Both the position numbers and the translations under genes were made by a program. A stretch of DNA of 64,000 nucleotides from Xanthomonas sp. CFBP 8443 (lineage in GTDB: Bacteria > Pseudomonadota > Gammaproteobacteria > Xanthomonadales > Xanthomonadaceae), in the NCBI RefSeq assembly GCF_025666195.1, contig NZ_CP102592.1, positions 3,348,001 to 3,412,000 of the forward strand, written 5' to 3'. The notes beneath the pieces are model-generated. The model was not told the DNA's origin. It was given only the letters and a program-made list of their open reading frames with translations, and did not search any database. Within the stretch, counting starts at the first letter, position 1; each line of letters starts with the position of its first letter. Of the stretch, positions 1-64,000 are shown one piece after another.

Positions 1-1272
1 AAATGCGCCGGATGCGGTTTCGTCGCCTGCGCCAGCTTGCTCAGGCTCTCCGACGAAGACTGGTCCGCATTGAACCATCGCTTCCACAGCACCATCTACG
101 ACGGCTCCGACCCATTCAATCGCGCCGGTCGTCTGGCTGGCCAAGCGCGCGCGATTGACGCCATGCTCAGCGTCGGCTTGATCGATAGCAATAAGCCTAT
201 GCTCGATTGGGGCTCGGGTGTCGGCGACCTCGCCACCCAGCTTGTCTCGCGCGGGCGTACTCTGTTCAGCTACGACCAATACATCACCCCTGTGGTCAAC
301 CGCTGGCCGCAATCGCAGCCGCCACGTGGTGGCTTCGCCTTGGTCACCGCCTGCGCTGTGCTCGAGCATCTGAAGGACCGTCGCGAACTGGATGCGATCG
401 AGCAGTTGGTCGCCGACCGCGGTGTTCTCGGCATCCATCTGCTGATCCCGCGCGCTATTCCGAAGGATCCAAGCTGGGTCTATCTGTTGCCGGTGCACTG
501 CGCATTCCACACTTGGGAGAGCATGCGCCTGTTGCTGCAGCAATGGAGCTACGAAGCGACCGTCTACTGCCACGACGCGCTGATGTGGTTCTTCTTCAAG
601 TGCAAGGACGGTGTTGAAAGCAAGGTTGAGCACATCAATCGTAGCGAAGGTTCCGGGTACCTGCGCTATGTTGAAGGCTTTGTCAGTGCGAGCGGCGTCG
701 AGCTGCCATTGGATCCGGACTACGGCGCGGTAGACCGCAGCTTGCGCACCCTGTACGTCGGAATCCGTCCCGAGCAGCAGGACGCAGACTGGCTCAGTGC
801 AGTGCTACCATTCTGCGCCGACACGGCATGGGGCGACACACCGCAGACCGCGCCGGGGTCGCTTCCGCCGCAGAGCTTCGACGCCATCTACAGCGACTTA
901 GTTGCCGAACGGCTCACGCCCAAGCAGTTCATCCGCTATCTGGAATGGACTCGCGGCCTGCTCAAGCCGGGTGGCGTGCACCGCTTTGCCACCTCCGATT
1001 TGGATCTGACCCTGCAAAGCGCACATAGCGGTGCCTGGCGCGAACTGCCGTGGGTGAAGGAAGCCGGCATCACCACCCGCGGCTATTTCCTCAATACGGT
1101 GTTCCGCAGCTGGGGACACGTCTACCTGTATGACGACGCAACTCTGCTCGCGCGACTGGCCCGCAGCGGCTATCGCCACGCCGCCCGCAGCACCGCACTG
1201 CGCGGCCGCTGCGCCTCGTTGTACCGGCTCGACCGCGACACGCACCGTCTCTACGTCGAAGCCGAACGCTAA
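1..1272 (+). CDS. Two-domain SAM-dependent methyltransferase, 5' end outside window
   Basis: The reading frame is open from base 1, so the true start lies to the left. The first visible residues (CAGCGFV) look like the CxxCG zinc-binding lead-in of COG2227/Methyltransf_13 proteins. A first Rossmann methyltransferase follows, with motif I MLDWGSGVGDLA and an ACAVLEHL segment. The C-terminal third resembles a second COG4627-like domain (FDAIYSDLVAERL, LLKPGGVHRFATSDLDL, WGHVYLYDDATL), but its glycine-rich SAM loop is degraded, so it may not bind cofactor. Codon use is less GC-biased than in the next genes. Such proteins often sit in surface-polysaccharide clusters; the substrate is unknown. A TTG at 37 is an unlikely start because the upstream residues fit the family. 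Confidence 0.75.
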   Translation, partial: KCAGCGFVACASLLRLSDEDWSALNHRFHSTIYDGSDPFNRAGRLAGQARAIDAMLSVGLIDSNKPMLDWGSGVGDLATQLVSRGRTLFSYDQYITPVVNRWPQSQPPRGGFALVTACAVLEHLKDRRELDAIEQLVADRGVLGIHLLIPRAIPKDPSWVYLLPVHCAFHTWESMRLLLQQWSYEATVYCHDALMWFFFKCKDGVESKVEHINRSEGSGYLRYVEGFVSASGVELPLDPDYGAVDRSLRTLYVGIRPEQQDADWLSAVLPFCADTAWGDTPQTAPGSLPPQSFDAIYSDLVAERLTPKQFIRYLEWTRGLLKPGGVHRFATSDLDLTLQSAHSGAWRELPWVKEAGITTRGYFLNTVFRSWGHVYLYDDATLLARLARSGYRHAARSTALRGRCASLYRLDRDTHRLYVEAER

Positions 1273-1343
1273 AGACCCGAAAGGTATCGCCAGCGCCCCT
1301 TATACGCGTGTCCCGGCCGCAGCGTTGGGACGATTCGCACCGC

Positions 1344-1796
1344 TCAGAACGGCTTGAACAATACCAACCAGATCACCACGATCAGCAGCAGCACTGGGAT
1401 CTCGTTGAACCAGCGCAGCGTGCGCGAGGACGGCAACCTGCGCGCCTGGGGCACGCCCTTGAGCCAGCGCCCGGCCACCGTATAGTGCGCCATCAGCAGC
1501 AGCACCAGGGCCAGCTTGGCGTGCAGCCAGCCGCTGCCGGGCGCCACCATCGTCGGGAAGTCGGGCAGCACCTTGTAGCCCAGCCACAGGGTCAGCCCCA
1601 GCAGCAGCGCCAGGCCGAACATCATGTGGCCGAAGCGGTACAGGCGCCGCCCCATCAGCACCAACCGCGCCTGCACGTCCGGCTGCCCTGCGCTCTCGGC
1701 GAGGTTGACCAGGATCCGCGGCAGGTAGAACACCGCTGCCATCCATGCGACCACGAACAGCAGGTGCAGGGACTTGATCCACAGATAGAGTTGCAT
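1344..1796 (-). CDS. hemJ: HemJ-type protoporphyrinogen IX oxidase (UPF0093 membrane protein)
   Basis: A 150-residue inner-membrane protein with four predicted helices. It carries the family landmarks: an early helix with WIKSLHLLFVVAWMAAVFYLPR, the MGRRLYRFGHMM segment, GWLHAKLALVLLL, and the closing RWFNEIPVLLLIVVIWLVLFKPF. HemJ oxidises protoporphyrinogen IX to protoporphyrin IX in haem synthesis and is thought to bind haem through the conserved His in helix 1. Length is normal for the family. It is transcribed divergently from the methyltransferase that starts at 1878. A generic CopD-like membrane protein is the alternative name, but the C-terminal motif favours HemJ. Confidence 0.72.
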   Translation of the reverse strand: MQLYLWIKSLHLLFVVAWMAAVFYLPRILVNLAESAGQPDVQARLVLMGRRLYRFGHMMFGLALLLGLTLWLGYKVLPDFPTMVAPGSGWLHAKLALVLLLMAHYTVAGRWLKGVPQARRLPSSRTLRWFNEIPVLLLIVVIWLVLFKPF

Positions 1797-1877
1797 GCGC
1801 TGGCTCCGGGTCGCTGGCGTAGGATGTCACGCCATTTTCGCCGATTCGCATCACGCCCGCACGGACCACGACCCCGC

Positions 1878-2483
1878 ATGGACAAACAGTACGACGCCGA
1901 CTATTTCCAGCGCTGGTATCGCCGCGACGATATCGGCGGCAGCGCGCGCCTGGCGCGCAAGGTCGCGCTCGCCGTCGCCCAGGCCGAGTACTACCTGGAA
2001 CGGCCGATCCGCAGCGTGCTCGACATCGGCTGCGGCGAAGGCGCCTGGCGCGCGCCGCTGCTGAAGCTGCGGCCGAAGCTGAGCTACCTGGGCTTCGACA
2101 GCAGCGAGTACGCGGTCGCCCGCTACGGCCGCCATCGCAACCTGCGCCCGGCGCGCTTCGGCGACTTCGCCTGGCTGCGGCCGTGTGCGCCGGTGGACCT
2201 GCTGGTGTGTTCGGACGTGCTGCACTACGTGCCCAACCGCGAGTTGCGCCAGGGCCTGCCGGGCCTGGCCGAGTTGTGCGGCGGGGTCGCGTTCCTGGAA
2301 ACCTTCGCCCAGGAGGACGCCTTCGACGGCGACCATGCCGGCTTCCAGCCGCGTCCGGCGCGCTGGTACCGGCGCCAGTTTGGTGCGCTGGGGCTGCGCC
2401 CGGTGGGCAGTCATTGCTGGCTCTCGCCTGCGCTGGCGGGCGATGCGGCGGCGCTGGAGACGATTGGTCTGGTGCCCCATTAA
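1878..2483 (+). CDS. Class I SAM-dependent methyltransferase
   Basis: A 201-residue single-domain methyltransferase. SAM motif I is VLDIGCGEGAW near residue 45, followed by the acidic end of strand 2 (YLGFDSSEYAV) and a LLVCSDVLHYV post-motif. The start MDKQYDADYFQRWYRR is chosen because the family usually begins with a similar YDxxYFxRWY segment; the frame is open far upstream but that part is unrelated. The substrate cannot be deduced. It sits between divergent hemJ and the PHA depolymerase gene. Confidence 0.8.
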   Translation: MDKQYDADYFQRWYRRDDIGGSARLARKVALAVAQAEYYLERPIRSVLDIGCGEGAWRAPLLKLRPKLSYLGFDSSEYAVARYGRHRNLRPARFGDFAWLRPCAPVDLLVCSDVLHYVPNRELRQGLPGLAELCGGVAFLETFAQEDAFDGDHAGFQPRPARWYRRQFGALGLRPVGSHCWLSPALAGDAAALETIGLVPH

Positions 2484-2546
2484 GGTGCAATCACACCCGA
2501 TAGGATATGCTGCACGGCAGCATACGCTCAGGATGGAAACACCGGC

Positions 2547-3857
2547 ATGCTCTACCAGTGGCACGAACTGACCCGCAACCTGCTCGCTCCCTGGGTCCAC
2601 CAGGCCGCGGCCAACGCCAAGATCTTCTCCGACGCCAATAGCCTGTGGGCCACGCTCCCGGGCGCCGAGCGCCTGGCCGCCACCAATGAGCTGCTGCACC
2701 GGCTCGGCAAGGACTACGAGAAGCCGGCGTGGGCACTGGACCATGTCGAGGTCGACGGCCACCCGCTGCCGATCGTCGAGCAGGAAGTGCTGCGCAAGCC
2801 GTTCTGCCGCCTGCTGCGCTTCAAGCGTTTCAGCGACGACGCCAAGGTCGTGGCCGGGCTCAAGCAGCAGCCGGCGGTGCTGGTGGTGGCGCCGCTGTCC
2901 GGGCACCACGCCACGCTGTTGCGCGATACCGTGCGCACCCTGCTGCGCGACCATAAGGTCTACGTCACCGACTGGATCGACGCGCGCATGGTGCCGCAGA
3001 GCGACGGCGATTTCGGCCTGGACGACTACGTCAACTACGTGCAGGACTTCATCCGCCACATCGGCGCCGACAAGCTGCACGTGATCAGCGTGTGCCAGCC
3101 GACCGTGCCGGTACTGGCCGCGGTGTCGCTGATGGCCGGCCGCGGCGAAGCCACGCCGCGCTCGCTGGTGATGATGGGCGGGCCGATCGACGCGCGCCGC
3201 AGCCCGACCCAGGTCAACAACCTGGCCACGCGCAATCCGCTGTCCTGGTTCGAGCACAACGTCATCCACACCGTGCCGCAGGCGTATCCGGGCCACGGCC
3301 GCGCGGTGTACCCGGGCTTCCTGCAGCACACCGGGTTCCTGGCGATGAATCCCAGCCGGCACTTCATGTCGCACTGGGATTTCTACGCCAACCTGGTCAA
3401 GGGCGACCTGCAGGATGCCGAGGCGCACCGCCGCTTCTACGACGAATACAACGCGGTGCTGGACATGCCGGCGCGCTATTACCTGGACACGATCCGGGTG
3501 GTGTTCCAGGAGTTCCTGCTGCCGCGCGGCGAATGGGTGATCGGCGGCGAGCGCGTCGATCCGGCGGCGATCCGCGACACCGCGCTGCTCAGCATCGAAG
3601 GCGAGCTGGACGACATCTCCGGCCTGGGCCAGACCGCCGCCGCACAGGACCTGTGCACCGGCATCGCCGCGCACCGCCGCCAGCATCTGGAAGTGGAAGG
3701 CGCCGGCCACTACGGCATCTTCAGCGGCCGCCGCTGGCGCGACATCGTCTATCCGCAGGTGCGTGCGTTCATCGCCGCCAATGCGTCGGCCACCGTGCAG
3801 GCACCGAGCGGCAACGTCACCCCGCTCAAGCGCCGCGGCAGCCGCAAGGCCGGCTGA
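2547..3857 (+). CDS. phaZ: Intracellular polyhydroxyalkanoate depolymerase
   Basis: A 436-residue alpha/beta-hydrolase of the intracellular PHB depolymerase family, which breaks down amorphous storage polyester granules in the cytoplasm. The N-terminus MLYQWHELTRNLLAPW is characteristic. The nucleophile elbow reads VISVCQP, so the nucleophile is a cysteine (Cys183) as in PhaZa1-type enzymes rather than serine. A C-terminal His follows in GAGHYGIFSGRRW, and an acidic residue is likely in SIEGELDDISG. No signal peptide is visible, which fits intracellular action. No PHA synthase or phasin gene is adjacent. The gene converges on the HAAS-sensor gene. Confidence 0.88.
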   Translation: MLYQWHELTRNLLAPWVHQAAANAKIFSDANSLWATLPGAERLAATNELLHRLGKDYEKPAWALDHVEVDGHPLPIVEQEVLRKPFCRLLRFKRFSDDAKVVAGLKQQPAVLVVAPLSGHHATLLRDTVRTLLRDHKVYVTDWIDARMVPQSDGDFGLDDYVNYVQDFIRHIGADKLHVISVCQPTVPVLAAVSLMAGRGEATPRSLVMMGGPIDARRSPTQVNNLATRNPLSWFEHNVIHTVPQAYPGHGRAVYPGFLQHTGFLAMNPSRHFMSHWDFYANLVKGDLQDAEAHRRFYDEYNAVLDMPARYYLDTIRVVFQEFLLPRGEWVIGGERVDPAAIRDTALLSIEGELDDISGLGQTAAAQDLCTGIAAHRRQHLEVEGAGHYGIFSGRRWRDIVYPQVRAFIAANASATVQAPSGNVTPLKRRGSRKAG

Positions 3858-3871
3858 GCGGCATCCCGCTC

Positions 3872-3893
3872 GCGGCCGGCGTCCGCCGGCCGC
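3872..3893. terminator. GC-rich hairpin between convergent genes
   Basis: Perfect 9-bp arms GCGGCCGGC and GCCGGCCGC around GTCC, placed between the ends of phaZ and the HAAS-sensor gene. There is no T tract, so intrinsic termination is only inferred from position and stem strength. Confidence 0.4.
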
Positions 3894-3906
3894 AGCGTCA
3901 TCACCA

Positions 3907-4833
3907 TCACTGCGCCGCGCTGTGCACCAGCAGGTGCTTGGCCAGCAGGCCGTGCAGCTTGCCGACGCCGCGCGCCAGGTGCAGCGTGGCGAACAGCAGC
4001 ACGATGCCCAGCGCACTGAACAGTGGCAGTAGCCACAGGCCGGGATCGGCGAAGCTGAAGTCGCCGAACGACAGGCCCACGTTGATCTGGTTGGGGAACA
4101 ACAGGCCCAGCGGTGCCGCCGCCAGCGCCAGCGCGGTGCTCAGCAGGGTGACGAACACGGTGAAGTAGACGATCCCCAGCGGCAGCATCAGCACGAAATA
4201 CAGCATCGTGGTCCAGGTCCGCGCGTCGGTGAACATCTGCCCGATGCGCCGCAGCCACGGCTGTTCGCGCGCGCTGTACAGCGGCCGCCGCGGCATGCGC
4301 TCGCCCAGCAACACCTCGACGATGCGCCCTTCCACCAGCGACAGCAGCCGCACCGAACCGAAGAACAGCACCAGCAACGGCACGCCGATGATCAGCACCA
4401 GCATGCCCAGCGACACGCTGACCCCGGTGACTACCCAGGTGAAGTAGAAGATGCCGGTGACCAGCGACAGCAGCATGTAGAAGAACGCGCCGTAGGCGCG
4501 CGGATCGGCGGCCACGCCGAAGAAGCGGCCGAGCAGCGACTTGCGCCTGGGCGGTGCCGGCGGCTTCAGCGCGCGGTTCACGGTGACCTCGGTGTCGCGA
4601 TAGATCGCCGCCACCTCCTCCGGCGCGCCGTAACTGCCGGCGACCTCGGCGATGACCTCGGCCTCGCTCTTGCCACCCTGCTCGGCCAGCTCGGCGCGCA
4701 GGTATTCCTCCGCGTCGTACAGCGCGTCCTGGACCAGCGCCGGATCGGCGCCGGCCAGCGCCGTGCGCAGTTGCGCCAGGTAGTCGGGAATGGTGGCCGG
4801 CAACGGCCGCGCCTGGAATTGTTCGCTGCTCAT
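3907..4833 (-). CDS. HAAS/sensor-domain membrane protein, PadR partner
   Basis: A 308-residue protein. Residues about 10-80 form a cytosolic helical HAAS-like domain (YLAQLRTALAGADPALVQDALYDAEEYLRAEL), followed by a putative-sensor membrane domain with four hydrophobic stretches. The start ATG at 4833 overlaps the padR stop as ATGA, so translation is coupled. HAAS proteins with adjacent PadR repressors are a recurring pair in which the membrane protein probably relays an envelope or drug signal to the repressor; the signal here is unknown. Confidence 0.75.
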   Translation of the reverse strand: MSSEQFQARPLPATIPDYLAQLRTALAGADPALVQDALYDAEEYLRAELAEQGGKSEAEVIAEVAGSYGAPEEVAAIYRDTEVTVNRALKPPAPPRRKSLLGRFFGVAADPRAYGAFFYMLLSLVTGIFYFTWVVTGVSVSLGMLVLIIGVPLLVLFFGSVRLLSLVEGRIVEVLLGERMPRRPLYSAREQPWLRRIGQMFTDARTWTTMLYFVLMLPLGIVYFTVFVTLLSTALALAAAPLGLLFPNQINVGLSFGDFSFADPGLWLLPLFSALGIVLLFATLHLARGVGKLHGLLAKHLLVHSAAQ

Positions 4834-5195
4834 TCTGAAATCCCCTTCAGGACGGAATCGACGGAATCGCGGGTGGCGCGCCACGCGGCGGCCCAGTGCT
4901 GCAACGTGGCGCGGCCGGGTTCGGTGATGCGGTAGTAGCGACGCGGCGGCCCGGCCACCGACGGTTCGACATGGCTGCACAACAGGCCGGCCGCCTCCAG
5001 GTTGCGCAGCACCGGGTACAGCGCGCTCTGCTTGCCGCTGAGCACGCCCTCGCCCACTTTCTCCAGGCGCTTGGCGATCAGGTAGCCGTACAAGGGCTCC
5101 GCGGCCTCGGCCAGCACCGCCAGCAGCGCCAGCGACACGGTGCCCGCGCTCAGCTCCTTCTGGAACTTCCTCAGCTGCGCATCCGGATCGACCAT
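4830..5195 (-). CDS. PadR family transcriptional regulator
   Basis: A 121-residue winged-helix regulator. The PadR pattern is clear: LSAGTVSLALLAVLAEAAEPLYGYLIAKRLE, then LSGKQSALYPVLRNLEAAGLL as recognition helix, the wing PPRRYYRITEPGRATL, and a C-terminal dimerisation helix. The ATG at 5195 is preferred over a GTG at 5201 because the Shine-Dalgarno GGGAGG overlaps that GTG and lies 5 bases before the ATG. The gene is first in a two-gene operon with the HAAS-sensor gene and probably regulates it. Confidence 0.85.
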   Translation of the reverse strand: MVDPDAQLRKFQKELSAGTVSLALLAVLAEAAEPLYGYLIAKRLEKVGEGVLSGKQSALYPVLRNLEAAGLLCSHVEPSVAGPPRRYYRITEPGRATLQHWAAAWRATRDSVDSVLKGISE

Positions 5196-5200
5196 GACCA

Positions 5201-5206
5201 CCTCCC
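5201..5206 (-). promoter_or_regulatory. Shine-Dalgarno site that fixes the padR start
   Basis: GGGAGG on the minus strand, 5 bases before ATG 5195. It includes the G of a competing GTG codon at 5201 and so argues against that start. Confidence 0.6.
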
Positions 5207-5354
5207 ACTAGGTTGGAATGCATACTAGTGTTGAGTTAGGTATAGCGAATGTGCCGCTAGTCATGGCCGCACAACGAAAGCCTGACGCATCGGCAACATT
5301 CCCCTGGCTATAGTCCCCGCCGCTCGCGCCGGCAGGCGCTCTCAAGGAGAATGC

Positions 5355-7118
5355 ATGAGCTCGACGACGCCCCCCGCCCAGGCCACCGATCCGACCTTCG
5401 GCAGTGCCGCCGGCAACGTCAGCGCCGGTCCGCTGAAATGGAATCCGGCCGACGGCAGCGTCACCGCCGAACGCACCGAACGCCACGCGCTGGGACGTAC
5501 CGGACCGTTGCAGCACGAACTCGTCTCCACCCGCAGCGTGGGCGCCAGCCGCCGCAGCGTCGACGGCAACACCGAGTTCGGCCTGGAGATGGAGTTCCGC
5601 CAGGGCCACCAGTTCAAGGGCGCCACCAGCGGCAGGAACGCGGCGAGCGCCGAAAATTCGACCCAGCTCGGCGAACGTGCGCGCTACAGCGTCAGCCTGC
5701 CCGGCGACGCCAGCGTCGAGACCGCGCGCGGGGTCAATCCGTTCGATCCGCTCACGCTCCCGGTCGGCGGCAGCGTCAAGCTCGACGGCCAGGCGTTCCT
5801 GCGTACCTCGCTGGAGGCCTCGTTCCGCGGCTTCGCCACCAGCAGCGAACGGACCGACGCGGCGGGCGTCAGCTACGCCGCGCAGCGCCTGGACGAGCAC
5901 CGCGTGCGGGTGGCGACCGGCCCCACCGCGGCGATCGAACGGCTGGAGATGGTCGGGCTGAAGACGCCGTTGGCGCAGGCCATGTTCGGCCGCCAGGACG
6001 CGCTCGGCCAGGCCAGCATGCACACCGCCACCTTCGACCTGCGCGACCCGCAGGCGCAGGCCGCCTACCGCGACTTCCTCGGCAGCGGCCGGCTGCCGGC
6101 GCCGACCTCCGGGGTCAGCGACGTGCAGCGGATCGACACCCTAAACATGAGTTCGCAGACCCGCGCCAAACTCGGCCTGGGCGAATCGCTGAGCGTGGAG
6201 CTGGCCGGGCAGCGCAACAGCGGCGAGAACGTGCGCACCACCCATGCCGACGGCAGCAGCACCGTCAGCAGCCGCCTGCAGTACGCCGACAACGTGCCGC
6301 TCACCCTCACCCGCCAGTTCGATGCCGCCGGCAGCGAAGACGTCGAGTCGCGCCGTTACCAGCTCGGCTTCGGCAAGGTCGATGGCAATCAGGCGCAACT
6401 GCTCAACGCCGCGTTGTCCGGGAAAGACACCGCGGACGGCCCCATCGCCGCCGGCCAGGACCTGACCCTGAGCTTCTCCGAAGCGCAGATGGGCGCGTTG
6501 CGCGAGCAGTACGCAAGGGCGGCGCAGGCGCGCCCGTCCGAGCGCGACCAGGCCGGCGCCTACGCCACTGCCAGCAACCAGGACTTCGCGGTCGGCCTGG
6601 CGCGCAACATGGGCAATTCGCCGCACGGCCTGAGCCAACGCCTGTTCACCGTCGCCACCGACGCCGATGGCGAACTGAGCGGCGCGTTGACCCGCATCGA
6701 TGCCGGGATCGGCGGGGCCGAGCCCAATCCGGCGGCCACCGCACCGGCCACGCGCGCGGCTACTTCGCCCGATCCGCGCGACCCGACCCACCCCGACTAC
6801 GCGATGCAGTGCGCGATCGACGCCAGACTCAGGCCGGCCGATCCGCAACTGGCGACGCAACTGCTGCTGTCGGCCAAGCGCGAAGGCCTGAGCCAGGTCG
6901 ACCATGTGCTGCGCAACGACGCCGGCCGCGTGTTCGCGGTGCAGGGCGACCCGATGGCCGCGGACAAGCGCACCGCCTACGTGGATGCGCAGGCCGCCGC
7001 GGCCATCCCGCTGCAGGACAGCGTGCGCCAGCTCGATGCCTTGCGCGCGACCGCGCCGCCTGCCGCGTCCGCCACGCAGGACCTGGCGGAGGCCCAGCAA
7101 CGCGCGCCATCGCGCTGA
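5355..7118 (+). CDS. XVIPCD-containing type IV secretion effector (X-Tfe), N-terminal activity unknown
   Basis: A 587-residue protein. The C-terminal 115 residues (about 473-587) match the Xanthomonadales VirD4-interacting XVIPCD: DPTHPDY, then [49 protein letters not shown], and a Gln/Ala-rich tail. Known XVIPCD proteins are loaded through VirD4 into the antibacterial type IV secretion system and injected into rival bacteria. The first 470 residues look beta-rich and polar, with no signal peptide or membrane helix, and match no toxin fold I recognise. AAGGAG lies 5 bases before ATG 5355, which favours this start over ATG 5351. No immunity lipoprotein is adjacent and no T4SS structural gene is in the window. 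Confidence 0.8.
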
Positions 7119-7210
7119 GCGTGCCGGCACGGCGTCGAGGCGGCGACGCCGCCATTGGCGCACCGCAGGCGCATGGGTAAGAATCGGCTACCGTCCTCCA
7201 GGCTGCCGTC

Positions 7211-8125
<915 letters not shown>

Positions 8126-8246
8126 TGGTTACGTGCCGAAAACTCCGCGAACAACTAGTCGACAAAGCAATCACTGCTTGCGAGCGCGCGTTGGCTAACG
8201 CGCGCTCCGGTTGCCCCGCACCTGCACGTCAGGCACCCCAACAAAC

Positions 8247-8453
8247 ATGACCGACCTCTCCAGGCAGCCTTACCAAGAGACCGTTGACTGCGAGGCGCGT
8301 CAGGACGAGTGCGTCATCTTCATCAAGGTCGTCGCAATGCCCTACGAAGCTGCGGTCGAGTTCGACGTGACGCAGGCTCGCGCTTTTGCGCAGAAAATCT
8401 TGTCGGCTGTCGAGATCGTCGAGGCAGGTTGGTTAGGCAGATCCAGTCGCTAG
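8247..8453 (+). CDS. Small hypothetical protein
   Basis: A 68-residue frame beginning MTDLSRQPYQETVDC. It has an alternating hydrophobic strand (ECVIFIKVVAMPYEAAVEFD) followed by an amphipathic helix (QARAFAQKILSAVEIVEA), so it could be a small folded protein. Base composition is noticeably less GC-rich than the flanking genes. No family is recognised and no strong ribosome binding site is seen. It may be a remnant of acquired DNA. Confidence 0.45.
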   Translation: MTDLSRQPYQETVDCEARQDECVIFIKVVAMPYEAAVEFDVTQARAFAQKILSAVEIVEAGWLGRSSR

Positions 8454-8526
8454 CCAAACATGATTGCATCTCATCGTCAGCTCATGCACTGCAGCGCGGT
8501 TTAGCGTTGGCGACGCGGCCCAGCGT

Positions 8527-9039
8527 CTAAGCCGACGCCGCGCCTCGGCGCTGGGGTTCGCGCGCGTGCAGGAAGCGGGTGAACAGCTCGCGCGGCTGCT
8601 CCAGCCCGCACTCGCTCAGCAGCATGGCGATGTTGCCGCGGTGATAGGCGCCATGCGCCAGCACGTGGAACAGCATTTCCTCGCGGGTCATGCGGCCGGC
8701 ATCGCCGTCGGTGAAGCGGAACGCGAGCGACTGCCGCAATGCGGTCGCGTCGAGTTGGGCGATGTAGCCGGCATACCATTGGTCGGATTCGGCGACGGAC
8801 GCGTGCAATGCATCCAGTTCCGGCGTCTGCGGCGTGTTGCTGGCCGTAAACGCATGCGTGCCGCCGTCCAGGTGCGCGGCGAAGATCCGGTCCACGACAT
8901 AGGTGTGGTTCAACAGCCGGATCGCGCGCAGGCGTTGCGCCGGATACGCTGCCGCATCGATCTGCGCCAGCGCCTGCAGCAGTTCGGCATTGGCCCAGGC
9001 CTTGTAGGCGAACTGCGATGCGAGCAGGGAAGCGGTCAT
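8527..9039 (-). CDS. DinB family protein
   Basis: A 170-residue four-helix-bundle protein of the DinB/YfiT superfamily, whose members bind a divalent metal through three histidines. Candidate ligands are the His of LLNHTYVVDRIFAAHL and the paired His of HVLAHGAYHRGNIAMLL, the signature segment of the family. AAGGA lies 7 bases before ATG 9039, which favours this start over an in-frame ATG at 9063. Many DinB proteins are thiol-dependent transferases or stress proteins; the specific reaction here is unknown. Confidence 0.82.
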   Translation of the reverse strand: MTASLLASQFAYKAWANAELLQALAQIDAAAYPAQRLRAIRLLNHTYVVDRIFAAHLDGGTHAFTASNTPQTPELDALHASVAESDQWYAGYIAQLDATALRQSLAFRFTDGDAGRMTREEMLFHVLAHGAYHRGNIAMLLSECGLEQPRELFTRFLHAREPQRRGAASA

Positions 9040-9197
9040 CGGGATGTCCTTGGCGCGTGTCATCGATTCCCGGGCACGCCACCCGGGCTCGGAAAAGTAT
9101 CCGTCCACTCGCTTTTCCTTGCCACCTGCAGGTGCAAGGACGGCCTGTGGCTTGAACCTGACTGCAGCCACGCAGCCTACGGGAATCGCGGCGGTCT

Positions 9198-10106
9198 CTA
9201 GCGCGCGCGCTGGCTGAAAGCGACGCTGCCCAGGATCAGCGCGCCGGCCAGCAGCATGCTCCAGGTCAACGGCTCGCCGAGGATCGACCACGACAGCAGC
9301 GCGCCGAAGACGGGGACCAGGTAGGTCACGGTGGACGCGCGCGCCGGCCCGATGCGCTGGATCAGCCGGTAGTACATCAGGAACGCCAGGCCGGTGCAGA
9401 CCACGCCCAGCGCGCCGGCGCAGGCCCAGGCCGCGGCCGGCACCGGCGCGGTCGGCCAGTGCGTCCATGCCAGCGGCGCCAGCAGCAAGGCGCTGCAGCC
9501 CAGGGTCGAGGCCGCCGACGCCGCCGCCGGCAGGTCGCTCATGTAGCGCTTCACCAGGCTGTAGCCGATGCCGTACAGCAGCGAGGCGGTGGCGCCGGCG
9601 AACGCGGCCGGCCCCACGCTCAGCCCGGCGGACTTGCCGGTGGCCAGCACCACGATGCCGACGAAGCCGATCAGCAGCGCCACCGCGCGGCGCGCGCCGA
9701 TCTTCTCGCCGAAGAACAGGAACGCGATCAGCGCAGTGAACAGCACGGTCATCGCGTTGCAGATCGCGCCGATCGCGGCCGGCGCATGCTGCGCGCCCCA
9801 GGCGAACAGCAGGAACGGCAGCGCGGAGTTGAGCAGCCCGATCGCCGCCAGGGTCGGCCAGCGCCGCAGCGGAAAGCGCGCGCGCGCCATCCACAGGAAC
9901 GGCAGCAGCACCGTCGCTCCCAGCGCCAGACGCAGTTCCACCAGCGCGTAGGCGCCGAACTGCGGCGCGGCCACGCGCATGAACAGGAACGAGCAGCCCC
10001 AGACGATGCCCAGGAACAGCAGCTCCAGCGGCGTGCGCCAGTCGCGCACCGCCGGCGCCGGAAGGCCGTCGGCCGGATCGCCGGACGCGGGGTTGGCTGC
10101 ATTCAC
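9198..10106 (-). CDS. EamA/DMT family permease
   Basis: A 302-residue inner-membrane protein with about ten helices in two EamA repeats (LELLFLGIVWGCSFLFMRVA opens the first; SLLYGIGYSLVKRYM opens the second). The family mostly exports amino acids or other small metabolites. The GTG start at 10106 is chosen because an AGGAG lies about 8-12 bases upstream and because sequence before it is low-complexity; an ATG further up at 10172 would add 22 residues without a ribosome site. It diverges from a LysR regulator gene, a common arrangement for a regulated exporter. Confidence 0.83.
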   Translation of the reverse strand: MNAANPASGDPADGLPAPAVRDWRTPLELLFLGIVWGCSFLFMRVAAPQFGAYALVELRLALGATVLLPFLWMARARFPLRRWPTLAAIGLLNSALPFLLFAWGAQHAPAAIGAICNAMTVLFTALIAFLFFGEKIGARRAVALLIGFVGIVVLATGKSAGLSVGPAAFAGATASLLYGIGYSLVKRYMSDLPAAASAASTLGCSALLLAPLAWTHWPTAPVPAAAWACAGALGVVCTGLAFLMYYRLIQRIGPARASTVTYLVPVFGALLSWSILGEPLTWSMLLAGALILGSVAFSQRAR

Positions 10107-10324
10107 CGTGCTGTCTCCTGGGTTCGTTGTCGATGCCGTCGCGTGTGGCGGCGCCTGTGCGCCTGCAGCCACACGGGCAACGGGTCACGGGAAGCGGGGG
10201 CCGCGCCGGTACGTGGCCCGCACCGGCCGCGTATCTTGCGCATGGCTGCCAGGATCGCGCGCCGTCGCAATGCCCACAAGCGCGTAGTATCGTCGCGAGC
10301 CACAAATCTGCCGCGTGTCTGCCG

Positions 10325-11266
10325 ATGCAATTGCGCCCTGCCCTGTTGCCCGCGCTCGGCGTGTTCGCCGCCGCGGCGCGCCACCAGAACTTCGCCCATG
10401 CCGCGGAGGAACTGCACCTTACCGCCAGCGCGGTCAGCCACCATGTGCGCAAGCTGGAGGCGCTGCTCGGCGCGACGCTGTTCCAGCGCCACGCGCGCGG
10501 GGTCAAGCTGACCGCCGAGGGTCGGCAGCTGGCCGATGCGGCCAGCGCGGCGCTGGCCGATATCGCCGCGGTGGCCGGCAACCTGCACCCGCAGGCCGAC
10601 ACCGCGCCGCTGCGCATCACCACGCTGCGCTCGCTGTCCTACTGCTGGCTGCTGCCGCGGCTGCCGCGCTTCTGCCAGGCGCATCCGCACGTGCGCCTGG
10701 ACATCCAGACCGACGCGGCGTTCTCGCGCTTCGAGGACGGCGGTCCGGAGCTGGGCATCCGCTACGGCCAGGGCGCGTGGCCGGGGCTGACCTCGCACCA
10801 CCTGATGGACGACGAACTGTTCCCGGTGGCCTCCCCGGCCCTGCCGCAGCTGGCCACGCTGCGCCATCCCGAACAGATCGCGCAGCTGCCGCTGCTCAGC
10901 GACATGTCGCCGCAGGGCTGGCGCGACTGGTTCCGCGCCGCCGCGGTGCGCGGCGTGGCGCTGCCGCCGATGCACACCTTCAACGACAGCACCGACGCGA
11001 TGCGCGCGGCGGTGTACGGCGTCGGCGCGGTGCTGGCGCGCAAGCACATCGCGCAGCCGTACCTGCAACGCTACGAACTGGTGCGGCTGCCCGGCCCGGC
11101 GTTGAAGGCGCGCTACTCCTACTACATCGTGCATCCCGGCCACCGCCTGCCCAGCCCGGCGGCCAGCCAGTTCATCGACTGGCTCAAGCGCGAGGCGCTG
11201 GACGAACGCACGCCGATGCCGGCGCTGCCGGCCGAGCTGCTGGGGCTGCCGCCGGGGGCGAGCTAA
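10325..11266 (+). CDS. LysR family transcriptional regulator (GcvA-like)
   Basis: A 313-residue LysR protein. The N-terminal winged helix-turn-helix is LGVFAAAARHQNFAHAAEELHLTASAVSHHVRKLEALLGATLFQRHARGVKLTAEG. The effector domain follows (APLRITTLRSLSYCWLLPRLPRF, DGGPELGIRYGQGAWPGL), close to the GcvA/AmpR-like group. It is divergent from the EamA permease across about 220 bases, which probably hold its operator. The effector molecule is unknown. Confidence 0.88.
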   Translation: MQLRPALLPALGVFAAAARHQNFAHAAEELHLTASAVSHHVRKLEALLGATLFQRHARGVKLTAEGRQLADAASAALADIAAVAGNLHPQADTAPLRITTLRSLSYCWLLPRLPRFCQAHPHVRLDIQTDAAFSRFEDGGPELGIRYGQGAWPGLTSHHLMDDELFPVASPALPQLATLRHPEQIAQLPLLSDMSPQGWRDWFRAAAVRGVALPPMHTFNDSTDAMRAAVYGVGAVLARKHIAQPYLQRYELVRLPGPALKARYSYYIVHPGHRLPSPAASQFIDWLKREALDERTPMPALPAELLGLPPGAS

Positions 11267-11286
11267 CTGTTCTCGCCTGGCTGCGC

Positions 11287-11360
11287 TTTTGTAGGAGCGG
11301 CTTCAGCCACGACAGGCGTTACCGATGGATCCTGTCGCGGCTGAAGCCGCTCCTACAAAA
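11287..11360. repeat. REP-type palindrome
   Basis: Long inverted repeat with arms TTTTGTAGGAGCGGCTTC and its near-exact complement, separated by a short variable centre. It lies downstream of the LysR gene. It holds both orientations of the 15-base target GAAGCCGCTCCTACA (11343-11357 forward, 11290-11304 reverse). Confidence 0.85.
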
Positions 11361-11395
11361 GGCCATCGCCCGAAACTGGACTTCCCATACGGCGC

Positions 11396-11449
11396 TTGAC
11401 ACGCGGCCACCAATGCATCATTAATTAGCTAATTCGTTAATTATCTAAT
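11396..11449 (+). promoter_or_regulatory. Promoter with AT-rich direct-repeat operator before the ArsR gene
   Basis: TTGACA at 11396-11401 and ATTAAT at 11420-11425 make a plausible sigma-70 promoter with 18-base spacing. Overlapping the -10 are two 13-base near-identical direct repeats, TTAATTAGCTAAT (11421-11433) and TTAATTATCTAAT (11437-11449), 16 bases apart, ending 5 bases before the ArsR start. The AT block stands out sharply from its surroundings and is a likely autoregulatory operator. Confidence 0.6.
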
Positions 11450-11454
11450 CCCTG

Positions 11455-11769
11455 ATGTCCATCGATCGCGTGTTCGAAGCCCTCGCCTCCCGCCCGCGCC
11501 GCGAGATCCTCGCCTACCTGTCGGCGCAGGAACTCAGCGCCGGGCAGATCGGGCAACGCTTCGCGATGAGCGCCCCGGCGATCTCGCGGCATCTGTCGGT
11601 GCTGGAAGCGGCCGGCCTGGTGTCCAGCGAGCGCCGCGGCCAGTTCGTGGTGTACCGGCTCACCCCCGACAACCTGGTCAACACGCTCAGCGGCTTCGCC
11701 TTCGAGGTCTGCCCCACCGCTGGCCCGCTCAAGCGCGAAGCGCGCAAGCTGGCTAAGAAGAACGTCTGA
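11455..11769 (+). CDS. ArsR/SmtB family (SdpR-like) transcriptional repressor
   Basis: A 104-residue winged-helix regulator: VFEALASRPRREILAYLSAQELSAGQIGQRFAMSAPAISRHLSVLEAAGLVSSERRGQFVVYRLTPD. It has no cysteine cluster typical of metal-sensing ArsR proteins, and the helix pattern is nearer the metal-independent SdpR group. It is followed after 33 bases by the cupin-DUF2867 gene, probably in one operon, and preceded by the AT-rich repeats described above. Confidence 0.87.
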   Translation: MSIDRVFEALASRPRREILAYLSAQELSAGQIGQRFAMSAPAISRHLSVLEAAGLVSSERRGQFVVYRLTPDNLVNTLSGFAFEVCPTAGPLKREARKLAKKNV

Positions 11770-11802
11770 GCCCTACCCGCAACGGCCACAAGGAGCCCGC
11801 CG

Positions 11803-13236
11803 ATGACCACCGCCCCGCCCAGGGATCGCGCCGCCGCACAGACCGGCTTTCCGTCCGTGCGCCTGGCCTCGTACAGCGGCGGGCTGCCGGTGGAAGTGAC
11901 GCTGATCGCGCAGCTCGGCGCCGGCGCCGGCGACCCGCTGATCGCCCAGGCCTGCGTGCGCCAGCGCGCGCATCCCAGCTTCCACGACGCGCTGGACGAG
12001 CCGTCGGCGCGTCTGGCCGGCACCGATTTCGCCAACGGCGAAACGACCTCGCTGTTCTCCTTCGCGGTCGGCGCGAACGGGCATCCCTTCCATCGCCACG
12101 CCGGGCACCGCATGTTCACCGCGATCACCGGCAGCGGCGGCGCGCAGTTGCGCTTCTGCACCGCGTCGATGGCGCAACTCGAGCAGGACCCGCAGCATTT
12201 CCTGGCCGCGCTGCGCCATGTCGACCTGCCGGCCGACTGCCTGTTCACCGTGCGCTTCGGCGGCGGCACCTGGCACCAGTTCGCGCCGTTGCGCGCGAAC
12301 GCGACGCATCCGGCGTTCTTCGCCCTGTCCTGCCACAGCGACGAGGCCGGCGGCGATCTCGCCGCCGAGGTCCGCGCGCAAGTGCTGGCCGGCACCGCCG
12401 ACATCGCCACGCTGACCGAACTGCTGCCGGACACGGTGACCGCGCTGCTGGCATCGCCGCAGGCGCGGGCGCTGCAGGTGCCGACGGTGCGCCTGTCGCT
12501 GTCGGCCTCGCCCGGCAGCCGCCGGCTGGCCTGGTGCGCGAGCCTGCGCGCGCTCAGCGGGCGCCTGCGCCAGGCGCTGGGCCGCTGGCGGCACCCGCCC
12601 GGCTTCGTCGCGCTGGCGCCGCGGCTGGCGGCGGTGCGTGCGCACCCGCAGCCGGTGCCCGGTTCGCTGCTGTGGCGCGAACTGCCGGCGCACGATCATC
12701 AGGACAGCGTGCGCCTGCGGCTGCAGGCGCACCAGGTGCACCAGCGCGGCGCGCATGCGCTGATGGTGGCGCTGCTGGAGGGCTTCATGCAGCGTCCGCC
12801 GCTCGGCGTGACCTGGTTGATGCGGATCCGCAACACGCTGGTCGCGCCGCTGCGGCTGCGCACCTCGCCGCTGGGCTGTCCGGTGTCCTCGCTGCTGTCG
12901 CCGCAGCGCGAGCGCCTGTTCGCCGGCCGCTTCCCGGTGCTGGACCAGGCGCATGCCGCGCACGACCGGCGCGCGCAGGTGCTGCTCGGCGCCGACGACC
13001 GCCATCTGCTGTTCCGCAGTTGCGTGGGCGTGGCACTGGACGAGGATGGCAGCGTCGAACTGAGCTTGGACACGCGCGTGGCCTGCCGCAACTGGTTCGG
13101 GCGCCTGTACATGGCCACGATCGCGCGCGCGCATCGCCACTACATCGCCCCGGCGATGCTGCGCGCCGCGGCCGACGCGCTGCTGTCGCCGGTGCTCGAC
13201 GCGGCGGTGCCGGAGCAGGCCGCGCGCGCATCCTGA
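11803..13236 (+). CDS. Cupin-like / DUF2867 fusion protein
   Basis: A 477-residue two-part protein. Residues about 70-190 look cupin-like (GHPFHRHAGHRMFTAITGSGGAQLRF, then GTWHQFAPL), with His residues placed as metal ligands. Residues about 290-460 match the DUF2867 pattern (SVRLRLQAHQVHQRGAHALMVALLEGF, WLMRIRNTLVAPLRLRTSPLG, TRVACRNWFGRLYMATIARAHRHYI). AAGGAG lies about 10 bases before the ATG. The gene follows an ArsR regulator and is probably controlled by it. Neither half gives a firm reaction; the function is unknown. Confidence 0.7.
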   Translation: MTTAPPRDRAAAQTGFPSVRLASYSGGLPVEVTLIAQLGAGAGDPLIAQACVRQRAHPSFHDALDEPSARLAGTDFANGETTSLFSFAVGANGHPFHRHAGHRMFTAITGSGGAQLRFCTASMAQLEQDPQHFLAALRHVDLPADCLFTVRFGGGTWHQFAPLRANATHPAFFALSCHSDEAGGDLAAEVRAQVLAGTADIATLTELLPDTVTALLASPQARALQVPTVRLSLSASPGSRRLAWCASLRALSGRLRQALGRWRHPPGFVALAPRLAAVRAHPQPVPGSLLWRELPAHDHQDSVRLRLQAHQVHQRGAHALMVALLEGFMQRPPLGVTWLMRIRNTLVAPLRLRTSPLGCPVSSLLSPQRERLFAGRFPVLDQAHAAHDRRAQVLLGADDRHLLFRSCVGVALDEDGSVELSLDTRVACRNWFGRLYMATIARAHRHYIAPAMLRAAADALLSPVLDAAVPEQAARAS

Positions 13237-13302
13237 GGCGTCATCACTTCGCCTTAGCCGGCGCCTGCCTAGCCTTGCCTTCCCCTACCCAGAGAACGGC
13301 CC

Positions 13303-13596
13303 ATGCCCCTGCTCCGTATCCGCATCACCGGCAGCGAAGACGACGCCCGCGCCATCATCAACCTGCTCGGCAGCCTGGAAGGCATCGAGCACGTCGAGGA
13401 GATCGACGACCTGATGAACCATATGGACGACGACGATTCCAGCTCCGCCGGGCTGCCCGACGACCAGGGTCCCGGCACCCACGAGGTCGAGATCGAGGCC
13501 GGCAACCTGGCCACTGCACAGAAGTTGCGCGAGGCGGTGGAGGCATTGGCCTTCGACCTGGAAGTGATCGTGGAGTTCGAGCAGGACGAAGGCTAG
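13303..13596 (+). CDS. Small acidic conserved hypothetical protein
   Basis: A 97-residue very acidic protein (MPLLRIRITGSEDDARAIINLLGSLEGIEHVEEIDDLM, then a DDDD stretch, then a second alpha/beta segment ending VIVEFEQDEG). The opening resembles an ACT-like or ferredoxin-like beta-alpha-beta unit. No signal peptide or membrane helix is seen. Normal codon bias supports a real gene. Function unknown. Confidence 0.65.
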   Translation: MPLLRIRITGSEDDARAIINLLGSLEGIEHVEEIDDLMNHMDDDDSSSAGLPDDQGPGTHEVEIEAGNLATAQKLREAVEALAFDLEVIVEFEQDEG

Positions 13597-13637
13597 CGCG
13601 TTCTCTCTCGGCTGCCGAAGGACGGCTGCCGGGGGAC

Positions 13638-13723
13638 TGTAGGAGCGGCTTTGGGTGGCCTCGGGCCATCAGCCGCGAGGGGCTTCATCGGTAGAGCCCG
13701 TCGCGGCTGAAGCCGCTCCTACA
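13638..13723. repeat. REP-type palindrome
   Basis: Inverted repeat between convergent genes, left arm TGTAGGAGCGGCTTT with one mismatch, right arm GAAGCCGCTCCTACA at 13709-13723. It may also end transcription from either side. Confidence 0.8.
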
Positions 13724-13745
13724 AGTGATAGAGAGCGCCAGCTTC

Positions 13746-14537
13746 CTAGACGCGCCTGCGGCGCCGGCGCAGCCAGGCGATCAGCCACCACAGCACCGCG
13801 CCGAGCAGCAGGAACGGGGTCAGCGCCGCGATCACGCGGATCGCCCAGGCGGTGGCGGAGGCGAAGATCGCGCCGGTGTCGGCGAAGGCTTCGCCGATCT
13901 CGCTGCGGCCACGTTCGCCGTCGGGCGTGGCGAACTGCAGGGTCAGCCGCTGCGTCTCGATGCGCCGCCGATGCTGCGCCGCGTCCTGACTTGCCGCCAG
14001 CAGCTGCGTGTCGAGTTCGGCCATTTTCGCCGACAGGCTCATCATGTCGGCCACGCTGAGGTCGCGCCGCTGCTGGAACTCCTGCAGCCGCCGCTGCTCG
14101 GCCTGCAACCGCTGCTGCAGGGCGGCGTTGTCCTGCACCGCCTGCGCCAGATCCTCGGCGCGGGTGCTGCGGCTGCCGATCTCGCCGCCGCTGCCGGCCT
14201 GGGCGATCAGCGGCTCGACCCCAGCGGGCACGATGCGCACGCTCAGCGAGGCCTGCGGATGCTCGCCGCCACGCTGTTCCACCGACAGCACGTTGCAGAC
14301 GCCGAAACGCCCGCTCAGGCAGCTGTCCTGGGCCTGCTTGAGCCGCGCCTCGATCTGCGCCGCCGGCAGTTGCACGCTCACGTCGTGCTCGTAGGCCAGC
14401 ATCGCCGCGCGTCCATCCGCGGTCGGTGCCGCCGCGGACGCTTCGGCCGCACCGCCGGCGCTGTCGGCGTGCTTGGAACAACCGCCCGCGGCCAACGCCA
14501 GCAACAGCACGCCCCAGTGCAAGGGCCGCGCCCTCAC
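13746..14537 (-). CDS. DUF4349 family lipoprotein
   Basis: A 263-residue predicted lipoprotein. The N-terminus VRARPLHWGVLLLALAAGGC has a hydrophobic core and a lipobox-like cysteine, though the -3 position is alanine. The middle is a Gln/Glu-rich coiled coil (about residues 130-190), and the end has one membrane helix (AALTPFLLLGAVLWWLIAWL) plus an arginine tail, the DUF4349 layout. The GTG start overlaps the stop of the preceding GFA gene as GTGA, so the two are translationally coupled. Role unknown; envelope location inferred. Confidence 0.72.
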   Translation of the reverse strand: MRARPLHWGVLLLALAAGGCSKHADSAGGAAEASAAAPTADGRAAMLAYEHDVSVQLPAAQIEARLKQAQDSCLSGRFGVCNVLSVEQRGGEHPQASLSVRIVPAGVEPLIAQAGSGGEIGSRSTRAEDLAQAVQDNAALQQRLQAEQRRLQEFQQRRDLSVADMMSLSAKMAELDTQLLAASQDAAQHRRRIETQRLTLQFATPDGERGRSEIGEAFADTGAIFASATAWAIRVIAALTPFLLLGAVLWWLIAWLRRRRRRV

Positions 14538-14890
14538 AGGCTCGCCCCGTCCACGCTGTGCACCTGCAGCGCCGTCAGATCCACCTGCGGCAGGCAGCGT
14601 ACGTTGACCGCCACCGTGGCCTCGCCGGTCTTGGGGTGGGTGCCCTCGCTGAACGGGGCGATGCCGCAATCCGGGCAATGATGATGGTCGATGTGCAGGC
14701 GATTGAAGCGGTAGGTGCCCAGCGCCTCCGGCGCATTGCGCAGCGACAGCGCCGTGCGCGCGCCGAACCACAGCAGTCCGCCGCGGCGCCGGCACATGGA
14801 GCAGTTGCAATCGTAGACCTCGGCGATCGGCGCCTCGGTTTCCAGTTCGAATGCGATGCGGCCGCAATGGCAGCTGCCCGAGTAGTTCAT
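14534..14890 (-). CDS. GFA family zinc protein (glutathione-dependent formaldehyde-activating enzyme-like)
   Basis: A 118-residue single-domain protein with the zinc-binding pattern of the GFA/CENP-V family: SGSCHCGRIAFEL, YDCNCSMCRRRGG and HHHCPDCGIAPFSEG. Despite the family name, most members are not shown to act on formaldehyde. It is the first gene of a two-gene unit with the DUF4349 lipoprotein and is divergent from the DUF885 gene. Confidence 0.87.
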   Translation of the reverse strand: MNYSGSCHCGRIAFELETEAPIAEVYDCNCSMCRRRGGLLWFGARTALSLRNAPEALGTYRFNRLHIDHHHCPDCGIAPFSEGTHPKTGEATVAVNVRCLPQVDLTALQVHSVDGASL

Positions 14891-14996
14891 CCCTGCACTC
14901 CGAGGACCAAGAAGAAGCGCAAGGGTAATCCAACGGCAGGTGCGCGCGCAGCGGCGGCCGCCTATGCTGGCGGATCGACCCACTACAGGAACCCCG

Positions 14997-16814
14997 ATGC
15001 GCAAGCACCTGCTCGCCGCCGCCCTGCTCGCCGCCCTCGCCGGCTGCCAGAAACCCGCCGATGCCCCGACGACGCCATCCGCCGCCGCGCCCGGCAGCGC
15101 CGCCGCGGCCGCCGACCCGGCCGCCGACACCGCCTTCGCCGCGCTGTCCAAGCGCGCCGTCGACACCTGGATGCAGCTGTCCCCGGTCGGCGCCACCCAG
15201 ACCGGCGACCACCGCTACGACAGCGAACTGGACGACCTCAGCGCCGCCGGCCGGCAGAAGAGCCTGGACGCGAGCAAGCAGCTGCTGGCCGAACTGGACA
15301 AGCTGGACGTGGCCAAGCTCTCGCGCGAGAACCAGGTGGACGCGGCGATCCTGCGCAACCAGTTGCAGTCGGACATCTGGAACAGCGAGGTGGCGCAGAG
15401 CTGGGCCTGGGATCCGCAGGTCTACAACGGCCTGGCCGGCGGCGCGATCTACGGGCTGATGGCGCGCGAATTCGCGCCGCTGCCGGAGCGGCTGAAATCG
15501 GCCACCGCGCGCATGGAGAAGATCCCCGCGCTGTTCGCGCAGGCGCGCGCCAACCTGGACCCGGCACGGGTGCCGCTGATCAACGCGCAGACCGTGGCCA
15601 AGCAGAACCAGGGCATCCTCAGCATCGTCGACACCTTCATCGTCCCGCACGTCAAGGAACTGCCCGAAGCCGACGCGCAGCGCCTGCAGGCGGCGATCGA
15701 CGGGCTGAAGCAGGCGGTGGCCGAACAGCAGACCTGGCTGGACAAGACCCTGGTGCCCAACGCCAAGGGCGATTTCCGCATCGGCGCGGAGAAGTACGAC
15801 CAGAAGCTGAAGTTCGCGCTCAATTCCTCGCTGTCGCGCGCCGAGATCAAGCAGCGCGCCGAAGCCGAGCTCAAGCGCGTGCGCGAGGAGATGTACGGCA
15901 TCGCCCGCACCGTGCTGAAGGACGCCCCGAACGCGCCGGCGCTGGTCGATGCGCCGAGCGACGCGCAGCAGCAGGCCGCGATCGAGGCGGCGCTGGAGCT
16001 GGCCTATGCGCAGCATCCGGCGCGCGACAAGGTGGTCGACGATGCCAAGGCCTCGCTGGCCTCCTCCACCGAGTTCGTGCGCAGCAAGAACCTGCTGACC
16101 CTGCCCGACGCGCCGGTGGACATCATCCTGATGCCAGAGTTCCAGCGCGGCGTGGCGGTGGCCTACTGCGACTCGCCCGGCCCGCTGGACAAGAACCTGA
16201 AGACCTTCTACGCGGTGTCGCCGATTCCCGACGACTGGAGCGCGCAGCAGGCCGAATCGTTCCTGCGCGAATACAACGGCCGCATGATCCACCTGCTGAG
16301 CATCCACGAAGGCGTGCCCGGCCATTACGTGGAAGGCTGGCACTCTGCCAAGTTCCCCTCGACCCTGCGCGGCGTGCTGCGCTCGGGCGTGTTCGCCGAG
16401 GGCTGGGCGGTGTACACCGAGCGGATGATGCAGGAGCAGGGCTACCTGGACAACGACCCGCTGTTCCACCTGGTGCAGCTGAAGTTCTACCTGCGCACCC
16501 TCGCCAACGCCCTGCTCGACCAGGGCGTGCACGTGGACAACTGGAGCAAGGAACAGGCCATGCAACTGATGGTGCACGACACCTTCCAGCAGCAGAGCGA
16601 AGCCGAGGGCAAATGGGTGCGTGCGCAGCTGACCTCGGCACAGCTGCCGACCTACTTCGTCGGCGTGCAGGAACACCTGGACCTGCGCAAGGCGATGCAG
16701 GCCAAGCTCGGCGACACCTTCGACCTGAAGGCCTACCACGACCAGGTGCTGTCCTACGGCGCGCCGCCGGTGCGGTTCGTGCGGGAGCTGATGCTGGACG
16801 AACCGATCCAGTGA
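14997..16814 (+). CDS. DUF885 family lipoprotein, putative metal-dependent peptidase
   Basis: A 605-residue protein with a lipoprotein signal (MRKHLLAAALLAALAGC) and an Ala/Pro-rich linker to about residue 45. The DUF885 catalytic-type motif HEGVPGH is at residues 437-443, with a downstream EGWAVYTERMM segment whose Glu is a likely third zinc ligand, as in HExxH-type gluzincins. The family is widespread in xanthomonads, often in several copies. Substrate is unproven; an oligopeptidase role at the envelope is inferred. Confidence 0.85.
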   Translation: MRKHLLAAALLAALAGCQKPADAPTTPSAAAPGSAAAAADPAADTAFAALSKRAVDTWMQLSPVGATQTGDHRYDSELDDLSAAGRQKSLDASKQLLAELDKLDVAKLSRENQVDAAILRNQLQSDIWNSEVAQSWAWDPQVYNGLAGGAIYGLMAREFAPLPERLKSATARMEKIPALFAQARANLDPARVPLINAQTVAKQNQGILSIVDTFIVPHVKELPEADAQRLQAAIDGLKQAVAEQQTWLDKTLVPNAKGDFRIGAEKYDQKLKFALNSSLSRAEIKQRAEAELKRVREEMYGIARTVLKDAPNAPALVDAPSDAQQQAAIEAALELAYAQHPARDKVVDDAKASLASSTEFVRSKNLLTLPDAPVDIILMPEFQRGVAVAYCDSPGPLDKNLKTFYAVSPIPDDWSAQQAESFLREYNGRMIHLLSIHEGVPGHYVEGWHSAKFPSTLRGVLRSGVFAEGWAVYTERMMQEQGYLDNDPLFHLVQLKFYLRTLANALLDQGVHVDNWSKEQAMQLMVHDTFQQQSEAEGKWVRAQLTSAQLPTYFVGVQEHLDLRKAMQAKLGDTFDLKAYHDQVLSYGAPPVRFVRELMLDEPIQ

Positions 16815-16819
16815 GCGGC

Positions 16820-16849
16820 GGGGATTCGGGATTCGGGATTGGGGATTCG
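16820..16849. repeat. GGGATTCGGGATT short intergenic repeat
   Basis: Three to four tandem GGGATTC/GGGATTG units directly after the DUF885 stop codon. The same motif recurs at 34241-34270 (variant), 37242-37271, 37335-37365 and 57631-57660. Confidence 0.75.
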
Positions 16850-16896
16850 TAAAAGCGGTTCCCCGCGCCCGATGACCTCACGCGATCCAACTGGAG

Positions 16897-16923
16897 AAAA
16901 GCCCCCCTTGAGTCAAGGGGGGC
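16897..16923 (-). terminator. Intrinsic terminator of the ABC exporter gene
   Basis: On the minus strand a stem GCCCCCCTTGA/TCAAGGGGGGC (16901-16923) is followed by TTTT (16897-16900). It lies about 100 bases past the end of the ABC exporter gene. A second hairpin (16966-16992, CCCACGGTTTGC with its near complement) lies between them. Confidence 0.65.
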
Positions 16924-17023
16924 GCGCCGACAGGCGCGGGGGATGTGGGAGATGGTGAGCCGGGGCCCACGGTTTGCGTAGCAAACTGTGGGGGCGACAG
17001 CGCGAATGCGCTGACGCCGCGCG

Positions 17024-18853
<1,830 letters not shown>

Positions 18854-19051
18854 CGAAAAACGCCAACGACCAACGGGGCGCCAGGGTAGCCTATCGCGCG
18901 TCAAGCGCAGAGCGCAGAGCGCGGACGGCGGCGTCCGCGAACGGGAACCGCCGACATCCGGCGCGCTTCGCCACGCATGCGCGGGCCGGGCGGCGCCACG
19001 CGCATCCCCGGCTCGCAACCTAGCCGCGGCCGCTTGCGCTGCGCAGCGCGG

Positions 19052-21523
19052 CTACTGGCACTGCACCGCGTCGCCCGCATCCGCGGCGCCGGCGACGATC
19101 TCGATGCGGGTGAAGGCGGCCGCGAACGGCGCATCGGCATCGATCGCGAACGGCATGTCGATGCCGCCCAGGTCGGCGCCGCGCTTGGCGAAGCAGGCCA
19201 GCGGCACGGTCACGGTGCGCTTGCCGCTGCCGGCAGCGGCCAGCAGCGGGCCGATGTCGATGCCGTCGCCGCAGCCGCGCAGGCAGCCCAGGCGCAGCGT
19301 CACCGACGCGCTGGGCGCGTGCTCCACCACCACGTCGAACTGCAGCGCCGCGTGCGCCTGCGCCATCGCGGTCAGGTTCTGGCCACCGGGGCTGCTGGCG
19401 AACAGCCGCGCCGGCGCGTGCCAGGTCACCTGCTTGGCGTCCTGCTGGGTGTTGACCTGCACCGTGCGCACGCTCAGCGCAGGCTCGGGCTGCGGCCACT
19501 GCAGCGCGGTGTTGAGATCGGCGCCGAGCGCGTGCTCCTGGCCGCGCGCGGCGAGCTTCAGCGCGAACGGCGGCGCATCGCGCAGGTTGAACACCGGCAG
19601 CGTAGTGGCCGCGCCGCAATTGTCCGGCAGTTGCACCGGCAGCGCGCCGACGCGGCCGCCGCGCGCGTAGCGCAAGCCGTAGCCGACCGCGAACAGCGGC
19701 GGACGCGCCGGATCGGCCGGCGCCACCGGCGGCGGGCAGGCCTGCGCCGGCCACGGGAAGCTCAGCTGGCCGCGGAAATCGTGCGCGCCGCCGAACAGCA
19801 CGTCGGCCACGCCGCCGCCCTCGCTGCCCGGCAGCCAGGCGGCGACGAAGGCCTGCGACAGGTTGAGCAGGTCGTTGACGTACAGCGGCCGCCCGGACAA
19901 CAGCACGGTGATCACCGGCTTGCCGGTCGCGGCCGCGTCCTGCAGCGTCTTCAGGTCCTCCGGGTGGCGCTGGCTGTGCGCCATGGTGCTGGAGGCGACG
20001 ATGTCGCCGCTGCCCTCGGCATACGGGGTTTCGCCGATCACCGCGACGATCGCGTCATAGCTGCCCGGTTGCGCCGCGGCAACCGACTCGGCATAACGCA
20101 CCTGCGCGGCGCCGCCGACCTCGCGCAAGCCGGCCAGGATGCTCTGCGCATTGGGGAAATCGGCGTTGCCGTTGTCGGTGCCCTGCCAGGTCAGCGACCA
20201 ACCGCCGGCCTGGTCGGCGATGCTGTCGGCGCGCCTGCCGACCACCAGCAGGCGCTGGCCGCGGCGCAGCGGCAGCACGCTGCGCTCGTTCTTCAGCAGC
20301 ACCAGCGATTCGCGCACCGCGCGCCGCGCCAGGTCGCGCTGCACCAGCGCATCCTCGCGCCCGGCGTAGCGGCTGGCGGACGGCTTGTGCGCGAACAGCC
20401 CGGCGCGCAGCTTGACCCGCAGGATGCGCCGCACCGCATCGTCGATACGCGCCTGCGGGATCTGCCCGGACTGCACCTGGGCCACGGTGTTGTCGATGAA
20501 CGCCTTCCAGTCGTCGGGCACCATCACCATGTCCACGCCGGCGTTGATCGCCTGCGCGCAGCTGGCATTGCTGCAGCCCGGCACCTGGCCGATGCCGTTC
20601 CAGTCGGAGACGACGAAGCCGTCGAAGCCCATCTTCTGCTTCAGTGCCCCGGTCAGCAGCGGTTCTGCGCCGTGCATCTTGCCGTAGTCGACGCCGGCGC
20701 CGACGTCGTTCCAGCTGCTGTAGGACGCCATCACCGTCTGCACCCCGGCCTCGATCGCGCCGTAGTAGCCCTGCCCGTGCACGTTGACCATCCGCACCTT
20801 GTCGATCCGCGCCACGCCCTGGTCGCGGCCGTGCTCGGTGGCGCCGTCGCCGAGGTAGTGCTTGGCGGTGGCCAGCACGCTGGCATCGTCGCCGAGCCGG
20901 CCCTGCATGCCGCGCACGTAGGCGGCGGCGTAGCTGCGCACCAGCGCCGGGTCCGACGAGAAGCTCTCGTAGGTGCGCCCCCAGCGCGGATTCTCCGCCA
21001 CCGCCAGGGTCGGCGCGAACGCCCAGGCGATGCCGGTGGCGCGGCTGGCCTGTGCGGTGGCGCGCGCGACCTGCTCGACCAGCGCCGGGTCGCGCGCCGC
21101 GCCCAGGCCGATGTTGTGCGGGAACAGCGTGGCGCCGTACACGTTGCTGTGCCCATGCACCGCATCGGTGCCCCAGACGATGGGGATCGGCACCTGCGCA
21201 TCGGTGCGCATCGACGCCTGGTAGTACGCGTCGGCCAGCTGCAGCCAGTCCTGCACCCGCGCGTGCTTGTTCTTGCCCGGCCACGAACCGCCGCCATTGA
21301 GCACCGAGCCGATGTAGTACTGGCGCACCTGCTCGGGCGTGATCGATTTGATCTCGGCCTGGGTCATCTGCCCGACCTTCTGCGCCAGGGTCATGCCGCC
21401 CAGGATCTGCGCGATGCGCGCCTCGCTGGCCGGATCCTGCGCGGCCGGCGGCGCGGCGTCGGCCACGGCGGCGAGGCTGGCGGCGGCGAGCAGCGCGCGG
21501 GCCCAGGGGTGCGGTGTAGACAT
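19052..21523 (-). CDS. Glycoside hydrolase family 3 exo-beta-glucosidase
   Basis: An 823-residue secreted GH3 enzyme with a Sec signal (MSTPHPWARALLAAASLAAVADA). The first (beta/alpha) domain includes VPIPIVWGTDAVHGHSNVYGATLFPHNIGLGA and KHYLGDG, and the nucleophile is Asp307 in GFVVSDWNG. The second domain follows (LLVVGRRADSIADQAGGWSLTWQG, with acid/base region GETPYAEGSGD). A C-terminal beta domain of about 200 residues with a Cys-pair insertion (LGCLRGCGDG) resembles the extra domain of ExoP-type glucan exohydrolases. It lies 76 bases downstream of the TonB receptor gene on the same strand, so they are probably co-transcribed. Confidence 0.9.
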   Translation of the reverse strand: MSTPHPWARALLAAASLAAVADAAPPAAQDPASEARIAQILGGMTLAQKVGQMTQAEIKSITPEQVRQYYIGSVLNGGGSWPGKNKHARVQDWLQLADAYYQASMRTDAQVPIPIVWGTDAVHGHSNVYGATLFPHNIGLGAARDPALVEQVARATAQASRATGIAWAFAPTLAVAENPRWGRTYESFSSDPALVRSYAAAYVRGMQGRLGDDASVLATAKHYLGDGATEHGRDQGVARIDKVRMVNVHGQGYYGAIEAGVQTVMASYSSWNDVGAGVDYGKMHGAEPLLTGALKQKMGFDGFVVSDWNGIGQVPGCSNASCAQAINAGVDMVMVPDDWKAFIDNTVAQVQSGQIPQARIDDAVRRILRVKLRAGLFAHKPSASRYAGREDALVQRDLARRAVRESLVLLKNERSVLPLRRGQRLLVVGRRADSIADQAGGWSLTWQGTDNGNADFPNAQSILAGLREVGGAAQVRYAESVAAAQPGSYDAIVAVIGETPYAEGSGDIVASSTMAHSQRHPEDLKTLQDAAATGKPVITVLLSGRPLYVNDLLNLSQAFVAAWLPGSEGGGVADVLFGGAHDFRGQLSFPWPAQACPPPVAPADPARPPLFAVGYGLRYARGGRVGALPVQLPDNCGAATTLPVFNLRDAPPFALKLAARGQEHALGADLNTALQWPQPEPALSVRTVQVNTQQDAKQVTWHAPARLFASSPGGQNLTAMAQAHAALQFDVVVEHAPSASVTLRLGCLRGCGDGIDIGPLLAAAGSGKRTVTVPLACFAKRGADLGGIDMPFAIDADAPFAAAFTRIEIVAGAADAGDAVQCQ

Positions 21524-21599
21524 GCGGTTTCCTCCATCGATGGGCGGCCGGGCGCCGCGCAGCAGCGCGGCGCCCGGTGCGGCGTACGCGGCCGCCGGT

Positions 21600-24365
21600 T
21601 CAGAGCTTGTAGCGGAAGCCGAGCAGGTACTGGCGGCCGTACTCGGTGTATTCCTCCGGCAAGAACACCGTCGACGCGATGCCGGCGGCGCTGACCTCGG
21701 TGCGGAACGCCTCGTTGGTCAGGTTGTTGACCTGGAACATCAACGACAGCCCCTTGAGCCTGCCGCTGTCCGGGAAGTCGTAGCTCAGCTGCAGGTCGGT
21801 GACGCGTTCGCTGAGCGTGTTGCGGTAGCTGCGCTGGCCGAACAGCGATCCGTACTCGCCGCGGTAGGCGTCGCGGTAGCGCTGGCTGACGCGCGCGCCG
21901 AACCCGTGCTTCTCGTAGAACAGCGTGGCGTTGGCGACGATCTTGGACAGGCCGGGAATGGTGTCGGTGCCGGGCGAGTTGTCGCTGGGATCGGGGTCGA
22001 TCGACGATTCGGTGTAGGAGCCGTTGACCTGCACGCCGAAGCCGTCCAGGCGCTCGCTGAACACGTCGCCGGTGACGCTGGCCGCGAACTCGATGCCGCG
22101 CATGTAGCCGCCGCTGCCGTTGGCCCAGGTGCTGAAGGTGCCGATATTGGACACCGGGGTCTGCCCGTCGGGGTTGTAGCCGGTGAAGTCCCAGGTCAGG
22201 TTCTGCCGATAGATGTAGGTCTGCAGGTCCTTGTAGAACAGCGCCAGGCTGACGTAGCTGGCCGAGCCGAAGTACTTCTCCAGCGACAGGTCGAGCGCAT
22301 CGGCGCGGTACGGCTGCAAGGTCGGGTTGCCGCCGCTGCCGCTGCACAGTCCGGTGGTTGTGTCCACCGCGGCGCTGGCGTCGGCGCTGAGGTAGTTGAT
22401 CGGCGGGCGCATCAGCTGCTTGGCCGCGCCCAGGCGCGCCATCCAGCCGTCGCCGAAGTCGAACACCAGGTTCAGGCTCGGCAGCGCGTCGTGGTAGCGC
22501 GCGCCCAGCGTCTGCGCGCCGACCACCGCACCGCCGCTGGCGTTGAAGCCGGTCGACGACTGGTCGGTGCTGATGTACTGCAGGCCGGCATTGCCGCGCA
22601 CGCGCACGCGCTCGCCCAGGTCCATGTCGATATTGGCGCGCAGGTAGTAGGTGTTGACGTCCTCCTCGACCACGTAGTCCTTGCGCAGGTCGTCGTTGCT
22701 CTCCGACAAGGATACGTCGTAGTAGCGCGACAGCAGCGCGCGCGGATCGAAGCTGAGGATGTCGCCGATGCCGGCGAAACCCAGCGAGGTTGGCGCATAC
22801 AGCAGCGACGGGTCGACCAGGGTTGGCGTGCGCCCCGGCAGGTCGGCGAAGTACACATCGGCGCGCTTGTCCTTGCTGCGCCGGTTGACGTTCACGCCCA
22901 GGTCGAAGCTGCGCACCAGCGCGGTGTCGACGTCGTAGTTGAACTCCAGGCGGCCGGCCTTGATCTCGTCCTTCTGCCAGGAATTCTCTACCCGCCCATC
23001 GTGCCCCCACTTCTGCGGGTCCCACAGATACACCGCGCCGGGATCGGCCAGGTCGGCGAGCGAGTAGCGCGCGAAATCGTTGCTCAGCGGCAGGTCGAAG
23101 CCGATGTCCTGCGGATCGGCCATCCCGGCGTAGGTCTCCAGCTGCGACTGCCGGCGCTCGGCGCGCGAGTAGTTCAGGTCCAGGCTCAGCGCCCAGGGCG
23201 CGAAGCGCAGCGTGTTGGTCCAGCCGACCGAGAGCAGCTTGTCCTCGCGGTCGTTGCGGTCGTTGCGCAGCACCGGCTGCACGCCGCTGAGGGTGCCCTG
23301 GGTGATGATCGGCACGCCCTGGCGGTCGCTGGTGACGATGTCGCGATAGGCGACCTGCTGGCCGAGCGCGTTGCTGAAGTCCGGCGCGTTGGACCACATC
23401 GCGCCGTGCATCGTCTCGTTCTGCTCGAACTTGGACCAGTAGCCGTCGAGCACGCTGTGGAAGTGCTCGTTCGGCTTGTACTCCAGCGTGCCGATCACAC
23501 CGTCGCGGGTGAGCTCGCGCGACTTGATCCAGGCTTCGGAGCCCTGCAGCGCGACCGCGCCCGGCGGCTTGCCCGGCTGCGTGGCGCCCCAGCTGTCCGG
23601 ATTGCCCCACCACCATGCCTTGTAGTGCTTTTCCTGGAATGGCGAATTCAGCCGCGCCACGCCCAGCGCCACGCCGATGGTGTCGCCGGCGAACTGGTCC
23701 ACGTAGGACGCCGCGGCGCGGTAGCCGGTGTCGTGGCCATCGTCGCCGAGCTTGCCGAAGGAATTCTTCTCGCCGTTGCCGCTGACCACGATGCGGCGCT
23801 CGTCCAGGTCCAGCGGGCGGATCGTCTTCAGGTCCACGGTGCCGGACAGGCCCTGCCCGATCACCGCGGCGTCGGCGGTCTTGTAGACGGTGACCGCGTT
23901 GATCAGTTCGGCCGGGAACTGGTCGAACTCCACGCCGCGGCTGTCGCCGGTGCTGACCTGTTCGCGACCATTGAGCGTGGTGCCGACGAACTGCTCGGAC
24001 ATGCCGCGGATGTTGATCACCTGCGAGCGCCCGTCCACGCGCTGGGTGGCCACGCCCGGCAGCCGCGAGATCGAATCGGCGATGCTCACGTCCGGCAGCT
24101 TGCCGATGTCCTCGGCCGAGATCGCCTCCACGATCAGCGACGATTCGCTCTTGGTCTCCACCGCCGTCTCGATGGCATGGCGGATGCCGGTGACGCGCAC
24201 CGCGTCCAGCGTGCCGACCGTGTCCTGCTGCGCCGGCACGGCCGGGCTGGCGGTTTGCGCGTGCGCCTGCTGCAGCGCGGCGATGCAACAGGCCACGGCC
24301 AGCAGCCGCCGTGCCGGCACGCCGCGGCGTGCGCGGGCGACGAAGAATTCCTGCATCCCCTTCAT
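21600..24365 (-). CDS. TonB-dependent receptor, carbohydrate-type
   Basis: A 921-residue outer-membrane receptor with an N-terminal signal (hydrophobic LLAVACCIAALQQAHAQ), a plug domain (DAVRVTGIRHAIETAVETKSESSLIVEAISAEDIGKLPDVSIADSISRLPGV, typical of the CUT-type receptors) and a 22-strand barrel ending in an aromatic-rich YLLGFRYKL. It would import an oligosaccharide through TonB energy. Position between GH3 and GH30 genes and next to a LacI operator supports a sugar substrate. Close family members in xanthomonads belong to carbohydrate utilisation loci. Confidence 0.9.
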   Translation of the reverse strand: MKGMQEFFVARARRGVPARRLLAVACCIAALQQAHAQTASPAVPAQQDTVGTLDAVRVTGIRHAIETAVETKSESSLIVEAISAEDIGKLPDVSIADSISRLPGVATQRVDGRSQVINIRGMSEQFVGTTLNGREQVSTGDSRGVEFDQFPAELINAVTVYKTADAAVIGQGLSGTVDLKTIRPLDLDERRIVVSGNGEKNSFGKLGDDGHDTGYRAAASYVDQFAGDTIGVALGVARLNSPFQEKHYKAWWWGNPDSWGATQPGKPPGAVALQGSEAWIKSRELTRDGVIGTLEYKPNEHFHSVLDGYWSKFEQNETMHGAMWSNAPDFSNALGQQVAYRDIVTSDRQGVPIITQGTLSGVQPVLRNDRNDREDKLLSVGWTNTLRFAPWALSLDLNYSRAERRQSQLETYAGMADPQDIGFDLPLSNDFARYSLADLADPGAVYLWDPQKWGHDGRVENSWQKDEIKAGRLEFNYDVDTALVRSFDLGVNVNRRSKDKRADVYFADLPGRTPTLVDPSLLYAPTSLGFAGIGDILSFDPRALLSRYYDVSLSESNDDLRKDYVVEEDVNTYYLRANIDMDLGERVRVRGNAGLQYISTDQSSTGFNASGGAVVGAQTLGARYHDALPSLNLVFDFGDGWMARLGAAKQLMRPPINYLSADASAAVDTTTGLCSGSGGNPTLQPYRADALDLSLEKYFGSASYVSLALFYKDLQTYIYRQNLTWDFTGYNPDGQTPVSNIGTFSTWANGSGGYMRGIEFAASVTGDVFSERLDGFGVQVNGSYTESSIDPDPSDNSPGTDTIPGLSKIVANATLFYEKHGFGARVSQRYRDAYRGEYGSLFGQRSYRNTLSERVTDLQLSYDFPDSGRLKGLSLMFQVNNLTNEAFRTEVSAAGIASTVFLPEEYTEYGRQYLLGFRYKL

Positions 24366-24387
24366 GTGCTGCCCCTCCCGGCATTTT

Positions 24388-24401
24388 TGACAGCGCTGTC
24401 A
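24388..24401. promoter_or_regulatory. LacI-type operator palindrome
   Basis: Perfect 14-base palindrome TGACAGCGCTGTCA with the central CG pair typical of LacI-family sites. It lies in the 79-base gap between the divergent TonB receptor and GH30 genes, 23 bases from the receptor start. The locus carries its own LacI regulator at 25995, the probable binder. Confidence 0.8.
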
Positions 24402-24444
24402 TACGCGCTGTATCCAGTGCGGTCAATCCCGGTAGGAGCGCGCA

Positions 24445-25998
24445 ATGCCGCAGCCACGCAAATTCATGACGTTCTTCGCCGATGCGGCGTCGCGCCGCAT
24501 AGAATCGTTGCGGCGCAACACGGGGTTTGCGCGGCGTTTCGCGGCCGCGCGCGCTACCCGGCGAGGCGCTGCACGTGCCTGTTGCGGCGCCCTGCTCGGC
24601 GTCTGCTGCAGCCTCGCCGTGGCCACGCCACCAGCGCCGGCCGATACGATCCAGGTCTGGATCACCACCCACGATCATCGCCAGGCGCTCGCCCCGGCGC
24701 CGGCCGCGACCTGGACCACGCAGGCGCACGCCGACATCCGCATCGATGCCGCGGCGCGGCGCCAGCGCATGCTCGGTTTCGGCGCATCGATCACCGATGC
24801 CTCGGCCTGGGTGCTGCAGCAACTGCCGCCGCCGCGCCGCGACGCGCTGATGCGCGAACTGTTCGGGCGCGCCGACGGCGGCCTGGGACTGAGCTTCGCG
24901 CGGCTGACCATCGGCGCCTCGGACTTCTCGCGCCGCCACTACAGCCTCGACGATACCCCGGACAACGCGCCGGACCCGGCGCTGGCGCACTTCAGCATCG
25001 CTCCCAACCGCGACGACGTGCTGCCGATCGCGCGGCAGGCCTTGGCGATCAATCCCGAGCTGAAGATCATGGCTTCGCCGTGGAGCGCGCCGGCGTGGAT
25101 GAAGACCAGCGGCAGCCTGATCGGCGGCACGCTCAAGCCGGAGTACTACGACGCCTTCGCCCGCTACCTGCTGCGCTACGTCGATGCCTATGCGCAGGCC
25201 GGCGTGCCGATCTTCGCCCTGACCCTGCAGAACGAACCCGGCTTCACCCCCAAGGACTATCCGGGCATGCGCCTGGAGGCGAGCCAGCGCGCGCAATTGA
25301 TCGGCCGCCACCTCGGCCCGCTGCTCGACGCGCGCCGCGATCCGCCGCTGATCTTCGACTGGGACCACAATTGGGACCAGCCGCACGAGCCGCTGGCGGT
25401 GCTCGTCGATGCGCGGGCGCGGCGTCATGTCGCCGCCGTCGCGTGGCACTGCTATGCCGGCGATCCCGCCGCGCAGAGCCCGGTGCAGGCGGCCTACCCG
25501 GACAAGGACGCCTACATGACCGAGTGTTCCGGCGGCGATTGGGAACCGCTGCGCAGCGGCGGCCTGACCCTGCAGGCGCGGCGGCTGATCGTGCAGTCGG
25601 TGCGCCACGGCGCGCGCGGCGTGCTGTTCTGGAACCTTGCGCTGGACCTGCAGGGCGGTCCGCATGCCGGTGGCTGCGACACCTGTCGCGGCGTCGTCGA
25701 CATCGCCGCGGACGGCGAGCGCGTGGTGCGCACCGACGAGTACTATGCGCTCGCCCATGCCAGCCGCTTCGTGCGGCCGCAGGCCTGGCGCATCGATTCC
25801 AGCGAAGGCGGCGAAGGCGTGGACAACGTGGCGTTCCTGAATCCCGACGGCTCGCGAGTGCTGGTGGCGGTCAACAGCGCCGACCGCGAACGCACCGTGG
25901 CGGTGGCCGATGGCGCACGCGGCTTCCGCTACACCCTGCCGGCGCGCAGCATCGCCAGCTTCATCTGGGCGGCACCGGCGGCGGGCGCGACGCGATGA
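24445..25998 (+). CDS. Glycoside hydrolase family 30 enzyme
   Basis: A 517-residue exported GH30 (glucosylceramidase-like clan A) enzyme. A long basic N-terminus leads to a hydrophobic stretch (CCGALLGVCCSLAVA), so the true start may be a later ATG such as 24466. The domain opens with MLGFGASITDASAWVLQ. The acid/base is Glu264 in LTLQNEP and the nucleophile Glu360 in MTECSGG. A C-terminal beta domain closes it (VAFLNPDGSRVLVAVNSADRERTVAV). GH30 members of this type cut beta-1,6-glucan or beta-glucosides; the exact substrate is inferred only from context with GH3. Confidence 0.88.
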   Translation: MPQPRKFMTFFADAASRRIESLRRNTGFARRFAAARATRRGAARACCGALLGVCCSLAVATPPAPADTIQVWITTHDHRQALAPAPAATWTTQAHADIRIDAAARRQRMLGFGASITDASAWVLQQLPPPRRDALMRELFGRADGGLGLSFARLTIGASDFSRRHYSLDDTPDNAPDPALAHFSIAPNRDDVLPIARQALAINPELKIMASPWSAPAWMKTSGSLIGGTLKPEYYDAFARYLLRYVDAYAQAGVPIFALTLQNEPGFTPKDYPGMRLEASQRAQLIGRHLGPLLDARRDPPLIFDWDHNWDQPHEPLAVLVDARARRHVAAVAWHCYAGDPAAQSPVQAAYPDKDAYMTECSGGDWEPLRSGGLTLQARRLIVQSVRHGARGVLFWNLALDLQGGPHAGGCDTCRGVVDIAADGERVVRTDEYYALAHASRFVRPQAWRIDSSEGGEGVDNVAFLNPDGSRVLVAVNSADRERTVAVADGARGFRYTLPARSIASFIWAAPAAGATR

Positions 25999-27023
25999 GC
26001 AAACGCGCGACGCAGGGCCTGCGCATCGAGGACGTCGCCGCGCACGCCGGCGTCTCGATGAAGACCGTATCGCGGGTCATCAACGGCGAGCCCAACGTGC
26101 GCGAGCAGACCCGGCGCAAGGTCGAGCAGACCATGCAGCAATTGAGCTATCAGCCCAACCCCTCCGCGCGCAGCCTGGCCGGGCAGCGCTCCTACGCGGT
26201 GGCACTGGTCTACGACAATCCCTCGTACTACCAGATGGAGATCCAGAACGGCGTGCTCGAGGCCTGCCGCGCGCAGCGCTACACGCTGATGCTGGCGCCG
26301 GTGGACCGCAGCCGCCCCGACCACGCCGATGCGCTGGTCGCACTGGCGCGGCACCAGCACATCGACGGCCTGCTGCTGATCCCGCCGCTGACCGACGACG
26401 ACGCGCTGCTGCGGCGCCTGGATGCGGAGCGCATCGCACTGGCCTGCATCTCGCCGCGGCGGCAGCGCCATTGGCCCGGCGTACGCCTGGAGGAACGGCG
26501 TGCCGCGCGCGAACTGGTCGGCGAACTGGTGCGGCTCGGCCATCGCCGCATCGCCCACATCCGCGGCCTGCCCGGCCACGGCGCGACGCAGTGGCGCCTG
26601 GCCGGCTATCGCGATGCGCTGGCAGCCGCCGGCATCGCCTACGACGAGCGCCTGGTGGCGCCGGGCCGCTTCGACTTCGCCTCCGGCATCGAAGCCGGCG
26701 AGCGCCTGCTCGGGCAGCGCCGCCGGCCCAGCGCGGTGTTCGCCGCCAACGACGAGATGGCCGCCGGCGTGCTGCGCAGCGCCAGCCTGCGTGGGCTCGG
26801 CGTGCCCGCCGACCTGTCGATCTGCGGCTTCGACGACACCCTGGTCGCGCAACAGGTGTCGCCGGCGCTGGCGACGGTGCAGCAACCGCTGCAGCAGATG
26901 GGCCGGCGCGCGCTGGAACTGCTGCTGGCGCGGCTGCGCGCGCCGCAGCCGGCGGCCTGCGAGACCCTGCCGTACCGCTTGCTGCTGCGCGATTCGCTGG
27001 GCCCGCCCGCCGCACAGCGCTGA
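25995..27023 (+). CDS. LacI family transcriptional regulator
   Basis: A 342-residue regulator. Helix-turn-helix and hinge: RIEDVAAHAGVSMKTVSRVINGEPNVREQTRRKVEQTMQQLSYQPNPSARSL. The periplasmic-binding-like ligand domain follows (VALVYDNPSYYQMEIQNGVLEAC; PSAVFAANDEMAAGVL; DLSICGFDDTLVAQQVSPALATV). Its ATG overlaps the GH30 stop as ATGA, so it is co-translated with the enzyme. It probably represses both divergent units through TGACAGCGCTGTCA until a sugar product appears. Confidence 0.92.
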   Translation: MSKRATQGLRIEDVAAHAGVSMKTVSRVINGEPNVREQTRRKVEQTMQQLSYQPNPSARSLAGQRSYAVALVYDNPSYYQMEIQNGVLEACRAQRYTLMLAPVDRSRPDHADALVALARHQHIDGLLLIPPLTDDDALLRRLDAERIALACISPRRQRHWPGVRLEERRAARELVGELVRLGHRRIAHIRGLPGHGATQWRLAGYRDALAAAGIAYDERLVAPGRFDFASGIEAGERLLGQRRRPSAVFAANDEMAAGVLRSASLRGLGVPADLSICGFDDTLVAQQVSPALATVQQPLQQMGRRALELLLARLRAPQPAACETLPYRLLLRDSLGPPAAQR

Positions 27024-27260
27024 GCAACGATGCGGCGCGCGCGCAACGCGTGGCCAGCTGCACCCCGTCCCGGCGATCCTGCAGGCAATACCGCAGATGG
27101 GTGGTCGAATAGGCTGGCACGATCGGCGGCGTCATCGATTGGCGGGACGAGGGCTTCGCGCTGGCGCGCGGCGACATCGGTGCCGACGCCGGATGATCGA
27201 TCGCCACTGCTTGCCGCTGCGCGGGCATCCATGGGCCGGTGCTGCCGCGGTATGGCTTCT

Positions 27261-27595
27261 TGTAGAGGGACTTCAGTCCCGACTGCCACCGAAGCCGAAG
27301 GCCTTCGGCTTCGATGTCGCGACTGAAGTCGCTCCCACAACCAAGCTGCGCGTGCCGAAGGCCATCGCACGGCCGGTTCGGCTCCCTGTGGGAGGGACTT
27401 CAGTCGCGACTACCACCGATGCCGACGGTCTTCGGCTTCGATGTCGCGACTGAAGTCGCTCCCACAACCAAGCTGCGCGTGCCGAAAGGCCATCGCACGG
27501 CCGGTCCGGCTCCCTGTGGGAGGGACTTCAGTCCCGACTGCTGCCGAAGCCGGATGCCTTCCGGCTTCGGGGTCGCGGCTGAAGCCGCTCCTACA
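27261..27595. repeat. Tandem array of three REP palindromes
   Basis: Three palindromic units (27261-27339, 27387-27466, 27515-27595) at a period of 126-128 bases, within a 660-base gene-free gap. Units 1 and 2 end in GACTGAAGTCGCTCCCACA; unit 3 ends in GAAGCCGCTCCTACA. The spacers are near-identical (containing CCAAGCTGCGCGTGCC). It is a duplicated REP-plus-spacer module, not a CRISPR. The rest of 27024-27687 shows no gene. Confidence 0.85.
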
Positions 27596-27687
27596 ACCAA
27601 TCGGCTGGGCGGTCGGCGTCTATTTCTGACGCGGTGGGCCATCTGGAAACGAGGCAGCAACCAACAGCAGCGCAGCAGCCACCGCAC

Positions 27688-28080
27688 TCATTCCGTGCGG
27701 TGGCAGCACACGCACAGTTTGTTCCCGTCCAGGTCGCGGAAGTATGCGCCGTAGTAGTCCGGGTGGTAGTGCGCGCGAAACGCGGGCGCGCCTTCGCAGC
27801 GCGCGCCGTGGGCCAGCGCCAATGCATGGCAGCGATCCACCTGCGCTCGGCTCGCTGCCTGCAGCGCGAGCATCTGCCCATTGCCCGGCATGGCGGACTC
27901 CCCGTCGAAGGCGCGGCCGATCAGCAGCAACGGCCGTGGCGCGTCCGGCGCCGTCCAGCCGGCCCAGCCGCGCACCTCGTCGCGGAACGTCAGCTGCAGC
28001 CCCAGCACCTGCAACAGCGGCGCGTAGAACGCGAACGCGGCCGGGAAATCGTTCACCCCCAGATGCACGTGCGAGAGCAT
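27688..28080 (-). CDS. VOC family (glyoxalase-like) protein
   Basis: A 130-residue vicinal-oxygen-chelate protein: MLSHVHLGVNDFPAAFAFYAPLLQVLG at the start and YYGAYFRDLDGNKLCVCCH at the end, the usual metal-edge strands. The reaction is not identifiable. A GTG at 28098 overlaps the stop of the upstream hydrolase as GTGA and is an alternative start adding six residues; the ATG fits family length better. Confidence 0.8.
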   Translation of the reverse strand: MLSHVHLGVNDFPAAFAFYAPLLQVLGLQLTFRDEVRGWAGWTAPDAPRPLLLIGRAFDGESAMPGNGQMLALQAASRAQVDRCHALALAHGARCEGAPAFRAHYHPDYYGAYFRDLDGNKLCVCCHRTE

Positions 28081-28094
28081 CGGCACCACCGCGC

Positions 28095-29708
28095 TCACGA
28101 CGCGTCGGCGACCGGGGTCAGCAACAGATCCTGGAAATCGAAGCTGAAATCGGTCAGCGGCGAGATCGCGTCCATGCGCACCTCGCGCACCTTGCCGTCG
28201 GGCGTCAGCGCGAAGTTGACGAAAGCATCGGCGTTGAGCGAGCGGTCGCGCCAGCGCACGATGAAGGTGTCGTGCTGCCAGTGCTCCAGCGTGCCGACCA
28301 GCTGCGCGGTCTTGCTGAAGCGCAGTTCCAGCTGCTTGCCGCGCTGCACGATCGCCACGTCGCCGTACCACGGATCGCGGTAGGTGCCGGCGTAGCCGGC
28401 CAGCGGCAGCGACGGCGTGGAGGTGGCGTCGCGCGCGGCCTGGTGCTTGCTCCAGTCCTCGTCGGCCTTCTGGTCGGCCTTGGCCACCGCCGCGGCGTAG
28501 GCGGCGGTCCAGTCGGTCGCCGGCGCACCGAGATAGGCGTCGAGCACCTGCAGGGTGAGCGCGTTGAACGCCGCGCCGACTTCCTGGTTGGTCAGCACGA
28601 TCACGCCCAGCTTGCGCTCCGGCACCAGGGTCAGCCGCGACACCATGCCGGGCCAGCCGCCGGTGTGCCAGACCAGCTTGTTGCCGCGGTAGTCGCTCAG
28701 GCTCCAGCCCTCGCCGTAGCCGGCGAAGTTGGGCTTTGCCGGCAGCAGCTCCGGCACGCTCGGCTCGGCGATGGCGATCGGCGTGATCACCTGCCACATC
28801 TCCTGTTGTCGCTGCGCGCTGAACAGGCGCCGCTCCTGTCCGCCGGCCGCCGGCAGGCGCCCGCCGTCGAGCTGCACCTGCATCCACTTGGCCATGTCGT
28901 GCACGTTGGCGTAGATGCCGCCGGCACCGGCATTGTTCGACCAGGTCAGCGGCGGCACCGTGCGCAGCTCGCGGAAGTCGAACTTGGCATGGCCGACCGC
29001 GGCGCGATCGCCGGGCTGCAGGTGATCGCTGTTGATGCGTGCGCCGCTCATGCCCACCGGCACGAAGATGCGCTGGCGCACGAACTCGGCGTAGGACTGC
29101 CCGGAGACCTGCTCGATCACCTTCTGCGCCACCGCGTACAGGATGTTGTCGTAGGCGTAGCGGTCGCGGAAGCCGCCCTTCAGCGGCACCTGCGCCAGGC
29201 GCCGCACCACCTCCTCGTTGCTGTAGCCGGTCGCCGGCCAGAACAGCAGGTCGCCGGCGCCCAGGCTCAGCCCGCTGCGGTGGCTGAGCAGGTCGCGCAG
29301 GCGCATCTCGCGGGTCACGTACGGGTCGGACATCTGGAACCACGGCAGATGCTCGATCACCCGGTCGTCGAGCTTGAGCTTGCCCTCGTCGGCCAGGATC
29401 GACAGCGAGGCGGCGGTGAAGGCCTTGGTGTTGGAGGCGATCGCGAACAGGGTCTGCGCGTCCACCGGCTCCGGCTTGCCGAGTTCGCGCACGCCGTAGC
29501 CGCGCTCCAGCACCACCTGCCCGTCCTTGACGATGGCGATGGCGATGCCCGGCACGTCGAACTGCTTGCGGACCCGTTCGACCCGCGCATCCAGATCCTG
29601 CAGCGCCGGCGGCAACGCCGCCTCCACCGGGGCAGGCGCCTGCGCCTGCGCGGTGGCGCTCATCGCCAGCAGCAGGCCGCAGCCCATCGACATGCTTTTC
29701 AAATCCAT
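28095..29708 (-). CDS. Class C beta-lactamase-like serine hydrolase with DUF3471 tail
   Basis: A 537-residue exported serine hydrolase (signal peptide to about residue 22, ATAQAQA). The active-site SxxK is Ser92-Lys95 in IASNTKAF, the tyrosine motif is YDN in RYAYDNILY, and the third motif is HTG in WHTGGWPGM. Residues about 430-537 form a DUF3471-like beta domain (PLAGYAGTYRDPWYGDVAIVQRGKQLELRF). The family includes peptidases and esterases besides beta-lactamases; resistance is not implied. Followed closely by the VOC gene. Confidence 0.88.
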   Translation of the reverse strand: MDLKSMSMGCGLLLAMSATAQAQAPAPVEAALPPALQDLDARVERVRKQFDVPGIAIAIVKDGQVVLERGYGVRELGKPEPVDAQTLFAIASNTKAFTAASLSILADEGKLKLDDRVIEHLPWFQMSDPYVTREMRLRDLLSHRSGLSLGAGDLLFWPATGYSNEEVVRRLAQVPLKGGFRDRYAYDNILYAVAQKVIEQVSGQSYAEFVRQRIFVPVGMSGARINSDHLQPGDRAAVGHAKFDFRELRTVPPLTWSNNAGAGGIYANVHDMAKWMQVQLDGGRLPAAGGQERRLFSAQRQQEMWQVITPIAIAEPSVPELLPAKPNFAGYGEGWSLSDYRGNKLVWHTGGWPGMVSRLTLVPERKLGVIVLTNQEVGAAFNALTLQVLDAYLGAPATDWTAAYAAAVAKADQKADEDWSKHQAARDATSTPSLPLAGYAGTYRDPWYGDVAIVQRGKQLELRFSKTAQLVGTLEHWQHDTFIVRWRDRSLNADAFVNFALTPDGKVREVRMDAISPLTDFSFDFQDLLLTPVADAS

Positions 29709-29940
29709 CGCTCCTGAAATCAAAGAAAGACGCCGCTACCGGCGCCGCGCGCGGCGTCCGCAGCGCAACGCGCCGCCGATGGCCACTCCGACACGACCTG
29801 CCGCAGCGCGCATGGCGCTGCGCACGCCCCGACGTTGCAGTCACTGCGGTCAACCGGGAACGCCATCTCCCGCGCCCCGCCATGCGCCGCAGCGCAGGAC
29901 CGAGTGTAGGCCAGCACCGGGCCTGCGCGGCAGTGCCGGG

Positions 29941-31194
29941 CTACAGCGCCGCAGCCCGGGCCAGCAACGCCTGCTTCTCGCGCGCGTTGGCGCTGAGCGC
30001 GGCCGCCTGCGCGAACGCTGCGCGGGCCTCGTCGGTCCGCCCCAGGCGTTGCAGCACATCGCCGCAGGCCGCGGCCAGCGGCGCGTAGTCGCGCAGCCGC
30101 GGGTCCTGGCGCAGCGGCTGCAGCAGCGCCCAGGCCGCAGGCGCGCCCTCGGCGCGCGCGACCGCGACCGCACGGTTGAGGTCCACCACCGGCGAGGGAT
30201 GCAACTGCGCCAGCCGCGCGTACAGCGCCGCCAGCCGCGCCCAATCGGTGTCCTCGGCGCGGCGCGCGCAGGCATGGCATTCGGCGATGGCCGCCTGCAG
30301 CACGTAGGCGTCGTCGCCACCGCCCAGGCTCTGCGCGCGCTGCAGCGCGGCCTGGCCGCGCGCGATCTGCAGCCAGTCCCAGCGCGCCCGGTCCTGCTCG
30401 GGCAACAGCACCGGACTGCCGTCGGCACCCACCCGCGCGGCGCTGCGCGAGGCCTGCAGTTCCATCAGCGCCAGCAGCCCGTGTACCTGCGGCCACGTCG
30501 GCATGCGATGCGCCAGCACCCGGCCCAAGCGCAACGCTTCCTCGCACAGCGCCGGCCGCATCCAGTCGTCGCCGGCGCTGGCCGCATAGCCCTCGTTGAA
30601 CACCAGATAGATCACCTCCAGCACCGACGCCAGCCGCTGCGGCAGCGCCGCCTGCCGCGGCACCTCGAACGGCACCTGCTTCTGCGCCAACGTGCGCTTG
30701 GCGCGGACGATGCGTTGGGCGATGGTCGGCTCCGGCAGCAGGAAGGCGCGCGCGATCTCTTCCGTGCTCAGGCCGCCGAGCAGGCGCAGGGTCAGCGCCA
30801 CCCGCGCGTCCGCCGGCAGCAGCGGATGGCAGGCCACGAACATCAGCCGCAGCAGGTCGTCGCCGATGTCGTCCTCCAGCGCATCGCTGTCGTCCGGCGC
30901 CGGCAGCGGCTGCGGCTCCAGCAGCTCGCCCCACTGCGCATGCTGCCCGGCGATCCGCTGGTGCTGGCGCAGCACGTCGATGGCGCGATTGCGCGCGGTG
31001 GTCATCAGCCACGCTCCGGGATTGTCGGGAATGCCCTGCACCGGCCAGCGCTCCAGCGCCGCCAACCAGGTGTCCTGCACCAGTTCCTCGGCACGGCCGA
31101 CGTCGCCGCCGAGCAGCCGGGTCAAGCGTGCGATCAGGCCCGGCGCTTCCATGCGCCAGACCGTCTCCAGCCGTTGCGTGAGCGCGTTATCCAT
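29941..31194 (-). CDS. ECF42-type RNA polymerase sigma factor with C-terminal TPR-like extension
   Basis: A 417-residue sigma factor. Region 2 is AEELVQDTWLAALERW with GAWLMTTARNRAIDVLRQHQR; region 4 is ALTLRLLGGLSTEEIARAFLLPEPTIAQRIVRAKRTL. The remaining 220 residues are the SnoaL-free, TPR-like extension typical of ECF42 (VIYLVFNEGY; ALMELQASRSAAR; AVAVARAEGAPAAWALLQPL). ECF42 genes are usually found with DGPF/YCII genes, and two of those follow upstream here. No anti-sigma gene is present; the C-terminal extension is thought to control activity in this group. Confidence 0.88.
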   Translation of the reverse strand: MDNALTQRLETVWRMEAPGLIARLTRLLGGDVGRAEELVQDTWLAALERWPVQGIPDNPGAWLMTTARNRAIDVLRQHQRIAGQHAQWGELLEPQPLPAPDDSDALEDDIGDDLLRLMFVACHPLLPADARVALTLRLLGGLSTEEIARAFLLPEPTIAQRIVRAKRTLAQKQVPFEVPRQAALPQRLASVLEVIYLVFNEGYAASAGDDWMRPALCEEALRLGRVLAHRMPTWPQVHGLLALMELQASRSAARVGADGSPVLLPEQDRARWDWLQIARGQAALQRAQSLGGGDDAYVLQAAIAECHACARRAEDTDWARLAALYARLAQLHPSPVVDLNRAVAVARAEGAPAAWALLQPLRQDPRLRDYAPLAAACGDVLQRLGRTDEARAAFAQAAALSANAREKQALLARAAAL

Positions 31195-31252
31195 GCGCCG
31201 AATCAGAGCACCGGTCGCGGCGCGGCACAAGCCGCACGGCCGCGGCGCCGCC

Positions 31253-31660
31253 CTAGCCCGGCTCGCCGCTCATGTGCGCGAACTCCCACAGGTGGCCGTC
31301 GAGGTCCTCGAAACCGCGCTGGTACATGAAACCGTAGTCGCGCGCCGCCTGCGGCTCGCGCGCACCGGCGGCCAGCGCCTTCGCCAGCACCGCATCGACC
31401 GCCTCGCGGCTGGGCGCCGACAATGCGGTGATGACCTCGGTGCCCGCGCGCGCATCGCTGATCGGCTTGCTGGTGAAGCCGGCGAAGAACGCCTCGGTCA
31501 GCAGCATCACGAAGATGCTGTCGCTGACCACCATGCACGCGGCGTTGGCGTCGGTGAAGGTCGGATTGAAGCTGTAGCCCAGCGCCGCGAAGAAGGCCTT
31601 GGAGGCCTCCAGGTCGCGGACCGGCAGGTTGACGAAGATCATCTGCGGCGAATCGGACAT
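31253..31660 (-). CDS. VOC family protein
   Basis: A 135-residue glyoxalase-fold protein: [31 protein letters not shown], then [22 protein letters not shown]. Similar proteins regularly accompany ECF42 sigma factors and YCII proteins, and this gene lies directly before the sigma factor gene on the same strand. No enzymatic activity can be assigned. Confidence 0.84.
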
Positions 31661-31700
31661 GGTCGGTTTTCCTCGAACGAAAAAAGGGAAGGTGCGGCGG

Positions 31701-32123
31701 TCACGGCTGTTTCATGCAGTTGACCATCCACGGCTTGCCGTAGCGGTCGACCAGCATGCCCCAGCGATGCGCCCAGAACGTCTCGCCGATCGGGATCCTG
31801 ACCTCGCCGCCGGCGCTGAGCGCGGCGAATATCCGCTCGGCGTCCTCCACCGAGTCGACCTCGACGTTGATGGTGGTGCTGCCTGCGCCCGGCGGCGACG
31901 GGCCATCGGCGGCCATCAGCACCGCGCCGCCGGCCTCGAGCTGGCTGTGCGCGACCTGATCGAGCGTCTCCGGCGGCATCTCGCCGCAGCCGTCCATGTT
32001 CTCGCTGGGCGGTAGGTTGCGGTAGGTCGCCTCCGACACGACGCTGCCGCCCAGCGCCTGCGCATAGAACGCCATCGCCTCGTGGGCGGCGCCATCGAAG
32101 CTCAGGAAAGGAATCAGTTTCAT
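31701..32123 (-). CDS. PhnB-like VOC family protein
   Basis: A 140-residue protein of the PhnB/YjdN type of the VOC superfamily: [28 protein letters not shown] at the start and [24 protein letters not shown] at the end. Its ATG overlaps the stop of the upstream YCII gene as ATGA, so they are translated together. Part of the ECF42-associated gene set. Confidence 0.86.
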
Positions 32124-32581
32124 CGGGTGTTCTCCTCGGTGTGGATGCGGGATGACGCGGCTGAATCGGCATTGCCGATGCGCTCGCGCAGGCGGTGTTC
32201 CTGTTGCTGCAGTTCGGGCGTGAAGCCGGCGCCGAAATCCTCCATGTCCATGACCTGGCGCAGTTCGACCTCCGTGCCCGCCTCGAATGGCGCGCGCTTG
32301 AGCCATTCGGTGGCCTCGTCCAGCGAGCGCACCTGCCACAGCCAGAACCCGGCCAGCAGCTCGCGCGTCTCGGCGAAGGGCCCATCGATCACCTGCCGTT
32401 GCCCCGGCGCGAAGCGCACGCGGCGGCCGCGCGCGCTCGGATGCAGGCCTTCGCCGGCGAGCATGATCCCGGCCTCGACCAGTTGTTCGTTGTAGGCGCC
32501 CATCGCGCGGAATTCCTCCGCGCTGGGCAACTGCCCGGCCTCCGAATCGGCCGTCGCCTTGACCAGCACCATCACTTTCAT
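32120..32581 (-). CDS. YCII/DGPF domain protein
   Basis: A 153-residue protein with the DGPFAETRELLAGFWLWQV signature (the DGPF motif) of the YCII superfamily. The N-terminus MKVMVLVKATADSEAGQLPSAEEF is family-typical, and the last 30 residues are an unconserved tail. These proteins are the hallmark partners of ECF42 sigma factors and are probable targets of the sigma. First gene of the minus-strand set. Confidence 0.88.
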   Translation of the reverse strand: MKVMVLVKATADSEAGQLPSAEEFRAMGAYNEQLVEAGIMLAGEGLHPSARGRRVRFAPGQRQVIDGPFAETRELLAGFWLWQVRSLDEATEWLKRAPFEAGTEVELRQVMDMEDFGAGFTPELQQQEHRLRERIGNADSAASSRIHTEENTR

Positions 32582-32761
32582 GGTTCACTCCTGGGTGCGG
32601 CCCCGTGGCCGGGCCGTTCATGGGGTACGACGTCCCGGGAACGCGCAGATCGACATGCCCGCAAAAAATAGTTTGCGGCGGCGGCCGGATGCGGCACCGC
32701 AACACGCCTCCGCGCCGCGCTGCGCGATCATGTGCGCCTCCCGCCCCGTCCGGTCGCCCCC

Positions 32762-33163
32762 ATGCAATTCCTGTTGCTGATCTACATCGACGAATCGCTG
32801 CTGCAGTCCCTGCCCAGCGAGGAATACGACCGGCTGATGCACGGCTGCCTGCAGCATGCCGATGCGCTGCAGGCCGACGGCACGCTGGTGCTGGCGCAAC
32901 AACTGCAGCCGGTGGCCAACGCCCGCACTCTGCGCACGCGCCAAGGCCAGGCGCGCATCACCGACGGCCCGTTCGCCGAGACCCGCGAACTGCTCGCCGG
33001 CTTCAACCTGATCAATGCCCGCGACCACGACGAGGCGATGCGCATCGCCGCGCATTTCCCGTGGTCGCGTTTCGGCAGCATCGAGGTACGGCCGCTGGCC
33101 GACATGGACGCCGAGCGTGCCCGCGTCGGCGCCGCGTTGGCGGGCTCGGCGGTGGCTGGCTAG
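32762..33163 (+). CDS. YCII/DGPF domain protein, divergent copy
   Basis: A 133-residue YCII protein (MQFLLLIYIDESLLQSLPSEEYDRLM; ITDGPFAETRELLAGFNLINARDHDEAMRIA). It diverges from the other YCII gene, with 180 bases between them that may hold a shared ECF42 promoter. The two copies share the DGPFAETRELLAGF core but differ in their ends, so they are old paralogues. Confidence 0.88.
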   Translation: MQFLLLIYIDESLLQSLPSEEYDRLMHGCLQHADALQADGTLVLAQQLQPVANARTLRTRQGQARITDGPFAETRELLAGFNLINARDHDEAMRIAAHFPWSRFGSIEVRPLADMDAERARVGAALAGSAVAG

Positions 33164-33412
33164 ACGCCCGAGGTCGGCCGCCGGCTTGCGGCCGATGCGC
33201 GCATGCCGCTGGCATCGCTTCACGCGATGCCGACGTCGCCGCGGTCAGCGGCTGCATGCTGCCGCGCAGCAGCGTATGGACGCTACGCTCGCAGCGCATC
33301 ACACCACAGCGCATCGCACCGCGCCGTGGCGCGGTGAAACCGGCGACAGCGCACATCGCGACGACAGGGTGCTGCGGCACAATCGCAGCCTGCCCGCTGC
33401 CGGTGCTCCCGC

Positions 33413-34273
33413 ATGAACGATCTCTTCGACTCCGCCCCGGCCGCACCCGACGGCATCCGCGTCGGCATCGGCGGCTGGACCTATGCGCCGTGGCGCGGCG
33501 GCATGTTCTATCCGCAGGGGCTGGTGCAGCGCCGCGAGCTGGAATACGCCAGCCGCCACGTCAACAGCATCGAGATCAACGGCACCTATTACGGCACGCA
33601 GAAGCCGGATACCTACGCGCGCTGGCGTGACGAGACGCCTCCGGGCTTCCTGTTCTCGGCCAAGGCGCCCAAGCGCATCACCGGCATGCGCCGGCTGGCC
33701 GGCGCCGGTGCGCAGGTCGAGGACTTCATCGGCGGCATCGTCACCCTCGGCGAAAAGCTCGGCCCGCTGGTGTGGCAGTTCGAGCATGGGCGCACGCTCG
33801 ACCTCGACGACCTCGCCGTGTTCCTGGACCTGCTGCCGCAACAAGGCGGCGGCCGCCGGCTGCGGCACGTGCTGGAAGTGCGCGACCCGGCCAGCGTCGG
33901 CCCGCGCCTGCTGGACCTGGCCCGCACCCACGGCGTGGCCACGGTGTTCACCGATTCGCCCGACTACCCGTCCTTCGCCGACCTCGGTACCGACTTCGTC
34001 TACGCACGGCTGATGCGCAGCCGCGCCAACCTGGCCCACGGCTACCCGCCCAAGGAACTGCGTGCCTGGGCGGCGCAGGTGCAGGCCTGGCGCCGCGGCG
34101 AGGACCCGGACACGCTGCCGCATGCCGGCACGCCCATGGCCGCGGCCAAACCGCGCGAGGTCTTCGTGTATTTCATCAGCGCCGCCAAGGAGCGCAACCC
34201 GGCCGCGGCGATGGCGTTGTTGGCTGAGCTAGGTGTTGATCGGGACTCGGGACCCGGGACCCGGGACTCGTAA
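33413..34273 (+). CDS. DUF72 family protein
   Basis: A 286-residue TIM-barrel-like DUF72 protein: RVGIGGWTYAPWRGGMFYPQGLVQRRELEYASRHVNSIEINGTYY, then FLFSAKAPKRITHGM-like and VFTDSPDYPSFADLGTDFVYARLM, ending VFVYFISAAKERNPAAAMALL. Function is unproven; a nuclease or isomerase role has been guessed for relatives. The last ten residues (RDSGPGTRDS) are encoded by a GGGACTCGGGACC repeat and are probably a late addition to the reading frame. Confidence 0.86.
   Translation: MNDLFDSAPAAPDGIRVGIGGWTYAPWRGGMFYPQGLVQRRELEYASRHVNSIEINGTYYGTQKPDTYARWRDETPPGFLFSAKAPKRITGMRRLAGAGAQVEDFIGGIVTLGEKLGPLVWQFEHGRTLDLDDLAVFLDLLPQQGGGRRLRHVLEVRDPASVGPRLLDLARTHGVATVFTDSPDYPSFADLGTDFVYARLMRSRANLAHGYPPKELRAWAAQVQAWRRGEDPDTLPHAGTPMAAAKPREVFVYFISAAKERNPAAAMALLAELGVDRDSGPGTRDS
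34241..34270. repeat. Intergenic-type repeat running into a coding region
   Basis: Four GGGACTC/GGGACCC units, a variant of the GGGATTC repeat. They encode the last ten residues of the DUF72 protein before the TAA at 34271. Confidence 0.65.
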
Positions 34274-34305
34274 CAGCGGCTCTGTCAGCGCTTGGCGCGA
34301 TCCAG

Positions 34306-34352
34306 CTCGAAAATCAAAAAAGCGCCTGCAAAGGCGTTTTTTGATTTTCGAG
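34306..34352. terminator. Long bidirectional terminator hairpin
   Basis: Arms CTCGAAAATCAAAAAAGCGCC and AGGCGTTTTTTGATTTTCGAG pair with a single bulge, with AT-rich outer stems. The A/T runs give a U tract on either strand. It separates the DUF72 gene from the EamA gene. Confidence 0.7.
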
Positions 34353-34399
34353 TCCGAGTCCGAGTCCCCATCCCGCGCCCAACGCGCGACAATACCCGC

Positions 34400-35347
34400 A
34401 TGCCCCTGCACCCCACCACCAAAGCCCAACTGCAAATCCATTTCTGCGTGCTGCTGTGGGGCATCACCGCGATCCTCGGCAAGCTGATTACGCTGCCGGC
34501 GCTGCCGCTGGTGTGGTGGCGGATGCTGATGGTGGTGGCGGCGCTGGCGCTGCTGCCGCGGGTGTGGCGCGGACTGGCCGCACTGACCCCGAAACTGCTG
34601 CTCGGCTACGCCGCGGTCGGCGCGCTGGTCGGCCTGCACTGGCTGACCTTCTACGGCGCGATCAAGCTGGCCAACGCCTCGGTGGCGGCGACCTGCATCG
34701 CGCTGGCGCCGGTGTTCACCGCGGTGATCGAGCCATGGGTGGCCAAGCGTCCGTTCCGTCCCAGCGAACTGGTGTTCGGCCTGGCCGTGTTGCCGGGCGT
34801 GGCGCTGGTGGTCGGCGGCGTCCCCGACGGGATGCGCGCCGGCGTGGCGATGGGCGCGGTGTCGGCGCTGTTCGTCGCCGCGTTCGGCTCGCTCAACAAG
34901 CGCCTGGTCGACCATGCCGACCCGCTGACCGTGACCGCGCTGGAACTGGGCGCCGGCACCCTGACCCTGACCCTGCTGGCGCCGCTGCTGCCGTTCGTGC
35001 TGCCGGCGCTGAGCGGGCCGCTGCTGGTGCTGCCCAGCCTGCACGACACCGCGCTGCTGCTGGCGCTGGCGCTGCTGTGCACGCTGCTGCCGTTCGCGCT
35101 GGCGCTGGTCGCGCTGCGCCGCCTCAGCGCCTACGCGGTGCAGCTGGTGACCAACCTGGAACCGGTCTACGCAATCATGTTCGCGATCGTGCTGCTGGAC
35201 GAGCAGAAGCAACTCACCGCGCTGTTCTACCTGGGTGTGGCGGTGATCCTGGGCGCGGTGTTCCTGCATCCGCTGCTGACCCGCGACAAGCCGCTGCGGC
35301 ATCCGGAACTGCTGGCGACGTCGGAAGCGAAGAACGCGCTGGAGTGA
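34400..35347 (+). CDS. EamA/DMT family permease
   Basis: A 315-residue ten-helix permease with two EamA repeats (IHFCVLLWGITAILGKLITLPALPLVWWRM; AMGAVSALFVAAFGSLNKRLVDHADPLTVTALELG) and the typical final segment VQLVTNLEPVYAIMFAIVLLDEQKQLTALFYLGVAVIL. Likely an exporter or exchanger of small metabolites. It is not closely alike to the EamA protein at 9198 and converges on the GGDEF gene. Confidence 0.87.
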   Translation: MPLHPTTKAQLQIHFCVLLWGITAILGKLITLPALPLVWWRMLMVVAALALLPRVWRGLAALTPKLLLGYAAVGALVGLHWLTFYGAIKLANASVAATCIALAPVFTAVIEPWVAKRPFRPSELVFGLAVLPGVALVVGGVPDGMRAGVAMGAVSALFVAAFGSLNKRLVDHADPLTVTALELGAGTLTLTLLAPLLPFVLPALSGPLLVLPSLHDTALLLALALLCTLLPFALALVALRRLSAYAVQLVTNLEPVYAIMFAIVLLDEQKQLTALFYLGVAVILGAVFLHPLLTRDKPLRHPELLATSEAKNALE

Positions 35348-35367
35348 GCGCGCCTCGCCGGCGCGGT

Positions 35368-36435
35368 TCACTCCGCCAGCGACACGCAATCGCGGCCGGC
35401 GCGCTTGGCCTGGTACAGCGCCAGGTCGGCGCGCTTGAGCAACTGCTCGGCGCTCTCCTCCGGCTGGTAGACGGCCACGCCGAAACTGGCGGTCAACGGC
35501 ACCCCGAGTTGCAGCAGGCTGGTCTCCTGGCGCAGCGTCTCGCATTCGTGCATGGCCGCAGCGGCGTCCAGGCCCGGCATCAGCACCGCGAACTCCTCGC
35601 CGCCGTAGCGCGCCACCAGGCTGCCCGCCGGCGCACGTGCGCGCAGCATGTCCGCCAACGCCAGCAGCACCGCATCGCCCTTGTCGTGGCCATGCAGGTC
35701 GTTGATGTTCTTGAAGTAGTCCAGGTCCAGCAGGGCCACGCTGAGCGGGCTGGCGCTGAGCCGCGCCGCCTCCGCGTTGACCATCAGCGCAGTGGCGAAC
35801 GCGCGCCGGTTGAGCAGCCCGGTCAACGGATCGGTGCGGGACTGTTCGAGCAGGTCGGCGTTGAGCGATTCGAGCGTGGACTGGTACTGCGCCAGCTGCT
35901 GCTCGTACCAGTCGCGCTCGCGCAGCTGCAGGGCCAGCGCATGGCTGGTGCGGCGCAGTTCGATCAGCTGCATCACCTGCCGCGACAGCGCCTGCAGCGC
36001 CACCACCTGCTCCGGCTCGAGCGTGCGCGGGCGCCGGTCGAGTACGCACAGCGCGCCCACCGCCAGCCCGTCGCTGTTGACCAGGGGCGAGCCCGCGTAG
36101 AAGCGCACGCCGACCTCGGTGACCAATCGATTGAAGGCGAAACGCGGGTCCACCGCCGCGTCGTTGACCACCATCACCTGCTGTGGGGTCAGGATGGTGT
36201 GGCCGCAGAACGAGTCGTCGCGCGTCGCACTCAGCAGGGTGACGTTGCGCTGCGATTTCAGCCACTGGCGCTCGGCGTCGACCAGCGAGATCAGGGCCGA
36301 CGGCGTATCGCACAGGCTGGCGGCGATGCCGACCAGGTCGTCGTAGGACGCTTCGGGTTCGGTATCCAGGATCCGCAACGCGTGCAGCGCGCGCAGGCGG
36401 TCGGCTTCGTTGTCGGGCTTGGGTGGCTTGATCAC
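35368..36435 (-). CDS. GAF-GGDEF diguanylate cyclase
   Basis: A 355-residue cytosolic protein. Residues about 20-160 are a GAF domain (ALHALRILDTEPEASYDDLVGIAASLCDTPSALISLVD...CGHTIL), then a coiled linker, then a GGDEF domain with the active motif RYGGEEFAVLMPGLD. The A-site reads GGEEF, so c-di-GMP synthesis is expected. No clear RxxD inhibitory site is placed before it. The GAF domain probably senses a small ligand. Confidence 0.9.
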   Translation of the reverse strand: MIKPPKPDNEADRLRALHALRILDTEPEASYDDLVGIAASLCDTPSALISLVDAERQWLKSQRNVTLLSATRDDSFCGHTILTPQQVMVVNDAAVDPRFAFNRLVTEVGVRFYAGSPLVNSDGLAVGALCVLDRRPRTLEPEQVVALQALSRQVMQLIELRRTSHALALQLRERDWYEQQLAQYQSTLESLNADLLEQSRTDPLTGLLNRRAFATALMVNAEAARLSASPLSVALLDLDYFKNINDLHGHDKGDAVLLALADMLRARAPAGSLVARYGGEEFAVLMPGLDAAAAMHECETLRQETSLLQLGVPLTASFGVAVYQPEESAEQLLKRADLALYQAKRAGRDCVSLAE

Positions 36436-36516
36436 GGGAGCGGGCGGCCGGCGGCGGATTGCGTGGCGAGTATCGCCAAAATCGCCGCCGATGCCAGTGA
36501 AGGCGCGCGGCCCGGC

Positions 36517-37236
36517 TTACCAGTCCTGCCGCTGCGGCAGCAGGCCGCGCAGTTCCTGCTCGGTGAGGTTGCGCCATTGCCCCGGTTTCAGCGCGCCGAG
36601 CTTGATGTTGTCGATGCGCACGCGGCGCAGCTGGGTGACGCGGTAGTCGAACGCGGCAGCCATCAACCGGATCTGCCGGTTCAGGCCCTGCTCGAGGACG
36701 ATGCGGAAACCGAACTTGGCGATCCGCGCGGTGCGGCACGGCAGCGTGGTCTCGTTGTGCACGCGCACCCCGCGCGCCATGCCGCGCAGGAACTCGTCGG
36801 TGACCGGCTTGTTCACCGCCACCAGGTATTCCTTCTGGTGGCGGTTCTCGGCGCGCAGGATCTCGTTGACGATGTCGCCGTTGCTGGTCATCAGGATCAG
36901 GCCCTCGGACTCCTTGTCCAGGCGCCCGATCGGGAAGATGCGCTGCTCGTGGCCGACGAAGTCGACGATGTTGCCCTTGACCTCGCTCTCGGTGGTGCAG
37001 GTCACCCCGACCGGCTTGTTCAGCGCGATGTAGACGTGGCGGCGGCCGGATTTTTGCTTGGCGCGCGCGCGCAGCGGCTGGCCGTCGACCTGCACGTCGT
37101 CACCCTCGCCCACCACCGACCCGACCCCGCCGGGCATGCCGTTGACGGTGACGCGTCGTGCGGCGATCAGCCGGTCAGCCTCGCGGCGCGAACAGTAGCC
37201 GGTCTCGGCGATGTGCTTGTTGAGGCGGATGGACAT
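36517..37236 (-). CDS. rluF: 23S rRNA pseudouridine synthase, RluF type
   Basis: A 239-residue enzyme. The S4 domain opens (MSIRLNKHIAETGYCSRREADRLIAARRVTVNG) and the RsuA/RluB/E/F catalytic domain follows, with Asp107 in GRLDKESEGL. RluF makes pseudouridine in 23S rRNA near position 2604 in E. coli. No Shine-Dalgarno is visible: the 5 bases before the ATG abut a GGGATTC repeat. The upstream ATG alternatives add unrelated sequence. Confidence 0.87.
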   Translation of the reverse strand: MSIRLNKHIAETGYCSRREADRLIAARRVTVNGMPGGVGSVVGEGDDVQVDGQPLRARAKQKSGRRHVYIALNKPVGVTCTTESEVKGNIVDFVGHEQRIFPIGRLDKESEGLILMTSNGDIVNEILRAENRHQKEYLVAVNKPVTDEFLRGMARGVRVHNETTLPCRTARIAKFGFRIVLEQGLNRQIRLMAAAFDYRVTQLRRVRIDNIKLGALKPGQWRNLTEQELRGLLPQRQDW

Positions 37237-37241
37237 TGAGC

Positions 37242-37365
37242 GGGGATTCGGGATTCGGGATTGGGGATTCGCAAAGCGGGCTACTGCGATCCGAAGCAGT
37301 AGCGAGGGTTGGGACAGAAAAGCGGAAGCGGGGACGAATCCCCACTCCCGAATCCCCAATCCCGG
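37242..37365. repeat. Inverted pair of GGGATTC repeats
   Basis: A forward block at 37242-37271 and an inverted block at 37335-37365, about 63 bases apart, filling the gap between rluF and the DEAD-box gene. Together they could form a long stem in RNA from the helicase gene end into the rluF leader. Confidence 0.7.
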
Positions 37366-37369
37366 CCCC

Positions 37370-39382
<2,013 letters not shown>

Positions 39383-39541
39383 GGGAGACTCCGGAGGCGC
39401 CGCAGAGAACCGGCAGGCGCAAAGAAGCACATTGTGCGCCTTGGCGGGCCGCATGTCGAAACCGGGTGAACGGAGCCGTTCAGGCGTGAGAAATCCCGCC
39501 CTGCCGCGAACCACCTTCCAGACCCCTTCGCGACCCGCCCC

Positions 39542-40048
39542 ATGCCCGACGCTCCCGCCCCCGCCGCACCGCCCCCGGCCGACTTCGCCACGCTGTTCCA
39601 GGCGCACCGCGGCATTGCGGCGAAGGTGGCCGGCAGCTATTGCCGGCACCCGGACGACCGCGCCGACCTGATCCAGGAGATCGCCACGCAGGCCTGGCGG
39701 GCCTTCCCGCGCTACGACCGACAGCGGCCGTTCCCCACCTGGCTGTACCGGATCGCGCTGAACGTGGCGATCGGCGACCTGCGCGGGCGCAGCCGCGCGC
39801 ACCGCCAGGCGCTGCCGCTGCAGGACCTGGACATCGCCGACCCGCACGCCGCCGACCCGGAGCGCGAGCGCCAGGTGCAGGCGCTGTATCGCTTCATCGC
39901 GCAGCTGCCGCCGCTGGAGCGGGCGCTGGCGCTGCTGTACCTGGACGATCGCCCGCAGCGCGAGATCGCCGAGATCCTGGGCATCGGCGAAAGCAACGTC
40001 TCCACCAAGATCGGCCGCCTCAAGCAGCGCCTCCGCGACGAACTCTGA
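39542..40048 (+). CDS. ECF-type RNA polymerase sigma factor
   Basis: A 168-residue sigma-70 family protein with region 2 (DDRADLIQEIATQAWRAFPRYDRQRPFPTWLYRIALNVAIGDLR) and region 4 (LPPLERALALLYLDDRPQREIAEILGIGESNVSTKIGRLKQRLRDEL). It is followed after 22 bases by a membrane protein gene that is probably its regulator. The specific stress is unknown. Confidence 0.87.
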   Translation: MPDAPAPAAPPPADFATLFQAHRGIAAKVAGSYCRHPDDRADLIQEIATQAWRAFPRYDRQRPFPTWLYRIALNVAIGDLRGRSRAHRQALPLQDLDIADPHAADPERERQVQALYRFIAQLPPLERALALLYLDDRPQREIAEILGIGESNVSTKIGRLKQRLRDEL

Positions 40049-40070
40049 CCCACCACACAGGACCCGAGCC

Positions 40071-40730
40071 ATGCATCCCGACGAACTGAAACACGCCTGG
40101 CAGGCGCTGGACCTGCGCCTGCAGCGCCACGACCGCCTGCAGGTGCAACTGCTGCTGCAGCACAACCTGCAGCGCGTGCGCGGCAGCCTGCGCCCCTTGC
40201 TGTGGGGCCAACTCCTGCAGCTGCCGTTCGGGCTGTGCTGCATCGCCCTGGCCGGCCTGCTGTGGAGCCGGGGCGGTGCGCTGCCGGCGCACCTGATCGC
40301 CGCCGGCGTAGCGGTGCATGCCTACGGCGTGCTCGCCGTGGCGATGGCCGGCATCGTGCTGGGCCGGCTGTTGCGCATCGACTACGGCGCGCCGGTGCTG
40401 GAGATCCAGCGCCGGATCGCGCACACCCGCCGCTGGTACGTCGGCAGCGGCGTGGTCTGCGGGCTGTCGTGGTGGCTGCTGTGGGTGCCGGTGCTGATGG
40501 TGCTTGGCGCGCTGGCCGGCATCGACCTGCTGGCGAGGGCGGCGGCGGTGGTGTGGATCGGGCTCGGCGTGGGCGTGGCGGGCATCGCGCTCAGCGTGGG
40601 GTTCTATCGCTGTTCGCGGCATCCGGGCCGTCCACGGCTGAAACGGATCGTCGACGACAGCCTGGGAGGATCGAGCCTGCGCAAGGCCAGCCTGCTGCTC
40701 GACGAAGCCGAGCGTTTTCAGCGCGAGTGA
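40071..40730 (+). CDS. Membrane protein, probable partner of the ECF sigma factor
   Basis: A 219-residue protein with a cytosolic N-terminus of about 45 residues (MHPDELKHAWQALDLRLQRHDRLQVQLLLQHNLQRV), four membrane helices and a charged C-tail. The opening residues resemble the MxxDELKxxWQ start seen in several proteins encoded beside ECF sigma genes. A sigma-binding role is inferred from adjacency only. Confidence 0.68.
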   Translation: MHPDELKHAWQALDLRLQRHDRLQVQLLLQHNLQRVRGSLRPLLWGQLLQLPFGLCCIALAGLLWSRGGALPAHLIAAGVAVHAYGVLAVAMAGIVLGRLLRIDYGAPVLEIQRRIAHTRRWYVGSGVVCGLSWWLLWVPVLMVLGALAGIDLLARAAAVVWIGLGVGVAGIALSVGFYRCSRHPGRPRLKRIVDDSLGGSSLRKASLLLDEAERFQRE

Positions 40731-40853
40731 GCGCCGCAGCCGCTGGCTTGCGGCGCACGCAGAGCGTCCGCAACGCCCGCCGCGGCGCGAAGTCCGAGCG
40801 TTTCTCCCGCGAATGACCGACAATGAGCGCCGATTTCCGAACAGCGTCCCCCA

Positions 40854-41075
40854 ATGCAGACCATCGATCTCCAGTTAGAAAGCGACTACGTCGAACTCAA
40901 GCACCTGTTGAAACTGACCGGCGTGTGCGACAGCGGCGGCGCGGCCAAGACCGTCATCAGCGAAGGCCAGGTCCGCGTGGACGGCGAAGTCGAGCTGCGC
41001 AAGGCCTGCAAGATCCACGCGGGCCAGGTGGTCGCGCTGGACGACGTGCAGATCCGGGTGATCGGCAAGGCATGA
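40854..41075 (+). CDS. S4-domain RNA-binding protein (YbcJ-like)
   Basis: A 73-residue protein that is essentially one S4 fold: DYVELKHLLKLTGVCDSGGAAKTVISEGQVRVDGEVELRKACKIHAGQVVALDDVQIRVI. It matches the YbcJ family, found near tRNA or ribosome functions, and binds structured RNA. Length is typical. Confidence 0.85.
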   Translation: MQTIDLQLESDYVELKHLLKLTGVCDSGGAAKTVISEGQVRVDGEVELRKACKIHAGQVVALDDVQIRVIGKA

Positions 41076-41133
41076 ACGCAGGCGGCGCGGCCTGCACGGC
41101 GCGTTCCTGGCCGCCGCACAGGGCGGCCGCGGC

Positions 41134-41466
41134 ATGCTGATCGACATCGGCGCGCGCAACATCGCGCCGTCGGCGGACGACCCGCTGCACGACGTGTACG
41201 GTCTGTCGATCGACCCCGAGGCGGCGCGGCCGTTCTGGCTGTCGCAATCCATCCGCGGCGGCCATGCCGAAGGCGGCGGCGCGATCGCCCTGGGCCTGGA
41301 CGACCTGGACAGCTGGCGCGGCGACTGGCGCCTGCACCTGCGCCGCGCCGGCTGCGACTGGGCCATCGCGCCGATCGAGGCGGCGCAGCGCTCGGGCGAC
41401 GTGCAGGCGGCCCTCGCCTGCCTCATCGCCGGGGCTGAGGAACGCCGCCTCGTTCGCGCGCCATAG
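41134..41466 (+). CDS. Hypothetical protein
   Basis: A 110-residue frame (MLIDIGARNIAPSADDPLHDVYGLSIDPEAARPFWLSQSIRGGHAEGGGAIALGLDDLDSW). Amino-acid make-up is that of a soluble protein, rich in Trp and Asp, and codon bias fits. No family is recognised, and a Shine-Dalgarno is weak. It starts 58 bases after the S4 gene stop. Confidence 0.5.
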   Translation: MLIDIGARNIAPSADDPLHDVYGLSIDPEAARPFWLSQSIRGGHAEGGGAIALGLDDLDSWRGDWRLHLRRAGCDWAIAPIEAAQRSGDVQAALACLIAGAEERRLVRAP

Positions 41467-41506
41467 CGCTAGCGGGTTTCTCGCCCCCATCCGGGCAATC
41501 GCATCT

Positions 41507-41574
41507 TGTGGGAGCGACTTCAGTCGCGACGGGCCTTCCCGGCAGAGCCCGTCGCGACTGAAGTCGCTCCCACA
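41507..41574. repeat. REP-type palindrome, GCGACTGAAGTCGC variant
   Basis: Arms TGTGGGAGCGACTTCAGTCG and its complement around a short centre. It lies in the 380-base gene-free gap between the hypothetical gene and the convergent UbiM-like gene. Confidence 0.85.
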
Positions 41575-41654
41575 GTGCTTCGCCAATCCACAGACCGCTG
41601 GCATCGGTGCGCCAAATGATGGGGTGATCCCGCATCTGGGCGCCGTTGGCTTTT

Positions 41655-41721
41655 TGTAGGAGCGGCTTCAGCCGCGACAGGCCTTCCCGAGAAGCCTGTC
41701 GCGGCTGAAGCCGCTCCTACA
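41655..41721. repeat. REP-type palindrome
   Basis: Arms TGTAGGAGCGGCTTCAGCCG and its exact complement. It carries the intact IS110 target in both orientations (41655-41669 and 41707-41721). The remainder of the gap to 41849 shows nothing else. Confidence 0.88.
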
Positions 41722-41848
41722 GTGGTGTGTGCAGGCGGACGAGAAAGAGCGCACATGGCGGCGCCAACCCGGGGCGCTGCTGTCGCTGCCACTCGCCGCG
41801 CGACGAGCTACCTTTTGCCTTCTCCGGAGTCCTGCGCGCGCCCCACCT

Positions 41849-43036
41849 TCAACGCGCGCCCACCGCACCGCGCTGGGTCAAATGCGCGGCGATCGCGCGC
41901 TTGAACGGCGCCACCCGGTCGGCCACGCGCAATGCCGCGTTGCGCAGCGCGCGCGCCGGCAGGCGGTCGTCGGTGTACAGCGCGGCGATCGCGTTGGTCG
42001 CCTCGTACAGCGGCCGCGTGGCCAGGCGGTGGCCGCGCTCGTAGCCGGCCAGCAAGGCCGGTGCGGCGATGTCGCCGCCCTGCGCCACCGCCGCGTGCAG
42101 CGCGCGCGCCAGCCGCGCCTGGCTCTGCAGGCCGAAGTTGAAGCCGTGCGCGGTCACCGGGTGCATGCCGACCGCGGCATCGCCGATCAACGCATAACGC
42201 TTGCCGACGAAACGCTGCGCGTACACCGCGACCAGCGGATAGACCTGCGGCCGCACCAGCGGCGTCATCGCGCCGAGCCGGTGCTCGAAGCGTGCGCTGA
42301 TCTCCGCGCCCAACGCCGCTTCGTCCATCTGCATCAGCGCCTGCGCGCGCTCCGGCGCCAGGGTCAGCACCGCCGAGGCCTGGTTGCCGCGCAGCGGCAG
42401 CAGCGCCAGGGTCTGGCCGTAGCCGAACCACTCCCAGGCGGTGTGCTGGTGCGGGCGCTCGTGGCTGACCCGGCACACCAGCATGCTGCGGCCGAAATCG
42501 CGCATCTGCGCGCCTATGCCACGCATGCGCCGGGTGCTGGAGAAACGGCTGTCGGCCGCGACCACCAGGCGCGCGCGCAGTGTCCGGCCATCGGACAGGC
42601 GCAGCGTGGACTGCGTGTCGTCGCAATGCAGCGCCTGTACCGAGACCCCGTCGAGCAGCGTCAGGCCCGGCTGCGCCTGCACCGCGTCGAACGCGGCGCG
42701 GCGGATCAGGTGGTTGGGCACCAGCCAGCCCAGGTCGCCGCGGTCGCGCTGGCTCGCGGCGAAGGTCAGCGCGAACGGCGAGGAACCGTTCATCACCCGC
42801 GCATCGCGCAGCGGCGAGATCGCATCGGGATCGATCCGCGACCACAGATCCAGTTGTTCCAGCAGCGTGCGCGAGGCGTGGGTCAGCGCGATCTCGCGGC
42901 CATCGAAGGCGGCCTCGGCCAGGGCCGCGCGCGGCTGCGGCTCGATCAGCGCCAGCGACAGCCCGCTGCCGGCGAGCGAGCGGGCGAAACACAGGCCGGC
43001 CGGGCCGGCACCGACGATGGCGATATCCACATGCAT
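41849..43036 (-). CDS. ubiM: UbiH/UbiF family FAD monooxygenase, UbiM-like
   Basis: A 395-residue flavoprotein hydroxylase: ADP-binding VDIAIVGAGPAGLCFARSLAGSGLSLALIE, then the second FAD motif YALIGDAAVGMHPVTAHGFNFGLQSQARLARAL. The GMHPVTAHGFNFGL version is closest to UbiM-type ubiquinone hydroxylases, which can act at more than one ring carbon. The start at 43036 places the GxGxxG at residue 8-13. The UbiM call is a judgement on sequence pattern; UbiF or VisC are alternatives. Confidence 0.78.
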   Translation of the reverse strand: MHVDIAIVGAGPAGLCFARSLAGSGLSLALIEPQPRAALAEAAFDGREIALTHASRTLLEQLDLWSRIDPDAISPLRDARVMNGSSPFALTFAASQRDRGDLGWLVPNHLIRRAAFDAVQAQPGLTLLDGVSVQALHCDDTQSTLRLSDGRTLRARLVVAADSRFSSTRRMRGIGAQMRDFGRSMLVCRVSHERPHQHTAWEWFGYGQTLALLPLRGNQASAVLTLAPERAQALMQMDEAALGAEISARFEHRLGAMTPLVRPQVYPLVAVYAQRFVGKRYALIGDAAVGMHPVTAHGFNFGLQSQARLARALHAAVAQGGDIAAPALLAGYERGHRLATRPLYEATNAIAALYTDDRLPARALRNAALRVADRVAPFKRAIAAHLTQRGAVGAR

Positions 43037-43196
43037 TGCTGCGCTTCCCGTATCGGACGCGGCCAGCATAAACCCGCCGCGCGGCGCGGCATTGATCTGG
43101 ATCAGCGCTGCGGCAAACGGTCGCAGCGCAGCGCCTGGCGCATCCGCTGCGGTGCGGCCGCGGCGCATGGCCGCGCGCAACGCCGCACGCGCGGTC

Positions 43197-43586
43197 TTAC
43201 AGCAGCGCCCACACCAGTTGCAGGATCGCCCACAGCGACACCGCCCACACCAGGCTGCGCACATACGGCACGCCCGCCGCATACAGCGGCACGTAGACCA
43301 GCCGCGCCCAGAAATACAACTGCGCCGCCAGTGCGGTATGCGCGCTGCCCCTGTCCATCGCCACCACCGCCACCGCCGCGGCGGCGAAGAACGGAAAGGT
43401 CTCCAGGAAGTTGCGCAACGCGCGCTCCAGGCGCCCGGCCACGCCGGCCGGCGGCGCTTGCGGCGCGTCGCGCGCGCTGGCATTCCACTTCATGCCGCGC
43501 TGCGCGGTGACCAACGCGGCGGCCAGCAACAGCTGCACGATCCCGAGCAGGATCGCCCAGGCCAACATGCGGATTTCGATACTCAT
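43197..43586 (-). CDS. MAPEG family membrane protein
   Basis: A 129-residue protein with four membrane helices: MSIEIRMLAWAILLGIVQLLL; ERALRNFLETFPFFAAAAVAVVAM; ALAAQLYFWARLVYVPLYAAGVPYVRSLVWAVSLWAILQLVW. This ordering, with ERALRNFLETFPFF and RLVYVPLY, is the MAPEG (eicosanoid/glutathione) family. Bacterial members have no firm substrate. Confidence 0.88.
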   Translation of the reverse strand: MSIEIRMLAWAILLGIVQLLLAAALVTAQRGMKWNASARDAPQAPPAGVAGRLERALRNFLETFPFFAAAAVAVVAMDRGSAHTALAAQLYFWARLVYVPLYAAGVPYVRSLVWAVSLWAILQLVWALL

Positions 43587-43635
43587 GGAGACCTCGGGCA
43601 GTGGCGGAAGCAGCAGAACGGCGAACGCGGCCGAT

Positions 43636-44232
43636 TCAGTTCGGCGGGCCGACGTGGTAGCCGACCAGGCGCCAGGTCTTGTCGTCGTCCAGGCGCAGCG
43701 AGACCAGTTCGCGCACCGGCTGCGGCGCGTTGGCGAAGCGGCTGGGGAAGCTGATGTTGACGTAGACCCCGGGCGGCACCTGCGAGCCCGCCGCGTAGCG
43801 CACCCGCGCGACGCTGGCCACGCCGCGGCCGAGCAGCGCACCGAGCCGTGCGCGATCCGCATCGACCTGGCGCACGAAGGCCTCGCGCGCGACCGCCTTC
43901 TTCGCCACCGCCGATGCGCCATCCCACAGCTCGCCGCTGCGTCCGGCATCGACCAGTTGCGCGGCGCGCAGCCCGGCCTGCGCCATCTGTGCGTCCTGCT
44001 TGGACAGCGGCCCCGGCGCGGCGGGCGCAGCAGGCTTGGACGCGGCCGGCTTGGGCGCGGCAGGTTGGGCGGCCGCAGGCGGCGAAACGGCGGACTGCGC
44101 GGCGGCGGCGGGCTGGGCAGCGGCAGGCTGCGGGGCAGCGGACTGGGCAGCGGGTTGCGCGGCTACGGCGAATGCCGCCGCATTCAGCAGCGGCGCCAGC
44201 AGGCGGGTCGACAAGGGCATCGGGGTGGGCAT
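43636..44232 (-). CDS. DUF4019 protein with Ala/Pro-rich linker
   Basis: A 198-residue exported protein. A signal-like start (LLAPLLNAAAFAVAA) is followed by a low-complexity Ala/Pro/Gln/Lys stretch (residues about 25-75), then a DUF4019 domain (LRAAQLVDAGRSGELWDGAS ... VPPGVYVNISFPSRFANAPQPVRELVSLRLDDDKTWRLVGYHV). The linker probably spans the periplasm or cell wall. Function unknown. It lies 49 bases upstream of the MAPEG gene on the same strand. Confidence 0.78.
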   Translation of the reverse strand: MPTPMPLSTRLLAPLLNAAAFAVAAQPAAQSAAPQPAAAQPAAAAQSAVSPPAAAQPAAPKPAASKPAAPAAPGPLSKQDAQMAQAGLRAAQLVDAGRSGELWDGASAVAKKAVAREAFVRQVDADRARLGALLGRGVASVARVRYAAGSQVPPGVYVNISFPSRFANAPQPVRELVSLRLDDDKTWRLVGYHVGPPN

Positions 44233-44300
44233 CGCTCAGGCGGCGTGGCAGCGGCGGGGGCCGCAGTCTACGCCGGCCGCGCGCGCCGGCGCAGGAGCGC

Positions 44301-44567
44301 TCACGGCTCCTCGCCCGGCGCCGCCGCGCTCACCGGCACCGCGTAGCGCTGCCGGTGCCAGGCGCGCCAGCTCGCCCATAGCGCCCACCCGGTACCGCCC
44401 AGCAGGCCGGCCAGGCTCAGCAGCGAGGCGGTGCGCGCCAGCGGCTGCGCATACGCGCCGCTGGCGAAGTGCAGCAGCAGTTCGGCGACCAGGAAACCGC
44501 CCAATACCAGCAACGCCGGCGGCAGATACAGCCGCACCATCAGCTTGGTTCCGACCGCCATCTGCAC
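44301..44567 (-). CDS. Small membrane protein, hypothetical
   Basis: An 88-residue protein with two membrane helices (LYLPPALLVLGGFLVAELLLHF and ASLLSLAGLLGGTGWALW) and a basic C-tail. Starts at 44567 or 44561 are equally possible. No family is recognised. Confidence 0.6.
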   Translation of the reverse strand: MQMAVGTKLMVRLYLPPALLVLGGFLVAELLLHFASGAYAQPLARTASLLSLAGLLGGTGWALWASWRAWHRQRYAVPVSAAAPGEEP

Positions 44568-44658
44568 GCTCCCGAAGTGGATGGCGCGGACGCTAGCGCC
44601 GCCGCGGTGCCGGGGGCGTGAACACCGCAGCGCAGCGGCGCGCCGGCGCAGCCGGCGT

Positions 44659-45762
44659 TCAGGCGCCGGGCGAGGCCAGCGGCAGCGTGGCCACGTCGAT
44701 TTCCGACAGCGGGCTCTCCGCCGGGCAGGCCTGGTCGGGGAAGCCGAAGCGCTGCTTCAGGGCCTGGCCGCAGGCGGTCAATGTCTCCAGGTCCACGCCC
44801 TTGGCCTTGCACTCGTGGTCGAACGCGATCAGGAACGCGTCCTTGCGGCGCAGGAAGTCGTCGCCGCACTTGCGCAGTTGCTTGATCCGCTCCAGGTCGT
44901 CCTGCACCGCGTTGGTCCCGTCCAGCCCGTACTGCTTGAGTTCGTCGTTGCTGAGCAGGCGCAGGCTGCGGTTGGGCACGGTCATCATCAGGTCGGCCAC
45001 CGACACCGCCACGCCGTTGCGCTCCAGGTAGTCCTTGACGTTGCCGTAGACCTCCTGCAACTCGCGGTTGAGTTCGGCGCGCGAGGTCGCGGTGGAACTG
45101 ATCCGCATCATGCGGTGGATGCCGACCTTGCCGGAGATCAGCCGGTTGTCGCCGGCGGCGAGCACGAATACGCAGGCGCTGTGGCAGATCGAGCCTTCGC
45201 GCACCCAGATGGTCCAGCCGGACTCGCCGATCGCGTCGCCGGCGCGGATCGCGGCCTCGACCTGGCCGCCGCTGGAATCCAGATCCAGCACGCGCTTGCC
45301 GATGCCCGCGTGGGTGGCGACCTCGGCCAGGCGCTGCACCATGGCGGCGAAGCCGGCGTTGATCTTGCCTTCGTAGCGCACCCGCAGCAGCCCGCGCTCG
45401 CGGCATGGCGCCAGCGCCGCCTCGAGCGTCGGCCGGTCCAGCCCGGCCAGCGGCTCGCCGTCGCCGGCCTCGGCCGCGTAGTCGGTGTCGCAGCTGACGA
45501 AGGCCTCGCCGTTCTCCAGGGCCGCCTCGTCCCAAGCGCCGCTGTCGGGCTTGGCGACATCGGGCTTGGCCGCGTCGGGCTTGGGCGTGGCGGCGGGCGC
45601 CCGCGCGGGCGCGGGCGGCGGCGCGCCGACCGAGACCATGTGCTCGCCGTCGCCGAGCGGGCTGTCGGCCACGGTCCTGCCGGCGGACGGCGCGCCCTGC
45701 TGGCACGACAACAGGCCAGCGCAGCACAGCGACAACCACCAGGTTTTGGACGGGAAAGGCAA
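44659..45762 (-). CDS. Lipoprotein with ClpP/crotonase-like serine protease fold
   Basis: A 367-residue protein with a lipoprotein-like signal (WWLSLCCAGLLSCQQ) and a Pro/Ala/Lys linker to about residue 75. The core has the COG3904 pattern of ClpP-fold periplasmic proteins: KRVLDLDSSGGQVEAAIRAGDAI, then SICHSACVFVLAAGDNRLISGKVGIHRM. The Ser of CHSAC is the likely nucleophile and the His of GIHR the partner. Substrate and partner are unknown. Confidence 0.75.
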   Translation of the reverse strand: MPFPSKTWWLSLCCAGLLSCQQGAPSAGRTVADSPLGDGEHMVSVGAPPPAPARAPAATPKPDAAKPDVAKPDSGAWDEAALENGEAFVSCDTDYAAEAGDGEPLAGLDRPTLEAALAPCRERGLLRVRYEGKINAGFAAMVQRLAEVATHAGIGKRVLDLDSSGGQVEAAIRAGDAIGESGWTIWVREGSICHSACVFVLAAGDNRLISGKVGIHRMMRISSTATSRAELNRELQEVYGNVKDYLERNGVAVSVADLMMTVPNRSLRLLSNDELKQYGLDGTNAVQDDLERIKQLRKCGDDFLRRKDAFLIAFDHECKAKGVDLETLTACGQALKQRFGFPDQACPAESPLSEIDVATLPLASPGA

Positions 45763-45961
45763 GCGACGGGATCCGCAGTGGAGAGACGGCGCACCCGGGA
45801 GCGCGCGGTCCTAGTCTAGTGCCGATGCGCATCCGCTTCCCAACTGCGCCTAAACCGGCTCTGCCTGCGGTCGCGGCGCAGGCATGGCCGCCGCATCCAT
45901 GCCGACCATCCATGTCCGAAAACGGCGAGTCCGCTCCGCCGGGGCGGACTAGACTGGCGCC

Positions 45962-47437
45962 ATGACCTACGCAGCGACCGCCGACCACGCCCTCTACGAC
46001 CGCGCCCGCCAGGCCCGCGACGCGCGCTTCGACGGCGTGTTCTTCACCGCGGTGCGCAGCACCGGCATCTATTGCCGGCCGGTATGCCCGGCGCCGGCGC
46101 CCAAGCGCAGCAACGTGCGCTACTACCCCAGCGCCGCCGCCGCGGCCGCGGCCGGCTATCGGCCGTGCCTGCGCTGCCGGCCGGAGCTGTCGCCGGAAGC
46201 GCAGCAGCATCTGGGCGAGGAATCGGTGCGGCGCGCGCTGGCGCTCATCGCCGAAGGCGCGCTGCAGGACGCCGGCGTCGAACGCCTCGCCAGCGACGTC
46301 GGACTCAGCGCACGCCAGTTGCAGCGGGTGTTCGTCGCCCAGCTCGGCGCCACGCCGGCCGCGGTGCACGCGACGCGGCGCCTGCTGCTGGCCAAGCAGT
46401 TGCTGACCGAGACCGCGCTGCCGATCACCCAGGTGGCGCTGGCGGCCGGCTTCAACAGCCTGCGCCGCTTCAACGCCGCGTTCCTGGAAGGCTGCGGCAT
46501 GCCGCCGTCGGCGATCCGCAAGCAGCGCGCCGAGGTGCCGGGCGGCGATCTGGTGCTGCGCCTGGGCTACCGCCCGCCGCTGGATTTCCCGGCCATGCTG
46601 GCGTTCCTGCGCAAACGCGCGATCCCCGGCATCGAGCGCATCGGCGAAGCCAGCTACGAGCGCGTGCTCGGCCCGCTCGAGGCCTCCACACGGATCCGCG
46701 TCGAGGCCGATCCGCAGCGCCACGAACTGCGCCTGCGGATCGCCGCGGCCGACCCCCGCGCGATCCCGGACATCGTGCGCCGGGTGCGCCGCATCTTCGA
46801 CCTGGACGCCGACCTGCGCGCGGTGCATGCCACGCTGGCCGCCGAACCGCTGCTGGCGCACGCGATCGCGCGGCGCCCGGGACTGCGCGTGCCCGGCGGC
46901 TGGGACGGCTTCGAGGTGGCGGTGCGCGCGGTGCTCGGCCAGCAGGTCAGCGTGGCCGGCGCGGCGACCCTGGCCGCGCGCCTGGTCGAGCGCCACGGCG
47001 CGCACCGGCCCGGCCAGGCGTCCGGGCTGGACCGCGCGTTCCCGGCGCCGCAGGACCTGCTGGACGCGCCGCTGGAAGCGATCGGCCTGCCGCGCTCGCG
47101 CGCCGCCACGCTCCGCGCGCTGGCCGCCGCGGTGGTGGTCGGACGCCTGCATTTCCGTGCCGGCCAGCGCCTGTCCGAGTTCGTCGAACGCGCCACCGCC
47201 CTGCCCGGCATCGGCGCCTGGACCGCGCACTACATCGCCCTGCGCGCGCTCGGCCAGCCCGACGCATTCCCGGCCGGCGACCTGGTCCTGCAACGCGTGC
47301 TCGGCGCCGACGGCGCGCGCCTGAGCGAACGCGCCACCGAGGCCCGCGCACAGGCCTGGCGACCATGGCGCGCCTACGCCGTCCTGCAGCTCTGGCACCT
47401 GGCCGGCGATCCACCCGAGGAGACTTCCCATGACTGA
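45962..47437 (+). CDS. alkA: Ada-AlkA fusion: methylphosphotriester sensor, AraC regulator and 3-methyladenine glycosylase
   Basis: A 491-residue three-part DNA repair protein. Residues 1-75 form the Ada zinc domain with Cys38, Cys42, Cys69 and Cys72 (YCRPVCPA ... CLRCRPE), where Cys38 would accept methyl groups from phosphotriesters. Residues 85-185 are an AraC helix-turn-helix, and 200-491 an AlkA glycosylase with catalytic Asp440 in FPAGDLVLQ. It removes alkylated bases and would switch on its own operon after methylation. Ogt follows with an 8-base overlap and replaces the Ada O6 domain lacking here. Confidence 0.9.
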   Translation: MTYAATADHALYDRARQARDARFDGVFFTAVRSTGIYCRPVCPAPAPKRSNVRYYPSAAAAAAAGYRPCLRCRPELSPEAQQHLGEESVRRALALIAEGALQDAGVERLASDVGLSARQLQRVFVAQLGATPAAVHATRRLLLAKQLLTETALPITQVALAAGFNSLRRFNAAFLEGCGMPPSAIRKQRAEVPGGDLVLRLGYRPPLDFPAMLAFLRKRAIPGIERIGEASYERVLGPLEASTRIRVEADPQRHELRLRIAAADPRAIPDIVRRVRRIFDLDADLRAVHATLAAEPLLAHAIARRPGLRVPGGWDGFEVAVRAVLGQQVSVAGAATLAARLVERHGAHRPGQASGLDRAFPAPQDLLDAPLEAIGLPRSRAATLRALAAAVVVGRLHFRAGQRLSEFVERATALPGIGAWTAHYIALRALGQPDAFPAGDLVLQRVLGADGARLSERATEARAQAWRPWRAYAVLQLWHLAGDPPEETSHD

Positions 47438-47954
47438 GCACCGCCTGTACTACGACGCCTTCGCCACCCCGATCGGCGAACTGACCGTGGCCGTCGGCGA
47501 CGACGGCGTGCGCCACATCCTGTTCCCGGAGAACCGCTACGACGCGCGCGGCCGTGCCGACTGGATCCGCGACGCGGCGCCGGTGCGCGAGGCGCGCGAA
47601 CAGCTGCTGGCCTATTTCGCCGGCGAGCGCGACACGTTCGACCTGCCGCTGGCGCCACGCGGCACCGCCTTCCAGTGCCGCGTATGGCAGGCGCTGGCCG
47701 ACATCCCGTTCGGCGCGACCTGGAGCTACGCGCAGCTGGCGCAGCACATCGCGCAGCCGCGCGCGGTACGCGCGGTCGGCGCCGCCAATGGCCGCAACCC
47801 GCTGCCGATCGTGCTGCCGTGCCACCGCGTGATCGGCGCCAACGGCACCCTGACCGGCTTCGGCGGCGGCCTGCCGACCAAGGCCGCACTGCTGGCGCTG
47901 GAGCGGCGCGGGGCGGCAGCGGCGGACGGCGCGACGGCATCGCTGTTCGACTGA
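47430..47954 (+). CDS. ogt: Methylated-DNA--protein-cysteine methyltransferase
   Basis: A 174-residue suicide repair enzyme that moves O6-methyl groups from guanine to its own Cys131 in LPCHRVIGANG. The N-terminal domain opens with YYDAFATPIGELTVAV, and the DNA-binding helix is WSYAQLAQHIAQPRAVRAVGAANGRNP. It overlaps the Ada-AlkA gene, so the two parts of the alkylation response are made together. Confidence 0.93.
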   Translation: MTEHRLYYDAFATPIGELTVAVGDDGVRHILFPENRYDARGRADWIRDAAPVREAREQLLAYFAGERDTFDLPLAPRGTAFQCRVWQALADIPFGATWSYAQLAQHIAQPRAVRAVGAANGRNPLPIVLPCHRVIGANGTLTGFGGGLPTKAALLALERRGAAAADGATASLFD

Positions 47955-47963
47955 ATCGCAGCG

Positions 47964-48342
47964 CGCTGGCGCTCCCTTCTCCCGCCGGGACCATGGCCCC
48001 TTTTCGGGGAAGCTGCCCCGAAGGGGGGATGAGGGTACGGCGAAGCCTGGAAAGTTCGGCTACGCCAAGCCATCCGTGCCGACGTACCCTCACCCCAACC
48101 CCTCTCCCGGGGGAGAGGGGCTAAAGCAGCCTCGCCGTGCCGCGATTGGCATTCGTCAGCGGAACACGCCGCACGCTGGCGCTCCCTTCTCCCGCCGGGA
48201 CCATGGCCCCCTTTTCGGGGGAAGGTGCCCCGAAGGGGCGGATGAGGGTACGGGCGAAGCCTGGAAAGTTTGGACGCACCAGGCTGCCCGTGCCGACGCA
48301 CCCTCACCCCAACCCCTCTCCCGGGGGGAGAGGGGCTAAAGC
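47964..48342. repeat. Two tandem copies of a ~170-bp intergenic repeat
   Basis: Copy 1 at about 47964-48127 and copy 2 at about 48174-48342, each starting CGCTGGCGCTCCCTTCTCCC and ending in a GGGGAGAGGGGCTAAAGC module. The GGTACGGCGAAGCCTGGAAA core is shared with small differences. Each copy has GGGGAAG/CCCCGAAGG hairpins. The gap 47955-48478 has no other gene. Confidence 0.8.
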
Positions 48343-48478
48343 GGTCAGTCGCCAGAGCGACGGCGCTTCACCACCTGCGCCCGATGCTTGACGACATGTG
48401 CCGCAGTGCGTGCGCACTCATGCGCGTCCGCCACACCATGTCTTCGCCGCGTCACCGCGCGCGCTTTATCATGCGCCG

Positions 48479-49753
48479 ATGACTTCCCTCGCCCTACGAC
48501 TGGCAAGCGCCTGCGCCGCGCTGCTGCTCGGCGCTTGCGCCTCCACCCCCTCTTCCTCTCCCGGCACCGCGGCCGTCGTGCCGCAGGCCGCGTCCAGCGC
48601 GGCGACGCAGCGGCCATTGCTGGTGCTGATCTCGATCGACGGCCTGCGCGCGGACATGCTCGATCGCGGCATCACGCCGAACCTGAGCCGGCTGGCCCGC
48701 GAGGGCGTGCGCGCGCAATGGATGACGCCGTCGTATCCATCGCTGACCTTTCCCAACCACTACACCCTCGTCACCGGGCTGCGCCCGGACCACCACGGCA
48801 TCGTCCACAACAGCATGCGCGACCCGCTACTGGGCACGTTCCGGGTCAGCGACCGCGACGCGGTCGGCGACGGCCGCTGGTGGGGCGGCGAACCGATCTG
48901 GGTCGGCGCCGAGAAGGCCGGCTTGCCCGCAGCGAATTGGGCCTGGCCGGGCGGCGAGGCGACGATCCAGGGGGTGCGCCCGAGCCGCGGCCACGCCTTC
49001 GACGAACAGGTCGCGCCGAACGCGCGGGTCGATCAGGCGCTGGGCTGGCTCGACGATCGCGGCGCACCGCATCCGCAGCTGCTGACCCTGTACTTCGAGC
49101 AGGTCGACGGGGCCGGCCACGACTTCGGTCCGCAATCGGCGCAGTACGCGCAGGCGATCGAGCAGGTCGACGCCGCGATCGGCCGTCTGCTCGACGGTCT
49201 GGCGCAGCGCGGGCAGTTGCAGCGCACCAACCTGGTGGTGGTGTCCGACCACGGCATGGCGTCGGTGCCGGCGCAGCAGGTGCTCATCATCGAGGACATG
49301 GTGTCGATGCAGGAGGCCGAGGTGGTCAGCTATGGCCAGTCGATCGGCATCGCGCCGCGGCCTGGCCAGGAGGCCAAGGTCGAGGCCAGGCTGCTCGGCG
49401 CGCATCCGCAGTACGACTGCTGGCGCAAGGCCGAGTTGCCGGCGCGCTGGCACTACGGCAGCCATCCGCGCGTCCCGCCGATCGTGTGCCAGATGCACGA
49501 GGGCTGGGACGCGCTGCCGGCCGAGCGCGCCGCGGAGAAACCGCGCACCGGCCTGCGCGGTTCGCACGGCTACGATCCGGCGCTGCCGTCGATGCGCGCG
49601 GTGTTCATCGCCCGCGGTCCGGCATTCCGCCAGGGCGCGACGCTGGCGCCGTTCGACAACGTCGATGTGTATCCGCTGCTGACCAGACTGCTCGGAATTC
49701 CCGCCGCACCCAACGACGGCGACCCGCAGGCGCTGCTGCCGGCGTTGCGCTGA
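48479..49753 (+). CDS. Nucleotide pyrophosphatase/phosphodiesterase (NPP), lipoprotein
   Basis: A 424-residue alkaline-phosphatase-superfamily enzyme with a lipobox (ASACAALLLGAC). Metal and nucleophile motifs: SIDGLRADML, catalytic Thr90 in PSLTFPNHYTLVTG, FEQVDGAGHDFGP, VVVSDHGMASV and RGSHGYDPALPSM. It hydrolyses nucleotide phosphodiesters with two zinc ions in the periplasm. Xanthomonas NPP has served as the structural model of the family. Confidence 0.92.
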   Translation: MTSLALRLASACAALLLGACASTPSSSPGTAAVVPQAASSAATQRPLLVLISIDGLRADMLDRGITPNLSRLAREGVRAQWMTPSYPSLTFPNHYTLVTGLRPDHHGIVHNSMRDPLLGTFRVSDRDAVGDGRWWGGEPIWVGAEKAGLPAANWAWPGGEATIQGVRPSRGHAFDEQVAPNARVDQALGWLDDRGAPHPQLLTLYFEQVDGAGHDFGPQSAQYAQAIEQVDAAIGRLLDGLAQRGQLQRTNLVVVSDHGMASVPAQQVLIIEDMVSMQEAEVVSYGQSIGIAPRPGQEAKVEARLLGAHPQYDCWRKAELPARWHYGSHPRVPPIVCQMHEGWDALPAERAAEKPRTGLRGSHGYDPALPSMRAVFIARGPAFRQGATLAPFDNVDVYPLLTRLLGIPAAPNDGDPQALLPALR

Positions 49754-50200
49754 CGCAGCGGTCGCGACACAGCCTGGAATCCAGGTCGCCGGATACAGCC
49801 TCGCGCGCCTGCAACGGGCGCTGCCGGGTGCCGTCGCCACCGCGACGGCGGGACCTAGCGTGGCAGCGGCGAGCGACATCCCCCGCCATGGGTGGTCATG
49901 TGCAGACGGGAACGGTGCCATCCAGCCGTCACGACCGCGTTGCGCATCGCACGCAATCGGCGCTGCGGGCAGAGCGCGGCCCATCGCACTGCGGCCGTGC
50001 CGCCGTCGGCGGGCAAGCACGCGCAAACTGCTTCCAAGGCCGCGCTGCGCCGTCGCGCCACTTTTCGCTGCGCCCGGGTGGACGTCTGCACCGACATGCG
50101 AGGACGCGGCCCCAGCCATCGCGCCGCATGCGAACCGTGTCGGGCATGACGGATGGATGCAGCGCGAGCCCGCGCCATCGACGCATGCGACAATCCGCAC
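49754..50200. other. Gene-free gap, no feature recognised
   Basis: About 450 bases between the NPP and ClC genes. No supported reading frame, repeat or terminator was seen. The last part presumably holds the ClC promoter. Confidence 0.5.
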
Positions 50201-51598
50201 ATGCAGTCGCCCGATCCCGTGCCACCGCCGCGCATGCGCCAACGCGTGCACCCGCTGCTCTCGCACGAGAGCTGGAAACAGCGCGCGGTGCTGTGGGGCG
50301 GCGCGGTCGCGGTCGCGCTGGTCGCGATCGTGTTCGCCAAGGCCAGCGACGCGGCCTTCCACCTGTTCCAGCGCATCATCGCGCACTCGCCGTGGTGGGC
50401 GCTGCTGCTCACGCCGAGCGTGTTCGCGCTGCTCGCCTGGCTGACCAACGGCGTGCTGCGTCCCACCCGCGGCAGCGGCATCCCGCAGGTGATCGCCGCG
50501 CTGGAGCGACCCGACGATGCGTTCCGGCAGGACAACCTGTCGCTGCGCGTGTCCGCCGGCAAGCTGCTGCTGACCACGCTGGCCCTGCTCGGCGGCGCCT
50601 CGGTCGGGCGCGAAGGGCCGACCGTGCACGTCGGCGCCAGCCTGATGTACGTGCTCGGGCGCTGGTTCGGCTTCCGCGATCCGCGCCAGGCCTCGCACTT
50701 CCTGCTCGCCGGCGGCGCCGCCGGCATCGCCGCGGCGTTCAACACGCCGCTGGCCGGGGTGGTGTTCGCGATCGAGGAACTGAGCGGGCGCTTCGAGCAC
50801 CGCTTCTCCGGCACGCTGCTGACCGCGGTGATCGTCGGCGGCGTGATCTCACTGGGCCTGCTCGGCAACTACACCTATTTCGGCAAGGTGTCGGCGGCGC
50901 TGCCGCTGGGCCGGGCGTGGCTGGCGATCGTGCTGTGCGGCGTGGTCGCCGGCCTGCTCGGCGGCGCGTTCAGCCGCATGGTGCTGGCCACCGTCGCCGG
51001 CAAGCCGCGCTGGCTGGGCGCGCTGCGCCGCCGCCACCCGGTGCTGCTGGCCGCGCTGTGCGGCCTGGCGCTGGTCGCGCTGGGCCTGGCGTTCGGTGCC
51101 GGCGCGTTCGGCACCGGCTATGAGCAGGCGCGCAGCCTGGTGCAGGGCCACGCCAGCGTCGGCCACGAATTCGGGCTGATGAAGCTGCTGGCGAACCTGG
51201 CGTCGTACGTGGCCGGCATCCCCGGCGGGCTGTTCTCGCCGGCGCTGGCGGTCGGCGCCGGCCTGGGCCACAACCTGGCGGTGCTGATGCCGGACGTGGA
51301 CCCGCGCACCTTCGTGCTGCTCGGCATGTGCGCCTACCTGACCGGCGTCACCCAGGCGCCGCTGACCTCGGCGGTGATCTCGCTGGAACTCACCGACAGC
51401 AGCGACATGCTGCTGCCGATCCTGGCCACGGTGCTGATCGCGCGCGGCGCTTCGGCGCTGGTCTGCCGCACGCCGATCTATCGCGGCCTGGCCGAGCAGT
51501 TGCTGGCGGCGCCGGCCGTGGCCGAACCCGCACCAGAACCAACGCCCCTGACCACCGACCTGGCCGGCGACCCCGGCGAGGACGATCCGCCGCGCTGA
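50201..51598 (+). CDS. ClC family chloride channel/transporter
   Basis: A 465-residue ClC protein with the ion-pathway motifs GSGIP (residue 91), GREGP with gating Glu139, and GIPGGLFSPAL. The inner proton Glu is in GVVFAIEELSGRF, so it is probably a 2Cl-/H+ exchanger like E. coli ClcA rather than a passive channel. The C-terminus is a short Pro/Thr-rich tail without CBS domains. The start at 50201 is chosen because the 16 in-frame residues upstream are atypical. Confidence 0.9.
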   Translation: MQSPDPVPPPRMRQRVHPLLSHESWKQRAVLWGGAVAVALVAIVFAKASDAAFHLFQRIIAHSPWWALLLTPSVFALLAWLTNGVLRPTRGSGIPQVIAALERPDDAFRQDNLSLRVSAGKLLLTTLALLGGASVGREGPTVHVGASLMYVLGRWFGFRDPRQASHFLLAGGAAGIAAAFNTPLAGVVFAIEELSGRFEHRFSGTLLTAVIVGGVISLGLLGNYTYFGKVSAALPLGRAWLAIVLCGVVAGLLGGAFSRMVLATVAGKPRWLGALRRRHPVLLAALCGLALVALGLAFGAGAFGTGYEQARSLVQGHASVGHEFGLMKLLANLASYVAGIPGGLFSPALAVGAGLGHNLAVLMPDVDPRTFVLLGMCAYLTGVTQAPLTSAVISLELTDSSDMLLPILATVLIARGASALVCRTPIYRGLAEQLLAAPAVAEPAPEPTPLTTDLAGDPGEDDPPR

Positions 51599-51647
51599 GC
51601 GCGCAACGCACCGCGCCGCGCGACGCGGTCGCGTCCATCGCGCAGGC

Positions 51648-51680
51648 AAAAAAAACGCGGCGCAAGCGCCGCGTTCTTCT
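51648..51680. terminator. Bidirectional intrinsic terminator
   Basis: Hairpin ACGCGGCG/CGCCGCGT around CAAG, flanked by A8 on the left and TTCTTCT on the right. It serves the convergent ClC and THX genes. Confidence 0.75.
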
Positions 51681-51700
51681 CGTACCGCTGGAGCCCAGGT

Positions 51701-51892
51701 TCAGCCGGCCTTGGCGACCGTCTTCTTGGCCACGGCCTTCTTTGCCGCCGGGGTCTTGACCACCGACTTCTTGGCGACCGGCGCAGCTGCGCCCACGGCC
51801 ACCTTGCTCACGTTGTGCAAGCGCGAATTGCCATAACTGGCGTTATAGCGCTTGCCCTTGGCGGTCTTGCGGTCACCCTTACCCATGCTCAT
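51701..51892 (-). CDS. 30S ribosomal protein THX with lysine-alanine-rich tail
   Basis: A 63-residue protein. The N-terminal part MGKGDRKTAKGKRYNASYGNSRLH is the bTHX signature of a small basic protein in the 30S head. The remaining 30 residues are AKK/VAK repeats (PVAKKSVVKTPAAKKAVAKK) resembling histone-H1-like tails and absent from short THX proteins. AGGAG lies 3 bases before ATG 51892 and 9 before ATG 51886; the latter gives the canonical MGKGD start. Confidence 0.82.
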   Translation of the reverse strand: MSMGKGDRKTAKGKRYNASYGNSRLHNVSKVAVGAAAPVAKKSVVKTPAAKKAVAKKTVAKAG

Positions 51893-51995
51893 CGACTCCT
51901 GAATGTGTGTGCGAAATCCCCGCGCGGTGCACGGGTTTGGCGAGGCCAACGCGGTCAGCGCCCTCGCGCAAGGCCGGCAAGCCTACCACGTGCGC

Positions 51996-52409
51996 TCAGT
52001 GGGCGCAGCTGGCGTCGTGCACGTGGCCGTGGTTGAGCCGCAGGTTCAGCAGGTGCGAAAGCCCGACCAGGGTGCCGCCGAAGGTCATGATCGCCGCATG
52101 CGGCGCCACCGCGTGGTGCAGCGCCGGCACCAGCATGCCGGCCCACAGCGACAGCAGGCCGACCAGCAGCAGCCCCAACGCCTGCCAGGCACGGTGCCGG
52201 CGGTAACCCAGGACCAGGCTGAACAGGCCCAGGCAGGTCACGAACAGCACCAGCGTGCGCTCCACGCCATCGCCCAGCCACACCGACAGGCCCAGCGACG
52301 GCAGCACCGCCAGCGCCAGCGGCAATAGCGCGCAATGCACCGCGCACAGCAGCGAACCAGTGGCGCCGAGGCGATCGAGCAAGGCGCGCAGATTGGAGGT
52401 AGGCGACAT
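51996..52409 (-). CDS. MerC-like membrane protein
   Basis: A 137-residue protein with four membrane helices (LLCAVHCALLPLALAVL; VERTLVLFVTCLGLFSLVLGY; ALGLLLVGLLSLWAGMLVPALHHAV; AAIMTFGGTLVGLSHLLNLRL) and a His/Cys tail (NHGHVHDASCAH). The CAVHC pair and His-rich end suggest metal handling. It diverges from the ZnuD-like gene over a Zur-like site, so zinc transport is more likely than mercury. Confidence 0.8.
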   Translation of the reverse strand: MSPTSNLRALLDRLGATGSLLCAVHCALLPLALAVLPSLGLSVWLGDGVERTLVLFVTCLGLFSLVLGYRRHRAWQALGLLLVGLLSLWAGMLVPALHHAVAPHAAIMTFGGTLVGLSHLLNLRLNHGHVHDASCAH

Positions 52410-52433
52410 GACTTCCAGCACAGTGGTGATTGC

Positions 52434-52451
52434 GTTATAGAATAATATAAC
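52434..52451. promoter_or_regulatory. Zur-like operator between divergent zinc genes
   Basis: Inverted half-sites GTTATA (52434-52439) and TATAAC (52446-52451) separated by GAATAA. The half-sites are those of proteobacterial Zur boxes, but the usual spacer is a single base, so this may be two overlapping sites. It stands in an AT-rich block in otherwise GC-rich DNA. Confidence 0.55.
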
Positions 52452-52575
52452 ATTACCCGGCCGGCGACCAGCGTCGCCACGCCTCCGCATTTTCGTGCCT
52501 GCCGCCGCCCCTGTGCGGCGAACGCGAGCGCCCGCGCCCGCCAGGCAATGCCTTTTCCCCTACTCGGTATACCTA

Positions 52576-54642
52576 ATGTCCTGCTCCCGCCCCCGCTCGC
52601 TCCGTCGCACCGCACTGTCCCTGGCACTGGGCAGCCTGCTCGCCCCGGTCCTGGCCCTGGCCGCCGATGCGCCCGCCGCCGACACCGACGCCACGCCGCC
52701 GGCCAGCGACAGCCGCCACGCCGACGGCGACAAGCACGACCGCCACGTGAAGGACCTGGACGCGGTGGTGGTCACCGCCAGTCCGCTGCGCGATGTGGTC
52801 GGCGACCTGAGCCAGCCGGTGGAGGTCCTGGCCGGCGAGCGCCTGGACGAGAACCGCGGCGCCAGCATCGGCGAGACCGTGGCCAGCCTGCCGGGCGTGC
52901 AGAGTTCCAACTTCGGCCCCGGCGTCGGCCGGCCGATCATCCGCGGCCTGGACGGCCCGCGCGTGGCGGTGCTCAGCGACGGCCTGTCGACCCAGGACGT
53001 GTCCACCGTCAGCCAGGACCATTCGCCGGCGGTGGAATCGTTCCTGGCCGACCAGATCGAAGTGCTGAAGGGGCCGTCCACCCTGCTGTACGGCTCCGGC
53101 GCGATCGGCGGCGTGGTCAACGTGGTCGACGGACGCATCGCCGAGACCCCGGTCGACGGCGTGCACGGCCGCGCCGAGGTGCGTTTCGAGGGCGGCGACA
53201 AGGACGGCAACACCGACATGTTCCGCGTCGACGCCGGCAACGGCAGCGGCCTGTCGATCCATGCCGACGGCGTGTACCGCAACCAGAACGACTACGACAC
53301 CCCGCAGGGGCGCCAGGTCAATTCCTTCCTCGATTCCAAGGTCGGCTCGATCGGCGCCTCGCTGGCCGGCGACTGGGGCTTCGTCGGCGTGTCGGCCTCG
53401 CGCTTCCGCGACAACTACGGCAACCCGGGCGAGCCCGGCGATCCGGCCGCCGGCGAGCGCGGCGTGTCGCTGCGCCTGCACCAGGACCGCTACGAGCTCA
53501 AGGGCGGGCTGACCGATCCGTGGGGCGACGGCAGCGCGCTGCGCTACAGCTTCGGCCATACCGACTACACCCATACCGAGTTCGAAGGCGCGGAAGTGGG
53601 CACGGTGTTCGACAAGCGCGCCAACGAGGGCCGCGTCGAGGCGTCCTTCACTTTCGGCGGCGGCTGGCAGACCGCGTTCGGCGTGCAGGGCACCGATTCC
53701 ACCTTCCAGGCGATCGGCGAGGAAGCGTTCGTGCCGAAGACCGACACCCGCGCCATCGGCGTGTTCGCCGTGGCCCGCAACAACTGGGAACGGGTCAGCG
53801 CCGAGGTCGGCGCGCGCGTGGACAAGACCAAGTACGAAACCGAGATCGGCGTGGACCGCGATTTCACCCCGAAGAGCTTCTCGCTCAGCGGCGGCTTCCG
53901 CTTCAACGAGCAGTGGCGCCTGACCGCCAACCTCGACCACGCCGAGCGCGCGCCGGCCGAGGAAGAGCTGTTCGCCGACGGCCCGCACATCGCCACCCTC
54001 GCCTACGAGATCGGCGACGCCGACCTCAAGACCGAGAAGGCCAACCAGGCCGAGCTTGGGCTGAACTTCAAGAACGACTGGGTGGATGCCAAGGTCTCGG
54101 CGTACTACAACCGCTACAACGACTTCATCTACATCGTCGACACCGGCGAGCAGTGGTTCCACGAGGAAGACAACGACTTCCTGCCGATCCGCCAGTGGAC
54201 ACAGGCCGACGCGGTATTCCACGGCTTCGAGGGCGAGGCCACCTTCCATTTGGCCGACAATGACAGCGGCGCCTGGGACCTGCGCGTGTTCGGCGACACC
54301 GTGCGCGCGCGGCTGAAGGAAGGCGGCAACCTGCCGCGCATCGCACCGGCGCGCTACGGCGCGCAGCTGCGCTGGGACGCCAGCAACTGGCGCGCCTCGC
54401 TCGGCGCCACCCGCTACCAGAAGCAGGACAAGGTGGCGGTCGACGAGACCCCGACCGCCGGCTACACGCTGGTCGATGCGCACCTGGCCTATCACGTCGA
54501 TGCCGGCGCCACCGCATGGGAAGTGTTCCTGGACGGCAACAACCTCACCGACCAGGACGCGCGCGTGCACACCTCGTTCCTGAAGAACGACGTGATGCTG
54601 CCCGGCCGCAACGCTTCCTTCGGCGTGCGCCTGTTCTTCTGA
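52576..54642 (+). CDS. znuD: ZnuD-like TonB-dependent receptor
   Basis: A 688-residue outer-membrane receptor. A signal peptide (ALGSLLAPVLALAADA) leads into a His/Asp-rich stretch (SRHADGDKHDRHVKD) suited to metal binding, the plug (LDAVVVTASPLRDVVGDLSQPVEVLAGERL) and a barrel ending ASFGVRLFF. The RAPAEEELFADGPHIAT segment is typical of ZnuD. Zinc uptake is supported by the Zur-like site and the neighbouring MerC-like gene. A terminator follows. Confidence 0.82.
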   Translation: MSCSRPRSLRRTALSLALGSLLAPVLALAADAPAADTDATPPASDSRHADGDKHDRHVKDLDAVVVTASPLRDVVGDLSQPVEVLAGERLDENRGASIGETVASLPGVQSSNFGPGVGRPIIRGLDGPRVAVLSDGLSTQDVSTVSQDHSPAVESFLADQIEVLKGPSTLLYGSGAIGGVVNVVDGRIAETPVDGVHGRAEVRFEGGDKDGNTDMFRVDAGNGSGLSIHADGVYRNQNDYDTPQGRQVNSFLDSKVGSIGASLAGDWGFVGVSASRFRDNYGNPGEPGDPAAGERGVSLRLHQDRYELKGGLTDPWGDGSALRYSFGHTDYTHTEFEGAEVGTVFDKRANEGRVEASFTFGGGWQTAFGVQGTDSTFQAIGEEAFVPKTDTRAIGVFAVARNNWERVSAEVGARVDKTKYETEIGVDRDFTPKSFSLSGGFRFNEQWRLTANLDHAERAPAEEELFADGPHIATLAYEIGDADLKTEKANQAELGLNFKNDWVDAKVSAYYNRYNDFIYIVDTGEQWFHEEDNDFLPIRQWTQADAVFHGFEGEATFHLADNDSGAWDLRVFGDTVRARLKEGGNLPRIAPARYGAQLRWDASNWRASLGATRYQKQDKVAVDETPTAGYTLVDAHLAYHVDAGATAWEVFLDGNNLTDQDARVHTSFLKNDVMLPGRNASFGVRLFF

Positions 54643-54668
54643 CGCGGCTCCTCTCCCCCGCGCCAGTG

Positions 54669-54698
54669 GAGGCCGCCTTCGGGCGGCCTCTTTTTTTT
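54669..54698 (+). terminator. Intrinsic terminator of the ZnuD-like gene
   Basis: Stem GAGGCCGCC/GGGCGGCCTC with a T8 tract, 27 bases after the receptor stop codon. Confidence 0.88.
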
Positions 54699-55120
54699 GG
54701 CGGCACCAGGGCAGGCCGACGCTTGCAGCCACGCCCAACCCAACCCAACCATCGCAACGATGCGCGGCCAACGCGCCGCGGAACGCGGGCGGCGGCCTCG
54801 CGTGATCGGTTGCGATATGCGGCACCGGCAGCCCGCCGCGAACGCTGACCAGGGCCGCCAAAGCGCCGCCACGACATGGCATCGCGAATTGCGGATCGCG
54901 TTGCACGCGCCCTGCGGCGACGGCGCCAGCCTGCGCAGCCCATCACGCAATCGACCCCGATACCGCGCTGCACAATGGCCTCGACGCGCAACGGCGTTAC
55001 AAAGAGCGCGGCGCGCAGCCCCCGCTCGCGCCGTGCCGGCCGACCCACGCCGCCGTGCAACGCACATGCGGATCGCGAGCGCCGGCACACCGTTCCGGAT
55101 GAAGAAAGGAGAGATTCTTC
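54699..55120. other. Gene-free gap, no feature recognised
   Basis: About 420 bases between the terminator and the next receptor gene. No frame, hairpin or repeat is convincing. It should hold the promoter of the receptor; AGGAGAG lies just before the 55121 start. Confidence 0.5.
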
Positions 55121-57511
55121 ATGAAACCTGCATTGCACCGCCGCCTGCTGCCGCTGTCCGTCGCCGCCGTCCTGCTCGCGCCGCCGGCCTGGGCGCAGAC
55201 CGCCGACACGCCGGCCGCGTCCACCGCGCAAGCCGACGCCACCACCCTGGATACCGTCGTGGTCAGCGGCACCGCGCGCTTCAAGGGCCTGCGCAAGCGC
55301 GACGCCAGCTTCTCGATCACCACCGCCACGCCCGAACAGATCCAGCAGGCGGTGCCGCAGAGCAGCGCCGACCTGCTGAAGATCGTGCCCGGCGTGTGGG
55401 CCGAACCCAGCGGCGGCGGCACCGGCGCCAACATCTTCGTGCGCGGCATGCCGTCGGAAGGCGATGCGCCGTTCGTCACCTTCCAGCTCGACGGCGCGCC
55501 GCTGTTCCCGCCGCCGACGCTGTCGTTCCTGGAGAACTCCACGCTGTTCCGCACCGACGACACCGTCGAGCGCCTGGAAGTGCTGCGCGGCGGTTCCAGC
55601 CCGATCTTCTCCAACGGCCAGGCCGGCATCACCGCCAACTTCATCCAGAAGAAGGGCCAGGACGAACCGGAAGGCAGCGTGCGCCTGACCGGCGGCAGCG
55701 ACGCCCTGCGCCGCATCGACCTGTTCAACAGCGGGCCGATGGGCAACGGCTGGTACTACAGCATCGGCGGTTTCTTCCGCGAGACCGACGGCGTGCGCGA
55801 CCCGCAGTTCTCCGCCGACAAGGGCGGCCAGTTCAGCGCCACGCTGAGCAAGCGCTGGGACAGCGGCGAGGTGTCGTTCTACGCCCGCCACACCGACGAC
55901 AACAACGCCTTCTACACCGCGATCCCGCTGCGCTCGCGCAACAACGGCGGCGACCTGTCCAGCTTCCCCAGCCTCAACGCGCAGACCGGCACCCTGCTCA
56001 GCAACGACTTCCGCAACGTCAGCCTGCCGGTCGGCCCGAACGGCGAGACCGTGCAGCGCGACCTGGCCGACGGCCGCGGCGTCAACATCGATGTGTTCGG
56101 CGGCGAACTGAACTGGCAGGTCGGCGACTGGACCATCGCCGACCGCTTCAACGTGATGGGCGGCACCGCGCCGACCTATGCGCTGTTCACCGGCGATGCG
56201 CCGCAGCGCCTGGGCGACTTCATCGCCGGCTACGGCAGCGCCGGCAGCGCCCGCTACACCAACGGCGGCGGCGCGGTCGATCCGGACCAGCAGGTGCTGG
56301 AAGCCGGCTGGTGGTCGGTGGACAAGCGCCTGAACTCCTTCACCAACGATCTGCGCCTGAGCCGCGAACTGTTCGCCGGCAACACGCTGACCGTGGGCAG
56401 CTACTACGCCAAGTATTCCTCCAACGACACCTGGTACCTCGGCAACACCATGCTGCTGACCGCGCAGAACCACGCGCGGCGCATCGACGTGGACCTGGCC
56501 GATGGCCGCCAGCCGACCCGCGAGGGCTTCACCAGCACCGCCTTCTTCGCCCTGCGTGCGCACTACGACGGCGAGAACACCGCCGTGTTCGTGGCCGACG
56601 AATGGGAGCTGGACGAGCGCCTGCGCCTGGACCTGGGCGTGCGTTACGAGCGCCAGAGCGTCACCGGCACGGTGCACGACACCGCCACCGTGGACCTGGA
56701 CGGCAATCCGGCCACGCTGTACGACAACGCCACCTCGATCTCGCTGCCGAGCGCGCGGCGCATCGACCAGGACGACGACGCGCTGTCGTGGACCGCGGGC
56801 CTGAACTTCAAGCTCGACGAGCACAACAGCCTGTTCGCGCGGGTCAACTCCGGGGTCAAGTTCCCCGGCTTCGACAACCTGCGCGACGGGCAGACCAAGG
56901 TGCAGGAGGTCGACCAGTACGAGCTGGGCCTGAAGTCCGGCGCGACCGCCTACGACCTGTACCTGACCGCGTTCTACAACACCTTCAAGAACTCGCCGTT
57001 CCAGGCGTTCCTGTCCAACGGCAGCAACTTCACCACGGTCGGCGATTCGCGCGCCTACGGCCTGGAAGTGGAAGGCGCGATCCGTCCGTTCGGCGGCTTC
57101 GAGCTGGCCGGCACCGGGGTGTGGCTGGACGCCAAGTACCGCAACTACCGCGAGTTCACCGGCAACCAGGTGATGCGCCAGCCCAAGCGCCAGTTCCGGC
57201 TGACCCCGAGCTACTACTGGGCGCTGCCGTTCGGCGACCTGCGCCTGTTCGCCACCTACTCCTACGTCGGCGAGCGCTTCGCCGACCTGGCCAACAGCCA
57301 GCGCCTGCCTTCGTACGACATGATCGATGTCGGCGCCAGCCTGCATGCCGGCGACCACTGGGAGTTCACCGCCAGCGGCAGCAACGTGACCGACGAACTG
57401 GGCCTGACCGAGGGCAACGTGCGCGTGCCCGGCGCGGCCACCGGCGGCGTGTTCATGGGCCGCCCGATCGCCGGGCGCCAATACCAGGTATCGGTCGCAT
57501 ATCGCTGGTAG
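55121..57511 (+). CDS. TonB-dependent receptor beside a molybdenum hydroxylase operon
   Basis: A 796-residue outer-membrane receptor with a signal peptide (SVAAVLLAPPAWAQ), a plug (TLDTVVVSGTARFKGLRKRDASFSITTATPEQIQQAVPQSSADLLKIVPGV) and a barrel ending RQYQVSVAYRW. AGGAGAG lies upstream. It is 328 bases before the PaoABC genes on the same strand. Import of an aromatic aldehyde or N-heterocycle used by that enzyme is inferred from position only. Confidence 0.87.
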   Translation: MKPALHRRLLPLSVAAVLLAPPAWAQTADTPAASTAQADATTLDTVVVSGTARFKGLRKRDASFSITTATPEQIQQAVPQSSADLLKIVPGVWAEPSGGGTGANIFVRGMPSEGDAPFVTFQLDGAPLFPPPTLSFLENSTLFRTDDTVERLEVLRGGSSPIFSNGQAGITANFIQKKGQDEPEGSVRLTGGSDALRRIDLFNSGPMGNGWYYSIGGFFRETDGVRDPQFSADKGGQFSATLSKRWDSGEVSFYARHTDDNNAFYTAIPLRSRNNGGDLSSFPSLNAQTGTLLSNDFRNVSLPVGPNGETVQRDLADGRGVNIDVFGGELNWQVGDWTIADRFNVMGGTAPTYALFTGDAPQRLGDFIAGYGSAGSARYTNGGGAVDPDQQVLEAGWWSVDKRLNSFTNDLRLSRELFAGNTLTVGSYYAKYSSNDTWYLGNTMLLTAQNHARRIDVDLADGRQPTREGFTSTAFFALRAHYDGENTAVFVADEWELDERLRLDLGVRYERQSVTGTVHDTATVDLDGNPATLYDNATSISLPSARRIDQDDDALSWTAGLNFKLDEHNSLFARVNSGVKFPGFDNLRDGQTKVQEVDQYELGLKSGATAYDLYLTAFYNTFKNSPFQAFLSNGSNFTTVGDSRAYGLEVEGAIRPFGGFELAGTGVWLDAKYRNYREFTGNQVMRQPKRQFRLTPSYYWALPFGDLRLFATYSYVGERFADLANSQRLPSYDMIDVGASLHAGDHWEFTASGSNVTDELGLTEGNVRVPGAATGGVFMGRPIAGRQYQVSVAYRW

Positions 57512-57540
57512 CGCGCGCATATCTGCGACCGCAGAGACCT

Positions 57541-57608
57541 TGTAGGAGCGGCTTCAGCCGCGACAGCCCCTATCCGTAGCGCCTGTCGCGGCCGAAGCCG
57601 CTCCTACA
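57541..57608. repeat. REP-type palindrome
   Basis: Arms TGTAGGAGCGGCTTCAGCCG and a near-exact complement. It carries intact IS110 targets at 57541-57555 (reverse) and 57594-57608 (forward). Confidence 0.88.
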
Positions 57609-57630
57609 GAACGCGATGCTGAGCCCTTGC

Positions 57631-57660
57631 GACTCCCGACTCCCGAATCCCGAATCCCGG
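57631..57660. repeat. GGGATTC-type intergenic repeat (inverse orientation)
   Basis: GACTCCCGACTCCCGAATCC units, the complement of the repeat at 16820 and 37242. Nothing further is recognised up to 57839. Confidence 0.7.
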
Positions 57661-57839
57661 CTCCACCGCAACCCTCCCTTCGCAATCTCTTCGCAACACC
57701 GCTGCGATGCTTCGACATGGCGCCGTCGCGCGTCCATGCACCGGTGTCGCGACGACACCGCCCACCCCAGGTCGCACCGTCCCTTGCCGTTGCGCCACGC
57801 GCGCTGCGACAAGGCGGTGGCCCCAGGCAGGAGAGACCG

Positions 57840-58670
57840 ATGCAGCACGACCCCCATCCCCCCAAGGTCGCGCCCGGCGCTGCCGAGCTGCCGCCCGATG
57901 CGCCGCTCAGCGACGACGAGGCGGCGCTCGCGCGACGGCTCGGCATCAACGGCCTGTCGCGGCGCGAATTCATCGCCCTGCTGTCGGCCGCCGGGCTGAG
58001 CGGCGCCGGCGGCCAGATCGCCTTCAGCGAGGCCGCCTTCGCCGCACCGGCAAACGTGCCGCCGCCGCAGAACGCGCTGCCGGTCGTGCTGCAGGTCAAC
58101 GGCCAGCGCCATGCGCTGCGGCTGGACCCGCGCACCACGCTGCTGGACGCGCTGCGCGAGCACCTGGCGTTGACCGGCACCAAGAAGGGCTGCGACCACG
58201 GCCAGTGCGGCGCGTGCACGGTGATCGTCGACGGCGAGCGGCGGCTGTCCTGCCTGACCCTGGCCGCGCAGGCCGAGGACGCGCAGATCACCACCATCGA
58301 AGGCCTGGCCGACGGCGAGCGGCTGCATCCGATGCAGGCCGCGTTCGTGCAGCACGACGGCTTCCAGTGCGGCTACTGCACGCCCGGGCAGATCTGCTCG
58401 GCGGTGGCGCTGCTCAACGAGATCAAGCGCGGCGACGCCAGCCACGTCAGTGCCGACGTCAGCCAGCCGGTGACCGACCTCACCGATGCCGAAGTGCGCG
58501 AACGCATGAGCGGCAACCTGTGCCGCTGCGGCGCCTATCCCAAGATCGTCGCCGCGATCCAGGACGTGCACAGCGGCGGCGCGCCGCGTGCGCTGACCTG
58601 GCGCTACGTCGACCAGTCCGAACTGACCGCGCTGAAGATGGCGAAGGAGGTGGCCGATGACGCCGTTTAA
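57840..58670 (+). CDS. paoA: Molybdenum hydroxylase iron-sulfur subunit, Tat-exported (PaoA type)
   Basis: A 276-residue small subunit of the xanthine oxidase family. A twin-arginine signal starts at LSRREFIALLSAAGLSGAG (Arg41-Arg42) after a 40-residue cytosolic lead. Two [2Fe-2S] sites follow: plant-type CDHGQCGACTVIVDGERRLSC, then CGYC and CRCG. It passes electrons from the molybdenum subunit to FAD. The Tat signal places the complex in the periplasm, as for E. coli PaoABC. It overlaps paoB by 14 bases. Confidence 0.88.
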   Translation: MQHDPHPPKVAPGAAELPPDAPLSDDEAALARRLGINGLSRREFIALLSAAGLSGAGGQIAFSEAAFAAPANVPPPQNALPVVLQVNGQRHALRLDPRTTLLDALREHLALTGTKKGCDHGQCGACTVIVDGERRLSCLTLAAQAEDAQITTIEGLADGERLHPMQAAFVQHDGFQCGYCTPGQICSAVALLNEIKRGDASHVSADVSQPVTDLTDAEVRERMSGNLCRCGAYPKIVAAIQDVHSGGAPRALTWRYVDQSELTALKMAKEVADDAV

Positions 58671-59658
58671 GTACCAGCGCGCCAGTTCCGCCGAGGACGC
58701 GGTGCGCCGCGTCGCCGCCAATCCGAACGCGCGTTTCCTCGGCGGCGGCACCAACCTGCTCGACCTGATGAAGGAAGGCGTGACCGGCGCCGACGAGATC
58801 GTCGACCTGACCCGGCTCAAGGGCCTGGCCGAGATCGCCGAAACCGCCGACGGCGGCCTGCGCCTGGGTGCGCTGGCCAACAACACCCACACCGCCAACC
58901 ACCCGCTGGTGCGCCAGCGCTATCCGCTGCTGAGCCAGGCGATCCTGGCCGGGGCGACGATGCAGCTGCGCAACATGGCCACCAACGGCGGCAACCTGCT
59001 GCAACGCACGCGCTGCGGCTATTTCTACGACACCGCCCTGCCCTGCAACAAGCGCAGCCCCGGCAGCGGGTGCGGCGCGCGCGAAGGCCTCAACCGCACC
59101 CACGCGATCTTCGGCCACAGCGAGCATTGCGTGGCGGTGCATCCCTCGGACATGTGCGTGGCGCTGGCCGCGCTCGATGCCACGGTGCAGGTGCGCACGC
59201 CGGCCGGCGCGCGCCGCGAGATCCCCTTCGCCGACTTCCACCTGCTGCCTGACGCGCGCGCCGACCTGGACAACCAACTGGCGCATGGCGAACTGATCGA
59301 GGCGATCGTCCTGCCGGCGCAGCGCTTCGCCGCGCACAGCCACTACCTGAAGGTGCGCGACCGCGCCAGCTACGCGTTCGCGCTGGTCTCGGTGGCCGCG
59401 GCGCTGGCGCTGGAGCCGGATGGGCGCATCCGCGAGGCGCGCATCGCGATGGGCGGGGTGGCGCACAAGCCATGGCGCGCGCACGCCGCCGAACGCGCAC
59501 TGGTCGGCCAGCGCATCGGCGAGGCCGCCTTCGCCGCCGCCGCGCAGGCCGAGATGGCCGCCGCGCGCCCGCTGGCGCACAACGCCTACAAGGTGCCGAT
59601 GGGCACGCACGCGATGATCCGCGCTCTGCATCGCGCCAGCGGCAGCGATGCCGCGTGA
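58657..59658 (+). CDS. paoB: Molybdenum hydroxylase FAD subunit (PaoB type)
   Basis: A 333-residue FAD-binding subunit. The FAD motif is ARFLGGGTNLLDLMKEG, and a four-Cys cluster region typical of PaoB is CGYFYDTALPCNKRSPGSGCGAREG. It accepts electrons from the [2Fe-2S] centres. The start lies inside the paoA gene, giving translational coupling. It has no own signal peptide and would be exported with PaoA. Confidence 0.88.
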   Translation: MTPFKYQRASSAEDAVRRVAANPNARFLGGGTNLLDLMKEGVTGADEIVDLTRLKGLAEIAETADGGLRLGALANNTHTANHPLVRQRYPLLSQAILAGATMQLRNMATNGGNLLQRTRCGYFYDTALPCNKRSPGSGCGAREGLNRTHAIFGHSEHCVAVHPSDMCVALAALDATVQVRTPAGARREIPFADFHLLPDARADLDNQLAHGELIEAIVLPAQRFAAHSHYLKVRDRASYAFALVSVAAALALEPDGRIREARIAMGGVAHKPWRAHAAERALVGQRIGEAAFAAAAQAEMAAARPLAHNAYKVPMGTHAMIRALHRASGSDAA

Positions 59659-59680
59659 GCACCCAACCGGAGAACCGGCA

Positions 59681-61876
59681 ATGAACTACATCGGCAAGGA
59701 AATGCGCCGCGTCGACGGCTACGCCAAGGTCACCGGCAAGGCGCGCTACGCGGCGGAGTTCCAGATCCCGCACCTGACCCACGGCTACATCCTCACCAGC
59801 ACCATCGCCAAGGGCCGCATCGTGCGCATCGACACCCGCGCCGCCGAGGCCGCGCCGGGGGTGATCAAGGTGTTGACCCATCTGAATTCGGTCAAGCCGG
59901 TGTCCGACGAGGTCAAGAAGAAGGGCGAGGACCTGTCGTTCCGCGCCCTGGTCGACGAGCGCATCCATTTCAGCGCGCAACCGATCGCGGTGGTGGTCGC
60001 CGCCAGCTTCGAGCAGGCGCGGCATGCCGCACGGCTGATCCAGGTGGACTACGCGGCGGAAACGCCCAGCACCGATTTCGTGGCGCTGCTCGACCGGGCC
60101 TACGATCCGACGCCGAAGGAATCGCCGCCGCCGCGCGGCAACCCGGCCGCCGCGTTCGCCGCCGCGCCGGTCCAGGTGCGGGCCGCGTACACGATGCCGA
60201 TCGAGCACCACAACCCGATGGAGCCGCACGGCGGCATCGGCTACTGGATCGGCGACACGCTGACCGTCATCAACAAGAGCCAGAACGTCCACCAGGATCG
60301 CGAGCAGCTGGCCGGCTATTTCGGCATTCCCACCGAGCGGGTCAACGTGGTGTCGCTGTTCGTCGGCGGCGCGTTCGGCTCGTGCCTGCGCCCGAACTAC
60401 TACACCTTCCTGCTCGGCGCGGTGTCCAAGGCGGTCGGCCGCCCGGTCAAGATCGTCTACACCCGCCGGCAGATGTTCAGCGGCCACGGCTACCGCCCCT
60501 ACTATCGGGTGGAATTGGACCTGGGCGCCGACGCGGCCGGCAAGCTGCAGGCGATCCGCTACCGGCACGTGCTCAACACCTCGCGCATCGAGGCGTTCAA
60601 CGAAGCGTTCCTGCGCAACGCGCGCTCGCTGTACGCCTGCCCCAACGTCGAGGACCGCTTCGAGGTGGTCGACACCGACCTGCCGACGCCGCAGGCGATG
60701 CGCGCGCCCGGCGCGATCAGCCAGATGTTCGGCATCGAGTGCGCAATGGACGAACTGGCCCACGCGCTGAAGATGGACCCGTTGCAGCTGCGCCTGGCCA
60801 ACTACGCCGAGACCGATCCGGAAACCGGCAAGCCGTTCTCGAGCAAGGCGCTGCGCGAGTGCTACCGGCTCGGTGCCGAGACCTTCGGCTGGAGCAAACG
60901 CAACCCCGAACCGCGCTCGATGCGCGATGGGCGCCTGCTGGTCGGCTGGGGCATGGCCACCGGCACCTGGCCGGCGATGCAGATGCCGGCGCTGGCGCGA
61001 GTGCTGCTCAAGGCCGACGGCAGCGCCGTGGTCGGCAGCGCCACCGCCGACATCGGCCCCGGCACCTATACGGTGATGACCCTGATCGCCGCCGAGTACC
61101 TGGGCATCGACGCCAAGCGCGTGCAGTTCGAACTCGGCGACACGCGCCTGCCGAAGGCGCCGTCGCAGGGCGGCTCGTGGACCACCGCCAGCGTCGGCAG
61201 CGCGATCCACGGCGCGGTGCGCGAGATCCGCGGCAAGCTGCTGGAGCTGGCCAGGCAGGACGGGCAATCGGCGTTCAGCGGCCTGGACGTGGACGCGGTG
61301 GAACTGGCCGATGGCCGGCTGCGCCCGACCGGCAAGCCCGAGGCCGGCCTGGACGTGGCCAAACTGATGCGCCAGCACGGCCTGCAGGAACTGGAGGTGG
61401 TGCACGAGTCCAAGCCCTCGGCCGAGCGCCAGAAGTACGCCACCGCCGCGCACGGCGCGCAGTTCATCGAGGTCAAGGTCGATCCGGACACCGGCATGGT
61501 GCAGGTGACCCGGGTCATCGAGGCCACCGCCTGCGGCAAGATCATGAACCCGCTGACCTCGCACAGCCAGGAGATCGGCGCGGTGGTGATGGGCATCGGC
61601 ATGGCGCTCAGCGAAGGCACCGAGGTCGACCACCGCTACGGGCGCATGCTCAATGCGTCGCTGGCCGACTACCACGTACCGGTCAACGCCGACGTGCAGC
61701 AGATCGAAACCATGTTCTTGGAGGAGCAGGACCGCATCGTCAACCCGCTCGGGGTCAAGGGCATGGGCGAACTGGGCATGGTCGGCATTCCCGCGGCGAT
61801 CGCCAACGCCGTGTTCCATGCCACCGGCAAGCGCATCCGCGAACTGCCGATCACCCCGGACAAGCTGATCGGCTGA
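59681..61876 (+). CDS. paoC: Molybdenum hydroxylase large subunit (PaoC type)
   Basis: A 731-residue catalytic subunit. Molybdopterin-binding segments include VGGAFGSCLRPNYYTF, PQAMRAPGAISQMFG and SQGGSWTTASVGSAI, and the catalytic Glu lies in GVKGMGELGMVG near the end. It oxidises aromatic aldehydes in known PaoABC enzymes; the substrate here is inferred. It is 22 bases after paoB and closes the operon. Confidence 0.9.
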   Translation: MNYIGKEMRRVDGYAKVTGKARYAAEFQIPHLTHGYILTSTIAKGRIVRIDTRAAEAAPGVIKVLTHLNSVKPVSDEVKKKGEDLSFRALVDERIHFSAQPIAVVVAASFEQARHAARLIQVDYAAETPSTDFVALLDRAYDPTPKESPPPRGNPAAAFAAAPVQVRAAYTMPIEHHNPMEPHGGIGYWIGDTLTVINKSQNVHQDREQLAGYFGIPTERVNVVSLFVGGAFGSCLRPNYYTFLLGAVSKAVGRPVKIVYTRRQMFSGHGYRPYYRVELDLGADAAGKLQAIRYRHVLNTSRIEAFNEAFLRNARSLYACPNVEDRFEVVDTDLPTPQAMRAPGAISQMFGIECAMDELAHALKMDPLQLRLANYAETDPETGKPFSSKALRECYRLGAETFGWSKRNPEPRSMRDGRLLVGWGMATGTWPAMQMPALARVLLKADGSAVVGSATADIGPGTYTVMTLIAAEYLGIDAKRVQFELGDTRLPKAPSQGGSWTTASVGSAIHGAVREIRGKLLELARQDGQSAFSGLDVDAVELADGRLRPTGKPEAGLDVAKLMRQHGLQELEVVHESKPSAERQKYATAAHGAQFIEVKVDPDTGMVQVTRVIEATACGKIMNPLTSHSQEIGAVVMGIGMALSEGTEVDHRYGRMLNASLADYHVPVNADVQQIETMFLEEQDRIVNPLGVKGMGELGMVGIPAAIANAVFHATGKRIRELPITPDKLIG

Positions 61877-61950
61877 GCGCGACGGCACCCTGCCATCGCT
61901 GCGCGCGGGCATTCGCTCGTGCGCGGCCAGGGTGTCGCTTCGTGCTTTCC

Positions 61951-62014
61951 TGTAGGAGCGGCTTCAGCCGCGACCGTGGCCTTGCCGATAAGCCCGGTCG
62001 CGGCTGAAGCCGCT
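61951..62014. repeat. REP palindrome split by the IS110 element
   Basis: The left arm TGTAGGAGCGGCTTC and most of the right arm, ending GAAGCCGCT at 62014. The missing end CCTACA appears at 63167-63172, directly after the element. Joining them restores the standard REP. Confidence 0.9.
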
Positions 62015-62049
62015 TGTGTCTTACGCAGGTCTATCGTTGAGGTGAGAGC

Positions 62050-62192
62050 GGAGTGCGGCAGGCCGCTAAGTCGCAGTGCCTCACGAGCACGAGTAGGAGT
62101 CAGGGCCGCCGCACTCCGTTTCTCCTGCCAGCAAGCCCGAACAGTTGCCTGAGCCGCGAGCTCGAACCTACAAGCATGGGCATCGGCAGGAG
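62050..62192 (+). ncRNA. Predicted bridge RNA of the IS110 element
   Basis: Two stem-bounded loops lie between the left end and the transposase start. Loop 1: outer stem GGAGTGCGGC (62050-62059) with GCCGCACTCC (62108-62117), inner hairpin GTGC/GCAC (62076-62090). Its left side GCCGCT (62062-62067) equals the target, and its right side GTAGGAG (62093-62099) is complementary to CTCCTAC of the target. Loop 2: outer stem CTCCTGCC (62122-62129) with GGCAGGAG (62185-62192). Its left side ACAGTTGCCT (62141-62150) matches 9 of 10 bases of the element's right end ACAGTTGACT, and ACAAG (62170-62174) is complementary to CTTGT at the left end. This is the target-loop/donor-loop layout described for IS621. 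Confidence 0.8.
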
Positions 62193-62227
62193 ATCTCTCG
62201 TCCCTGAGTTTACTGCGGAGAACGCCT

Positions 62228-63157
62228 ATGTCTATGCAGCGCTTTGTCGGGATCGATGTCTCCAAGGCCGAGCTGGTCGTTCACGTCTTGCCGGATGGGC
62301 TGACCTGGACTCAGGCCAATACGCCCGAGGGGCACGCCGGCCTGGCCGAACGCCTGGCCTTGCTGGGATGCGAGCGGATCGTGCTGGAGGCCAGCGGTGG
62401 CTACGAACGGGCGATAGTGCAGGTGCTGACGCAGGCTGGTCTGCCCGCGGTCCGGCTGCCTGCCCAGCGTCCTCGTGCGCTGGCGCACGCGTTGGGACTC
62501 AAGGCCAAGACCGATGCTCTGGATGCGCGGTTGCTGGCTGTGGCGGCCCAGTGCATCCACGCTCAGCCCACCGCGGTGCTCCCTGCGCCGCTGCAGGCGC
62601 TGCGCGAACTGCTCCACCTGCGCAGCACCCTGGTCGCCCAGCGCGATGCGCAGCGCCGCTGCATGGAGCACGTGACCTGCAAGGCGGTGCGCGACCAATG
62701 GCTCGAGGTGATCGCGCTGCTGCAGCAGCGCATCTGTAACGTGTCCCGGCAGATCGCACAGGCGGGGGCTGCCTGCTCCAGCCTGCCCAAATTGCCTGGG
62801 CTTGGCCCGATCCTGCGCGCCACCCTGGCAGCCCGGCTCCCCGAGCTGGGCACCGTGCATCCGCGCAAGATCATCGCCTTGGTCGGGCTGGCGCCGTTCA
62901 ATCGCGATAGCGGCCGCTGGCGCGGCCAACGCCGCATCCAGGGCGGACGCGCCGACGTGCGACGAGTGCTGTACATGGCCACGTGGGCCTCCATCCGCAC
63001 CGGCTCCCCGCTGTCACACACCTACGCCCGCCTGACCGCCGCAGGCAAACCCGCCAAGGTCGCCATTGTCGCGTGCATGCACAAGTACCTGCGATGGCTC
63101 AATGCCATTGCCCGAGACCAGGCGCCTTACGCTCCTCCGGAGATCGCTTCTGCATGA
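62228..63157 (+). CDS. IS110-family transposase (bridge RNA-guided recombinase type)
   Basis: A 309-residue recombinase. The N-terminal RuvC-like DEDD domain has Asp10 (FVGIDVSKAE), Glu54 (IVLEASGGYE) and Asp96/Asp99 (KTDALDARLLA). The C-terminal Tnp domain carries the catalytic Ser228 in NRDSGRWRGQRRIQGGRADVRRVLYMATW. All landmark residues are intact, so the element may be active. The start at 62228 or ATG 62234 are both possible. Confidence 0.92.
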   Translation: MSMQRFVGIDVSKAELVVHVLPDGLTWTQANTPEGHAGLAERLALLGCERIVLEASGGYERAIVQVLTQAGLPAVRLPAQRPRALAHALGLKAKTDALDARLLAVAAQCIHAQPTAVLPAPLQALRELLHLRSTLVAQRDAQRRCMEHVTCKAVRDQWLEVIALLQQRICNVSRQIAQAGAACSSLPKLPGLGPILRATLAARLPELGTVHPRKIIALVGLAPFNRDSGRWRGQRRIQGGRADVRRVLYMATWASIRTGSPLSHTYARLTAAGKPAKVAIVACMHKYLRWLNAIARDQAPYAPPEIASA

Positions 63158-63216
63158 CAGTTGACTCCTACAAGGGATTCGCTCGTCCGTAACCAGCGCC
63201 CCAGCTTCCTTGGCCG

Positions 63217-63822
63217 CTACGGATCCAGCCAGCCGCGCTCCACCGCGGCCAGCACGTCCTGCTGGGTGTCCAGGTCCAGCGCCAGCGCCGGCGCGACGAT
63301 GCAGCCGAGGCTGTCCGGCGCCATCGCCTCGAACAGCGCGCGCAGGCCGCGGTCGCCGGACAAGCGCAGCCCGCGCCAACAGTCCTGCGCCACCACCGCC
63401 GGCATGCCGCGCACGCCGGCGTAGGCGCTGATCGCGCAGCCGGAGGCGGCGCGCATGGCCGCGGCCAGCAGGTCGTGCAGGTGCGGCAGATCCAGCGCCG
63501 GCTGGTCGCAGCCGAGCACCAGGCTATGGGTGATGGAGGCGTCGTCGTGGACGACCGCGCGCAGGCACTCCAGGCTGCCGCCCATGCCGCTGGACCAGTC
63601 CGGATTGCGCACCACTTCCACCGGCAACCCGTCCAGCGCCGGGCGCAGCGCCTCGGCCTGCGCGCCCAGCACCACCACGCAACGCGCCGGCGCCGTGGCC
63701 AGCGCCAGGCGCGCGGCGCGGCGCAGCAGCGGCTCGCCGTCGCGGGTCAGCGCCTGCTTGGCGTGGCCAAGGCGGCGGCTGGCGCCGGCGGCCAGGATCA
63801 ACGCCGCATGCGCCTGGCTCAT
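63217..63822 (-). CDS. mocA: MocA-like molybdenum cofactor nucleotidyltransferase
   Basis: A 201-residue nucleotidyltransferase with the N-terminal loop LILAAGASRRLGHAKQALTRDGEPLL and the metal site VLGCDQPALDLPHL. MocA adds CMP to molybdopterin to make the cytosine dinucleotide cofactor used by PaoABC-type enzymes. Its start overlaps the xdhC stop as ATGA. It faces the paoABC operon across the IS element. Confidence 0.87.
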   Translation of the reverse strand: MSQAHAALILAAGASRRLGHAKQALTRDGEPLLRRAARLALATAPARCVVVLGAQAEALRPALDGLPVEVVRNPDWSSGMGGSLECLRAVVHDDASITHSLVLGCDQPALDLPHLHDLLAAAMRAASGCAISAYAGVRGMPAVVAQDCWRGLRLSGDRGLRALFEAMAPDSLGCIVAPALALDLDTQQDVLAAVERGWLDP

Positions 63823-64000
63823 CGCGCTTCCTCCTCGGCATCCAAGGGCACCGGCGGCGCCACTGCATCGCGGTGCGAGCGCCGCGGCCTGCCGCCCGCC
63901 TCCGCCACCGCGTCCGGCCGTGGCGGCGCGGTGCGGGTGGCCTGCAGCTGCGCGGCGATGCTCAGCGCGATCGCCTCCGCGCCGCTGCCGCCCAGCCGCA
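63819..64000 (-). CDS. XdhC-family cofactor maturation protein, C-terminal part only
   Basis: The last 60 residues of a protein continuing beyond the right edge. The segment RLGGSGAEAIALSIAAQLQAT matches the closing (GARTPAEIALSIxAE) helix of XdhC/PaoD chaperones, followed by an unconserved 38-residue tail. XdhC proteins sulfurate and insert the molybdenum cofactor. The stop TGA overlaps the mocA start codon. Confidence 0.75.
   Translation of the reverse strand, partial: RLGGSGAEAIALSIAAQLQATRTAPPRPDAVAEAGGRPRRSHRDAVAPPVPLDAEEEAR

Follow-up and report, generated by a model that had tools for sequence, protein, structure and literature searches.

The window analysed here is a stretch of 64,000 nucleotides from Xanthomonas sp. 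CFBP 8443 (contig NZ_CP102592.1, positions 3,348,001 to 3,412,000), and it contains an insertion sequence of the IS110 group whose features are collected in Table 1. The recombinase frame is open and has the domain composition of the group, i.e., DEDD_Tnp_IS110, a DEDD RuvC-like domain, and Transposase_20 with the catalytic serine. With the NCBIfam model "IS110 family RNA-guided transposase", the protein scores 179 bits, above the cut-off of 140, and it can be aligned with the transposases of ISCro4 (E 5.5e-22) and IS621 (E 4.2e-20), both of which have been solved. Its residues D10, E54, D96, D99 and S228 align with the catalytic D11, E60, D102, D105 and S241 of IS621, as these are named in passages of PMC11208158. 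An earlier note, made from the letters of the window alone, had assigned the element to IS110, and the domains, the RNA-guided transposase model, the IS621 alignment and the five catalytic residues all bear this assignment out. As is typical of the group, the right non-coding end is short, with seven bases between the stop codon and the core, and the left one is long.

The limits of the element in the earlier note, with the CT core at 62013-62014 repeated at 63165-63166, proved correct. A search with the left flank gave matches in 15 genomes of the genus among 19 others searched, and the five junctions that were read among the 15 relative loci (L135, L137, L140, L141 and L145) have GAAGCCGCTCCTACA without an insert, both flanks matching. 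The genome itself (G000, 5.24 Mb) has five copies of the element, not counting short matches elsewhere (L006-L008) that were left out of the copy set. All five are inserted at the same point of a REP sequence, between AAG[C/T]CG-CT and CCTAC, and they share one left end and one protein, with DNA 100% identical. Empty GAAGYCGCTCCTACA sites number 356 in this genome (171 forward, 185 reverse), and the reversed-pattern control gave 0. The five copies and the five empty relatives thus point to site-specific insertion at a short core with no further duplication, another trait of the IS110 group.

Several further observations concern the surroundings of the element. In G058, a related element (L066, protein about 73% identical) is found about 100 bases or less from the left-flank match (L148); its orientation relative to the flank is opposite, which points to a separate insertion event in that REP region. 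Genome G208 of the same genus has gene fragments only (L048, L059, L068; 9 matches, none of full length). Just 5' of the insertion point, the REP hairpin (62000-62013, plus strand) resembles a terminator and runs into the T-rich left end; it might insulate the element against transcription from its surroundings. Two Rfam hits to mir-598 at 60976-61057 (23.3 and 21.8 bits, compared to the gathering score of 69) were dismissed as chance.

Table 1. Features of the IS110-group element and of its insertion site (positions are those of the window)
Feature	Position	Strand	Remark
Left-flank REP	61951-62012	+	arms 61951-61975 and 61996-62012
Left target AAGCCG	62007-62012	+	final six bases of the left-flank REP
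Left CT core	62013-62014	+	basis includes the empty site in relatives
IS110-group element, including one CT core	62015-63166	+	1152 bp
Long non-coding left end (LE)	62015-62227	+	
TATCGT, -10-like half of predicted junction promoter	62032-62037	+	
Rfam RF02234 sX15 match, predicted antisense RNA	62036-62202	-	45.8 bits, cut-off 55
Predicted bridge RNA	62042-62201	+	extent of R1 model match, 173.6 bits; true transcript ends may differ
Closing stem P0	62044-62048 with 62195-62199	+	
Target-loop stem P1	62049-62059 with 62108-62118	+	perfect, 11 bp
GCCGCT, left target guide of the earlier note	62062-62067	+	covariation support absent, p 0.28
AAGUCG, left target guide (LTG) backed by covariation	62068-62073	+	hairpin-proximal
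CA opposite the CT core	62074-62075	+	after LTG
Hairpin within the target loop (GTGC...GCAC)	62076-62090	+	
GUAGGAG, right target guide (RTG)	62093-62099	+	complementary to CT-CCTAC
UC, predicted handshake guide	62100-62101	+	complementary to donor GA before the core
Donor-loop stem P2	62122-62129 with 62185-62192	+	perfect, 8 bp
ACAGUUGCCU, left donor guide (LDG)	62141-62150	+	
ACAAG, right donor guide (RDG)	62170-62174	+	complementary to CTTGT of the left end
Promoter-like site TAGACA-N16-TAAACT	62207-62234	-	for the predicted antisense RNA
IS110 recombinase	62228-63157	+	309 aa
Right end GACAGTTGA	63156-63164	+	overlaps the recombinase stop codon
TTGACT, -35-like half of predicted junction promoter	63161-63166	+	
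Right CT core	63165-63166	+	
Right target CCTAC	63167-63171	+	

The bridge RNA region and its opposite strand

The left end folds into two loops, with a minimum free energy of -75.5 kcal/mol for 62041-62203 (z -3.50; 0 of 200 shuffles as good). A longer fold into the gene, 62039-62245, was less striking (z -1.79; 12 of 200 shuffles). Conservation of the fold was analyzed among relatives. Of 77 distinct loci, L049 and six more could not be parsed at one end and are absent from the 71 parsed elements; these 71 reduce to 30 distinct left ends, 29 of which entered alignment A1, L111 being set aside because of a left-end deletion. Some of the seven half-parsed loci re-entered the 92-record guide test described below via their readable end, and L111 was kept out of the guide tests as well.

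In A1, which was aligned without the structure, 89.9% of the cells are paired under the named structure, and double changes are seen in 13 of 36 pairs. Four of five covariation measures exceeded all 500 shuffles, the fifth (further pair types) being reached by 87 of 500, and the donor stem is partly misaligned in this alignment (76.8% paired). In A2 (78 matches, 64 distinct rows), which was model-fitted to the structure and, like any such alignment, is biased towards it, 94.2% of the cells are paired, double changes occur in 32 of 36 pairs, and the covariation score is 0.446 compared to 0.137 for shuffled and at most 0.066 for slid pairings. A conserved two-loop RNA structure in the left end, a bridge-RNA trait of IS110 elements, is therefore backed by both fold and covariation. 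The earlier note had drawn two closed loops on perfect stems of 8-10 bp, and had counted a lack of stem conservation among relatives as evidence against them. Every string and stem that it named is present where it placed them, and the stems covary in both alignments. A class-wide search with the bridge model found left ends in nine genomes outside the bacterial family (L153-L161), with an IS110 gene match in eight of the nine loci; the ninth ends at a contig end.

When the two ends of the element are joined in silico, TTGACT stands 17 bp ahead of TATCGT. When spacers from 10 to 26 were compared over the 29 left ends, the mean match to TATAAT peaked at 17 (3.66 of 6), followed by 15 (2.83). 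At the -35 place, the joined form reaches 4.17 of 6 and the integrated form 0.90. The bridge-RNA promoter is thus predicted to be complete only when the two ends are joined, as passages of PMC11208160 report for IS621, which assembles a promoter across its joined ends. By analogy, the bridge RNA would be made mainly from the circle.

Among Rfam families, the region is matched best by sX15, an sRNA of Xanthomonadaceae, on the opposite strand (62202-62036, E 1.3e-5), at a score under the gathering cut-off, so that the window sequence is not a member of the family by that measure. Hits to sX15 are found in 35 of 198 genomes of the bacterial family, above the cut-off in 21. At 30 sX15 loci (L009-L038), an IS110 gene match lies opposite to the sX15 strand in 22; among the other eight, L026, L027, L030, L031 and L032 end with the contig about 60 bases or less from the match, and L020, L024 and L025 belong to genomes in which DEDD_Tnp_IS110 has no match. 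Our own bridge model, applied to 29 of these 30 loci, matches opposite to the sX15 strand in 26 (not in L024, L025 and L032); L037 has an extra weak match of 28.6 bits on the sX15 strand itself. On plasmid pXCV183 of X. euvesicatoria 85-10, the strain from which sX15 was presumably named, an sX15 match of 150.9 bits, above the cut-off (L150:1401-2330), runs antisense to a bridge-type left end that is followed by the first IS110 codons. A search for the IS110 gene beyond these codons gave no further match at this locus, which is a relic left end. Thus, Rfam sX15 is the strand opposite these bridge RNAs.

In the 381 bp of the window that were scanned, the sole promoter-like site is the one on the minus strand, and the sX15 match starts four bases beyond it. 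All 29 left ends retain the TA...T pattern of its -10; the -35 is not conserved. The sX15-like RNA would likely be an antisense partner of the bridge RNA. Alternatively, sX15 could be misoriented in Rfam, the Xanthomonas transcript being the bridge RNA itself. The structure folds on both strands, and G-U versus A-C cells, taken as a sign of which strand's structure is under selection, give no more than a weak lean to the bridge strand (64 versus 37 in all rows, 34 versus 26 in the best 58). We nevertheless consider a misorientation unlikely, given that a promoter-like site with a conserved -10 stands at the sX15 start and that Asr9 of ISPpu9 is antisense by S1 mapping in passages of PMC8450116.

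Decay is evident in the wider family. Besides the X. euvesicatoria plasmid relic, genomes G064, G118 and G019 have sX15-type hits and no DEDD_Tnp_IS110 match, and G175 has 13 sX15-type hits but four DEDD_Tnp_IS110 matches. In two loci of G175 (L012 and L125), a bridge-type left end and a right end are about 490 and about 440 bp apart, which leaves no room for a complete gene, and these may be non-autonomous or decayed copies. If the relics and the short derivatives were representative, the copies in the window genome would be dead members of a family that no longer moves. This is very improbable for five copies identical in DNA, with an open frame and the catalytic residues kept, and with empty sites in relatives; the element is a genuine bridge-RNA element of known kind and is probably active.

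Guides and their DNA partners

The donor loop can be read against the element's own ends. The earlier note had reported ACAGTTGCCT at 62141-62150 as a 9 of 10 match to the right end, and it is there as described. Among the relatives, the ACAGTTG of the left donor guide is paired with an AGTTG right end in 32 of 33 cases, a comparison that says little because this guide hardly varies. The right donor guide is more informative: among 43 distinct bridge RNAs for which the left end could be read, those with CTTGT ends hold ACAAG in 27 of 27 cases, those with CTTAT ends hold ATAAG in 10 of 16, and none of the 43 is crossed. The six remaining CTTAT-ended elements (L009, L012, L019, L020, L022 and L125) have neither motif. 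L023 has an attC-type target guide together with a CTTGT end and an ACAAG guide, both unlike its group. The complementarity of ACAAG to CTTGT, also in the earlier note, thus extends to covariation with left ends.

In IS621, the handshake guide occupies RNA positions 81-82 and is said in passages of PMC11208158 to pair with the donor after strand exchange. In our set, donor position 7 can pair with the first handshake base throughout (78 of 78 elements; 17 of 17 distinct combinations, with UC found with donors ending in GA and C with donors ending in TG), and the second base pairs in 13 of the 17 combinations. The handshake base of the donor loop, identified by eye as the C that follows the right donor guide, pairs with the G of REP, not with the C of attC-type sites.

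For the target loop, we compared guides with targets in 92 element records of relatives, using 20,000 shuffled pairings as the null model. The hairpin-proximal 13 nt matched the six bases left of the core with a mean of 4.98 (20 distinct regions), compared to 4.08 for shuffled pairings (sd 0.16, max 4.78). The right guide had a mean of 5.77 (12 regions), compared to 4.80 (sd 0.21, max 5.65). Both the left and the right target guide thus covary with their targets at p<=5e-5, although the elements are mutually related and such permutation p values overstate independence. For GTAGGAG (62093-62099), which the earlier note had taken as complementary to the target from the core onward, covariation comes in addition to the complementarity itself. 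Because the bases opposite the CT core are CA, the T of the core would be unpaired. Judged by covariation, the loops appear to pair with target and donor DNA, which is the trait expected of an IS110 bridge RNA. Outside the bacterial family, the left-guide test gave 14 of 120 permutations with five loci only, i.e., those of the nine (L153-L161) in which a left boundary of the CTTGT type could be read.

Targets of the relatives vary and include several REP types, attC-like sites (GCCTAACGCCT-GAGTTAAGCC), and others. The GCCTAACGCCT-GAGTTAAGCC sites resemble integron attC sites in their pattern. They hold elements from other genera of the bacterial family (L010, L011, L013-L023, L026, L127-L129, L132 and L133), whose guides UAACGCCU and AAUUCAG match these sites. 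Guide and target often change together. For example, most of this group have UAACGC with TAACGC, and L013 and L127 have UAACAC with TAACAC; L019 and L026, with UAACGC at TAACAC sites, form a G-T wobble and are an exception to the paired change. Further cases are L018 (guide AACUCAG, target CTGAGTT), L114, L120 and L125 (CGGGAGAG with CTCTCCCG), and L030 (GGUGCG with GGTGCG). Left-guide matches are poor in L113 and L028 (3.5 of 6), L029 and L031 (4.0), and the shortened L125 (3.0). The comparison supports a REP-specific guide in the window element and guide change over the wider family. The further claim of the earlier note, a reprogramming for the host's own REP sequence, is not supported: elements of three other Xanthomonas species (G134, G206 and G186) carry the same guide, and this REP is shared across the genus.

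A single mix of REP variants is available to related elements whose left guides differ, which amounts to a natural test of bridge-RNA rules. The U of AAGUCG in the clade of the window element pairs fully with the T of one REP variant and wobbles with the C of the other. In G134, 8 of the 243 empty sites are AAGTCG and 235 are AAGCCG; its six insertions are at AAGTCG (four), GAGTCG (one) and AAGCCG (one). The ratio of 4:1 insertions compared to 8:235 empty sites gives a Fisher p of 1.6e-5 (2.6e-4 once an insertion with CCCAC on its right side is removed). In G134, a single base of the guide is thus reflected in the choice of site. Over the four genomes with the AAGUCG guide, AAGTCG accounts for 5 of 12 AAGYCG insertions (0.59 expected, P 1.6e-4); the window genome alone has no excess of AAGTCG insertions (1 of 5, compared to 21 of 370). 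Elements with CCG guides (G153, G202, G006, G058, G204 and G207) have 0 of 45 insertions at AAGTCG, where few are expected anyway. In G117, with the guide AUGUCG-CU, all four copies read (L037, L112, L130 and L131) are at GTCG, and among its empty G[G/T]CGCTCCTACA sites GTCG makes up 26 of 132.

These results bear on two other explanations. According to the first, which corresponds to the ISPpu9/Asr9 model, the left end is merely a regulatory 5' leader of the recombinase mRNA together with an antisense RNA, the REP being chosen by the protein or through the REP hairpin and the guide matches being by-products. An sX15-type antisense strand is indeed present, and for ISPpu9, passages of PMC8450116 describe a leader of 244 nt, the antisense RNA Asr9, and a rise in transposition when Asr9 is increased. 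Such a leader would not be expected to have loop positions that track targets and ends across relatives, or a site preference that follows the guide at a single base; in addition, burial of the ribosome-binding site by the bridge fold was looked for in the window and not seen, the site lying in a separate weak hairpin. We therefore give the leader explanation very little credence, and targeting by the protein only is rejected because of the guide covariation. The second, the placement of the left target guide at GCCGCT in the earlier note, is hardly credible: the string is present, matches AAGCCGCT in 6 of 6 bases including the CT core and fits L113 similarly by eye, but the stem-proximal 13 nt to which it belongs match targets at the shuffled level (3.81 in 15 regions, compared to 3.75), it predicts C where G134 insertions favour T, and the G117 elements read CAGCCCGA there, unlike their targets. 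The hairpin-proximal AAGUCG is the left target guide supported by the data, correcting that placement.

A proposed cycle of the element

With the anatomy, the insertion into REP, and the covariation of the RNA and of its guides with DNA as described above, the locus is very probably an IS110-group insertion sequence whose left end encodes a predicted bridge RNA that would link the joined ends of the element with a REP for the recombinase. What the earlier note had read from the window, an IS110 element with predicted bridge RNA loops readable against both a REP target and its own ends, holds, apart from the place of the left guide and the reprogramming for the host.

Transcription, the circle, recombination and the antisense role are inferred, and following IS621, we envisage these steps: (i) the element would excise as a circle, joining the TTGACT of the right end to the TATCGT of the left end 17 bp on and so completing the bridge-RNA promoter; (ii) the target loop would pair with the REP AAGCCG-CT-CCTAC via AAGUCG on the left, beside the hairpin, and GUAGGAG on the right, and the donor loop with ACAGTTG and CT-TGT of the joined ends; (iii) the DEDD/Ser recombinase would exchange strands at the CT core, after which the UC handshake guide would pair with the donor GA; (iv) in the integrated state, the junction promoter would be split, and transcription from the minus-strand promoter would yield an antisense RNA, similar to sX15 and Asr9, that spans the bridge RNA in full.

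Tentatively, and with slightly more doubt than belief, we extend this to a general proposal: the bridge RNAs of this IS110 branch would have a dedicated full-length antisense RNA (on record already, outside this context, as sX15 in Xanthomonas and Asr9 in P. putida), the two RNAs forming a life-cycle switch, with antisense RNA made from its own promoter when the element is integrated and bridge RNA only from the circle, and Ssr9 would be a bridge RNA whose end junction is built in. To a specialist, the antisense family would be the greatest surprise. The analysis corrects the reading position of the left guide in such elements. It also connects sX15, an orphan among the sRNA families of Rfam, with the opposite strand of a bridge RNA, so that chromosomal quieting of bridge RNAs becomes a question for laboratory strains and for strand-specific RNA data that already exist.

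Comparison with known systems

The closest parallel is IS621, an IS110-group element of E. coli. As described in passages of PMC11208160 and PMC11208158, it shares with the window element the DEDD/Ser recombinase, the CT core, the REP target, the long left end, and a two-loop RNA with target and donor guides; a joined-end promoter and handshake guides are also common to both, predicted in our case. The window element, of about 1152 bp in this genus, differs in having its own REP sequence and guides. According to the same passages, the right target guide of IS621 has four bases, compared to seven here, and a 5' stem-loop precedes its target loop, whereas our model has the closing stem P0 instead. 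The sX15-type antisense strand finds no mention in those passages of the IS621 papers. The Rfam family RF02234 itself covers the same stretch on the opposite strand, with the window match below its cut-off.

The seekRNA elements of the IS1111 group (ISKpn4, ISPst6 and ISPa11) share the RNA-guided choice of attC or REP sites; their non-coding region is downstream of the gene, in contrast to the upstream position here (passages of PMC11187229).

ISPpu9 of P. putida KT2440 is likened here by description, from passages of PMC8450116. It shares with the window element membership in the IS110 family, insertion into REP, a structured leader, and an antisense RNA over that leader, the last being predicted in our case. 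Asr9 is about 180 nt long and very stable; that more of it raises transposition in P. putida speaks against a simple brake role. Most ISPpu9 copies also have a second RNA downstream, Ssr9, for which the right end of the window element is too short. In a passage of the IS621 paper, the small RNAs of ISPpu9 are thought to modulate recombinase expression. In the one limited collection of literature searched, a link of sX15, Asr9 or ISPpu9 to a bridge RNA or seekRNA was not found. Ssr9, a sense RNA, anneals to Asr9 and is located behind a junction of boxes that resemble ends (PMC8450116, same passages). By analogy with the window element, Asr9 can be read as the antisense of a bridge RNA, and Ssr9 as a bridge RNA made from a built-in junction.
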